Assembly (NCBI GenBank): GCA_023300105.1
Contig: JALZWM010000049.1
Span: 1 to 44,932, forward strand
Direction of reading: 5' to 3'
Source: Hellea sp.
GTDB lineage: Bacteria > Pseudomonadota > Alphaproteobacteria > Caulobacterales > Maricaulaceae
DNA: 44,932 nt
The notes below the pieces were generated by a model, which did no database searches, was not told the DNA's origin, and was given only the letters and a program-made list of their open reading frames with translations. Every line of letters begins with the position of its first letter. The first letter of the stretch is position 1. Position numbers and translations under genes: made by a program. Positions 1 to 44,932 of this stretch are shown here, in pieces.

Positions 1-181
1 TCGCAAAACGCGCAGATGAGACTTTGGCTTAAGGGCAGATTTCATCCACACTGACAATGTGTTCTTCTTGAAATGATCGTCTTCGTTACTATGCCTACAT
101 ATGAAGGATGGAGCGGAGCGGGATTGTCATAGGAATTGCGATTAATGTCTAATAATGATAATATGTTAGGAAAGAAAACAT

Positions 182-541
182 ATGATATTCTTTAAACCTT
201 CACCTGAGGACCCATTTTCAAATACCGCTTGGTTTGAGTATGTAGCCTCAGGGCCGATTGTGCTTATTCCTCTTTCTATGTTGTTGGTGGCCATCACTCG
301 TGAAGACCATACTTTGAATATAAGTATGGAGTTTTGTCTTATCGTAGTGTTAGTTTCTACAATGTGGGGCGCATATAATTTTTATAGATGCCAGACTAAA
401 CATTATGAATTACTAGAAAAATATGGGGAAGATTACAAAAAAATACTAAAACGTGACTTGAATCGCAGCTCAATCAGAATGTATTTTTTTAGAGCATGGG
501 AAAATTTTGATGAAGAGTTAAATAACAACATTGATAGATAG
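182..541 (+). CDS. Orphan small membrane protein, unknown function
   Basis: I do not recognise this 119-residue protein. It has two hydrophobic stretches, at about residues 22-38 and 48-66, followed by a charged, Lys/Glu/Arg-rich C-terminal tail of about 50 residues, so a two-pass inner-membrane protein with a cytoplasmic tail is likely. The ATG follows an AGGAAAG ribosome-binding site about 7 bases upstream, which supports the start. Base composition is visibly more AT-rich than the neighbouring enzyme genes (many AAA, TTT and ATA codons), which suggests acquisition or a fast-evolving lineage gene. It is convergent with the DinB-like gene downstream. The coding call rests on an open frame, the start signal and plausible composition, not on homology. 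Confidence 0.6.
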   Translation: MIFFKPSPEDPFSNTAWFEYVASGPIVLIPLSMLLVAITREDHTLNISMEFCLIVVLVSTMWGAYNFYRCQTKHYELLEKYGEDYKKILKRDLNRSSIRMYFFRAWENFDEELNNNIDR

Positions 542-552
542 TTTTCATGATT

Positions 553-1380
553 TTATAGAGGCTCTGCTTGTATGACGTGGGCCATTATGCGCTGCCCTTT
601 CGCGGGCGGTGTTTCGGGATTGCCTGCAAAACACTGCGCGATGCCCATCCATTTATTTGCGGCCTCTCCCGTCATGACGAGGGATGTATCTGCAATGCTT
701 CGGCACTGGGTGACGACTTGCGCGAACTCTTCCGCTAAGCCTTCGACTATGTTGTCTGGTTGGGGGTCATTCCATTCCCATATCTCTCCGCTGGGCGCTG
801 TCAGCCTAACAAAAGGTTTGGGGCGCATGGGCTCTAATCCGTTGACTTTGAAAGACCAGCTATAGGTCGTGACGCCAATATGGACGACGTTTTTGATGCG
901 GTCTGCATTGATACGTTTGAGACCTAAGACATCAAAAATGGCTTGGGCATGTGCCCATGTTTCCATCTGGCGCGCGATGATACAGGACTTAGCGGACATA
1001 TCAGGCCCGCCCCATTTGACGCGCACATCGGGGTCTGCGCCTGCGTATTTCTTGGCGAGGTCTTTATATCCAACGGCCCATGCCGCGTAGAGTTTCGTTC
1101 CTGTGTCCAATCCTTGGCCCGCGGCCCATTCGCGCTGTAGGTCTTGATGGGTACTGCCGCCTTGGAAAACTTTGATGACGTCGCCCATGAGACCAGCGAA
1201 TTTATCGGGGGCGTTTAACGTCCAATCAGCGGCCATATTCCAAAGGTGAAGGTGAGCCATAATATCGTATAGGGTCCAGTCCTTAAAAAGCGTGACAGTT
1301 TTATACTCTGCATCGGTGAGGCCTTGAATAGCCTCTGCGACGGATTGGCTTTCTTCTAAAAAATCATGCGCTTCTTGCAT
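553..1380 (-). CDS. DinB/maleylpyruvate-isomerase-fold protein (TIGR03084-like)
   Basis: This 275-residue protein resembles the TIGR03084 group of the DinB-like four-helix-bundle superfamily, which usually bind a divalent metal through three histidines. Visible candidates are the HLH pair in 'MAHLHLWN' near residue 45 and a third His in 'ETWAHAQ' near residue 144. The C-terminal part, from about residue 165, is a smaller domain containing a Trp-rich 'SGEIWEW' segment, as seen in this family. The biochemical role is not established; relatives include thiol-dependent isomerases and transferases. It lies divergent from an acyl-CoA dehydrogenase pair, so a link to acyl or aromatic catabolism is possible but is inference. 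The start has only a weak ribosome-binding site (GAAGACGAG). Confidence 0.75.
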   Translation of the reverse strand: MQEAHDFLEESQSVAEAIQGLTDAEYKTVTLFKDWTLYDIMAHLHLWNMAADWTLNAPDKFAGLMGDVIKVFQGGSTHQDLQREWAAGQGLDTGTKLYAAWAVGYKDLAKKYAGADPDVRVKWGGPDMSAKSCIIARQMETWAHAQAIFDVLGLKRINADRIKNVVHIGVTTYSWSFKVNGLEPMRPKPFVRLTAPSGEIWEWNDPQPDNIVEGLAEEFAQVVTQCRSIADTSLVMTGEAANKWMGIAQCFAGNPETPPAKGQRIMAHVIQAEPL

Positions 1381-1504
1381 AGTTATGGCTCGTCTTCTTT
1401 AATTTTATCATGCCAGCATCATGACAGCATTAGGGCAATTGAGTCTTGCTTTAACACGAATATCCGTGATGGTTAGGGACTATGATAGAAAAAGGAACGT
1501 CATA

Positions 1505-2716
1505 ATGAATGCTGAGGTCCAAGAGGAGGTCCAAGAGTTTGCGAAAGAGGCCGATGCATGGTTTGCCGTAAATACGCCCGCGAAGCCAGATTTCATGTTG
1601 CCTTTGACCTTTATGGAGGTTGGCACAGATGAGCAGTTTGAATTCCTAAGGGATTGGCAGCGCAAAGTCTATGAGGCGGGGTATCTCGGCGCGGCGTGGC
1701 CAAAAGAATATGGCGGCGGTGGATTATCTCAAGCGCATCAAGACGCGGCTACGGCGGCGATGCGTAAATATGATGCGCCGATTATGTTCAATACAATCGG
1801 CCTTGGCTGGGCGGGGCCGCTTATTTTAGACATTGGGACCGAGGCGCATAAGAAAAAATATATCAAAGGCATATTGAACGCCGAAGACGTGTGGTGCCAA
1901 GGGTTTTCAGAACCCGAGCATGGCTCTGACCTTGGCAATGCACAGTTAAAGGCCGTGCGGGAAGGGGATGAATATGTCCTCAACGGGTCTAAGATTTGGA
2001 CCACACACGGGCATTTTGCCAAATATATGATCTTGCTGGCGCGCACGGACCAAGAGGCCCCAAACAAATATGCGGGGCTAAGTTTCTTCCTCTCGCCGAT
2101 GCGGGTCGCAGGTATTGAAACTGTGAAAATCCGCAAGCTGACGGGCGAGCACGGTTTTACGCAAACATTCTTTACCGACGCCCGTATTCCCGCAGACGGC
2201 CTTATGGGTAGCGAGGGCCACGGCTGGAAAATCGCGATGCAAACCCTGATGTATGAACGCAACGCCAAGGGCGGACAGGCAGGCGGCTATTCAATCACCG
2301 AAGTCAATCCATTGGAAATTTTAGACCTTGCCCGAAAAGCAGAGCGCGGCGGAAAACCTGTTTTGGATGACCCTGTCATTCGCGAGCGGCTTGTTGATTT
2401 TATGATTGAAGCACAAGCGTTTAAGTTAAATGCCGAGCGGGCAAAACTCCCGCCGCTTAATCAAGATTGCCCGCAAGCTATTCCGCTCATGTCGAAATTG
2501 ATGATGACTGAATATATGCGCGAGATAAATCAATTCGCGCTGAGCTTACAGGGAACGAAAAGCGGCTATTACGTCGGCGAGAAAAACGCGGTCGATGACG
2601 GCTATTGGCACCGTGGATATTTGAACGCGTTCTCAGCGACTATTGGCGGCGGGACATCGCAAATTCAGCGCAACATCATTGGCGAGCACGCGCTTAGCCT
2701 CCCTAAGACGCGATAG
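1505..2716 (+). CDS. Acyl-CoA dehydrogenase family protein (first pair, subunit 1)
   Basis: This 403-residue flavoenzyme should catalyse FAD-dependent alpha,beta-dehydrogenation of an acyl-CoA in the cytoplasm, passing electrons to an electron-transfer flavoprotein. Characteristic segments are 'WPKEYGGGGLS' (N-terminal helical domain), 'WCQGFSEPEHGSDL' and 'GSKIWTTHGHFA' (middle beta domain), and 'GGGTSQIQRNIIGE' at the C-terminus. I chose the ATG at 1505 because AAAAGGA lies 8 bases upstream; the frame is open to 1421, but those extra 28 residues are not family-like. Eight bases separate its stop from the next acyl-CoA dehydrogenase, so the two form an operon and may be a heteromeric enzyme as described for steroid side-chain ACADs. 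The substrate cannot be read from sequence. Confidence 0.9.
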   Translation: MNAEVQEEVQEFAKEADAWFAVNTPAKPDFMLPLTFMEVGTDEQFEFLRDWQRKVYEAGYLGAAWPKEYGGGGLSQAHQDAATAAMRKYDAPIMFNTIGLGWAGPLILDIGTEAHKKKYIKGILNAEDVWCQGFSEPEHGSDLGNAQLKAVREGDEYVLNGSKIWTTHGHFAKYMILLARTDQEAPNKYAGLSFFLSPMRVAGIETVKIRKLTGEHGFTQTFFTDARIPADGLMGSEGHGWKIAMQTLMYERNAKGGQAGGYSITEVNPLEILDLARKAERGGKPVLDDPVIRERLVDFMIEAQAFKLNAERAKLPPLNQDCPQAIPLMSKLMMTEYMREINQFALSLQGTKSGYYVGEKNAVDDGYWHRGYLNAFSATIGGGTSQIQRNIIGEHALSLPKTR

Positions 2717-2724
2717 GCCCTGAA

Positions 2725-3867
2725 ATGAGTAAGATGAAACCTTATGGCCAAATTGGTATTACCGAAGCGCAGATAGATATGCTGGGCGTTGCAGAGAATT
2801 TCTGCCGCGAGAAATCCCCGATTGATAAAGTCCGTGCCCAGATGGAAACTGAACTTGGCTATGACGCAGATGTTTGGAAAGAGATGGGCGCGCTGGGCTG
2901 GTTGGGGGTTGCTGTGCCAGAGGAATTTGGCGGTGTTGGCTTAAGCCTAACTGAGGTTACGCCCGTCGCAGAACAGCTCGGGCGGTACATGCTCTCCACG
3001 CCGTTTGCATCCACAACGCTTGCGGCGCAGGCGCTTATAGTGGGGGGGGCAAAGAGCCAAAAAAGCGAAGTCTTACCTCAGATTGCGAACGGCCGGGCGG
3101 CGACATTGGCCTTGTCTGAACATAATGGTGATTGGGAACTCGAAAATATTGAAACGACTGCGGCACAGGATAAAGCGGGTTATCGCTTAACGGGGACCAA
3201 GACATTCGTGATGAATTTAATGAGTGCGCATTGGGTTATTATAAGCGCCATGCTTGAAGGTAAGCCCGCACTATTTTGCGTGTCAAAATCTGAACTGCCT
3301 AATGATAACATAAGGCGAGAAACCTTGGTTGATGAAACCAAGCGGTCTTATGAATTAACATTGGAGGAGCTTTTAGTGGGAGCTGAAACTTTGATGGAAC
3401 TGGATAAGGCCTCCGTCACACTCAAACATATTCATCTTGCCGCTAACCTTCTAAGTGCGGCTGAACTAACGGGCGGGTGTCAGTCTTGTATTGATTACAC
3501 CGTCGAGTATTTAAAAACGCGTAAGCAATTTGGAAAACTGATTGGTAGCTATCAAGCTTTAAAGCACCCAACGGTTGATGCTTTTGTTGATTATCAGAAA
3601 TCGCGATCACTTCTTTATGCCGCCGCCTATAGTTTTGACACCCAAGATATAGCTGTGGGTGTGGGTGAAATTGCGGTGCGTATGGCCAAAGCCCAAGCAG
3701 ATAAGGCGATGTCCTTTGCCGCGGACCGCTCCATTCAATTTCATGGGGGATTTGGATTTACTTATGATTGCGACGCGCAGCTCTATCGTCGCCGCGCAAT
3801 CTTTAACGCGTCCCAATATGGAGATGCACGCTATCATAAAGGAAAGCTCGCCGAGCTTTTGTTTTAG
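2725..3867 (+). CDS. Acyl-CoA dehydrogenase family protein (first pair, subunit 2)
   Basis: This 380-residue protein is the second member of the pair and starts 8 bases after the upstream stop. ACAD landmarks are 'GWLGVAVPEEFGGVGL' near residue 57, 'RKQFGKLIGSYQALKH' near residue 265 and 'QFHGGFGFTYD' near residue 338. Its middle domain is more divergent than in the partner (no clear SEP-GSD motif), which fits the non-identical subunits of heteromeric acyl-CoA dehydrogenases. FAD-dependent acyl-CoA dehydrogenation is the likely role; the substrate is unknown. Its TAG stop directly abuts the stop codon of the convergent SH3-like gene (palindromic TAGCTA), and I see no terminator between them. 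Confidence 0.88.
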   Translation: MSKMKPYGQIGITEAQIDMLGVAENFCREKSPIDKVRAQMETELGYDADVWKEMGALGWLGVAVPEEFGGVGLSLTEVTPVAEQLGRYMLSTPFASTTLAAQALIVGGAKSQKSEVLPQIANGRAATLALSEHNGDWELENIETTAAQDKAGYRLTGTKTFVMNLMSAHWVIISAMLEGKPALFCVSKSELPNDNIRRETLVDETKRSYELTLEELLVGAETLMELDKASVTLKHIHLAANLLSAAELTGGCQSCIDYTVEYLKTRKQFGKLIGSYQALKHPTVDAFVDYQKSRSLLYAAAYSFDTQDIAVGVGEIAVRMAKAQADKAMSFAADRSIQFHGGFGFTYDCDAQLYRRRAIFNASQYGDARYHKGKLAELLF

Positions 3868-4611
3868 CTAAATACCAGTTTCGCAGCTATAATTTGCTAC
3901 AGCAATAGTGACAGGTTCAGCTTGTGATATAGAGAGGCTTGGCGCTGCACTATTTATATCGATTAAACTGGACCGTGCGTCATTTTCCATCGTCATATAT
4001 GTATAACCTTCACCCAGCACTTGTACGTGGGTCGCGGATGTATCGGCACAGGCTACGAGTCTTTTCTCGAAGTATGGGCCTGTTTTAATATTATGACGCG
4101 TAACAATGACACGATTACCATTTGCGCTTTGTTTAACAGATGTCGCATAAATACGAGCAGATTTGTCACCTTTGACTTTGACGCGTTTTAAAGAAATGTC
4201 ATCGCGAAGTCCTGCGCGTTTTTGGTTTCCGGCAGGTGAGTTATAGCCGTAGCGTGCCCAAGTTATGGGGGTATTGGCAAGGAAATTTATATTAAGCCAT
4301 TTTGCATTATGGGATGTTTTTGTAATTCGAATCCAATTTTCGAATTGCTCATATGCTTTTACTTTTTGACCCAGTTCCACGATGCCGATGATATCGCCTG
4401 CAACAGGGTTGTCACGGATGCGTAATTGCTCTGCATTGACCCAATAAGGTACAGGTTCCACTTTTCGGATAATTTTACTTTTCTTAAGCGTAGACGCAGC
4501 TGTAATTTCTACAGGTGCATTTATGGGGGCATCTTGTGCAAATACAGCATGGGGAAGAGTTAAAGAGAAGGCCGTAATCAAGCCAAAATTTTTGAGACGA
4601 GTATAGGGCAC
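3868..4611 (-). CDS. Exported SH3-domain-like protein
   Basis: This protein of about 247 residues begins with a signal peptide (basic N-region, hydrophobic core, and a probable cleavage after the Ala-Gln that precedes DAP). A bacterial SH3-type segment follows, with 'LRIRDNPVAGDIIGIVELG' and 'FENWIRI', typical of SH3b domains that bind peptidoglycan or other envelope partners. The C-terminal half is unfamiliar. I chose the GTG at 4611 because GGAGG sits 8 bases upstream; a TTG at 4641 would extend the frame but would spoil the signal peptide. Two perfect TTAA-N7-TTAA boxes lie about 40-70 bases upstream, so CtrA control is likely by analogy with Caulobacter. A periplasmic or cell-wall role is inferred. 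Confidence 0.75.
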   Translation of the reverse strand: MPYTRLKNFGLITAFSLTLPHAVFAQDAPINAPVEITAASTLKKSKIIRKVEPVPYWVNAEQLRIRDNPVAGDIIGIVELGQKVKAYEQFENWIRITKTSHNAKWLNINFLANTPITWARYGYNSPAGNQKRAGLRDDISLKRVKVKGDKSARIYATSVKQSANGNRVIVTRHNIKTGPYFEKRLVACADTSATHVQVLGEGYTYMTMENDARSSLIDINSAAPSLSISQAEPVTIAVANYSCETGI

Positions 4612-4648
4612 GGCTGTTGCCTCCGTTAAGCAAACCCACAATTTATCC

Positions 4649-4682
4649 TTAAGTAATCCTTAAACGGTTAAATATCTCTTAA
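4649..4682. promoter_or_regulatory. Two perfect CtrA-type boxes (TTAA-N7-TTAA)
   Basis: Positions 4649-4663 read TTAAGTAATCCTTAA and 4668-4682 read TTAAATATCTCTTAA; both are exact matches to the CtrA full site of Caulobacter and relatives. A third, imperfect pair (TTAA-N5-TTAA) continues to 4691. The boxes lie in the divergent region between the SH3-like gene (start 4611) and the glycine-zipper gene (start 4856), nearer to the former. Binding by CtrA is inference from motif identity. Confidence 0.6.
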
Positions 4683-4704
4683 ATTTGTTAAAAGCTGCGT
4701 CATT

Positions 4705-4740
4705 AACATGAACCGAAACATGAACCGAAACATGAACCGA
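4705..4740. repeat. Three perfect tandem copies of a 12-bp unit
   Basis: The unit AACATGAACCGA occurs three times without a mismatch at 4705-4716, 4717-4728 and 4729-4740, between the CtrA-type boxes and the glycine-zipper gene. The function is unknown. It could be a slippage-prone spacer or a set of protein-binding sites. The unit contains an ATG but no long frame follows. Confidence 0.9.
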
Positions 4741-4855
4741 TAATTAAGAGCCTTGTCAGACTAGGTTCAAATTTAACCCGCTATTAAGTAAAAATACGAG
4801 TGAATAGGTCTGAGGATATCGGTTCTTCGCTTCGCTCAACATTATGGAGGTCCTT

Positions 4856-5635
4856 ATGAACCATCTTTTATCAGCGACTGCATTAGTCGCGACCCTTGCG
4901 TTTACGCCAGCCTTGGCGAGTGCAAATAATTTCAACGGCTCAACGCCGCATGAGAGTTGCAAAAGAGACGAAGATAATCGCCAGATTTTAGGCGGATTTG
5001 CCGGAGGCGTTCTTGGCGCTGTTATCGGCTCACAAGTCGCAGGCAACGGCGCGCGTACAGAAGGCAGCGTCATTGCCGGCGCCCTCGGGGCGCTTGCCGG
5101 CGCAGGCATCGCAGATAAGACAATTGATTGTGACCCTGTTTATCCGCAGCAAAGTGGTTATTCAAATGCTCCTACATATTCAAATGGCGCAACATACGGC
5201 AGTGGAACAGCAAGGACTTACCCTGCAACATCTTATCCCAGCACAGCGTCTTATGGTGGAACGCAAACATATCAGGACCGCGTAACGGTATCTAATCATC
5301 CCGTATATTCTGATCCAACATATGGGGCGACAACAGCGCCGCAAACAAGCTACAGTTCAGCGACATCTGGAACGACCTATGCAGGGACGAGTTCAAGCTA
5401 TTCAGTGCCAACGACGACAACATATGCGTCTGCGCCGACAACAACTTATGCTTCGCAGCCAAGAATAGTTTATGCGTCTCAGCCAAGCACAGTGTATTCT
5501 GCACCAAGTTATTCGCGGTCCGTGCACAACCCGCATTTTCGGAAAGTCAGAACATCATCAGCTTATGGCACCCGTAAGCGGCGTGGAGGAAATCATTACC
5601 ATGGACGTCATAGCTGTAGTGGCCAGCATTATTAG
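4856..5635 (+). CDS. Exported glycine-zipper (17 kDa antigen-like) protein
   Basis: This 259-residue protein has a signal peptide (hydrophobic stretch, probable cleavage after ALASA) and no lipobox Cys. Residues of about 46-80 form a glycine-zipper two-TM segment with repeated Gly/Ala spacing ('GGFAGGVLGAVIGSQVAG' and 'GALGALAGAGIADK'), as in the Rickettsia 17 kDa antigen/RcnB-neighbour family. From about residue 95 to 230 it is low-complexity and rich in Tyr, Ser, Thr and Pro, ending in a basic His/Arg-rich tail. An outer-membrane or periplasmic structural role is likely. I chose the ATG at 4856 because GGAGG lies 5 bases upstream; the ATG at 4844 overlaps that site. A strong terminator follows at 5660. 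Confidence 0.8.
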   Translation: MNHLLSATALVATLAFTPALASANNFNGSTPHESCKRDEDNRQILGGFAGGVLGAVIGSQVAGNGARTEGSVIAGALGALAGAGIADKTIDCDPVYPQQSGYSNAPTYSNGATYGSGTARTYPATSYPSTASYGGTQTYQDRVTVSNHPVYSDPTYGATTAPQTSYSSATSGTTYAGTSSSYSVPTTTTYASAPTTTYASQPRIVYASQPSTVYSAPSYSRSVHNPHFRKVRTSSAYGTRKRRGGNHYHGRHSCSGQHY

Positions 5636-5657
5636 GCTTTAAAGCTTATAGTAATAA

Positions 5658-6641
5658 TCAAGCCTTGGTCTTTGGATCAGGGCTTTTTTTGTGAGTAGGT
5701 AACTGTGACAGTCCTGCGCTCAAAGCTTTTGCAATTTTCTTTTGCGAGTTGATTTGCGTTTTCAGGCTAAGGCAGAGCACAGGCATACAGGTTTTATTGA
5801 CATCAACAATATAGATGCGGCCATCATGCTTGTCCCGCATAACGTCAATGGACCCAAAGTCGAGATGCATTTTTTGGCAAAAGGTTGTTATCAAAGTGAT
5901 TTCCTGCGCAGAAAATACATCTTCAGCCATGGGAACATCAACGCTTAAATAATGCGTTCCAAAACGATCATCGAGAGGTTTTTGTTTATGATAGACGAGG
6001 GCCAATGTCCCAAGGGCATAGGCGACACGTAAGTCCTCACTTGTCTCTCCATTAAATGTACTGTCAACAAGTCGTTGATAAGACTGCCCCGCAGTCACCT
6101 CTGAGGGATCAATGGGGCAGGTAATGACCATCCCATCATGTGTTCCATTAGCGTCAGATTTTTGAATGGCCAAGCCGTTATGCTTTAGGGGGTCAATACG
6201 AAGATTATACCCAAACACATCCTCAAAGACATCAGCGACATGTTCTTTGGAAATATCATAGGCGTTCATATTGAGTACGGGAACACCAAAACTTGAAAGA
6301 TATGATGTATCAAACTTTGTTTGTGTGCTGTCTTCAAAAGCAAAGATATAATCAGCCTTTGCAAGGTCGGTGACTGTTTTTACGCCGCCTAGCCGCGTGA
6401 CCTGCCAGATATTAAACCAAGGGCCAGGGTTTTGCGGATGAAAAGCAATGGTCGCTGAAGCGGGCTTCTGGCTGAATATCTGTTTTAATTGCCGTAGTTT
6501 AAAATATCCAAATATTTTAAGGACGGAGACAAGACCTTTAAGAAACGCCGCGTCAACCGTAATGACTGCTCCGGTCGTGCCGACATGTACCTGACGCCCT
6601 TTGATGCGGATGCCTTCAAAATATTTTCTTAAACTAGACAT
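5658..6641 (-). CDS. ATP-grasp-like protein, unknown substrate
   Basis: This 327-residue protein has no signal peptide. The C-terminal half looks like an ATP-grasp fold: 'DFGSIDVMRD' followed by 'GRIYIVDVNKT' near residues 268-290 matches the strand pair in which acidic and Asn residues bind Mg-ATP in carboxylate-amine ligases. The N-terminal half is unfamiliar, with a hydrophobic patch near residue 38. A peptide or polysaccharide-tailoring ligase is possible, but no substrate can be named, and nothing next to it suggests a pathway. The start follows AGGA four bases upstream. Its 3' end overlaps the terminator of the convergent gene. Confidence 0.6.
   Translation of the reverse strand: MSSLRKYFEGIRIKGRQVHVGTTGAVITVDAAFLKGLVSVLKIFGYFKLRQLKQIFSQKPASATIAFHPQNPGPWFNIWQVTRLGGVKTVTDLAKADYIFAFEDSTQTKFDTSYLSSFGVPVLNMNAYDISKEHVADVFEDVFGYNLRIDPLKHNGLAIQKSDANGTHDGMVITCPIDPSEVTAGQSYQRLVDSTFNGETSEDLRVAYALGTLALVYHKQKPLDDRFGTHYLSVDVPMAEDVFSAQEITLITTFCQKMHLDFGSIDVMRDKHDGRIYIVDVNKTCMPVLCLSLKTQINSQKKIAKALSAGLSQLPTHKKSPDPKTKA
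5660..5690 (+). terminator. Intrinsic terminator after glycine-zipper gene
   Basis: An 11-bp stem (5660-5670 with 5675-5685, including two G-U pairs) with a TTTG loop runs into seven T residues. It ends the plus-strand gene and lies inside the 3' coding end of the convergent ATP-grasp-like gene. Confidence 0.85.
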
Positions 6642-6947
6642 GCCATCCTATAGTCTATCATTCTAATTGCGTTAGCTATCTCTTTACGAAAGCGCTCAAA
6701 CATTATCCAGTGAAATGCGCCATTAACGTTATAAAGCGAGTAACATTTTCGTATATAGATTAAGTAGAAGTTATATTTCCGTCAGATGAAATTTGGCCCC
6801 GCGTGTTTCTTCGGTTTGCAGGTCAATCACGCGCCAATCCATTGGGCCGCTACGGGGATTGATCCCAGCGGGAGTGTGCCATTGGCTGCGTAATATCTAG
6901 CGTTTTGTGTCTCGAAGGGGATAAGCAAACTTGAACTTGCGGTCTTC
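6642..6947. other. Intergenic region with interrupted protein-like frame
   Basis: This stretch between smc and the ATP-grasp-like gene has no intact gene. On the minus strand, in frame with smc and directly after its stop, about 16 codons run to a TAG at 6897-6899, and then 41 codons run to a TAA at 6771-6773. The second part reads like protein ('WHTPAGINPRSGPMDWRVID' and so on) but has no usable start. It may be a decayed small gene. The rest, 6642-6770, is AT-rich with no recognised signal. Confidence 0.35.
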
Positions 6948-9900
6948 TTACTCCGCAGCAACCAATTTTTCGGCTTCTGTTAGCTCCATTGAGAGGAGTT
7001 GCGAGACGCCTTGCTCTGCCATTGTGACGCCGAAGAGGCGGTCCATACGGGACATTGTGACCGCGTTATGGGTAATAGTGATGAATTTGGTTTTCGTTTG
7101 CTTGACCATCTCGTCGAGCAGGTTGCAATAGCGCGCAACATTGGCATCATCGAGCGGGGCGTCGACTTCATCAAGCACGCAAATTGGCGCTGGATTTGAG
7201 AGGAAGACCGCAAAGATAAGCGCAGTCGCGGTGAGGGCTTGCTCACCACCAGACATCAGGCTCATGGAACCGAGTTTTTTCCCGGGCGGGCTCACCATAA
7301 CTTCGAGGCCAGCTTCTAGAGGGTCATCGGATTCGGTTAGCGCAAGAGACGCTTCACCGCCGCCAAAGAGCGTTGTAAACAAACGCCCAAAGTGACCGTT
7401 GACCGTGTCAAAAGCTTTCAACAGGCGTTCACGCCCCTCGGTATTAAGCTCATCTATGCCTTCACGAAGGCGCGCAATTGCGGCGATTAAATCTTGGCGT
7501 TCGTCATTCATCGCAGTGAGGCGTTCTTCTTGCTCTACCGCTTCTTCGTCGGCGCGCAGGTTGACGCCGCCCATTTTTTCACGTTCTTTGGAGAGGCGCT
7601 CAAGCTTGCGTTCAATGTCATGCTCGGACAAACCTGTGTCTGGGTTAAGTTCACCCAAATGAGATTTAAGCTCGGACGGCTCGCATTCTAGTGTTTCATT
7701 GATGCGGGCTTTTGTTTCTTCGATGCGTTCTTGCGCTGCGGCAAGGCGAGCCTCTGCTGCGGCGCGGGCTTCGCGGGCGGCGCCATGCGCTGTGTCAGCT
7801 TCACGCGCGGCAATGTCCATATTGCGGTGAGCTGTCTCAGCTTCGGATAATCCGTCAGCCGCCGTTGTACGGCGAAGCTCTGCGGCTGCTAGCTCAGCAA
7901 AAAGGCGGTTGCGGCGCTCGATAAATTGATCAGGGCCGTCTTTAGCTTTTGATAATGATAGCTGAGTTCCATCATGGCGGCCTTGTAGAGAGCCAACACG
8001 CGCGCCAGCCGTTTCAGAGCGGCGAGACCAGTTTTCGCGTTCTTTTTCAACAGCGCTAAGACGTGTGGCCCGAGCTTCGGATTCGTTCTTGAGGGAACGG
8101 TATTGACCACTAATTTCGTCGGCATGGGCACGGGCGAGTGCAAGTTTTTCAGACAGCTCTTCTTGTTGCGCGGTAACGTCTTCGCCGCCTTCTAGGGCTT
8201 CATTAGCCTCTATGGCCGCGTCGCGTTGCTTGGTCAGTTCTTTGATCTCGTTAGCGAGGCGCTCTAGGCGTTCTTCGAGCGATCGTTTTTGCGCGGACTC
8301 ACGGGCAATGTCTGTTTCATATTGCGCGAGTGCTGCTTGGGCTGCGCGGTCACGACGTTCTAAATCTGGTAGGTTTTTTCTCGCGTTACGAGCATTGTCT
8401 TGTGCCGTATTGCGGGATTGTCTTGCAGTTTCGAAAAGAGCTTGCGCTTTGGTTACAGCGGATTCAGCCGTTTCAATTTCGCCTTTAAGTTCGGTGAGGC
8501 GGTTTTGTTGTTTGAGCTTGATTGCAGCAGATGTTTCCGCGCCAGCTGCGATTTCAAATCCGTCCCAGCGGGTGACTTGACCGTCTTTGGTCACAAGGCG
8601 TTGTCCAGGTGAAAGGTCTTTGCTAAGGGCTTCAATATTGCCGTTTTCAACAACGCCAATTTGTGACAGGCGCGCCGCGAGTTCTTGCGGAGCTTTGACG
8701 ACATCTGCCAAAGATGTGGTGCCAGCGGGAAGGGCTTGCGAGGGCGTCGCCGCGCCTGACCAGCGCAACACAGCGTCGCCGCCAATCGCCGCGTCAAGGT
8801 CTTCACCAAGGGCTGCCGCTAAGGCTTGCTCATATCCTTTTTTAACATCAAGTTTTGAAAGGGCGGGTGTCCATCCTGCGCTATCACCACGTGAGACAAC
8901 ACGGGTAAGCGCAGATTGTTCTGCCGTTAATTGAGATAGGTCCTGCTTCGTCTCGGATAGAGCTTCGCGGGCTGATTGATCTGTTTCTTCTGCTTCGGCA
9001 CGCAGCGCGGCAATCTCTTGCTCGGCGGCGCGGGCTTTCTCGAGCACAGCAAGCGCGTCTTTAGCGCCAGCTGCGAAGAGGTTTTGAGATGAGCCGCCAT
9101 CTTTTTGCATAGAGGCGAGTTTCTCTTTTGCCGTGCTTTCTTCTGTTGTGAGACGCTCTAAGCGGTGCTCAGCTTGAGAGAGCTCTCTGTGGGCTGATTC
9201 TTGGCGGGCGTTCATATCCGCCGCGCGCCGCGTTAGTTCATTATAGTCAGTCTCAAGCGTTGTACGCGCGGCAATTGCGGCTTCGGCCTCATCGGCAGCT
9301 GCATCGAGCGCGGCGCTTGTGTCTTTGAACGCATTTAACTTTTCAAACTCGACGTTTAGGCGCGCTTCAGCTTCGGCGGCGTCTTCGACAATGCCTGTTT
9401 CGCGGGCAATGTCTGCGGCGAGTTGTTCGATTTGAGACTCGAGTTTACGGATTTCTGTATTGGCTGCGTTTTCATCTTGTTCAAGCGTGTCTTTAGCGGC
9501 GTTCAAACGCCCAAGCACGGCGGCGGCGATGATTTGTTCTTCGCGTTTTGGGTCTAACACTGCGGCAAGGTCAGCTGTTTGACGCGTTAGCTCAGAGGCT
9601 GTCTTCGCCGTCTCAGCGACCTGTATTTCGCAAGCCTTAAGCGCGTCTTGTGACCCAGCAAGCGTATCAAGGGCCGAGACCCAGCGCTTTAACCAAAGCA
9701 GGGCTTTGAATTCATGTATCTCACCTGCGAGTCTTTTATAGCGGGTGGCCTGACGTGATTGACGCCGCAGAGATAAAAGCTGTCCGTCGATTTGTGCGAT
9801 GATATCGTCTAAGCGGGACAGGTTCGTTTCTGCCGCGCGGAGTCTTAGCTCAGCTTCGTGCCGGCGAGAATGAAGCCCTGAAATGCCCGCGGCTTCTTCG

Positions 9901-10400
9901 AGGATACGGCGGCGGTTAGACGGCTTGGCCGCAATCAATTCGTTAATCTGTCCCTGACGGACGAGGGCAGGTGAGTTCGCGCCTGTACTGGCGTCAGCAA
10001 ATAAGAGTTGCACGTCTTTGGCGCGGACGGTCTTACCATTGACCTTATACTTAGAGCCTTTGCCCTTTTCGATGATGCGCGTGACTTCGAGTGTATCGTC
10101 GTCATTAAACATCGGCGGCGCAATGCGCGCTGAGTTGTTTATCGTCAGAATAACATGGGCTTGATTACGGCCTGGTCTTTGCTTTGTGCCAGAGAATATA
10201 ACGTCTTCCATGGCCGCGCCGCGCATGGCCTTGGCTGAATTTGCGCCCATGACCCAACGAATGGCCTCAAGAAGATTAGACTTCCCGCAACCATTAGGAC
10301 CGATAACGCCAGTCAGGCCCGGCTGAATAATAAAATCAGTCGGCTCGACGAAGGACTTAAATCCCGTCAGCTTGATCTTATCAAAAGCCAGTGACCCCAT
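6948..10400 (-). CDS. smc: Chromosome partition protein SMC
   Basis: This 1150-residue protein is the structural maintenance of chromosomes ATPase, which dimerises and with ScpA/ScpB compacts and segregates the chromosome. The Walker A motif GPNGCGKS is at residues 34-41, followed by a long coiled coil, a hinge region at about 490-630, a second coiled coil, the ABC signature 'SGGEQ' at 1050-1054 and Walker B 'ICVLDEVD' at 1073-1080. Length is normal for the family. The ATG at 10400 lies one base after the stop of the DsbA-like gene, so translation is probably coupled; an extended frame from 10436 would overlap that gene and is not family-like. The dsbA-smc order is common in Alphaproteobacteria. 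Confidence 0.97.
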   Translation of the reverse strand: MGSLAFDKIKLTGFKSFVEPTDFIIQPGLTGVIGPNGCGKSNLLEAIRWVMGANSAKAMRGAAMEDVIFSGTKQRPGRNQAHVILTINNSARIAPPMFNDDDTLEVTRIIEKGKGSKYKVNGKTVRAKDVQLLFADASTGANSPALVRQGQINELIAAKPSNRRRILEEAAGISGLHSRRHEAELRLRAAETNLSRLDDIIAQIDGQLLSLRRQSRQATRYKRLAGEIHEFKALLWLKRWVSALDTLAGSQDALKACEIQVAETAKTASELTRQTADLAAVLDPKREEQIIAAAVLGRLNAAKDTLEQDENAANTEIRKLESQIEQLAADIARETGIVEDAAEAEARLNVEFEKLNAFKDTSAALDAAADEAEAAIAARTTLETDYNELTRRAADMNARQESAHRELSQAEHRLERLTTEESTAKEKLASMQKDGGSSQNLFAAGAKDALAVLEKARAAEQEIAALRAEAEETDQSAREALSETKQDLSQLTAEQSALTRVVSRGDSAGWTPALSKLDVKKGYEQALAAALGEDLDAAIGGDAVLRWSGAATPSQALPAGTTSLADVVKAPQELAARLSQIGVVENGNIEALSKDLSPGQRLVTKDGQVTRWDGFEIAAGAETSAAIKLKQQNRLTELKGEIETAESAVTKAQALFETARQSRNTAQDNARNARKNLPDLERRDRAAQAALAQYETDIARESAQKRSLEERLERLANEIKELTKQRDAAIEANEALEGGEDVTAQQEELSEKLALARAHADEISGQYRSLKNESEARATRLSAVEKERENWSRRSETAGARVGSLQGRHDGTQLSLSKAKDGPDQFIERRNRLFAELAAAELRRTTAADGLSEAETAHRNMDIAAREADTAHGAAREARAAAEARLAAAQERIEETKARINETLECEPSELKSHLGELNPDTGLSEHDIERKLERLSKEREKMGGVNLRADEEAVEQEERLTAMNDERQDLIAAIARLREGIDELNTEGRERLLKAFDTVNGHFGRLFTTLFGGGEASLALTESDDPLEAGLEVMVSPPGKKLGSMSLMSGGEQALTATALIFAVFLSNPAPICVLDEVDAPLDDANVARYCNLLDEMVKQTKTKFITITHNAVTMSRMDRLFGVTMAEQGVSQLLSMELTEAEKLVAAE

Positions 10401-10401
10401 A

Positions 10402-11154
10402 TTACTTAGTTTTCTCTTCTTCTTTGTCGGCGCCACGGTCAGGTATTGGCTCGCCCAAAAGCGGTAAGATTACATCTTCGATGGACTCGAGTGTAAAGAG
10501 TTTGTGCTTTTCGCCGTTGATAAAGAAGGCTGGCGTTCCTGTTACGCCCAAATCAACACCTGTTTGCATTGTGGCGCGATATTGGTCTCTGAGCCCTTGG
10601 TTTTGCATGCAGCCGATGAACTCTTCTTCAGAGAGTCCCGATGACTTAGCGAGGCCAACATAGGCGTCACGTGCTTTTCCTTCTTGGCCCATTTTGAAAA
10701 TTTGGGACTGATTTTTGAATTGGAATGCGATGTTCTTGAAGTAATTCTGTTCATTCGCACAAAGAGCAATCATAAAGCCCGCATCCGCATATTCAGGAAC
10801 GCCCGTCACATATTCACGGAACACATAGCGAATTTTGCCCGTGTCGACATATTTCTTCTTAAGCTCAGGATAGACCGAGTTGTGCCAATTGGCACAAGCG
10901 CCACAAGCAACAGAGGCATATTCAACCAAAGTAACTGTGGCGTCACCGCTGCCCGTGACATGATCATTCTCTATAAGGTACTCTGAATTAGCCCCGCTTG
11001 AAGCTGACGCGCTCGTTTTGGCCGTTGACTTGCCGCTATCTCCGCCGCAGGCAATTAAGGCCAAAGCCGTAAAACTTATAAGTGCAGTCTTACTTATGGT
11101 AGATGTTATGGACATAGAAAACGTACCCGAATCAAAAAGTTTAAAATTATTCAT
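10402..11154 (-). CDS. DsbA-family thioredoxin-fold lipoprotein
   Basis: This protein of about 250 residues is a periplasmic thiol-disulfide oxidoreductase of the DsbA/thioredoxin_4 type. It begins with a hydrophobic export segment ending in the lipobox-like LIAC (Cys at residue 36), then a Ser/Ala/Gly linker. The redox motif C-G-A-C is at residues 84-87, and the cis-proline loop is 'VTGTPAFFING'. I chose the ATG at 11154 because GAGAGAG lies about 6 bases upstream; a later ATG at 11115 gives a shorter, more usual lipoprotein signal but has a poorer ribosome-binding site. It precedes smc by one base and diverges from ccrM. Substrates are unknown; formation of disulfides in exported proteins is the likely role. 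Confidence 0.88.
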   Translation of the reverse strand: MNNFKLFDSGTFSMSITSTISKTALISFTALALIACGGDSGKSTAKTSASASSGANSEYLIENDHVTGSGDATVTLVEYASVACGACANWHNSVYPELKKKYVDTGKIRYVFREYVTGVPEYADAGFMIALCANEQNYFKNIAFQFKNQSQIFKMGQEGKARDAYVGLAKSSGLSEEEFIGCMQNQGLRDQYRATMQTGVDLGVTGTPAFFINGEKHKLFTLESIEDVILPLLGEPIPDRGADKEEEKTK

Positions 11155-11238
11155 GACAAACTCTCTCGATTTTTCAGTGGATAGCAAGCCTGCGTAAAGG
11201 TTTTGTTAAGGTCTTAATGTGGCCAAAATGTGCGCAAG

Positions 11239-11247
11239 TGTGGATAA
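11239..11247 (-). promoter_or_regulatory. DnaA box in the dsbA/ccrM divergent region
   Basis: The minus strand reads TTATCCACA, the exact high-affinity DnaA box consensus. It lies about 85 bases upstream of the dsbA-like start and about 200 upstream of ccrM. A single 9-mer can occur by chance, but its place in this control region makes it notable. Confidence 0.45.
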
Positions 11248-11358
11248 CAGCTCTCTTGCTATCTCAGAATGTCTTCTAGGGGCTTCAAAACTTAATATTA
11301 TGGTTGCGGATATTAACCTCTCCTAACAAAAGATTAAATAACTAATTATTTCATGGAC

Positions 11359-11373
11359 TTAACATCTTATTAG
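11359..11373. promoter_or_regulatory. Near-perfect CtrA-type box upstream of ccrM
   Basis: The sequence TTAACATCTTATTAG matches TTAA-N7-TTAA at 7 of 8 positions and ends 70 bases before the ccrM start codon. In Caulobacter, ccrM transcription is activated by CtrA, so the placement is as expected. Binding is inferred. Confidence 0.5.
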
Positions 11374-11389
11374 GCAAATCAACGGCAAT

Positions 11390-11394
11390 GATTC
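11390..11394. promoter_or_regulatory. GANTC methylation site in ccrM leader
   Basis: GATTC is a CcrM target lying 50 bases before the ccrM start. In Caulobacter, GANTC sites in the ccrM promoter allow feedback by methylation state; the same may apply here. Confidence 0.5.
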
Positions 11395-11431
11395 ACTTTA
11401 CATAATTCCGCCTATTGGGGGGCGGACATAA

Positions 11432-12520
<1,089 letters not shown>

Positions 12521-12607
12521 CGCATATTGAACCACATGTAATTTAGGGGGTGTTGCCCTGTATTGTTCCTCTTGGCATCTTATGGTAGCTATTAGGCTTA
12601 GTATGGG

Positions 12608-12614
12608 CGAATCA
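12608..12614. promoter_or_regulatory. GANTC site with GcrA-type context upstream of DUF2853 gene
   Basis: CGAATCA is the complement of TGATTCG and matches the YGAKTCG context reported for GcrA-bound, methylation-dependent promoters in Caulobacter. It lies 56 bases before the start at 12670. Regulation is inferred. Confidence 0.4.
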
Positions 12615-12669
12615 TGTGGGTTTTTTCTCCGTTTTGCACATTAATATACACGCTCTGAGGGAGAACAAT

Positions 12670-13011
12670 ATGGGCAAACGTGACGATCTAATTGAAAAAT
12701 ACGCAGCGGACATGAAAGAAAAATGCGGCGTAACTGCTGATATGGATTTTCTTCGCAAAGTAACAATTGGTTGCGGACCGGCTATCTATAACCGTGATGC
12801 ATCTACAGTATCTGGTTCTGATAAAGCAGAACTTGCGACAGTTAAAAACAACTTCCTTATCAAGAAGCTTGGCCTAAGCGACGGACCAGCTCTAGATGAA
12901 GCTATTGCATCTGTTATGGATCAATATGGTAAGTCTACGAAGTCGAAGTACCGCGCAGTGGTTTATTATCTTCTTGCGAAGCATTTCAACAAAGAAAGCG
13001 CTTATAAGTAA
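12670..13011 (+). CDS. DUF2853 family protein
   Basis: This 113-residue, Lys-rich, soluble protein matches what I know of the DUF2853 family ('MGKRDDLIEKYAADMK', '...LAKHFNKESAYK'), small conserved alphaproteobacterial and bacteroidete proteins of unknown function. I chose the ATG at 12670 because GAGGGAG lies about 6 bases upstream; the frame from 12616 has no such signal. The strong ribosome-binding site and a good terminator suggest a well-expressed single-gene unit. A GANTC site lies 56 bases upstream. No function should be assigned. Confidence 0.85.
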   Translation: MGKRDDLIEKYAADMKEKCGVTADMDFLRKVTIGCGPAIYNRDASTVSGSDKAELATVKNNFLIKKLGLSDGPALDEAIASVMDQYGKSTKSKYRAVVYYLLAKHFNKESAYK

Positions 13012-13035
13012 GCGTTCTTTTCGAAACAATATTTG

Positions 13036-13067
13036 AGCACGGCCTGCGAAAGCGGCCGTGCTTTTTT
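13036..13067 (+). terminator. Intrinsic terminator after DUF2853 gene
   Basis: A GC-rich 9-bp stem (13036-13044 with 13054-13062) closes a 9-base loop and runs into six T residues, 25 bases after the stop codon. Confidence 0.9.
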
Positions 13068-13159
13068 ATGATTACTGGACAGTCTGACAGCTTACAAAGT
13101 CACTCGACTTTAATTGCGTTAGTTTTATACTCTGCTTCGTCATTTGGGAGTCCAAGACT

Positions 13160-13771
13160 ATGGTCACAAAAGTCACTAAAAAAGAACTGCATTCAGACCC
13201 TATCGTGGCAGTAATTGATAATTGTGCGACGCCTGAAGAATGTCAGATAATTATACAGAGTGCAGAGACAAAAATGAAACGCGCTGTTGTTGCTGGCGGT
13301 AAGGCGGGGGTTGAAAGTGAGGGGCGGACGAACTCAGTCATGTGGATGCCATCTAATTTCTCTGCCACAAGTGAAGCATTATGCCGCCGGATATCGCAAG
13401 TTGTTGGACTGCCTTTGGGGGTCGCTGAAAGCATGCAAATTATTCGTTATGAGGTAAATCAAGAATATCGCGCCCATTTTGACGCCTTTGATAAAGAGAC
13501 TGAGCGTGGTCAACGTACCATGAAAAATGGGGGGCAACGTCTTTATACGGCGTTATTTTATTTGAACGATGACTATGAAGGCGGGGCGACGCATTTCCCA
13601 AAACTTGATATTAGCGTCACGCCCGTAACAGGGCGTTTATTAGTGTTTGGGAATTGTGAGAAAAATACAAATATAAGAACGCCAAAATCATTACATGCGG
13701 GGCTTCCCGTAACATCTGGCGTAAAATGGGCCTTTAACTTATGGTTTCGAGAACGCGCGATTAAAAGATAG
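13160..13771 (+). CDS. Prolyl 4-hydroxylase-like 2-oxoglutarate/Fe(II) oxygenase
   Basis: This 203-residue protein belongs to the P4Hc group of Fe(II)/2-oxoglutarate dioxygenases. The iron triad is visible as His106 and Asp108 in 'YRAHFDAF' and His179 in 'SLHAGLP', with Lys189 ('GVKWAFNLWFRE') as the 2-oxoglutarate-binding residue at the usual +10 spacing. 'LYTALFYLNDDYEGGATHFP' is the typical central strand. It could hydroxylate a protein prolyl residue or a small molecule; the target is not known. The start has GGGAG about 9 bases upstream. It is convergent with mutY, and the two stop codons abut without a terminator. Confidence 0.9.
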   Translation: MVTKVTKKELHSDPIVAVIDNCATPEECQIIIQSAETKMKRAVVAGGKAGVESEGRTNSVMWMPSNFSATSEALCRRISQVVGLPLGVAESMQIIRYEVNQEYRAHFDAFDKETERGQRTMKNGGQRLYTALFYLNDDYEGGATHFPKLDISVTPVTGRLLVFGNCEKNTNIRTPKSLHAGLPVTSGVKWAFNLWFRERAIKR

Positions 13772-14827
13772 TTATGACGCCGCTATTTTGAGGGCCTTCT
13801 TCATCACAGTCGGCAGAGCGTAATCTGCGATGTTATCTAGCGCGGCCCAAATGCCTTCTATTTTTTGGTCTGATGTTTCTGAGCGGTACACATCCAGATA
13901 AAGTTCGAAATGGGTAAAGACATGGCGAACCTTATCTTCGCATTTTTCCCAATTTCGAGGTGAGGGCGCGCCCTCCAAGGCGGCGGGCGGCGTATCGCCC
14001 CAATCCGTTCCTGGAAATCCGAGCATACCGCCGAGCAGGCCTTTGTCGGGCCTTTGATGCATGAGGACGCTGCCGCCAGATTTCAGCACATAGATATTGC
14101 CATAGCGTATAGGCAGTTTCGCTTTTTTGATTTTCTTGGGATAGTCTGTCTCCACACTGTCTTTGTGGGCCAAGCAGAACCCTTGCCATGGGCAATCCCC
14201 GCATTTGGGCGAGCGCGGCGAACATATCGTGGCTCCGAGGTCCATCAAGGCTTGGCCATAATCACCGGGCCGCTTGGGGCTAGCGAGTGTGCCAGCGAAA
14301 TCACGTAATTCGGTTTTGCCTTTGGGGAGAGGTATCTCAGCGCGAAAAATGCGGGACACAACACGCTCGACATTCCCGTCCACAATATTGGTCGCCTCAT
14401 CAAAACATATCGCCGCCATTGTCGCCGCCGTATAAGGGCCAACGCCGGGGAGCTTAAGTAGCTGCGCTTCTGTTTTCGGAAACGCGCCGCCATGCTCATC
14501 GCGGATAATCTGCGCGCATTTATGAAGGTTGCGCCCCCGCGCATAATATCCAAGCCCTGCCCAAAGCGTCAGGATGCGGTCACGCTCGGCATTGGCCAGA
14601 TTAGTCACGGTTGGAAACTCGGTGAGGAATTTTTCCCAATAGGGCGTAGCATGAGGCACAGTCGTTTGCTGTAACATAATTTCCGACAGCCACACAGCGT
14701 AGGGGTCGGGCGTAACACCTGCCGCGCGGTCTTCAGGCCGAATACGCCACGGCAAAGTACGGCCTTCACTGTCATACCAAGACAGGAGCGCAGCCTGCAT
14801 TTTAGAAATGTCTTTGGCGGTTTTCAT
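13772..14827 (-). CDS. mutY: A/G-specific adenine glycosylase MutY
   Basis: This 351-residue enzyme removes adenine mispaired with 8-oxoguanine. Visible features are the catalytic Glu49 in 'WLSEIMLQQT', the helix-hairpin-helix 'LPGVGPYTA' (126-134), the catalytic Asp150 in 'VDGNVERVV', and the 4Fe-4S ligands Cys202, Cys209, Cys212 and Cys218 (C-X6-C-X2-C-X5-C). A C-terminal NUDIX-like domain that reads 8-oxoG runs from about residue 235. The frame is open to 15031, but the upstream part translates a REP-like repeat region, so I chose the ATG at 14827, which gives a normal N-terminus; its ribosome-binding site is weak. In many relatives mutY sits near dsbA-smc; here it is 3 kb away. Confidence 0.95.
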   Translation of the reverse strand: MKTAKDISKMQAALLSWYDSEGRTLPWRIRPEDRAAGVTPDPYAVWLSEIMLQQTTVPHATPYWEKFLTEFPTVTNLANAERDRILTLWAGLGYYARGRNLHKCAQIIRDEHGGAFPKTEAQLLKLPGVGPYTAATMAAICFDEATNIVDGNVERVVSRIFRAEIPLPKGKTELRDFAGTLASPKRPGDYGQALMDLGATICSPRSPKCGDCPWQGFCLAHKDSVETDYPKKIKKAKLPIRYGNIYVLKSGGSVLMHQRPDKGLLGGMLGFPGTDWGDTPPAALEGAPSPRNWEKCEDKVRHVFTHFELYLDVYRSETSDQKIEGIWAALDNIADYALPTVMKKALKIAAS

Positions 14828-14981
14828 TAGTGGGAGAGGTAACGGGTTTTTTTGGGAATGACTATGGTGGATTATCCGCACACCCGTTATTATCTGAATG
14901 TCGGCTATGGGGCAAGTTTGAGCGCCTCTCACGCTGTTCCCGGACGCTAAAAGGCAGAGTTCTACATCCTTAAACCACCGC

Positions 14982-15066
14982 TCATCCCGCTGAAAAGCGG
15001 GAACCATCTCCTGTAAGCCCTGCAAGCACATTAGTTTGGGAGGTGGCCCCCGACTTTCGTCGGGGT
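14982..15066. repeat. REP-like pair of inverted repeats upstream of mutY
   Basis: Two hairpins lie in the 300-base gap between mutY and the GT51-like gene. One is CCCGCT/AGCGGG at 14986-15001 with flanks 'CTCAT' and 'AACCATCTCC'. The other is CCCCGAC/GTCGGGG at 15048-15065 with flank 'GTGAATGGT'. Both resemble the REP-type palindromes dispersed in alphaproteobacterial intergenic regions. No other copies were noticed in this window. The rest of 14828-15124 shows no gene. Confidence 0.5.
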
Positions 15067-15124
15067 GAATGGTATATTATTATCATCAGATCTGCTGAGG
15101 TCTGCTATTCGGTAAAATAATCCA

Positions 15125-15781
15125 TTAACTTTTTGATGCGCAAGCCTCGAACCATACGTCTTTGTTGTTTCTTGGCTGGCATTCGCCTTTATGTAGACGA
15201 TCAATACGATTTATGCGTTCGGTGAATTTTTTGTTGCGGCTCATATGATTTAAGAGACTAGGTGCAATCATTACGGAGATGAGTTCAATAAACTGACTAT
15301 CGTTCAATTCGTAAGGAGGCATTCCGTAGAACGACTTGCTGGCTTCAAAAAAACCAACTGTCCATCCATTTGGCCCTTTTCCCATAGGAACTGTTTCAAG
15401 GAACAAAGCTAAAACTTCATTTTTTGTGAGATGCCTTTCAAGAGCTAGCGCGTATGTTGTTTGTCGAATTTTGCCAATACCGGGCTTAAATTCATTAAAA
15501 GCGAGTCTTTTTGAAAGGGATTGCGTGACCGTCGTTAATCCTGCGCCAGCGGTTTTAATATCAACACCATTATGACTATAAAAAGCTGGGTCTTGTACGA
15601 GCAACAAAAGTTGAAGCCGTTCTTCACCAAGTGTACCCGCCCCTTTTTGTCCGTCCATAAGGATTTTCGCTCTCTGTTTAAGTTGCTCAGCATGGCTATA
15701 AGCGGATACATAACCTGAAGCCGCGTATGACAGCACAGCCACTATAATAGCCGCTAAAACAAACCCAACTATCTTCTTCAT
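15125..15781 (-). CDS. GT51 transglycosylase-like protein with altered catalytic site
   Basis: This 218-residue protein has one N-terminal membrane helix (about residues 4-22) and a monofunctional GT51 peptidoglycan glycosyltransferase-type domain. Motif 1, normally E-D-x-x-F-x-x-H-x-G, reads Q63-D-P-A-F-Y-S-H-N-G, so the general-base Glu is Gln. Motif 2 is 'GAGLTTVTQSL', and later motifs 'RQTTYALALE' and 'KNEVLALFLETVPMG' are recognisable. From memory, related alphaproteobacterial proteins may share this Gln, so it could be a subfamily with another role, such as lipid II or glycan binding, rather than a degenerate copy. The start follows AAGGGAAG. It is monocistronic. Confidence 0.8.
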   Translation of the reverse strand: MKKIVGFVLAAIIVAVLSYAASGYVSAYSHAEQLKQRAKILMDGQKGAGTLGEERLQLLLLVQDPAFYSHNGVDIKTAGAGLTTVTQSLSKRLAFNEFKPGIGKIRQTTYALALERHLTKNEVLALFLETVPMGKGPNGWTVGFFEASKSFYGMPPYELNDSQFIELISVMIAPSLLNHMSRNKKFTERINRIDRLHKGECQPRNNKDVWFEACASKS

Positions 15782-15891
15782 AACTTCCCTTGACTCAAAC
15801 TTTCTATGTAGGAATTATGTTATAAATTAGACAATTGAGTTTATATATTTATGTGCCTACCGCCCGCTAACGTGGAGTAGCGGCTGTTGTC

Positions 15892-16314
15892 CTAGACTCG
15901 CAACGTCTCATCCCGCTTCCAAAACCCCTTGAGCGACACTTTTCGCTTCGGCGACACCGAAGCGAGCACCAATAGCCCCGCGAAAATCCCGAGGTTTTTG
16001 ATGAAATTCTGCATTTCATGCGCGCCTGCTATCCCGTCAAAATTCCAAAAATCATGCATCATGACATTGATGATGAGAACTAAGAGCGCGCAGCCAAGCG
16101 CCATGAAACGCACATGTGATTTCATAATCAAAAACACGCCCGCGATGATTTCGGCCAAGGTTGCGATTAACAAAAGCGGCGCGGGGCTTGGCACGCCGTG
16201 AAGGGTCATCATCTCGATATGCATATCCCAAGCCGCAAACTTCATAAGGCCAGGAATAAGAAAATAGAGGCCGAGTAAAACGCGGCCGATAGCCATTAAA
16301 ACTGTGTTGCTCAT
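15892..16314 (-). CDS. DoxX-like membrane protein
   Basis: This 140-residue protein has about four hydrophobic helices and the DoxX start pattern 'RVLLGLYFLIPGLMKFAAW', followed by a 'LIATLAEIIAGVFLI' helix. DoxX-family proteins are inner-membrane proteins; some are subunits of quinol oxidases or thiol-stress complexes, but most are uncharacterised. The C-terminus is basic and cytoplasmic. No partner gene for a quinol oxidase is adjacent. The ribosome-binding site is weak. Confidence 0.8.
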   Translation of the reverse strand: MSNTVLMAIGRVLLGLYFLIPGLMKFAAWDMHIEMMTLHGVPSPAPLLLIATLAEIIAGVFLIMKSHVRFMALGCALLVLIINVMMHDFWNFDGIAGAHEMQNFIKNLGIFAGLLVLASVSPKRKVSLKGFWKRDETLRV

Positions 16315-16379
16315 GCCGTTGCCAATCTCATTCTAGTATCATCTCCTGCCGCGTTTTGCGGCAGGAAGTTAGTGTGACT

Positions 16380-16832
16380 TTAAGACGTTGCTGTCTTCAC
16401 ATCTGGAATGCGGAGAACTTGGCCCGGATAGATTTTATCGGGATGGCTCAGCATCGGTTTATTCGCTTCAAAAATTTCAGGGTATAAACGCCAAGTGCCG
16501 TAATATGTCTTAGAGATTTCGCCAAGCGTATCGCCGGACTTTACGGTATGAAATTGTGACGTGCGGCCAGAGCGCGCTGTTGATTTATCATTCACCCCGC
16601 CGACGCCTTCGACATTCCCAACCGCCAAGATGATTTTCTCTTTCATCTCTTGTGTGGCCGCTTCGCCGATGAGGCTTACGCCGCCATCATCATCAACTTC
16701 GATTTCGATGCCTGTGGTATCAAGGCCCAAATCTTCAACTTCTTTTTTGAGGGTGTCTTTGCCTTTTTTACCTTTTATCATCGCGCCAAGGCCGCGGCCC
16801 GCAGCTTTTACAAATGGAATCATTCCGAACAT
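16380..16832 (-). CDS. BON-LysM protein (Kbp/YgaU-like)
   Basis: This 150-residue protein has a BON domain at about residues 25-80 ('DTTGIEIEVDDDGGVSLIGE') and a C-terminal LysM domain at about 95-145 ('HTVKSGDTLGEISKTYYG', 'IYPGQVLRIPD'). This is the arrangement of E. coli Kbp (YgaU), a K+-binding protein of cytoplasm or periplasm. There is no clear signal peptide. LysM usually binds N-acetylglucosamine polymers. It starts 12 bases after the stop of the VOC gene, so they are likely cotranscribed. A perfect 8-bp hairpin at 16345-16365 lies beyond the stop but lacks a T run on this strand. Confidence 0.9.
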   Translation of the reverse strand: MFGMIPFVKAAGRGLGAMIKGKKGKDTLKKEVEDLGLDTTGIEIEVDDDGGVSLIGEAATQEMKEKIILAVGNVEGVGGVNDKSTARSGRTSQFHTVKSGDTLGEISKTYYGTWRLYPEIFEANKPMLSHPDKIYPGQVLRIPDVKTATS

Positions 16833-16844
16833 ATCTTGCTCCTG

Positions 16845-17216
16845 TTAGGTCTGTGAATCAGTTGGTTCTTGCCATAATTCTATCTTGATGCCTTCGGGGT
16901 CAATAAACCAGCCAAAAACACCATATTCAGTATCATCAATATCGCCGATAATCTCTGCGCCGCCATTGCGGGCTTTTTGGATGAGGCCGCGCACATCATC
17001 CACGCGCAGATTAATCATGAAACGTTCAGAGGAGGGGGCGAGGTAGGTCGTATCGGCTTTAAAGGGACTCATCATCGTGCGGCCCTTGCCGTCGCTCTCC
17101 CATTCCATTGTGCCCCAATCCGTAATGTCTGCGCCCATATGCTCGGCCCACCATTTACGGTAGCTCTCTATATTTTCTGCCTTGAAGAAGACGCCGCCTA
17201 ATCCGAGTATTTTCAT
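16845..17216 (-). CDS. VOC (glyoxalase/bleomycin-resistance fold) protein
   Basis: This 123-residue single-domain protein has the VOC pattern: 'GLGGVFFKAENIESYRKWW' at the N-terminus, a central 'RFMINLRVDDV', and 'YGVFGWFIDPEGIKIELWQ' with the C-terminal metal-type Glu. Members are glyoxalase-like enzymes or binding proteins, and the specific reaction cannot be told. I chose the ATG at 17216, which gives the usual short N-terminus; a frame from 17231 is also open. It is the first gene of a two-gene unit with the BON-LysM protein. Confidence 0.85.
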   Translation of the reverse strand: MKILGLGGVFFKAENIESYRKWWAEHMGADITDWGTMEWESDGKGRTMMSPFKADTTYLAPSSERFMINLRVDDVRGLIQKARNGGAEIIGDIDDTEYGVFGWFIDPEGIKIELWQEPTDSQT

Positions 17217-17259
17217 CTGTGTTCCCATCATGAATTGTGAACCTTGAATAAATGTTATT

Positions 17260-17284
17260 TTGACGCGCTAAACTGTGGCGTCAA
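17260..17284. promoter_or_regulatory. Inverted repeat in divergent region
   Basis: TTGACGC and GCGTCAA, seven bases each and perfect, are separated by 11 bases. They lie between the VOC gene (minus strand) and the small membrane protein gene (plus strand). This could be an operator. No regulator is assigned. Confidence 0.3.
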
Positions 17285-17355
17285 GACGCTTGGCCTTTTG
17301 AACAAAGCGGTTTATAGACGCGAAAAAATGGCTCTAAAAGCGATAGGCTTAGATT

Positions 17356-17487
17356 ATGACAGCACTTATTTTATCCGGTGGTATTAGCGTTTTCGGCTTT
17401 GCCATTGACCCCGCATTGTTTTGCTTTGGTTTGATTGCTGTCATCTTTGGCGGTTTGAATATCCTTGAATTTAAACGTTTCGATTAA
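17356..17487 (+). CDS. Small membrane protein (43 residues) ahead of antiporter
   Basis: This short frame encodes 43 residues, mostly hydrophobic, with one or two membrane-spanning stretches (residues 1-16 and 20-34) and a basic end 'LEFKRFD'. Its stop is 10 bases before the antiporter start, so it is probably cotranscribed and could influence that transporter. Codon use is ordinary. The ribosome-binding site is weak (GATAGG about 9 bases upstream). I do not recognise a family; the call rests on composition, an intact frame and context. Confidence 0.5.
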   Translation: MTALILSGGISVFGFAIDPALFCFGLIAVIFGGLNILEFKRFD

Positions 17488-17497
17488 GCTTTAAAGC

Positions 17498-18472
17498 ATG
17501 CTTGTTCCTTTTCTCTTGCTGCTTGTCGGCATCGTTATCCTCATTATTGCGGGGGATTGGATGGTGCGCGGGGCGGCCGCTTTGGCACGTCATTGGGGCG
17601 TTCCGTCTCTGATTGTCGGCTTGACGATTGTAGCCTTCGGGACATCTGCGCCTGAGCTCGTTGTCGGCGTGCAATCTGTTTTAAAAGGCGCAGGCGACCT
17701 CGCGGCGGGTAATGTTATTGGCTCTAATATTGCCAATGTACTCTTGGCGCTCGGACTTCCCGCTTTGATTATGGCAATCCCGACGAATATGGCCGGTGTT
17801 GCAAGGAACAGCCTCATCGCAATTTTTGCGACAGTTTTGTTCATTGTCCTCGCCTTTACGGCCTCGGCGCATACTATGGGCACATTGCAAGGCGCGATTT
17901 TGTTTGGTGGCATTCTGGCTTACCTCGGTTATATGTTCCGCTTGGCCCGCTCTGGTGCTGCTGATCCTATCTTAGACGAGATGACTGAAATAGATGAAGG
18001 CAAAGACGGCCTGCCGACGAATGTTCTGCTCTCTGTGGGCTTCGTTATTGTCGGTATTATCGGCTTGGTCTTGGGCGGGAAATTAATTGTCGATAACGCG
18101 GTTATCATTGCGCAGGCAATGAATATCTCAAACGCAGTCATCGGCCTTACGATTGTCGCTATCGGGACATCATTACCTGAAATTGCAACAGTTATCGTGG
18201 CCTCATATCGCGGTCATTCCGAAGTTGCGATTGGGAACGTTCTCGGCTCTAACGTCTTTAACATTTTTGCAGTTATGGGCGCATCTGCTTTGGCAGGACC
18301 TGTCCAGATAGATGATAAGCTTTTGACATTTGATGTCTGGGTTATGCTGGCCTCGAGCGCGGCGCTTCTTTTGTTTGTTCTTAGGCGTGAGCCCATAGGT
18401 AAAATGGTCGGTGTTGCTTTCCTCGTCGGATACATCCTTTACATGCTGGCGCTCGCAAGCCGTGTCATGTAA
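17498..18472 (+). CDS. Calcium/sodium antiporter (CaCA family, YrbG-like)
   Basis: This 324-residue integral membrane protein has about ten hydrophobic helices and the two inverted alpha-repeats of the Ca2+/cation antiporter superfamily: 'VAFGTSAPELVVGVQS' near residue 45 with 'GNVIGSNIANVLLALG', and 'AIGTSLPEIATVIVAS' near residue 223 with 'GNVLGSNVFNIFAVMG'. The conserved Glu in each PE pair binds the cation. It would exchange Ca2+ (or another cation) for Na+ or H+ across the inner membrane. A 43-residue membrane peptide precedes it, and the PTPS-like gene follows after 10 bases, so a longer operon is possible. Confidence 0.94.
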   Translation: MLVPFLLLLVGIVILIIAGDWMVRGAAALARHWGVPSLIVGLTIVAFGTSAPELVVGVQSVLKGAGDLAAGNVIGSNIANVLLALGLPALIMAIPTNMAGVARNSLIAIFATVLFIVLAFTASAHTMGTLQGAILFGGILAYLGYMFRLARSGAADPILDEMTEIDEGKDGLPTNVLLSVGFVIVGIIGLVLGGKLIVDNAVIIAQAMNISNAVIGLTIVAIGTSLPEIATVIVASYRGHSEVAIGNVLGSNVFNIFAVMGASALAGPVQIDDKLLTFDVWVMLASSAALLLFVLRREPIGKMVGVAFLVGYILYMLALASRVM

Positions 18473-18482
18473 GAGCCTGAAA

Positions 18483-18860
18483 ATGGCAACGCACTTAACA
18501 TTTGAAATAGAAAAAGACTTCCAGTTTGAAGCGGCGCATTACTTTGGGCACGCGGATGCTAATGACCTCTTCAAAAAAATCCACGGCCATAGCTTTGCGG
18601 GAACCGTTCGCATAGAAGGCGACGCGCAGGAAGAAAAAGGCTGGATACGCGATCTTTGGAAAATTGAACAAATTGTTCAAGAGGTGGTAAAGCCGCTCGA
18701 CCATTCTTTGCTCAATGAAGTCGAAGGTCTTGATCAACCTGCTTTAGAGCAAATTGCTAAGTGGATTTTTGAACGTTTAGACCCCCGCCTCCCGGGACTC
18801 TCCTGCGTCGAAGTCCGCCGCCCGTCCTGCGGAGAGCGCGCCAGAGTGAGGCGGTCATGA
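18483..18860 (+). CDS. 6-pyruvoyl-tetrahydropterin synthase-like protein lacking catalytic Cys
   Basis: This 125-residue protein has the PTPS/QueD fold signature: zinc ligands His19 ('FEAAHYF') and His34/His36 ('IHGHSF'), and the 'PLDHSLLNE' segment with the Asp-His pair. The Cys that normally lies four residues before the first His of HGH is Phe30, and the usual C-terminal Glu-Thr motif is replaced by 'RRPSCGERA'. Hence it is probably not a standard QueD; it may act on another pterin. Its TGA overlaps the ATG of the next gene (ATGA), a pteridine-reductase-like SDR, so a pterin cofactor pathway is inferred. I chose the ATG at 18483; AAGAG lies upstream. Confidence 0.8.
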   Translation: MATHLTFEIEKDFQFEAAHYFGHADANDLFKKIHGHSFAGTVRIEGDAQEEKGWIRDLWKIEQIVQEVVKPLDHSLLNEVEGLDQPALEQIAKWIFERLDPRLPGLSCVEVRRPSCGERARVRRS

Positions 18861-19594
18861 GTTTGCAAGCCATGAAGTCTATTCTGATAACGGGGGCAGG
18901 TGCGCGGGTTGGATCTCATTTAGCGCAAGGCCTTGCAGCGCAGGGCTGGGCCGTTGCGATTCATTACAATCGCAGCCGCAAAGGAGCGGATGCTTTAGCT
19001 CAGACTATTAGAAACAGCGGCGGCACAGCTGAACTTGTTCAGGCGAACCTCTTTGTCCCTCAAGATGTGAACTCATTAATCGAGCGCGCGGCGGGTGCGC
19101 TAGGCCAGCCGCTCACGGCGCTTATCAATAATGCTTCGACCTTTGATGATGATAGCGCGCTTGATTTTACGAATGCGACATTTGATTATCACATGGATAT
19201 AAATTTGCGCACGCCAGTCATCCTATCACAACAATTCGCAAAGCAATTGCCAGAGAGGGCGAAAGGCGTCATCATAAATATGGTCGATCAACGTGTGTTA
19301 AATCCGGACCCATCATATTTTACTTATAGTTTGTCAAAATCAGCTTTATACGCCGCCACCAAGACTCTCGCCCAAGCTTTAGCGCCCCACATTCGGGTCA
19401 ATGCAATAGGGCCGGGGCCAACGTTACAAAACAAAGCTCAAACCCAAGAAGAGTTCGCTGCCGAGGCGGCATCAACGCTTTTGGGGCATGGGTCATCACC
19501 TGATGATATTTTAGAGGCCGCTCATTATTTACTAAGCGCGGAGTCAGTCACAGGGCAAATGCTAACAGTTGATAGCGGACAACATCTTGCGTAA
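18857..19594 (+). CDS. SDR, pteridine reductase/FolM-like
   Basis: This 245-residue NADPH-dependent short-chain reductase has a glycine motif 'TGAGARVG', the 'HYNRS' segment after strand 2 that binds the NADPH phosphate in PTR1/FolM proteins, 'NNAS', an active-site Asp in 'NMVDQ' and Tyr/Lys in 'YSLSK'. These features favour reduction of dihydropterins (dihydromonapterin or dihydrofolate) over general alcohols. Its start overlaps the stop of the PTPS-like gene by four bases, so the two are coupled; GAGG lies 5 bases upstream. An alternative ATG is at 18872. The substrate is inferred. Confidence 0.8.
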   Translation: MSLQAMKSILITGAGARVGSHLAQGLAAQGWAVAIHYNRSRKGADALAQTIRNSGGTAELVQANLFVPQDVNSLIERAAGALGQPLTALINNASTFDDDSALDFTNATFDYHMDINLRTPVILSQQFAKQLPERAKGVIINMVDQRVLNPDPSYFTYSLSKSALYAATKTLAQALAPHIRVNAIGPGPTLQNKAQTQEEFAAEAASTLLGHGSSPDDILEAAHYLLSAESVTGQMLTVDSGQHLA

Positions 19595-19596
19595 GC

Positions 19597-19618
19597 TGTC
19601 ATCGAATGGGGGATGACA
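19597..19618 (+). promoter_or_regulatory. Inverted repeat covering the LacI-family gene ribosome-binding site
   Basis: TGTCATC (19597-19603) and GATGACA (19612-19618) are perfect complements with an 8-base spacer, and the start codon at 19620 follows directly. The spacer and right arm contain the purine-rich GGGGGA that serves as ribosome-binding site. It could be an autoregulatory operator or an mRNA hairpin that limits translation. Confidence 0.4.
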
Positions 19619-19619
19619 C

Positions 19620-20627
19620 ATGAAAGCAACTATAACTGACGTCGCCAAACATGCGGGTGTTTCCATGAAGACGGTTTCGCGTGTTCTTAACAATGAACCT
19701 AATGTTGCAGAGAAAACGCGCGACAAGGTTTTGGAGGCGGCCAAAGCGCTGCGTTATACGCCTAATTTGGCTGCGCGAGGTCTTGCTAGCTCAAAGTCCT
19801 ATTTAATTGCGATGATGTTTGGTTCCTCAAGCCCGAACTATCTTGCTAATCTTCAAGCGGGAGCAATTGAAGCCTGCCGTGAAAATGGGTTCCATCTCGT
19901 TGTCGAAGCCTTTGATATGACAAGCGACCATATTAGTGATGATTTTGAGCGGCGTCTTGAACGCTTGCCTGTTGACGGAATTATCCTAACCGCGCCCTTT
20001 AGTGATAGTCCCGAAATTTTTAAAATTCTCAAGCGACTCAATATTGATTTTGTGCCCGTTGCTCCGTCTCATGAAATTGAAGGCATCTCTAGCGTGAAAA
20101 TGGATAATGTGCAGGCAGCCAAGGAAATGACAGAATATCTTATTGGACTTGGACATACGGATATTGGCTTTATCAAAGGGCCGCCGAAGCATAGCTCATC
20201 GGGTCATCGCTTTAGAGGGTTCAAAGAAGCTTTGGCGGCGCATGGCCTTGACCTTAACCCTGATTGGGTTGTGGGGGGTGACTTCTCTTTTAAATCCGGC
20301 GTGGACGCAGCAACAAAAATTTTAGACAATGAAATGCTCCCCAGCGCAATATTTGCCAGTAATGATGATATGGCCGCTGGCGTCGTCTCTGTGGCAGGGG
20401 GTAGAGGTATTTCAGTCCCAGAGGCATTAACTGTGGCTGGCTTTGATGACACGCCTTTGGCTAAAATTTTGTGGCCGCAGCTGACAACAATAAAACAGCC
20501 CATTTATGACATGGGGCATCGCGCGGCGAATATATTGATAAATCCGCCAAAGGATGAAGACCGTCTTACGTCTTATTGTATGGAACATGATCTCATTATT
20601 AGAGATTCGACAGCGCCCAAAAGCTAG
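19620..20627 (+). CDS. LacI-family transcriptional regulator
   Basis: This 335-residue regulator has the LacI helix-turn-helix at residues 3-25 ('ITDVAKHAGVSMKTVSRVL'), the hinge helix 'YTPNLAARGLASSKS', and a periplasmic-binding-protein-like effector domain from about residue 60 ('MFGSSSPNYLANLQAG', 'FASNDDMAAG', 'VAGFDDTPLAK'). Such proteins sense sugars or related ligands and usually repress nearby catabolic genes. No sugar genes are adjacent, so the regulon lies elsewhere or is unknown. An inverted repeat overlaps its own ribosome-binding site, which may mean autoregulation. Confidence 0.94.
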   Translation: MKATITDVAKHAGVSMKTVSRVLNNEPNVAEKTRDKVLEAAKALRYTPNLAARGLASSKSYLIAMMFGSSSPNYLANLQAGAIEACRENGFHLVVEAFDMTSDHISDDFERRLERLPVDGIILTAPFSDSPEIFKILKRLNIDFVPVAPSHEIEGISSVKMDNVQAAKEMTEYLIGLGHTDIGFIKGPPKHSSSGHRFRGFKEALAAHGLDLNPDWVVGGDFSFKSGVDAATKILDNEMLPSAIFASNDDMAAGVVSVAGGRGISVPEALTVAGFDDTPLAKILWPQLTTIKQPIYDMGHRAANILINPPKDEDRLTSYCMEHDLIIRDSTAPKS

Positions 20628-20698
20628 GTTTGAAATTAGACTGCTATTATTTAAACCGTTTTTCCAGCCACTCCGTAACTAACTTAGGAGTATAGAAT

Positions 20699-21361
20699 AT
20701 GAAATTAAGTATAATCAGTCTGGCAATCGCCATTTTAGTTTTAGGGTTTATGAGTATTTCATCTTCAGCGAGTGCAACAGAGAAGCCGCAATATGTTGTA
20801 GCCGAGACGGATGATAAAATCGAAATTCGAGACTATCCCGTAATGTTACTGGCCGAAGTCACCGTGTCGGGTGACCGCGGTACTGCGGCCAACCGGGGCT
20901 TTAGAAAATTGGCGGCGTTCATATTTGGTGACAATCAAGCCAAGTCGAAAATTTCCATGACGTCTCCCGTTGTTCAAACATCTCAACAAGAAACCGTTAA
21001 GACAGAGTCAGTTAAATCAGAGAAAATTTCTATGACGGCCCCTGTTGTGCAAAAGCCGTCGCTTGATGGGACTTGGAAAGTCAATTTCATGATGCCGTCA
21101 AAGTATTCGAAAGAGACACTTCCTATTCCTCTTGATACGGACATTAGGATTTTTGAAACAGCGCCTTATCGCACGGTTAGTCTAAGGTTTTCTGGAAGCG
21201 CTTCTATAAATAACATACGTAAACACCAAGAAAAGTTAAACGCCTATATGAGCACAAAGGGGATGACGGCGCTGAGTGGTCCTGAATATGCGTTTTATGA
21301 CGCGCCATTTGTCCCGCCGATGTTTCGGCGAAATGAAGTGCATTATAGAATTACTCAATAG
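20699..21361 (+). CDS. SOUL-family heme-binding-like protein, exported
   Basis: This 220-residue protein has a signal peptide (hydrophobic residues 5-24, cleavage probably after the Ala-Thr stretch near residue 28) and a SOUL domain: 'YEIRDYP'-like 'KIEIRDYPVMLLAEV', two copies of the 'SKISMTSPV'/'EKISMTAPV' segment, 'FMMPSKYS', and 'APYRTVSLRFSG'. SOUL proteins bind heme or tetrapyrroles in some cases. The position in the periplasm is inferred from the signal. The start follows TAGGAG about 8 bases upstream. It is convergent with the ABC transporter gene, four bases away. Confidence 0.9.
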   Translation: MKLSIISLAIAILVLGFMSISSSASATEKPQYVVAETDDKIEIRDYPVMLLAEVTVSGDRGTAANRGFRKLAAFIFGDNQAKSKISMTSPVVQTSQQETVKTESVKSEKISMTAPVVQKPSLDGTWKVNFMMPSKYSKETLPIPLDTDIRIFETAPYRTVSLRFSGSASINNIRKHQEKLNAYMSTKGMTALSGPEYAFYDAPFVPPMFRRNEVHYRITQ

Positions 21362-21364
21362 TCT

Positions 21365-23248
21365 TTAAGCCGTATCAAATTGAAGATGGGCGAGACGTGC
21401 GTAAAGACCGTTGTTTTTTACAAGTTCAACATGCGTGCCTGTTTCAACAATTTGCCCGTCTTCCATCACGATAATGCGGTCTGCTTTGAGGACTGTTGCG
21501 AGGCGGTGAGCAATAATCAATGTTGTTTTTGTTTTGGACATTTCTTCAAAAGCGTGTTGCACCGCACGTTCACTCTCGGCGTCAAGCGCGCTTGTTGCTT
21601 CATCAAGTAAGAGAATAGGCGCGTCGCGCAAAATAGCCCGCGCAATGGCAAGGCGTTGTCTCTGGCCGCCTGACAGCGTGACAGCTGACTCGCCAAGGTC
21701 TGTGGCATAGCCCTCTGGTAGTTTTTCAATAAACTCATGCGCAAAGGCCGCTTTGGCCGCAAGAATAACATCGGCATCTGATGCGCCTTCACGGCCATAG
21801 CGTATGTTATCCATAGCGCTACCCGAGAAGAGCGGCGTGTTTTGCTGAACAATCGCGAGCTGTTGTCTGAGATTTTGTGGCGTCAGTTTATGTGTGGGAA
21901 TACCGTCAATTGTAATCTGTCCCGCATCAACATCATAAAACCGCAGCAGCAGTTGAAAGAGGGTTGATTTACCTGCGCCGGACGGACCGACCAAAGCCAC
22001 TGTCTCGCCTGCTTTTACACTAAAACTTACATCTCGTATGGCTTGCTCAGTTGGCCGCGTCGGGTAGGCGAATGACACATTTTTAAATGCGACAGCGCCC
22101 TGCGTATTTTCAAGAATTGAAGGGGTGTCTGGGGCTGTAATAACAGGTTCCTCTTCGAGTAATTCCATCACGCGTTCCGTTGCGCCAGAGGCCCTTAGGA
22201 AGTCAGTCCATGTTCCGATTAAGAAACCAACGCTTGAGACGACTTGAAACGAGAGCCAGCCAAATTGTGTTAGCGTACCGCGTGACATTCCAGATTGGCC
22301 ACCGCTGGCTTTAGATTTTGAAACCTCGGTTGCGCCGTACCAGATCATGATAACGATGCCAGCAAGGCCAAGGCTAACCATCATGAATGTCATTAGGCTG
22401 CGAATAGCAATGCGTTTTTTATGCGCGGTAAAAGTACCTTCGACAGCTTCGGAAAAGTCACGGCGTTCTTTGGCTTCGCGTGTGAAAGCTTGCACCGTTT
22501 GCATGGCGGATAGACTTTCGCTGGCGCGTGAAGAGGCGCTGGCAAGTTTGTTCTGACTATCTTTTGAATGGGTACGTATCCGCTTTCCCACGAGCATAAC
22601 GGGCAGCAAAGCAAGTGGGCCAATTAGCATGACGAGAAGTGTAAGTTTCATGTTTATGAAAAACATAATGATAATGGCGCCAATGGTGAAGGCGATATGA
22701 CGGAGCGCAAAAGAAAAGGACGATCCGATGATGGACTCAATCAACGTCGTGTCGGTTGTTAGCCGCGAGAGCACTTCACCTGTATGGATGCGTTCATAAA
22801 ACTCTGTACTGAGTGTTGTCAGCTTGTCGTAAACATCTTTACGCAAATCCGCGATAACGCGCTGTCCGAGGATGCTAATAAAGTAAAACCGTAGCGCGCC
22901 AGACACAGCCATGACGATTGCGATAATCAAAGCGAATTTGAAGTAAGCCCCCATTTGGCTGCCATCACCCACGGCATAACGCATACAGCTCTCGGGGAGC
23001 TCTTTGTCTCCGACGAGCCCACAATCCAAAACAATACGCGCCGCAAAGGATATCCCAAGGTTCATCACTGTCGCGATGGCGAGGAATATTAAAAACAGTG
23101 CCACAATAAGCGGGTAACGTCCTACGAAAGGTAGAAGCATGCGAAGCGGTTTGACAGAACGCGCTTTGCCGCGTTTGTCTTTATCAAGCTCTATGCTTGC
23201 AGCTAAGGCGGCGCCTTCAGTGCGACTTTCGTCAATGTTATCAACCAT
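21365..23248 (-). CDS. ABC transporter, fused permease and ATPase (MsbA-like)
   Basis: This 627-residue half-transporter has six membrane helices in residues of about 40-350 followed by an ATPase domain: Walker A 'GPSGAGKST' near residue 420, signature 'LSGGQRQRLAIARAI' near 523 and Walker B 'ILLLDEATSALD' near 542. It would work as a homodimer exporting lipid, drug or peptide substrates from the cytoplasm or inner leaflet. Membership is the ABCB/MsbA-like exporter group; an msbA role in lipid A flipping cannot be claimed. The start has AGAGG upstream. The MFS exporter gene lies upstream on the same strand with a 76-base gap. Confidence 0.93.
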   Translation of the reverse strand: MVDNIDESRTEGAALAASIELDKDKRGKARSVKPLRMLLPFVGRYPLIVALFLIFLAIATVMNLGISFAARIVLDCGLVGDKELPESCMRYAVGDGSQMGAYFKFALIIAIVMAVSGALRFYFISILGQRVIADLRKDVYDKLTTLSTEFYERIHTGEVLSRLTTDTTLIESIIGSSFSFALRHIAFTIGAIIIMFFINMKLTLLVMLIGPLALLPVMLVGKRIRTHSKDSQNKLASASSRASESLSAMQTVQAFTREAKERRDFSEAVEGTFTAHKKRIAIRSLMTFMMVSLGLAGIVIMIWYGATEVSKSKASGGQSGMSRGTLTQFGWLSFQVVSSVGFLIGTWTDFLRASGATERVMELLEEEPVITAPDTPSILENTQGAVAFKNVSFAYPTRPTEQAIRDVSFSVKAGETVALVGPSGAGKSTLFQLLLRFYDVDAGQITIDGIPTHKLTPQNLRQQLAIVQQNTPLFSGSAMDNIRYGREGASDADVILAAKAAFAHEFIEKLPEGYATDLGESAVTLSGGQRQRLAIARAILRDAPILLLDEATSALDAESERAVQHAFEEMSKTKTTLIIAHRLATVLKADRIIVMEDGQIVETGTHVELVKNNGLYARLAHLQFDTA

Positions 23249-23324
23249 GCGCGGCCTCTAGCACTAGGGACAAGCTTCTCGCAAGGCTCCTTCATGCGGC
23301 ATGTCTTCTTTTACCACTTTATAT

Positions 23325-24566
23325 TTAGATGTCTTTATCGAGCTGTCTGATTTTGCGAAGTTCAGGAAATAGCATCCCGCAAATCATGGTGACACCTACC
23401 GCCGCGATTCCGCCGCCAATAACGGTTATAATAGCGCCCCATTTCGCTGCAATAAACCCAGCCCGCGCGTCACCTAATTCGTTTGAAGCCATAAGAAAGA
23501 TAGAGTTCACGGCATTGACGCGTCCACGTACCTCATCTGGAGTCCACAGCTGAAGCAGGACTTCGCGGATAATAACGCTGATCATATCAAGCGCGCCAAT
23601 AAGCAAGAGCGCGAAGAGGGATAACCATACAGAGGTTGAAAATCCAAACAGAGCCGTGGCCGCGCCAAAGAGAGCAACCGCGACTAATAAAATTGTGCCT
23701 GCATGGTCTTTAATTGGGAACTTCGTCATCCATATAACGACGGCGATTGCGCCGACCCCGGGTGCTGCGCGCAGCCACCCTAAACCTGAAGGGCCCATGC
23801 CTAATATTTCTTTGGCAAAAATAGGCATTAATGCGACTACGCCGCCAAGCATAACCGCGAAGAGGTCTAGCGTAATAGCGCCCAGGACAATCTTGGTCTT
23901 CCAGATATACCGAAACCCGCCGAGTAAAACACCGACGTCTATCTTTTTCTTATTTATAGCCTGCGGTGGTTTAGGAATAGATATGATGAGCATGGCGGCA
24001 AGACTCATGAGGATTGCTGCGCAGAGGTAAGGCGCAGTTCTGGAATAGGCGGCTAGCAAGCCGCCTGCGACCGGCCCGAAAATACTGGCAAGCTGCCATG
24101 ATGATGTCACCCACCCAATGGCGTTTTGGAAATCTGCTTTTGGAACCAGATTAACTACAAGCGATGACGAGGCCGGTGAGTGGAATGCGCGGGCGACGCC
24201 AAACCCTGCTAGAACAGCCATAACCCAAACAGGGTTAAACGGTCCAGATGCGGCCATAACGCAGAGGCTAAGGCTACCTGTGGCCATACCGATAATTGCG
24301 CAGGCCATAACAATGCGGCGGCTATAACGATCCGTGACAAGCCCTGTAACAAGAACAAGTAAAAGAGCAGGCAGGAATTGCACAAGTCCAATAAGGCCGA
24401 GCCAAAAGGGGTTTTCTGTCTCAACCCAAATATGCCAGCCGACGGCTGTTGACACGGCTTGGAAGGAAAAGGCAGTCAGGAAACGCGCGATGAAAAAGCG
24501 TTTATAGCTCGAATGGCGAAACGCCGCAAACTGATCGCTATTCTGAATCTCTTTACTTTGAGTCAT
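23325..24566 (-). CDS. MFS transporter (MFS_3/EntS-like)
   Basis: This 413-residue protein has about 11-12 hydrophobic helices. 'DRYSRRIVMA' after helix 2 is the conserved MFS loop motif, and 'LAGFGVARAFHSPASSSLV' matches the EntS-like MFS_3 subgroup that exports siderophores or drugs. The substrate is unknown. It lies upstream of an ABC exporter on the same strand and diverges from recQ. The ribosome-binding site is weak. Confidence 0.9.
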   Translation of the reverse strand: MTQSKEIQNSDQFAAFRHSSYKRFFIARFLTAFSFQAVSTAVGWHIWVETENPFWLGLIGLVQFLPALLLVLVTGLVTDRYSRRIVMACAIIGMATGSLSLCVMAASGPFNPVWVMAVLAGFGVARAFHSPASSSLVVNLVPKADFQNAIGWVTSSWQLASIFGPVAGGLLAAYSRTAPYLCAAILMSLAAMLIISIPKPPQAINKKKIDVGVLLGGFRYIWKTKIVLGAITLDLFAVMLGGVVALMPIFAKEILGMGPSGLGWLRAAPGVGAIAVVIWMTKFPIKDHAGTILLVAVALFGAATALFGFSTSVWLSLFALLLIGALDMISVIIREVLLQLWTPDEVRGRVNAVNSIFLMASNELGDARAGFIAAKWGAIITVIGGGIAAVGVTMICGMLFPELRKIRQLDKDI

Positions 24567-24622
24567 AAAGGTCTGATGGGCGCGCGGTATAAAGAGGTCA
24601 AGCTTTGACTCGGCTATTCTAA

Positions 24623-24636
24623 TTGAAAATTTTCAA
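24623..24636. promoter_or_regulatory. 14-bp perfect palindrome upstream of recQ
   Basis: TTGAAAATTTTCAA is fully self-complementary and lies 55 bases before the recQ start, in the gap between the divergent MFS and recQ genes. It may be an operator. It does not match the GTTC-N7-GTTC LexA box of Alphaproteobacteria. Confidence 0.3.
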
Positions 24637-24691
24637 ATATTTATTGTCTGCGCTCTTGCGGCTCAGCTTTTGTGAGGCCAGTAAGCGTCAT

Positions 24692-26494
24692 ATGACTTCA
24701 CCTGAATCGGTTTTAAAAGATACCTTTGGCTTTGATGCATTTCGCCCGGGTCAGAGCGAAGTCATCTCTGCGCTTGTTGGCGGGGAAAGCGTGCTGGCGG
24801 TGATGCCAACAGGGGCTGGTAAGTCGTTGTGCTACCAAGTGCCAGCGCTGCTTTTTGAACGTCCGACGATTGTTATTTCGCCGCTTGTCGCCTTGATGGA
24901 TAACCAAGTCGCGGGCCTGCGGATGAACGGCGTCAAGGTAAGCGCCCTGCATTCGGGGCAATCGCGTGAAGACAATATCGTTGAGTGGCAAAATGTGGCT
25001 CAGGGCGATACGAAGCTTTTATATATGTCGCCAGAACGTTTGATGACGGGGCGTATGCTTTCTGCGATGAAGTCTCTAGACCCTGCAATGTTTGTTGTCG
25101 ATGAAGCGCATTGTGTCTCTAAATGGGGGCCAGCCTTCCGCCCTGAATATGCAGATTTACAGCGACTCAAAGAGCTTTTCCCCAATGCCCGTATGGCCGC
25201 CTTTACGGCAACGGCTGATGAACTCACTCAAAAAGATATTGCGGATAAACTCTTTAGCGGGAACGGGCGCACGATTGTTCAAGGTTTTGACCGTCCTAAT
25301 TTATCCCTCGCTGTATCGCCGCTACGGAGCCGTCGCGACCAGCTTTTGGAGTTTATGAAAACAATGGAAGGACAATCGGGTATTGTCTATTGTCTGTCGC
25401 GAAAGAACACAGAGAAATTTGCGCAAGTGCTTAGGACCGCTGGCTATAAGGCTTTAGCCTATCACGCAGGCTTACCGTCCGAGACTAGGTTTGAGAATCA
25501 AGAACGGTTCATGGCCGAGGACGGCGTTATTATGGTCGCGACGATTGCCTTTGGTATGGGGATTGATAAGCCCGATATCCGTTTTGTGTATCACATGAAT
25601 ATTCCGGGCAGTCTTGAAGCGTTTTACCAAGAGATTGGCCGCGCGGGCCGCGATGGTAATCCCGCTGTGACGGCCTTGATTTACGGCCTAGATGATATTC
25701 GTATGCGCCGCCAATTTATTTCTGATGATGGGAGTGATAGTGACCACCAACTCAGAGAACATAAACGTCTTGATGCCTTGCTTGGGTATTGTGAAGCGTC
25801 TGGGTGTCGGCGCGCTTTGTTGTTAAATTATTTTGGCGAAGATGCAGCCCCTTGCGGAAATTGTGATAACTGTATCAGCCCGCCTGAAATGATTGATGCA
25901 ACTTTACCTGCAAAGGCGCTCTTTGCCGCTATGTCGGAAACAGGGCAGCGCTTTGGCACCACCCATGTTATCGCCGTTGCGCGGGGTGAGGATACAGACC
26001 GTGTTGTGCAGTTCTCGCATGATAAGCTTGCCGCTTTTGGCGCGGGCAAAGAATTTGGCAAACCTTATCTTCAAGCCCTTATCCGCCAAGCCGTTGGCGC
26101 GGGAATTATCAGTATGGATATTAGCCGCTACGGCGCGCTCGCGTTAGAACAGGGCGCGCTGGATATACTTGCGGGTCAGGCCAAGTTTGAATGTAAAGAC
26201 CTCGTTGTTGTTGGCCGCACCGAAAAAACAGGGCGTAATGCGCGTAAGGCTATCGCTGAAACAGCGCTTAACGCAGATGAAAAAGATCTGCTTTCGCGGC
26301 TTAAGTCTTTGCGCATGACTTTCGCGCGGGAAATTGGAAAGCCAGCTTTCGTTGTTTTCTCTGATGCGACGCTCATGGATATGGTCGCGAAAGTGCCGTC
26401 TAATAAGGCTGAAATGCTTGAAGTCTCAGGCGTTGGCGAAACGAAATATGACCGCTACGGCACCGCGTTTTTAGATGCAATAGACGAAGTCTAA
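24692..26494 (+). CDS. recQ: ATP-dependent DNA helicase RecQ
   Basis: This 600-residue 3'-5' helicase acts in recombination and fork repair. Visible features are Walker A 'TGAGKS' (41-46), DEAH at 137-140, helicase motif 'GMGIDKPDIRFVYH', the motif VI region 'QEIGRAGRDG', the zinc-binding Cys set 'CEASGCRR...CGNCDNC' near residues 369-393, an RQC winged-helix region and a C-terminal HRDC domain. The aromatic-rich loop reads 'CVSKWGPAFRPEY' where most RecQ have S-Q-W-G-H-D-F, a small deviation. I chose the ATG at 24692 because the extra 23 upstream residues look unlike RecQ. Confidence 0.95.
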   Translation: MTSPESVLKDTFGFDAFRPGQSEVISALVGGESVLAVMPTGAGKSLCYQVPALLFERPTIVISPLVALMDNQVAGLRMNGVKVSALHSGQSREDNIVEWQNVAQGDTKLLYMSPERLMTGRMLSAMKSLDPAMFVVDEAHCVSKWGPAFRPEYADLQRLKELFPNARMAAFTATADELTQKDIADKLFSGNGRTIVQGFDRPNLSLAVSPLRSRRDQLLEFMKTMEGQSGIVYCLSRKNTEKFAQVLRTAGYKALAYHAGLPSETRFENQERFMAEDGVIMVATIAFGMGIDKPDIRFVYHMNIPGSLEAFYQEIGRAGRDGNPAVTALIYGLDDIRMRRQFISDDGSDSDHQLREHKRLDALLGYCEASGCRRALLLNYFGEDAAPCGNCDNCISPPEMIDATLPAKALFAAMSETGQRFGTTHVIAVARGEDTDRVVQFSHDKLAAFGAGKEFGKPYLQALIRQAVGAGIISMDISRYGALALEQGALDILAGQAKFECKDLVVVGRTEKTGRNARKAIAETALNADEKDLLSRLKSLRMTFAREIGKPAFVVFSDATLMDMVAKVPSNKAEMLEVSGVGETKYDRYGTAFLDAIDEV

Positions 26495-26499
26495 GATAT

Positions 26500-27345
26500 C
26501 TAAGCCATCCCTAAATCACTTAAACACGCATCATAATCCGCAAGATTGGCTTCGTGCCGATTAATCATCTCTTGCCGCGCTTGGGGGTCATTAAAGACGT
26601 GGAGGCGGTTAGCTTCGATTGATGTCATTGTCAGCTGCGCATAATCATCTGGGCTCATGCCGTTTTCGATCAACTCTTTAATCGCGAGATAAGGCTTTGA
26701 GGTTTTAAATTTTGCACGGTTTTTACCCCCAGTGCTTTCAGCTCCCGGGCTTTTATCCGAGGTGTTATGGATATTTGTCGTCACCCATGTCGGGCAAAGG
26801 CATGACACGCCAATATCAGCTCGGGCAAGTTCTACGCGCAGAGCTTCGGAGTATCCTACAACCGCAAATTTGGTCGCAAAATATGGCCCCATACCCGACG
26901 TTGTAACATGTCCGGCCATGGATGCGGTATTAATGATATGTCCGCCTTCGCCGTGAGAGGCGATTAAGGGTATGAAAGTCTCGCAGCCATAGACAACGCC
27001 CATAAGATTGATGTCTGTAATCCAGTGCCAATCCTTGAGGTCGATTTGCCCAGGTCGTCCTGCAAGACTGACGCCCGCATTATTAAAGATGAGATGCGCT
27101 TTGCCAAACCTATCAATGGTCGCTTTGGCGGCAGCTTGGACAGAGGCTGCATCCGCAACATCACAGACAACTGTTGCTGTATTTTCTGGGTTATTCAAAC
27201 CCGCTTGTGCAGCTTTTAGACCTTCGGCATTCATATCCGCCATCATGACTTTAGCGCCGCGAGCCAAGAGAGCTTTTGTGAGCGCGAGGCCAATGCCAGA
27301 TGCCGCCCCTGTTACAAAGGCGGTTTTGTTTGCAATATTAGTCAT
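26500..27345 (-). CDS. Short-chain dehydrogenase/reductase
   Basis: This 281-residue classical SDR has the cofactor motif 'TGAASGIG', an Asp after strand 2 ('MMADMN') that favours NAD+, 'NNAG', active-site Ser in 'NTASMAG' and 'YFATK' with the catalytic Tyr and Lys. It probably oxidises or reduces an alcohol/ketone in the cytoplasm. The substrate is unknown, but the neighbouring operon of alcohol dehydrogenase, thioesterase and ACADs suggests lipid-related metabolism. It is convergent with recQ, with a gap of five bases. Confidence 0.9.
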   Translation of the reverse strand: MTNIANKTAFVTGAASGIGLALTKALLARGAKVMMADMNAEGLKAAQAGLNNPENTATVVCDVADAASVQAAAKATIDRFGKAHLIFNNAGVSLAGRPGQIDLKDWHWITDINLMGVVYGCETFIPLIASHGEGGHIINTASMAGHVTTSGMGPYFATKFAVVGYSEALRVELARADIGVSCLCPTWVTTNIHNTSDKSPGAESTGGKNRAKFKTSKPYLAIKELIENGMSPDDYAQLTMTSIEANRLHVFNDPQARQEMINRHEANLADYDACLSDLGMA

Positions 27346-27425
27346 TGTGAATTTCCAGTTACTGTTGTTTGTACGTAGAGGAGACGGGCTTAGTTTTTAT
27401 CAAGACGATGGTGTTAGGCGCGACG

Positions 27426-27527
27426 TTAATTTAAGGCATTCACCAAAACCCCAGCAGCAAGTAAAATAATCATAGCAATTGCTTCAAGAGGTTTGCGAAT
27501 GGGTAAGTTTTGTTTTTCTTCAGACAT
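27426..27527 (-). CDS. Tiny single-pass membrane protein, end of operon
   Basis: This 33-residue frame has a charged N-terminus (residues 1-13, 'MSEEKQNLPIRKP') and one hydrophobic helix to the end ('LEAIAMIILLAAGVLVNALN'). It starts 7 bases after the stop of the HD-domain gene on the same strand, so it is probably the last gene of that operon. No family is recognised. The call relies on composition and context; the ribosome-binding site is poor. Confidence 0.45.
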   Translation of the reverse strand: MSEEKQNLPIRKPLEAIAMIILLAAGVLVNALN

Positions 27528-27534
27528 AATTATA

Positions 27535-28137
27535 TTAACCCACAGCCATAGGCATATCATGAAACACCTTACGCATGAGCGGTTCAAAACTCTCAAGGCT
27601 ATCGGCTTCGAAATCTGGGTCGAATGCTGGCGCGTCCCATTCATCAACGAGCTTCACCGCGTAATCATACCAAGGTTCATCTTTCCATTGCAGGCGCAAA
27701 TCTGTTGGCGCGCCCATATAATGATAATAATGCTCACCTTGAAAAGCTTGGTGATTGCGTAGCACATGATAACTATCCTCGGAGACATAAGGCTTTAGCA
27801 TTTCAGCCACTATCGGGCCGTGATTAGGGACATTGATAACCTTCGCCATGTCATGACAGAGAGCGACAACGATTTGCTCATCGCTCGCGCCGTCTCTGCG
27901 GGCGAGTGTGGCGCACATGCGGGCGTGTTGAAGTTGGTCACAGGCAAAGCCAAGCGTTGCTGACTCTAACTGTTTTAGCATGTCGATAAAACGGTCAGCG
28001 GTCTTGGTAAAATCAACTTTATGGGCCGCGCCGATTTTCTGCCAATCCTCAAGCGTACCATCTTGCATACGGGTGAAGCGCGCGCTTTGGCTTACGAGGG
28101 CAGGATCATCTTTGATTATGTCTGTGTAAGCGTTCAT
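27535..28137 (-). CDS. HD-domain protein, possible diiron oxygenase or phosphohydrolase
   Basis: This 200-residue protein has an HD metal site: His71 ('LQHARM'), His95-Asp96 ('ALCHDMAKV'), then His106, His129 and Asp165 as possible further ligands. A set of six such ligands is typical of mixed-valent diiron HD oxygenases (PhnZ, TmpB, myo-inositol oxygenase) as well as of some HD phosphohydrolases; the 24-residue gap between the first two His matches PhnZ. The role in this operon is not known. AGGAGAG lies upstream of the start, which overlaps the thioesterase stop by four bases, so translation is coupled. Confidence 0.75.
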   Translation of the reverse strand: MNAYTDIIKDDPALVSQSARFTRMQDGTLEDWQKIGAAHKVDFTKTADRFIDMLKQLESATLGFACDQLQHARMCATLARRDGASDEQIVVALCHDMAKVINVPNHGPIVAEMLKPYVSEDSYHVLRNHQAFQGEHYYHYMGAPTDLRLQWKDEPWYDYAVKLVDEWDAPAFDPDFEADSLESFEPLMRKVFHDMPMAVG

Positions 28138-28583
28138 GCTGTACTCTCCTCTTTGTGTATTCCTTTTAGTGTTTCCCGCATCTTATCTGAAATTTTTACG
28201 GGGCGACGTGTTTTCTCATCAACATAAACATGGACGAAATGCCCTTGAGCTGCCGCCGTGTCTTTGTCGTTTTTAAAAAGACCAATGTCATAGGTGACAC
28301 TAGAGTTTCCAAGCTTCGTTACTCTGAGCCCCGCCTGAACGATATCAGGGTATTCGACTGAATCAAAGAACTTACATCCCGTATCAACCGCAAGGCCAAT
28401 GGTTGTACTGGTTTTTAAATCAAGCAGGCCGTTATCAATCAAAAAACAATTCACAACAGTATCTATAAAATAATAATAGACCGCATTATTCACATGACCA
28501 TAGCTGTCATTGTCATTCCAGCGCGTCGGAATAGCGAGGAAGTGCGGATAGTCACTTCGCATGGGTGGTAGAGGACGGCTCAT
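28134..28583 (-). CDS. Acyl-CoA thioesterase, 4-hydroxybenzoyl-CoA thioesterase (hotdog) family
   Basis: This 149-residue hotdog-fold protein has the YbgC/FcbC-type active-site segment 'RWNDNDSYGHVNNAVYY', with the catalytic Asp in 'NDNDSYGH'. It should hydrolyse an acyl-CoA to the acid and CoA in the cytoplasm. It overlaps both neighbours by four bases (ATGA-type junctions with the alcohol dehydrogenase upstream and the HD gene downstream), so the three form one tightly coupled operon. Confidence 0.9.
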   Translation of the reverse strand: MSRPLPPMRSDYPHFLAIPTRWNDNDSYGHVNNAVYYYFIDTVVNCFLIDNGLLDLKTSTTIGLAVDTGCKFFDSVEYPDIVQAGLRVTKLGNSSVTYDIGLFKNDKDTAAAQGHFVHVYVDEKTRRPVKISDKMRETLKGIHKEESTA

Positions 28584-29710
28584 AAAATTGTCTCATAAAT
28601 CTTGACCGTGGCGTCATAGGTCATTTTGCGCGCATTATTCATCAATAGGCGGTCTTTGGTCATGGCGTCTTCGGCCATTATGGGAATAGCGTCTTGTGTG
28701 ATGCCGACTTCAGTCAGGGTCTTGGGCACATGGGTCTCTTCTTTGAGGCGTAGCATTTCGTCTATGAGGCTGATACCTGTTTGCCCCACGCCAAGGTCTT
28801 TCGCGATTTCGCCGTACCAATGCTCCGCTTTGGGCAGGTTATATTTCATAACTTCGGTTAGGACGAGGGCGTTGGATAGTCCGTGCGGAACATGGAAAAA
28901 ACCGCCCAAAGGATAAGCCAGCGCATGAACGGCGGCGCAGGGCGCATTAGAGAAGGCTTGTCCTGCAAGCATTGCGCCTATGAGCATATCATTGCGGGCG
29001 TCTATATCTTTACCGTCATTGACCGCTGTAACAATTGAGCCTCGCATTTTGCGTAGGGAAGTCAGGGCGAGGGCATCTGATAAAGGGTTTTTCTTGCGGA
29101 TAGAGGTATAAGCCTCAATCGCATGGACCATTGCGTCAATACCCGTCGAAGCCGTAATAGACGGCGGTAGGCCAAATGTAAGTTCAGCGTCGAGTAATAC
29201 GCGGTCGGCATAAAGACTATCCGCGACAACGCCTTTTTTTGCTGTTTTACCCGTCGTGATAATCGCCACATTCGTGACTTCGGAGCCTGTCCCTGATGTG
29301 GTTGGGATAAGCAATAAGGGAAGAGTCGGACCTTTAGCATTACCAACGCCGTACATAGTCTCAAGCGGTTGATCACATCCCACAAGATGCGCAATGACTT
29401 TGGCTGTATCCATCGGGGATCCGCCGCCAAAGCCAATGATGAGGCCTGCGTTGAATTTACGGATAGCGGTTGCGCCTTTAAGCACGATAGCTTCAGGCGG
29501 ATCAGCGACGACTTTATCAAAAATAAAAACGGCATAACCTGCCTCTTTAAGGGCTGCGACACCTGCGTCCATGAGGCCTAAACTGCGTACGCCTTTATCT
29601 GTGACAATCGCGATACGTTTATTTCGGCATAGCCCTTCGACGTAATGGTCAAGTTTCGCGGCGCCGCCAGCTTCAATTCGAATATCAGCGACAGTTTGAA
29701 ATGAATGCAT
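28580..29710 (-). CDS. Iron-containing alcohol dehydrogenase
   Basis: This 376-residue group III alcohol dehydrogenase has the NAD(P) motif 'GFGGGSPMDTAK' (near residue 94), 'PTTSGTGSEVT' (near 137), and the metal-binding set: Asp and His in 'GIDAMVHAIEAY', then the two His in 'HALAYPLGGFFHVPHGLSNA'. It interconverts an alcohol with an aldehyde or ketone. The first gene of the operon, it starts after AGAGG and diverges from the second acyl-CoA dehydrogenase pair. Butanol, hydroxy-acid or other substrates cannot be distinguished. Confidence 0.93.
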   Translation of the reverse strand: MHSFQTVADIRIEAGGAAKLDHYVEGLCRNKRIAIVTDKGVRSLGLMDAGVAALKEAGYAVFIFDKVVADPPEAIVLKGATAIRKFNAGLIIGFGGGSPMDTAKVIAHLVGCDQPLETMYGVGNAKGPTLPLLLIPTTSGTGSEVTNVAIITTGKTAKKGVVADSLYADRVLLDAELTFGLPPSITASTGIDAMVHAIEAYTSIRKKNPLSDALALTSLRKMRGSIVTAVNDGKDIDARNDMLIGAMLAGQAFSNAPCAAVHALAYPLGGFFHVPHGLSNALVLTEVMKYNLPKAEHWYGEIAKDLGVGQTGISLIDEMLRLKEETHVPKTLTEVGITQDAIPIMAEDAMTKDRLLMNNARKMTYDATVKIYETIL

Positions 29711-29770
29711 TCTGGCCTCTTTTTTTATAAAATCGCAAACGGTTTATCTTTACCTAGCGTATTACTAAGT

Positions 29771-29790
29771 ATATGCAACTATATGCATAT
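29771..29790. promoter_or_regulatory. Direct repeats and palindrome in ADH/ACAD divergent promoter
   Basis: ATATGCAACT is followed directly by ATATGCATAT; the second is a perfect 10-bp palindrome. They lie 19-38 bases before the ACAD start at 29809, where an operator for both divergent operons could sit. No regulator gene is adjacent. Confidence 0.35.
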
Positions 29791-29808
29791 AAATCTAAGG
29801 ACCTGATT

Positions 29809-30987
29809 ATGAGTGATTTAAAAGCTTTTGCAATGGAATGTCGGGAGTGGCTCGAAGCTAATTGCCCAGAAGAAATGCGCATGCCAATTACCAGCGATAA
29901 AGATATTTGCTGGGGCGGCCGTAATTGGGAGTTTAGTTCCGCCGCGCAGAAGACTTGGATGGAAACGATGGCGGCTAAAGGCTGGACCGTTCCGACGTGG
30001 CCAAAAGAATATGGCGGCGCAGGTATGAGCCGGGCCGAAGAAAATGTCCTTAAAAAAGAAATGAAGCGTATCAACGCGCGCTCGCCCCTTGATAGTTTTG
30101 GTATTTGGATGCTTGGACCTGCGCTATTAAAGTTTGGGACAGAGGCACAAAAGCTTGAACATCTCCCGCCTGTGGCACGCGGTGAAATCCGCTGGTGCCA
30201 AGGTTATTCTGAGCCAAGTGCGGGGTCTGACCTCGCCTCTCTTGCAACAAAATGCGAAGATATGGGGGATCACTTCATCGTCAATGGGCAAAAAGTCTGG
30301 ACGTCTTATGCCGATCAGTCTGATTGGATTTTCTGCCTCGTGCGAACGGATAACACGGGCAAGAAGCATCACGGCATTTCATTCGTCCTTTTTGATATGG
30401 CAACACCTGGTGTTGAAGCTCGTCCGATTAAGCTCATCTCTGGACGTTCGCCTTTTTGCGAAACTTTCTTTGAAGATGTGCGTGTTGAAAAGCATAACCT
30501 CGTTGGCACGCGTGAGAAGGGCTGGGATGTTGCGAAGTATCTTTTAACCCATGAACGCGAAATGATTGGCGGACAACATGAAGCCATTAGCCGTCCGCTG
30601 CATGAATTGGCAGCGACGTCACTGGGGTTAGAGAATGATAAATTGTCTGACACAATGTTACGGGCGAAAATCGCGGAAACTGAAATTGACGAATGGGCTT
30701 TTGGCCTGACCTTACATCGTAAGTTAGCCGAAGCGAAAGCGGGCGCTTCCTTGGGCGCTGATAGCTCCATGCTTAAATATTATGGGACTGAGCTTAATAA
30801 GCGCAAATATGAGTTGATGATGGACGCAACGGGGCATGATGGCCTTGAGTGGGAATCTGATCGTTCTAATGATGGTAAGCTTGCGCGCGGTTGGCTTCGG
30901 ACAAAGGGGAACTCTATTGAAGGCGGCACATCAGAAGTGCAGCTCAATATTATCTCTAAACATATTCTACAGCTACCGGGAGCATAG
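29809..30987 (+). CDS. Acyl-CoA dehydrogenase family protein (second pair, subunit 1)
   Basis: This 392-residue FAD enzyme carries the ACAD marks 'WPKEYGGAGMSRAEENVL', 'WCQGYSEPSAGSDL', 'GQKVWTSYADQSDWIF' and the end 'GNSIEGGTSEVQLNIISKHI'. I chose the ATG at 29809 because AAGGA lies 7 bases upstream. Three bases separate its stop from the next ACAD, followed by a MaoC gene, so the unit has dehydrogenase and hydratase steps of a beta-oxidation-like pathway. The order of a longer and a shorter ACAD resembles heteromeric enzymes of steroid side-chain breakdown, but that substrate is not shown here. Confidence 0.9.
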   Translation: MSDLKAFAMECREWLEANCPEEMRMPITSDKDICWGGRNWEFSSAAQKTWMETMAAKGWTVPTWPKEYGGAGMSRAEENVLKKEMKRINARSPLDSFGIWMLGPALLKFGTEAQKLEHLPPVARGEIRWCQGYSEPSAGSDLASLATKCEDMGDHFIVNGQKVWTSYADQSDWIFCLVRTDNTGKKHHGISFVLFDMATPGVEARPIKLISGRSPFCETFFEDVRVEKHNLVGTREKGWDVAKYLLTHEREMIGGQHEAISRPLHELAATSLGLENDKLSDTMLRAKIAETEIDEWAFGLTLHRKLAEAKAGASLGADSSMLKYYGTELNKRKYELMMDATGHDGLEWESDRSNDGKLARGWLRTKGNSIEGGTSEVQLNIISKHILQLPGA

Positions 30988-30990
30988 AGC

Positions 30991-32130
30991 ATGGCATTGT
31001 TACTCAACGAAGATGAAGTCATGCTCCGGGATACGGCGGAGGGTTTCTTTGCCGAGAAGGCGCCTGTTAAAGGATTGCGTAAATTGCGCGATGAAAATGA
31101 CGAGACAGGCTTTGACCGTAGTCTTTGGAAAGAAATGGCCGAAATGGGCTTTACAGGCGTTGTGATTGAAGAAGACCATGGCGGCGTAGATATGGGCTTT
31201 ATGGCGGCGGGGCTTATCTCTGAACAAATGGGGCGCAACCTTTCGGCGTCTCCTTTTCTCTCCACGGCAATTCTAGCGGCGACGGCATTGCGTGAAGGCG
31301 GTTCTGATGAACAAAAAGGGACATGGCTTCCTAAGATAGCTGGCGGAGAAGCTATCATCGCATTGGCGCTTGATGAAGGCGCAAAACATAATCCTGCGGG
31401 CACATCGGCAACGGCAGAAAAATCGGGTAATGGTTTTAAACTTAATGGCCATAAAGCCATGGTTGTTGACGGCCATGTGGCGGACGCCTTTATTGTTGCG
31501 GCACGTACAAGCGGTGACGAAGGAGATGCAAGCGGTATCAGCTTATTCATGGTTGATCCGAAAACAGATGGCGTCTCTACGGAGCGCACAGCCATGGTCG
31601 ATAGCCGTAACGCAGCGCGTATAGATTTGGAAAATGTTGAAGTCTCTGGTGACGCTTTATTGGGCACGCTTGATGACGGTATGGCTGTTTTAGGCAAAGT
31701 CCTTAATGCTGGCCGTGCTGCTGTTGCGGCAGAGCTTTTGGGCGCTGGTTCACAAGCCTTTGAATCAACTGTGGCTTACATCAAAGAGCGTAAGCAATTT
31801 GGAAAAATAATTGGCGAGTTTCAGGCGTTGCAACACCGCGCGTCCCATCTTTATTCTGAGATAGAAATTGCGCGCTCTGCTGTACTTGGCGCGCTTACGG
31901 CGCTTGATAATAATGACCCAAAGGCAGAGCTGTTTTGTTCTATGGCCAAAGCTAAGTTAGGCTCTGTGGCCAAGCTTGCGTCTCAGGAAGGCGTGCAAAT
32001 GCACGGCGGCGTTGGGATGACGGATGAATATGATATTGGTTTATTTATGAAACGTATTCGTGTTTTGCAGGAGCTTTTCGGCGACGCGCATTACCACATG
32101 AATAGCTACGCTACCACAAACGCTTTTTAG
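30991..32130 (+). CDS. Acyl-CoA dehydrogenase family protein (second pair, subunit 2)
   Basis: This 379-residue ACAD has 'WKEMAEMGFTGVVIEEDHGG' near residue 45, 'RKQFGKIIGEFQALQH' near 264 and 'QMHGGVGMTDEYD' near 335. As in the first pair, the middle-domain SEP-GSD motif is weak, which fits a partner subunit. It starts 3 bases after the first subunit and ends 9 bases before maoC, so the three are one operon. Electron-transfer flavoprotein genes are not in this window. Confidence 0.9.
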   Translation: MALLLNEDEVMLRDTAEGFFAEKAPVKGLRKLRDENDETGFDRSLWKEMAEMGFTGVVIEEDHGGVDMGFMAAGLISEQMGRNLSASPFLSTAILAATALREGGSDEQKGTWLPKIAGGEAIIALALDEGAKHNPAGTSATAEKSGNGFKLNGHKAMVVDGHVADAFIVAARTSGDEGDASGISLFMVDPKTDGVSTERTAMVDSRNAARIDLENVEVSGDALLGTLDDGMAVLGKVLNAGRAAVAAELLGAGSQAFESTVAYIKERKQFGKIIGEFQALQHRASHLYSEIEIARSAVLGALTALDNNDPKAELFCSMAKAKLGSVAKLASQEGVQMHGGVGMTDEYDIGLFMKRIRVLQELFGDAHYHMNSYATTNAF

Positions 32131-32139
32131 GAGAGATTG

Positions 32140-32598
32140 ATGAAAACTGTAAAAGCTTCAGAGCTACAAACTTTAGTCGGAACTGAAATTGGCGTGAGCG
32201 AATGGGCCGTCATGGACCAAGAGCGCATTAATGTTTTCGCTGATGTGACCGAAGATCATCAATTTATTCACCTCGATGAAGAGGCGGCGAAAAAGACGCC
32301 CTTTGGCGGAACAATCGCGCATGGTTTTTTGACGCTGTCTATGTTGTCAAAATTCTCCGAAGGCGCGGGCCTTGTGATTGAAGGCGTGAAAATGGGTGTC
32401 AATTACGGCTTTGAAAAAGTGCGTTTCCTCGCGCCTGTGCCCAGCGGTGCTAAAATTCGTGGACGTTTTAATCTCAAAAGCGCAGTTGAGAAAAAGCCGG
32501 GTCAATTCCTGCTGACTTATGAAGTCACAGTCGACATCGAAGGGCAGGATAAACCTGCTCTGATTGCGGACTGGCTTGGGATGCAGTTTACGGCTTAG
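32140..32598 (+). CDS. MaoC-like enoyl-CoA hydratase/dehydratase
   Basis: This 152-residue hotdog-fold protein has the R-specific hydratase motif: Asp and His in 'DVTEDHQFIHLDEEAA' with 'GGTIAHGFLTLSML' after it. It adds water to a trans-2-enoyl-CoA, the step after the acyl-CoA dehydrogenase. I chose the ATG at 32140, with TAGGAGAG just upstream. It is the last gene of the ACAD operon; its last 11 bases overlap the convergent CAP-domain gene. Confidence 0.92.
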   Translation: MKTVKASELQTLVGTEIGVSEWAVMDQERINVFADVTEDHQFIHLDEEAAKKTPFGGTIAHGFLTLSMLSKFSEGAGLVIEGVKMGVNYGFEKVRFLAPVPSGAKIRGRFNLKSAVEKKPGQFLLTYEVTVDIEGQDKPALIADWLGMQFTA

Positions 32599-33340
32599 AG
32601 CTAAACTGGGCGAGGGCTGCAACATCGCCCCGTGACATGGCTTCTTGGATGTGATCCTCGAGCGGAGCCGCCACTAACATGGCCCAGAAACTTCCATAAG
32701 AGTTGTCTGGGTCATAGGCTATCGCGACACCAAAATCCGTAACGTCTTCCCTAAGCAGGTTGACGTTATGGTCGGGGCTTTCTTGCCACGCTTTAAAAAC
32801 TTTCTCCCAGCTTTTTTGTCCCGCCGCGACGTTCTCGGCTACAATTGAAAAATAATAGCCTTGTTGTTGAACGCGGTCACTATGGGACGACCCGTCTGTC
32901 CCCGTATGACTAGCCTCTCCAGCGCGCATCATATCTTCGGCGTGTACTTTTGAGGCGAGGTTGAGTTTGCGGCTTAGTTTTACGGGGGTAAGCCCGTTCT
33001 GTGCACGGTATTGATTGAAGTCAGACAGGGCGAGAGCGATATCAAACGGCTCTGGCGCAACGGGCGGAAAGGCAGGGTTTGCGCCTTTGCCATTATTAAG
33101 GCGGCAGAGCATATCGGGTTTAGTTACGTCCATTTGAAGAATAATTGTACCGCGGCAAATGTCTTCTTCGGCTTTGCATATTGCCTGACATTGCTCGGGG
33201 GATGTTACGTTTTCGGTGCGGTAAGTGCCGTCATCATCGTCAATCAATAAGGGATTAGCTGAGGCGAGCCCCGCATATGACATGCTTATAAGAGCAGATA
33301 ATATGAGGACTGAACGTCGGTGTTTGAACGAATAAGACAT
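32588..33340 (-). CDS. Exported PAN-like and CAP-domain protein
   Basis: This 250-residue protein has a signal peptide (basic start, hydrophobic 9-25, cleavage after GLASA). A Cys-rich segment at about residues 38-85 ('TSPEQCQAICKAEEDICRG') is PAN/apple-like, followed by a CAP (SCP/PR1) domain with 'HAEDMMRAGEASHTG' and 'VAENVAAGQKSWEKVFKAW'. Bacterial CAP proteins are exported and mostly of unknown activity. I chose the ATG at 33340 because GGAGG lies 5 bases upstream. It overlaps the maoC end by 11 bases on the opposite strand. Confidence 0.88.
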   Translation of the reverse strand: MSYSFKHRRSVLILSALISMSYAGLASANPLLIDDDDGTYRTENVTSPEQCQAICKAEEDICRGTIILQMDVTKPDMLCRLNNGKGANPAFPPVAPEPFDIALALSDFNQYRAQNGLTPVKLSRKLNLASKVHAEDMMRAGEASHTGTDGSSHSDRVQQQGYYFSIVAENVAAGQKSWEKVFKAWQESPDHNVNLLREDVTDFGVAIAYDPDNSYGSFWAMLVAAPLEDHIQEAMSRGDVAALAQFSSKP

Positions 33341-33492
33341 AATAACCTCCTGCATATAGGCTATCATGAGTGCAAAATCGTTATAAATGTCTTACGAGGC
33401 AGATTACAAATCCGATAGAGCTTCGTAAGTTTAATGCAGATTTCATTTAAACTGACACGTCATTCCGTATGCACCGCAATCAAATGATGAGC

Positions 33493-34422
33493 TTAGAAAT
33501 CTCTGAGAAATGGATCTGTCAGTACCACAAAACCCTCAGCTTTTGGATCAATTTTAAAACTAACCATATCAGGAGTATCGTTACGTTCAATATATCCAGT
33601 TTTTCGGAGGACTACGCCCATACCCGCCTTGGCCGTGCGCTTGAGGGCGCCATCTTGGTCATAACTCGGCTTGAAGCCAAATTTTCCTCGGAGCGCGGCA
33701 TTGGCTAACATATTATTGTTCTTGATCACGCATTCGCGCGTGGAATATTCAGTTGTGACTGAAACGCAAAAAGATCCATTGTCAACGCGGTGTGGCGCAT
33801 TAAGCGGCCAAGCGACGGCCTGACCTGGCTGAAGGTCGACAATCTCTGCGGCATTATCAAATGACTCATCATAGGGTAAATCATCAACCCGGTAACTCAC
33901 CGCTGTCGCTTCATAGGACTTATCTGGTATAAACTCTTGCGTCATTGGATAGATATACATTCGCTTTTTACCGCGCACATGCCAAAGAATGGTTTGGGTT
34001 TTGTCAAAATGGTAAGGCGTTTGAGAAATTGGCGACGAGATCAGAATGCTCCCTTTAGGTTTGTAATTCTCAAAACTCGTTTTTTTTGACAATTCGCCGA
34101 ACATTTGATCCAGAAGCATTTTATATTCAGAATGAATATTCATCGCATTCCGTAGGTTCATGAATATGCGTCCGGCTTTCGCGGCCTCTATTAGAGTTTT
34201 CTGCGGCACGCCGCGAAAATCACCTGTCATGAATTGATTTTTAAATTTCGGATCTGAGTCATCTGACATAGAGCAAACATCCATTTGATCAGCCGGATGC
34301 TTCTTCATCAGCTCAATCAAAGCCTCATCCGTAAACAGGCCTGAGGCTATAAGGCTGTGATTAAATGTGATTGTTTCTTTGCGAAAACGCTCACTGTGTC
34401 TTGTCGTCCAATCGGTTAGCAT
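33493..34422 (-). CDS. Cupin-like/JmjC-type Fe(II) oxygenase homologue
   Basis: This 309-residue protein has a JmjC/cupin_8-like core: an HxD pair at His138 and Asp140 ('TPYHFDKTQTILWHVRG'), 'KKRMYIYP' after it, and a distal His211 in 'WPLNAPHRVDNG'. This is the pattern of a 2-oxoglutarate/Fe(II) oxygenase. The target, a protein or a small molecule, is unknown, and no partner is adjacent. I chose the ATG at 34422 because GGGAGAG lies 7 bases upstream; the frame is open to 34482. The N-terminal 80 residues are not recognised. Confidence 0.75.
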   Translation of the reverse strand: MLTDWTTRHSERFRKETITFNHSLIASGLFTDEALIELMKKHPADQMDVCSMSDDSDPKFKNQFMTGDFRGVPQKTLIEAAKAGRIFMNLRNAMNIHSEYKMLLDQMFGELSKKTSFENYKPKGSILISSPISQTPYHFDKTQTILWHVRGKKRMYIYPMTQEFIPDKSYEATAVSYRVDDLPYDESFDNAAEIVDLQPGQAVAWPLNAPHRVDNGSFCVSVTTEYSTRECVIKNNNMLANAALRGKFGFKPSYDQDGALKRTAKAGMGVVLRKTGYIERNDTPDMVSFKIDPKAEGFVVLTDPFLRDF

Positions 34423-34589
34423 CGGATTACTCTCCCTTAAGATATATTCTGGATTGATGCAAAGTCCATGCCAAATAGGCACGACTGAGTGCCCTTCTTT
34501 GCTACATAAGTCCGCTTCTTTGGACGACTTAAGCCACTGAGCTAATGGCCTCGTTCTATAAGGGAAATCAGCAGTTAGCCTCTAAGGAG

Positions 34590-35384
34590 TTATAAGCTCT
34601 CAACAACATGACGAATTAAGGCTGTGCTCTCATTCGCATTCTTGGGTAGCGTGTCTGAATCTATGGAGTTCCCAAATGTCATTTTGAAGGTTTTTCCTTT
34701 TTTATTTAAGAGCTCATGAAAGAGGGTGATGTCTCTAAGCTCGGCGTTCAATTTTGCGAAGGCATAATAAAGCAAAGAATTACAGGCTTTGATTTTTAAC
34801 GGAATAACGGGCACGGCATATTTCTTGGCGAGCATGGCGGCAGAGGTCTCCCAAGGGCGGTCAGTCAACCCCCGCCACCCTAATACCGCCAAACTTCCAC
34901 TTGGAAAAATGACAACACATTTTTCAGCTTCGAGAGCTTGTTTGACATCGACGAGCGTTTGCCGCGTTTTACTCACAGTGCGCTTTGTCTTTACCCATTC
35001 TACGGGGATGATGATATCATCTGCATGGGGCATGACCCGCAAGGCATCCGCATTGGCAAGGAAGACGTGGTCGGGGCGGCGCGCGTTGATAGCTTGGAAG
35101 AGGGCGATGCCGTCCGCCAGTCCTGTCGGATGGTTCGCGATTAAAAGACAGCGGCCAGTGCTAGGTAAATGCTCCAAGTTTTTAACAACGGTTCTTGGGC
35201 TAATATAGTCTGCAAGCATTGAAAATGCGCCACGCCCGCTCATGGGTCTTATCAAATCCACTAGGCGTATAGCGGCATCATATGCGATTATGCGGTAAAG
35301 CAGCGGACGTATAGCACGGAACAACCGCGGGCGCGCCATAAGCTTAGGCGCGCGTTCTGCTATCAATTCTTCAACAATATGCAT
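34590..35384 (-). CDS. Lysophospholipid acyltransferase-family (PlsC-like) protein
   Basis: This 264-residue protein has the acyltransferase block 'LLIANHPTGLADGIALF' (NHPxGxxDG form of the H-x5-D motif, seen in the putative-hemolysin/ACT14924-like group) and 'VVIFPSGSLAVLGW' as the FPxG motif. It should transfer an acyl group from acyl-ACP or acyl-CoA to a lipid at the inner face of the membrane; the acceptor is unknown. The start at 35384 follows AGAGG. Its start region overlaps no other gene after the divergent ArsC-type start is trimmed to 35430. Confidence 0.85.
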   Translation of the reverse strand: MHIVEELIAERAPKLMARPRLFRAIRPLLYRIIAYDAAIRLVDLIRPMSGRGAFSMLADYISPRTVVKNLEHLPSTGRCLLIANHPTGLADGIALFQAINARRPDHVFLANADALRVMPHADDIIIPVEWVKTKRTVSKTRQTLVDVKQALEAEKCVVIFPSGSLAVLGWRGLTDRPWETSAAMLAKKYAVPVIPLKIKACNSLLYYAFAKLNAELRDITLFHELLNKKGKTFKMTFGNSIDSDTLPKNANESTALIRHVVESL

Positions 35385-35429
35385 AATCTGCCTCTTGACG
35401 AATTGAGCCGCGCTTGGCAAGCGCTGGAT

Positions 35430-35924
35430 ATGTCAAAACTTATCAATGTTCTTTTTCTCTGTACTGGTAATTCGGCAAGGTCAATCTTGTCAGAAGCCCT
35501 GACCAATGACCTTGGGAAGTCCAATCCTGAGCGGCGCTTTATGGGCTGGTCTGCTGGAAGCCACCCAAGCGGACAGCCACATCCAGAGGGTTTAGCTGAG
35601 CTGAGAGCTCGGGGGCATCAGACAGAAATGTACCGCTCGAAGTCATGGGACGAGTTCACAGACCTTGATGTCCAAATGGATATTGTAGTGACTGTTTGTG
35701 ATAATGCGGCCAATGAAGTGTGTCCCGTTTTCCCGGGGAAGCATATAACCGTACATTGGCCCGCAGAAGATCCTGCTCATATAGAGCCGTTGGCCGCGCG
35801 CCAGAAAGCATTTTCTGAAGTCTATGATTTGTGCCGCGCGCGGATAGAGACGCTTGTGGCTTTCTCTGATGATGACTTAAAGAATAAAAGCAAGCTTCAA
35901 TCTATTGCAAAGATTATAGCTTAG
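35430..35924 (+). CDS. ArsC-type arsenate reductase / low-MW phosphatase family
   Basis: This 164-residue protein has the P-loop CTGNSARS at residues 11-18, as in low-molecular-weight tyrosine phosphatases and pI258-type arsenate reductases. Two more Cys at 90 and 98 in 'VCDNAANEVCPVFPG' and the segment 'VHWPAEDPAH' place it with ArsC enzymes that use a Cys relay and thioredoxin-type reductant. No arsenite efflux or ArsR gene is adjacent. I chose the ATG at 35430; earlier in-frame ATGs would overlap the divergent acyltransferase. A strong terminator follows at 35981. Confidence 0.88.
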   Translation: MSKLINVLFLCTGNSARSILSEALTNDLGKSNPERRFMGWSAGSHPSGQPHPEGLAELRARGHQTEMYRSKSWDEFTDLDVQMDIVVTVCDNAANEVCPVFPGKHITVHWPAEDPAHIEPLAARQKAFSEVYDLCRARIETLVAFSDDDLKNKSKLQSIAKIIA

Positions 35925-35980
35925 GTCTTTCTTACTTTCTCTGCGCCCTTACTTTTTATTTCACTCAAAATTTAGACATA

Positions 35981-36019
35981 AAAAAGCCGCCCAATGCGTT
36001 TGCACTGAGCGGCTTTTTT
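35981..36019. terminator. Bidirectional intrinsic terminator
   Basis: A long stem pairs AAAAAGCCGC (35981-35990) with GCGGCTTTTT (36009-36018), with further TGC/GCA pairing inside. It has A residues on one side and T on the other, so it can end both the ArsC-type gene (plus) and the convergent channel-like gene (minus). Confidence 0.93.
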
Positions 36020-36034
36020 GTTTGTGTAAGTAAA

Positions 36035-37231
36035 CTACTTCTTAGCAGGTAACCACTCTTGAAGCTTCTTAGCAGCCCATTCGCGTCCACCAAGACCGAA
36101 GGCAATCGCGCCGCCAACACCGGCAGCAACAGCTGCAGCCATGACAGAATAACGGAAGGCTGTGTCAACAATGCCTTCACCAAGTTGCATAGTTTCTAGA
36201 CCCATGAATGTTACGATAATCATTGTTGTATACTTAATGATTTTACCAGCAACATCGCCAGATGTTTGAGCAACAATCTTAGAGATGAAGTTTGCCATGA
36301 ACAAGCCAGCACCAATGATAACTGCGCCAAGAACAACACGTCCGCCAATTTCGAGGAGTGTGTTAAAGACGTTTGTTAGCTCAGGAATACCTAAAGCTTT
36401 CATAGCGGCTGTTAGGCCCATAAGAGCGATACCGATAAAGCTAACATTAGCAATAACATTTGAAGGAACAAAGTTTGGTCCATCACCGTCCATGCTAGCG
36501 ATTGATGCTAGTGAGCTATCAACACCCAATGCAGGGAGTGTGCTTTTAGCAAGGTTAGCAACAAAGCGTCCGATAAAGATAAATACGCCGAGTATAACCG
36601 CTGCACCAATGATGCTTGGGATATAGCCAAGAATAGTGTTTAGAAGTTCAGATACTGGACCAGAAATTCCCGGGATATCCCAGATGCCGATAGCAGTGAT
36701 AGCGAACATGATTGTAACAATCGCTGCAACCGCGCTGCCTAGCGTACGTGCAAGTGACGTTGAAGTTTCGCCATTTTCACCTGATTGGCTAATGCCAAAA
36801 CGTGAAGCGAGATGATCAACTTGAGCCGCTTCAAGTGTTGAAGACAAAGCTTCTTTAACAACTTTTGAAAGTATAATACCGATAGCAAGAACGAAACCAC
36901 CGATTAATAGCTGCGGAAGATATCCAAATATATTTGTCATCATGCCTTTAATAGGGGCAAGTGATTCAGCAATCATAGGAAATTGACCGAGGCCCATAAG
37001 AATGAAGATCAACCATACGACCCAGAAAACAGCCTTTGAAAGTGATTTTCCGATATTGCCGCCAGTTGTTTTAGCTTTTTTACCGAGGCCTGTTTTGTTA
37101 ATCGCACCCGCAACAACAGCGGCTGCGATTTTTGCGATAATTAATCCAATAAAGATTGTAACGAATGCAGTTAAAGGGCCGACGGCCCATGCCGGTAAAA
37201 TTCCGGCTAGTGTTTCAGAAATCTGGTCCAT
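36035..37231 (-). CDS. TM-helix-repeat mechanosensitive channel-like protein
   Basis: This 398-residue protein has multiple hydrophobic helices arranged in repeated pairs ('IFGYLPQLLIGGFVLAIGII' and 'ILGYIPSIIGAAVILGVFIF'), as in the conserved TM-helix (PF05552-type) proteins such as CmpX that sit beside mechanosensitive channel families. It lacks an obvious MscS beta domain and ends in a short basic tail. A role in membrane tension or ion flux is possible. GGAGGG lies 7 bases upstream of the start. It is monocistronic with the shared terminator at its end. Confidence 0.85.
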   Translation of the reverse strand: MDQISETLAGILPAWAVGPLTAFVTIFIGLIIAKIAAAVVAGAINKTGLGKKAKTTGGNIGKSLSKAVFWVVWLIFILMGLGQFPMIAESLAPIKGMMTNIFGYLPQLLIGGFVLAIGIILSKVVKEALSSTLEAAQVDHLASRFGISQSGENGETSTSLARTLGSAVAAIVTIMFAITAIGIWDIPGISGPVSELLNTILGYIPSIIGAAVILGVFIFIGRFVANLAKSTLPALGVDSSLASIASMDGDGPNFVPSNVIANVSFIGIALMGLTAAMKALGIPELTNVFNTLLEIGGRVVLGAVIIGAGLFMANFISKIVAQTSGDVAGKIIKYTTMIIVTFMGLETMQLGEGIVDTAFRYSVMAAAVAAGVGGAIAFGLGGREWAAKKLQEWLPAKK

Positions 37232-37485
37232 TTAAGGTCCCTCCAATAATTATTCAGCCCATGAGTAAGGACCTTCTGCCCATACCATTAACAAACGTTT
37301 ATAAAGATTAACATGAACCAGACCTAAACAAAACACTTTCTTCTGTTAGTAACTTTAGCCATTTTGTTGATAAACGGCTGATTCAAATCTCTTGAACTCT
37401 ATCCGGCAAAGGTAATAACCCTCTTGAAGTTGGACCTGTCTCTTTGGTATCAGTTTTTTTTAATAGCTTATATGACAGTTTATTT

Positions 37486-38577
37486 ATGACAGTTTCTGGA
37501 CAACTCATTCAACGAATTTCTGCAGGAGAGCTAACCGAAGACGCGGTGCAGTTAAAAGCCGCGCAGGCGCTTGATGATCTTTTAGTGCGGGTGAAAACGG
37601 CGCGGGCCAAATCTGGTTTTTTCTCCCGCCGGAGAGGAGTTCCGCCAAAAGGCCTTTACTTATGGGGCGGTGTTGGGCGCGGAAAATCCATGCTCATGGA
37701 TTGGTTCTTTGAGGCCTCAGATACGCCTAAAAAACAACGCGTTCACTTCCATGCCTTTATGCTTGATGTGCATAGCCGTATCGCCAAGCACCGTAAAACA
37801 AAAGAGGGCGACCCCATCCAAGCCGTGGCGAAAGACATAGCCGCCCGAACGCAGCTTTTATGTTTTGATGAATTTCACGTTACGGACATTACAGACGCGA
37901 TGATCCTCTCGCGCCTTTTTGAGGCTCTTTGGAAGCGGGGGCTTGTCGTCGTCGCGACATCTAATCGTGAACCTGAAGGCTTGTATCATAATGGCTTAAA
38001 CCGTCAGCTGTTTCAGCCCTTCATTAACATGATGCCAGAGCACCTCGTCATTCATGAGTTTGCAGGCGAGACAGATCACCGCTTACGGCAGCTTAAATCA
38101 GCGCCGGTTTTTTACAGCCCTTTGGGTGAACAAGCGGATGCGGGAGTTGAGGCGGCATGGCAACGGCTCATTGGCGCGGCCGTTCCCCGTGAAACAATTC
38201 TGACCGTGCAAGGACGAGAGCTAATCTTAAGACGAACGGCAGCGGGTGTGGCGCGCGCCAGTTTTGATAGGTTGTGTAACAATAATCTTGGCCCTGCCGA
38301 TTACCTTCGCTTGTCCCATGCCTTTCAGACATTAATATTGGAAAACGTCCCGCAGCTCGGCCCGCATAACCGTAATGAAGCCAAACGTTTCGTGACGCTC
38401 ATCGACGCGCTTTATGAAACGCGTACAAAATTAGTAATGAGCGCTGCGGTCGAGCCGGCTGAACTTTATGTCAAAGGCGATGGCGTTTTTGAGTTTGAAA
38501 GAACCGCCAGTCGCCTAATCGAAATGCGAAGCCATGATTACCTCGCAGAGCGGCGGATAATGGGGGAGACAGCATGA
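37486..38577 (+). CDS. zapE: Cell division protein ZapE (AFG1-like ATPase)
   Basis: This protein of about 363 residues is the AFG1/ZapE AAA+-like ATPase. Walker A 'GGVGRGKS' is at residues 61-68 and Walker B 'LLCFDEFHV' near residue 125; 'FHAFMLDVHSRI', 'ATSNREPEGLY' and 'YFxxPLG'-like 'VFYSPLG' are family marks. In E. coli ZapE associates with the Z ring; in mitochondria AFG1 acts on inner-membrane proteins. The start is uncertain: the frame opens at a TTG at 37444, and I prefer the ATG at 37486. In Alphaproteobacteria zapE commonly precedes mdh and sucCDAB, as here, with one OM-protein gene between. Confidence 0.92.
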   Translation: MTVSGQLIQRISAGELTEDAVQLKAAQALDDLLVRVKTARAKSGFFSRRRGVPPKGLYLWGGVGRGKSMLMDWFFEASDTPKKQRVHFHAFMLDVHSRIAKHRKTKEGDPIQAVAKDIAARTQLLCFDEFHVTDITDAMILSRLFEALWKRGLVVVATSNREPEGLYHNGLNRQLFQPFINMMPEHLVIHEFAGETDHRLRQLKSAPVFYSPLGEQADAGVEAAWQRLIGAAVPRETILTVQGRELILRRTAAGVARASFDRLCNNNLGPADYLRLSHAFQTLILENVPQLGPHNRNEAKRFVTLIDALYETRTKLVMSAAVEPAELYVKGDGVFEFERTASRLIEMRSHDYLAERRIMGETA

Positions 38578-38650
38578 TTATTAAGGACATAAAATAAAGC
38601 ATATTCGTTTTGTTTGTTATCATTTTTTATTATGCATTAGCTCAATGCCC

Positions 38651-39391
38651 TTAAAATCCCCGCGTCACCCAAAAGCGTAACTCAGTATCTGCGGCGGCTT
38701 TCGAGAGACCAAATTGCGCGCCGCCATATATGGCTAGATTTTCTGCAATTGGCGTTGAGATAAACGGGCCAAGTGTATGGCTTTGATCATCAAAGCTGCC
38801 AATGTCTTTGGAATTTCCATAGTTGTTAAACATCTCGAGGCCGATTGTGTGGCCGCCTTGGATTTTGCGGTAAAGGTTTCCTCGCGTTTGCAGGAAAATA
38901 CCATCGGCGGAATTATCGCCTGTTTGTACGGCCGTTAGGCCAATCGCCCGTGCTGACCAATTTGGGCCGAGCTTGAATTGGTTTGTCCAATTGAAGCCGA
39001 ATTGCTCTGGGCGGTTGTCACCACGGTAACGGGCGTCAAAACGTAAGGCTGATTGATATTTTTGTTTATCAGGCGTGATTTGCCAAAACAGTTCAGCTTG
39101 GACGAAATCAAAATCCAAATCAGAGGCAGTTGTTTTGCGGGTTTGCCCGACGACGCGCCACATAAAGTCTCCGTCGATGGCTTGTTGGTAATGCAGGCGT
39201 TGCGCGAAGCCTGTCTCGTCCGCAGCATTGTCGGGATCTATAGTGGCGCGGTATTGAAGTGATCTGTGGCCTTCATTGACGAGGGGAGGAAAAATACCTC
39301 CCGTGTTTTGTGCAAAAGCAGGCAAGCTAAATACCAGACTGAAGCTAAAGACCATACTGAAACTATATAAAAGACTGACAACTATACGCAC
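38651..39391 (-). CDS. Outer-membrane beta-barrel-like protein
   Basis: This 246-residue protein has a signal peptide (hydrophobic residues 6-26, cleavage after AFA) and then alternating amphipathic strands such as 'WRVVGQTRKT', 'SALRFDARYRG' and 'LAIYGGAQFGL', ending in Phe as outer-membrane barrels do. About 10 strands could fit. No specific family is certain; a DUF2490-like porin or lipid-related barrel is possible. It lies on the opposite strand between zapE and mdh, and both neighbours are plus-strand. Confidence 0.7.
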   Translation of the reverse strand: MRIVVSLLYSFSMVFSFSLVFSLPAFAQNTGGIFPPLVNEGHRSLQYRATIDPDNAADETGFAQRLHYQQAIDGDFMWRVVGQTRKTTASDLDFDFVQAELFWQITPDKQKYQSALRFDARYRGDNRPEQFGFNWTNQFKLGPNWSARAIGLTAVQTGDNSADGIFLQTRGNLYRKIQGGHTIGLEMFNNYGNSKDIGSFDDQSHTLGPFISTPIAENLAIYGGAQFGLSKAAADTELRFWVTRGF

Positions 39392-39509
39392 GATAAAGGC
39401 CCTATTCGTTATTTACATTAATGATAAGATTGGTTTGGCTTGCGCGGATAGTTCATTAAGTTTCTGTTTTCAATGGATTTGAAAAAAAGTTATCAAGACA
39501 TAATTATAA

Positions 39510-40559
<1,050 letters not shown>

Positions 40560-40607
40560 CCTCATATAAGCGCCGTCATTGCTTAATGACGGATTATAGA
40601 TTATTCA

Positions 40608-40634
40608 AAGGCGGGCCTATGGCTCGCCTTTTTT
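40608..40634 (+). terminator. Intrinsic terminator after mdh
   Basis: A 10-bp stem (40608-40617 with 40621-40630, one G-U pair) with a TAT loop runs into six T. A second perfect 8-bp hairpin without T run lies before it at 40573-40592. Confidence 0.92.
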
Positions 40635-40650
40635 ATTATTAGGTATGATT

Positions 40651-41172
40651 ATGACAATCGTTCTGGAAACTCCGCGTCTTATCCTTCGCCATGTTGACCC
40701 TGAGAAAGATTTTGAGTCTTGGGCGAAGTGCTTTAGCCGTAAAGATGTTATGGCGGGGCTTGGCGGTGGTCCGGGGATGAGCCGCGCGCAGGCATGGCGG
40801 CACATGGCGACTGTGATTGGTCATCAGTCAATTCACGGCTATAGTTTTTATTCTGTCATAGACCGCGCAACAAATGAATGGGTTGGCCGCGTTGGGCATT
40901 GGTACCCCGAGGGGTGGCCGGACAGGGAGGTTGGTTGGACAATTCACCCTGACTATTGGCAAAAAGGTTATGCCAAAGAAGCTGGACGCGCCTGTATAAA
41001 TTATGCCTTTAGCGTTTTAGGCTGGCAGCGTGTAGTTCACACAATCGCTGTAGATAATGAGGCGAGCATCAAAACAGCCACGAGCTTAGGCTCTTCACTC
41101 CTTTATCATGTCGACACTATCCCTGCTATTTCAGATGATCCGCATTATGTTTATGGCCAGGATCATCCCTAA
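40651..41172 (+). CDS. GNAT-family N-acetyltransferase (RimJ/RimL-like)
   Basis: This 173-residue protein is a Gcn5-type acetyltransferase. 'LETPRLILRHVD' is the usual N-terminal strand of RimJ/RimL-like members, and 'DYWQKGYAKEAGRACINYAF' contains the acetyl-CoA pyrophosphate-binding loop (variant of Q-x-x-G-x-A). The substrate is unknown, either a protein N-terminus or a small amine. I chose the ATG at 40651, with AGGT just upstream; an ATG at 40645 is possible. It lies between the TCA genes on the same strand but after a terminator. Confidence 0.9.
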   Translation: MTIVLETPRLILRHVDPEKDFESWAKCFSRKDVMAGLGGGPGMSRAQAWRHMATVIGHQSIHGYSFYSVIDRATNEWVGRVGHWYPEGWPDREVGWTIHPDYWQKGYAKEAGRACINYAFSVLGWQRVVHTIAVDNEASIKTATSLGSSLLYHVDTIPAISDDPHYVYGQDHP

Positions 41173-41211
41173 CCCCTGATACTAAACCTTGATGCCAAAC
41201 CCTTGATGCTA
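41171..41211. repeat. Three imperfect 13-14-bp tandem repeats
   Basis: AACCCCTGATACTA, AACCTTGATGCCA and AACCCTTGATGCTA lie head to tail across 41171-41211, between the GNAT gene stop and the PaaI-like gene. The first copy overlaps the last bases of the GNAT gene. Confidence 0.6.
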
Positions 41212-41231
41212 AAGCTCTATAAGATGAACCT

Positions 41232-41663
41232 ATGAAACCTGATATTGTTACGGATGGAGAATTTAAAGGTTGGATGACGTGGAAGTCCGAAGCTTTTGAG
41301 CATGATACGGCTGGGCCTTTCCATTTTACGACTGATGATAAAGGCGTGGTCTGTGCGTTTCGCGTACTGCCCAAGCATATGAATCAAGGCGGTGTCGTCC
41401 AAGGTGGGTGCCTTATGACCTTCGCGGATTTTTCTTTGTTCGCGATTGCCAAAGATGCCTTTAAGGAGGGGGATTACGGATTAACGGTGGCATTCACCAG
41501 CGAGTTTTTATCAGGTGCTAAGCTTGGGAGCCTTGTTGAGGCCCGCGGTGACGTACTTAGAGAGGGCGGTTCTCTTATTTTTGTGCGCGGGCTTTTAACA
41601 GCCGATGGGGTGCCTTGTTTGAACTTTTCCGCAACTTTGAAGCGGATTAGGGCGCGGCCTTAG
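41232..41663 (+). CDS. PaaI-like hotdog thioesterase
   Basis: This 143-residue hotdog protein has the PaaI-type active-site stretch 'NQGGVVQGGCLMTFADFSL'. In most relatives the segment reads N-x-x-G-x-x-H-G-G; here His is Gln, so catalysis may differ, while the downstream Asp of FAD is kept. It would hydrolyse an acyl-CoA in the cytoplasm. It starts 59 bases after the GNAT gene with tandem repeats between, and no strong ribosome-binding site was seen. Confidence 0.82.
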   Translation: MKPDIVTDGEFKGWMTWKSEAFEHDTAGPFHFTTDDKGVVCAFRVLPKHMNQGGVVQGGCLMTFADFSLFAIAKDAFKEGDYGLTVAFTSEFLSGAKLGSLVEARGDVLREGGSLIFVRGLLTADGVPCLNFSATLKRIRARP

Positions 41664-41738
41664 AGGCTAGAGGCTTTACTTGGAAATCTATTGGACCTTT
41701 CGCTAGTGCTTTTTGGCTAAAAAGAGCCGTTTCTGCTG

Positions 41739-41767
41739 TTGCGACTCGTATATAGTCTGCTTATATA
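41739..41767 (+). promoter_or_regulatory. Putative sucC promoter with GANTC site
   Basis: TTGCGA at 41739-41744, a 17-base spacer, and TATATA at 41762-41767 form a sigma70-like promoter. TTGCGACTCG (41739-41748) contains the GANTC site GACTC overlapping the -35 and is identical to the element upstream of mdh. Confidence 0.45.
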
Positions 41768-41780
41768 TAAATATAAGTCC

Positions 41781-41805
41781 GAGGCTCCATTGTGGGGCCT
41801 CTTTT
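41781..41805 (+). terminator. Terminator-like hairpin in sucC leader
   Basis: GAGGCTCC (41781-41788) pairs with GGGGCCTC (41794-41801) with a 5-base loop, followed by TTTT. It lies between the probable promoter and the sucC start at 41833, so it may be an attenuator rather than only an end for the PaaI-like gene. Confidence 0.5.
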
Positions 41806-41832
41806 AGCGAATAACCAACGACGGGCCTTTTC

Positions 41833-43029
41833 ATGAATATACACGAATATCAGGGCAAAGCTGTCCTCAAAGAAATTGGCGCGCCAGTGTCAGAAGGAAT
41901 TGCCATTTTTAAGGCCTCCGAAGCTAAAGCTGCTGCCGAGAAATTAGGCGGCCCATTATGGGTTGTTAAATCTCAAATCCATGCTGGCGGCCGTGGTAAA
42001 GGTAAATTCATCGGCGCAGCCGAAGATGCTAAAGGGGGCGTGCGCCTTGCGTTCTCTATCGACGATGTTGTCAAGAACGCTGAAGAAATGCTCGGTGAGT
42101 ATTTGGTGACTGAGCAGACTGACGATAAAGGCAAGCAAGTTAACCGTCTTTATATCGAGCATGGGTCTGACATTGACCGTGAACTTTACATTTCGATTAT
42201 TATCAACCGTGAAACATCGCGCGTCTCATTCATCGTCTCGACTGAGGGCGGCATGGATATCGAAGCTGTTGCGCATGATACGCCTGAAAAAGTTATCAAC
42301 TTTGACATCGACCCTGCGACAGGCTTCATGCCGCATCACGGACGTAAGCTTGCTAAAGCGCTAGAGCTTAAAGGTGATCTTGCGAAACAAGCGAATAAGC
42401 TTGGCCGTGTACTTTATAATGGCTTCTTGGCCAAAGACATGGCGATGCTTGAAATTAATCCGCTTATCGTGACTGAAGACCAAAACCTTCATTGTTTGGA
42501 CGCGAAAATCAGCTTTGATGAAAACGCGCTTTTCCGTCACAAAGATATCCAAGAGCTTCGTGATATCACTGAAGAAGATTCAAAAGAAACAGAAGCTAAG
42601 AAATATGACCTCTCTTATGTCGCCCTCGACGGCAACATTGGTTGTATGGTCAACGGCGCGGGTCTTGCGATGTCCACTATGGATATCATCAAGCTCTACG
42701 GCGCTGAGCCTGCGAACTTCCTTGATGTGGGCGGCGGCGCGACGAAAGAAAACATCGTTGCGGCCTTTAAAATCCTCACATCTGACGAAAAAGTCAAAGG
42801 CATCCTTATCAACATTTTTGGCGGCATCATGAAATGTGATGTCATCGCACAGGGCACTGTTGACGCGGTTAAAGAAGTTGGCCTTGAAGTGCCGCTTGTT
42901 GTTCGCCTAGAAGGCACGAACGTTGAAGCCGGTAAAAAAATCATCAACGAATCTGGTCTAAACGTAATTGCTGCGGATGACCTAGACGATGCTGCGCAGA
43001 AGATTGTTGCAGCGGTGGAGGCTGCGTAA
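41833..43029 (+). CDS. sucC: Succinyl-CoA synthetase (ADP-forming) beta subunit
   Basis: This 398-residue subunit has an N-terminal ATP-grasp domain ('[19 protein letters not shown]' near residue 53) and a C-terminal CoA-ligase flavodoxin-like domain ('[19 protein letters not shown]' near residue 326). With SucD it interconverts succinyl-CoA and succinate with ATP formation in the TCA cycle. Its TAA overlaps the SucD ATG by one base. The leader holds a GANTC-bearing promoter and a terminator-like hairpin. The ribosome-binding site is weak (GACGGG). Confidence 0.97.
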
Positions 43030-43916
43030 TGTCAGTACTAATTAACAAAGACACAAAAATTATCACACAGGGCATGACCGGTAAAACCGGCACGTTCCAT
43101 ACGGAACAAGCTATGGCTTATCACGGCACCAAGATGGTGGCTGGCGTTACGCCCGGTAAAGGCGGAACAACACATATTGGTCTTCCAAACTATGACACTG
43201 TGGCCGAAGCGAAACACGCAACAGGCGCAACAGCCTCTGTGATTTACGTACCCCCGCCATTCGCAGCGGATTCAATCATGGAAGCGATTGACGCTGAAAT
43301 GGAACTTATCATTGCGATTACCGAAGGCATTCCTGTTTCAGACATGATCCCCGTTAAGCGCGCGCTTCAAGGTTCTAAATCTCGTCTTATCGGGCCAAAC
43401 TGTCCGGGCGTCTTGACCCCAGAAGAATGTAAAATCGGCATCATGCCCGGTAAGATATTCAAAAAAGGCTCTTGCGGCGTTGTCTCTCGTTCAGGGACTT
43501 TGACATATGAAGCCGTGTTCCAAACCACGCAAGTTGGCCTTGGCCAAACAACAGCGATTGGTATTGGTGGTGACCCGATTAATGGCACTAACTTTATCGA
43601 TTGTCTTGAACTCTTCATGCATGATGATGACACTAAACAAATCATCATGATTGGCGAAATCGGCGGTTCAGCCGAAGAAGAAGCCGCTGAATATGTTGCG
43701 CATATGGCGAAAAAAGGTATTAAAAAACCAATGGTTGGCTTTATTGCTGGCCGTACAGCCCCTCCAGGGCGCACAATGGGCCATGCTGGCGCGATTGTAT
43801 CTGGCGGCAAAGGCGGAGCTGAAGACAAAATGGCGGCTATGGAAAAAGCGGGTATCCGTGTTTCTGATAGCCCTGCGAAATTGGGCGTGACAATGATGGA
43901 AGTTCTGAACTCTTAG
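43029..43916 (+). CDS. sucD: Succinyl-CoA synthetase alpha subunit
   Basis: This 295-residue subunit has a CoA-binding Rossmann domain ('[18 protein letters not shown]' near residue 15) and the phosphohistidine loop '[18 protein letters not shown]' with His252. It forms the phosphohistidine intermediate with SucC. Start and SucC stop overlap by one base, so translation is coupled. The next gene is normally sucA; here an unrelated ORF lies between, beginning 17 bases after the stop. Confidence 0.97.
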
Positions 43917-43933
43917 AGTTCAGGATTCTGCGC

Positions 43934-44551
43934 TTGTCGGAGGATTTAACTTTATGGGATGTCTTTGCACGAGTGCAAAGAATTCTTACTATGGGCTACC
44001 AAAGTAGTAATTTTGATTTTGGCAGTCCTATTGAACTCTCAGAGGAAAAGGCTCATGAATTAGCCAAAAGGGCGTGGGGATATTATAGAAATAACATTCC
44101 TTTAGAGATGCATCTTTCTAATGTTAGGGCAGATAGTAAAAGAGATGAGATGATTGAGAACTTTAAACAATCGTATTTAACTTGCCCCTGTTTTTGGATA
44201 GATTCCATGTATGTGTTTTACCAGAGAGCCAAACACGAGTATGGTTACTTCACAAAAGTAGAAGTCTTTGCACCTAAAAATCACTACAAAAGTTGGCTCA
44301 ATTTTATGCTAAGTAAGGAATTAGAGAGTACAGTGAGCTCCGATGTGAAGAACCGGACAAAATTTTTTATTTCGAAAGGGTCTGACCGTGATATGGATGA
44401 GACAGATGGTATGGGGAGTGTATCCGTTGGCGGTGTGTCACGCCATCATGGCAGAGATGGCGGCGGATTTAGTTTTAATGGGAGTGTATCTCTGTTAGAT
44501 GCTAAACTTTGTATATATTTCAAAGCAACAAATTACATGCAATTATTATGA
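43934..44551 (+). CDS. Unknown ORF inserted between sucD and sucA
   Basis: I do not recognise this 205-residue protein. It has no clear signal peptide or membrane helix, is rich in aromatic and charged residues in the first 125 residues, has a Cys pair 'TCPCFW' near residue 83, and a Gly/Ser-rich C-terminal part ('SVSVGGVSRHH' and 'GGGFSFNGSVSLL'). Codons are more AT-rich than in sucD and sucA. The frame opens at TTG 43934 with AGGA about 8 bases upstream; a strong GGAGG at 43939-43943 instead points to an out-of-frame ATG at 43954 with only 17 codons. Its TGA overlaps the sucA ATG (ATGA). An internal start such as the ATG at 43991 is possible. Confidence 0.6.
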   Translation: MSEDLTLWDVFARVQRILTMGYQSSNFDFGSPIELSEEKAHELAKRAWGYYRNNIPLEMHLSNVRADSKRDEMIENFKQSYLTCPCFWIDSMYVFYQRAKHEYGYFTKVEVFAPKNHYKSWLNFMLSKELESTVSSDVKNRTKFFISKGSDRDMDETDGMGSVSVGGVSRHHGRDGGGFSFNGSVSLLDAKLCIYFKATNYMQLL

Positions 44552-44932
44552 CAAAAAAATCACGATCTGAGCAAAACCAAGCCATGCTCGACACCTTGTT
44601 TCTGGACGGGGCGAATGCGACCTATATTGAGCAAATTCAGGCTCAATACGCCGCGAACCCTAATAGCGTTGACCCGAGTTGGCGCACCTATTTCGCCAGT
44701 GTCGGCGAAGAGGCGGCGAATGCTAAGAAAAACGCCGATGGGCCGTCATGGAAGCGCGCCTCTTGGCCAATTGACGCTCAGGACGAGCTTACTTCTGCCT
44801 TAACGGGAAATTGGGGGCCTGCTGAGCAAGAAGCGGTCAAAAGCAAAGTTGCAGCTCATGTTGCCACAGCAACAGGCGCCGCATCTGCTGAGGATATTCA
44901 GCAAGCGACGAAAGATAGCTTGCGCGCGCTTA
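44548..44932 (+). CDS. sucA: 2-oxoglutarate dehydrogenase E1 (partial, 5' end)
   Basis: The frame runs off the window end and gives the first 128 residues of 2-oxoglutarate dehydrogenase E1. 'DTLFLDGANATYIEQIQAQY' and 'SVDPSWRTYFASVG' are the conserved N-terminal segment that binds the E2 subunit; the thiamine-diphosphate domains lie beyond the window. E1 decarboxylates 2-oxoglutarate to feed succinyl-CoA to SucCD. The ATG overlaps the stop of the unknown ORF and lacks its own ribosome-binding site, so its translation may depend on that ORF. Confidence 0.93.
   Translation, partial: MTKKSRSEQNQAMLDTLFLDGANATYIEQIQAQYAANPNSVDPSWRTYFASVGEEAANAKKNADGPSWKRASWPIDAQDELTSALTGNWGPAEQEAVKSKVAAHVATATGAASAEDIQQATKDSLRAL

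Follow-up and report, generated by a model that had tools for sequence, protein, structure and literature searches.

An AT-rich gene between sucD and sucA of a Hellea genome ends on the sucA start codon and may be coupled to its translation

In this work we ask what an AT-rich gene is doing inside the suc operon of a Hellea genome (Maricaulaceae), where it separates sucD from sucA, and how sucA might be translated behind it. The window, that is the whole stretch of DNA analysed, is an entire contig of 44,932 bases from a 2.43-Mb draft genome in 167 contigs. On its forward strand, sucC (succinyl-CoA ligase beta subunit, 41833-43029), named by its position beside sucD and by a reading of its sequence, has a TAA stop that overlaps the ATG of sucD (TAATG). 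The sucD gene (alpha subunit, 43029-43916, forward strand) carries the Pfam domains CoA_binding and Ligase_CoA and is 93-97% identical to its counterparts in eight matched genomes of the same genus. The 5' part of sucA (44548-44932, forward strand) was recognised through Pfam PF16078 (2-oxogl_dehyd_N, E 5.8e-17) and comprises the first 385 nt of the gene, the rest being found on contig C145 of the same genome. Inside sucA, the end of the window (44834-44932) and the end of C145 share exactly 99 nt, an overlap that resembles a branch point of the assembly graph and perhaps reflects strain variation in this gene.

The open reading frame between these genes occupies positions 43934-44551 of the forward strand, running from a TTG start through 205 codons to a TGA stop. 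The original prediction described it as compositionally different from its surroundings, and this description holds, since both its GC content (38.2%, compared with 41.4-54.0% for the others) and its codon-usage index are the lowest among 43 non-overlapping ORFs of the window. An open run of this length was found in none of 20,000 Markov-1 random sequences of 631 nt, built with the dinucleotides of the ORF and read in three forward frames, the longest being 169 codons. Codon phase lends modest support to coding, with the lead of the frame over the best other frame matched by 161 of 2000 stop-free random sequences and its lead over the mean of the other frames by 23 of 2000. The sequence does not decide between a start at TTG 43934 and the in-frame alternatives GTG 43973 and ATG 43991 (186 codons from the latter), for which Shine-Dalgarno (SD) duplex energies are -4.1, -4.3 and -2.2 kcal/mol, respectively, and the TTG start draws no support from N-terminal similarity to the related proteins considered below. 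The protein is predicted to be soluble and to have no membrane segment (top 19-residue hydropathy 0.92), and AlphaFold2, run with single-sequence input, modelled it with a mean pLDDT of 36.

Two elements at the 5' side of the frame may bear on its expression. A 19-nt palindrome (9+1+9, 43905-43923, not assigned to a strand), read from the sequence, extends across the stop codon of sucD and, when folded, can cover part of the AGGA (43922-43925) that precedes the TTG; the fold of 43890-43945 is weakly stable relative to shuffles (z -1.77; 9 of 200 equally or more stable). This palindrome could link translation of the ORF to that of sucD. Within the 5' part of the ORF, a hairpin on the forward strand (TCTTTGCA-CGAG-TGCAAAGA, 43962-43981) has a perfect 8-bp stem and a CGAG loop, is terminator-like by score (five such sites in 41500-44932 versus 3.2 expected) and folds with a z of -2.31 (6 of 200 shuffles); if active, it would lower transcription into sucA. 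The left arm of this hairpin, together with a neighbouring base (TCTTTGCAC), occurs again at 44265-44273. Inside the ORF we found no sigma-70-like promoter, and an Rfam search returned a single chance-level match (SNORD18, 21.4 bits compared with a gathering score of 41).

Key to the relationship with sucA is the junction at its 3' end, where, as the original prediction had it, the TGA of the ORF overlaps the sucA ATG as ATGA (44548-44551, forward strand). Two genes on the same strand with a stop/start overlap of 1 or 4 nt form the arrangement by which translationally coupled overlapping pairs are identified, and the ORF and sucA have it. It had further been claimed that sucA lacks its own ribosome-binding site, and the duplex energies agree: the sucA ATG at 44548 scores +2.2 kcal/mol, i.e. 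no usable SD, compared with a median of -4.9 (weakest +2.1) for sucA in 25 relatives and -2.0 kcal/mol for random window positions. These 25 are the loci whose sucA match starts at residue 1, and one of them (L062) starts on GTC and is therefore a doubtful start; the energies were computed with the anti-SD sequence as commonly known. An SD within the upstream gene, which is usual in coupled pairs and not essential to them, is likewise absent before sucA, and the AT-rich region around the start is unstructured (-4.7 kcal/mol, z +0.74). PMC6728339 reports strict coupling for 13 of the 14 overlapping gene pairs tested there, with an SD contribution that ranged from essential to none; removal of the SD substantially cut reinitiation in four of five E. 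coli pairs, and on the strength of those pairs coupling that lacks any SD might be weak.

To place this arrangement in its evolutionary setting, the sucD-sucA junction was compared across relatives. The two genes had been predicted to be normally adjacent, which is correct for the genus, where nine other genomes have gaps of 26-69 nt, and does not extend to the family, where 22 of the 113 other measured pairs carry an insert. Among 120 sucD-sucA pairs on one contig and strand, 114 lie within 5 kb and were measured, with one genome (G066) counted twice; six pairs with sucA and sucD in the other order were set aside, as were two genomes in which the genes are far apart on opposite strands. Gap sizes split sharply into 91 of at most 292 nt and 23, the window included, of 631-2105 nt, the window insert being the smallest; individual values may be off by approximately 3 bases because the matches may miss the last sucD residue.

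ORFs were annotated for 20 of the 22 other inserts, with L155 and L156 standing apart from these, and 20 ORFs from 16 of the 20 inserts (L138, L151, L152 and L153 being left out) were searched against Pfam; some long ORFs of the GC-rich inserts may be false frames. Nine of the 20 ORFs matched, revealing a diverse cargo that includes Fic (L148), the SocA-like antitoxin domain SocA_Panacea (L144), BLUF (L147), GAF (L137), L-PSP (L134, L149), a glyoxalase together with an ArsR-type HTH (L146), and DUF4396 (L145). These genes have their place of insertion in common with the window ORF but are different proteins, some of them on the opposite strand, and among the ORFs listed from the 20 inserts only that of genome G076 has a stop overlapping sucA. 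The sucD-sucA junction is a frequently used insertion place in this family, with cargo that is mostly unrelated. Over L134-L153 its behaviour is that of a hotspot for insertion within a core operon. The inserts of L152 and L153 (genus g14), L155 and L156 reach approximately 2 kb, and L152 and L153 contain an opposite-strand gene of approximately 400 aa as well as a second ORF on that strand, which on visual comparison is similar to the BLUF protein of L147. A further locus, L154 (G077:C113), has a second sucD of its genome, followed by what we read as a TonB-receptor-like gene rather than sucA; the bin concerned is listed as 8% contaminated.

Two genomes from another genus of the same family, G075 and G076, proved most informative. 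In both, a same-strand gene (239 and 249 aa, respectively) starts 6-7 nt past the sucD stop and lies before sucA. The two proteins are homologous, with 26% identity and a score reached by none of 500 shuffles (z 8.3), and they are far more diverged than their neighbours, given that the two sucD genes are 79% identical at the DNA level. Furthermore, seven other measured genomes of that genus have short gaps of 14-39 nt, from which it follows that the gene comes and goes. In G076 the gene has a GC content of 38.2% between flanks at 57.5%, its TGA overlaps the sucA ATG (TGATG), and the sucA SD is weak (-0.7 kcal/mol); in G075 the stop lies approximately 129 nt before sucA by hand count, again with a weak SD (-0.4 kcal/mol). 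Neither protein has a credible match in Pfam, NCBIfam, PHROGs or PADLOC, in the PDB (searched with a three-sequence profile), or among phages, plasmids and viral contigs.

The window ORF agrees with these two genes in size (205 aa compared with 239 and 249 aa), strand and junction, and one set of comparisons at the protein level points in the same direction. Its summed end-to-end score against the pair exceeds those of all 616 equal-length controls in all six settings, and is reached by 0-11 of 1000 full shuffles and by 5-33 of 1000 shuffles confined to 20-aa stretches. In other local and semi-global settings it is outscored by 0, 0, 0, 1, 7 and 10 of 778 controls, a set that excludes the three proteins themselves, and it comes second among 779 sequences when these are ranked by an HMM of the pair (E 1.6). 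Residues 71-205 carry the signal; residues 20-70 show no clear similarity, and the first 19 residues show none. Taken singly the comparisons are not significant, the score being reached by 95 (local) and 65 (semi-global) of 500 shuffles against the G076 protein and by 19 and 100 of 500 against that of G075; nor is hhalign of the pair profile with the window ORF (probability 0.2%, P 0.33), and a profile search with the pair across 137 family genomes did not report the window genome (G000). The junction common to all three raises the odds of membership, and we consider the window ORF to be probably, on these alignments, a remote relative of the G075 and G076 genes.

Beyond these two genomes, searches for the window protein gave little. 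No credible match was found in Pfam, NCBIfam, PHROGs, PADLOC or the PDB, where three designed proteins appeared at E 0.7-1.2, nor in viral contigs, IMG/VR, plasmids, phages or GTDB contigs, and with no hit in PADLOC, Pfam, PHROGs or NCBIfam the protein matches no known toxin-antitoxin or defence family there. The profile methods and structure prediction proposed with the original prediction yielded no domain match and the low-scoring model described above. The nine other genomes of the genus, some of which are incomplete drafts, gave no match, and at E 0.01 none was credible in 137 family, 398 order, 385 class and 398 phylum genomes, the last three sets being samples; among the 137 family genomes the only single-sequence match was in the window genome itself. 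In 60 relatives searched at E up to 1, weak matches occurred in eight other genomes at E 0.11 or worse. Three matches within E 0.001-0.007 were rejected as chance-like, two (L131, L132) having a stop codon inside the match and one (L133) lying antisense to ATP-synthase genes by our reading of the locus. The gene had been called unrecognised, which stands as far as databases are concerned; given the G075 and G076 genes, it is probably not a lone orphan.

How, then, did the ORF come to lie on the sucA start? According to one alternative, which we regard as unlikely, a recent and single insertion of approximately 594 bp landed exactly at the start of sucA. On this view sucA would originally have been translated from the ATG at 43954, with a GGAGG at 43939-43943 as its ribosome-binding site, and the TTATG present at either end (43952-43956 and 44546-44550) would be a target-site duplication. 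The GGAGG is present on the forward strand as originally described and precedes an out-of-frame ATG of only 17 codons, where its duplex energy of -9.5 kcal/mol is past the 1% level of random positions; the resulting 37-nt leader fits the gap sizes of relatives, the 17 nt before ATG 43954 are leader-like to a degree reached by 48 of 923 window ATGs, and among 83 end positions tested TTATG is the longest suffix in common with the sucA start. However, the GGAGG belongs to the codons of the ORF itself (TCG-GAG-GAT, within Ser-Glu-Asp), and 43917-44060 gave no alignment with the sucA leaders and starts of relatives above shuffles (126 of 200 reach it). When the same leader test is applied to other ATGs preceded by an SD, 9 of 67 reach the resemblance of ATG 43954 at 17 nt and 23 of 67 at 30 nt, and the leader before ATG 43991 is more like those of relatives than the one before ATG 43954. 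Since no alignment exceeds shuffles and the similarity is like that of other SD-preceded ATGs, the idea that the GGAGG is the stranded original SD of sucA finds no support in these comparisons. Among the hallmarks of mobile insertions (terminal inverted repeats, a transposase or integrase, a target duplication), the locus offers only the 5-nt TTATG repeat, which is weak evidence as its ATG is forced; the ends lack inverted repeats, and the insert contains no further gene that reaches 60 codons. The probably homologous genes that begin 6-7 nt after sucD in G075 and G076 also count against a single event.

Similarly improbable in our estimation is that the ORF is a little-translated passenger or a decaying gene, with initiation on sucA needing no SD in a leader that is rich in AT and unstructured. 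The weak folding around the sucA start and the modest codon-phase signal would accord with this, as would the sucA of L082 (Pelagibacteraceae), which also starts without an SD (+2.1 kcal/mol); yet a frame of 205 codons that ends exactly on the sucA ATG, longer than any run in the random sequences, and the like overlap in G076 count against it. A regulatory role of the protein for 2-oxoglutarate dehydrogenase or the suc operon is very unlikely. Position and inferred co-expression are the only points in favour, whereas the nine other genomes of the genus, all with a near-full-length sucA, have no match, the window genome holds the sole match among 137 family genomes, unrelated Fic, SocA-like, BLUF, GAF and L-PSP genes occupy the same junction elsewhere in the family, and the protein has no domain match; the suggestion that it encodes a modulator of the 2-oxoglutarate dehydrogenase complex consequently finds no support. 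There is an even slimmer chance that the layout is an assembly artefact or a chimeric contig. A 167-contig draft whose contig breaks off 385 nt into sucA, with an exact 99-nt overlap like an assembly-graph break, invites this suspicion, but both junctions of the ORF lie within the contig, neither a second copy of the ORF nor another sucA start was found in the bin, and G076 has a like layout.

The explanation that we prefer, and to which as a whole we give about even chances, is that the ORF encodes a protein of a rapidly evolving family with a patchy distribution, found between sucD and sucA in a few members of this bacterial family. Its probable and strongly diverged counterparts in that position in two related bacteria suggest a passenger gene that changes quickly, and not a singular case. 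The frame, its overlap with sucA, the missing SD, the adjacency of sucD and sucA in relatives and the mutual homology of the G075 and G076 genes are plain from the sequences; from these we infer one transcription unit, reinitiation at sucA, and the kinship of the window ORF with the other two. The ORF would be transcribed together with sucCD and sucA. With the SD of sucA lost, ribosomes reaching the TGA within ATGA would terminate there and begin again at the sucA start codon that it overlaps (termination-reinitiation), in which case sucA output would follow translation of the ORF. The original proposal that the ORF may set the rate of sucA translation is thereby upheld at the same strength, with ATGA and the absent SD in the window and TGATG in G076 pointing to coupling. 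The protein itself would be a soluble cargo with no part in the citric acid cycle.

These findings indicate repeated invasion of a junction inside a core operon, seen in 23 of the 114 pairs measured for one family. They also indicate that a protein family with no known relatives probably recurs there and can take over the start of sucA. We also entertain, as a distinctly doubtful extension, that such a cargo gene family holds a core enzyme hostage, an 'addiction by translational coupling'. If so, a gene that replaces the sucA ribosome-binding site and ends on the sucA start codon would make any nonsense mutation, frameshift or deletion of its own a loss of 2-oxoglutarate dehydrogenase, and would therefore stay intact whatever its own use; the overlaps ATGA in the window and TGATG in G076 would on this view represent two distinct cases, one in each of two genera. 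The locus thus lends itself to two concrete questions, namely by what means operons accommodate foreign genes, and whether a gene with no evident use is shielded from decay by being coupled to a core gene.

Orphan or lineage-restricted AT-rich genes are a known kind in bacterial genomes, as are overlapping coupled genes; the novelty appears to lie in the family itself, in its location and in the way it seems to have captured the sucA start, and in the open-licence literature we found no report of a gene between sucD and sucA. Like orphan AT-rich genes, the window ORF has a low GC content and no credible match; unlike them, it overlaps a core gene and probably has diverged relatives, which lie at this very junction in two genomes from a different genus. 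In comparison with the coupled co-directed pairs (ATGA/TGATG) treated in PMC6728339, the ORF and sucA lie on the same strand with a 4-nt stop/start overlap. As in coupled overlapping pairs, the downstream gene shows no sign of an independent initiation signal. The pair differs from them in having no SD before the reinitiation codon, and in that its upstream gene is lineage-restricted and stands in front of a gene for a core enzyme.
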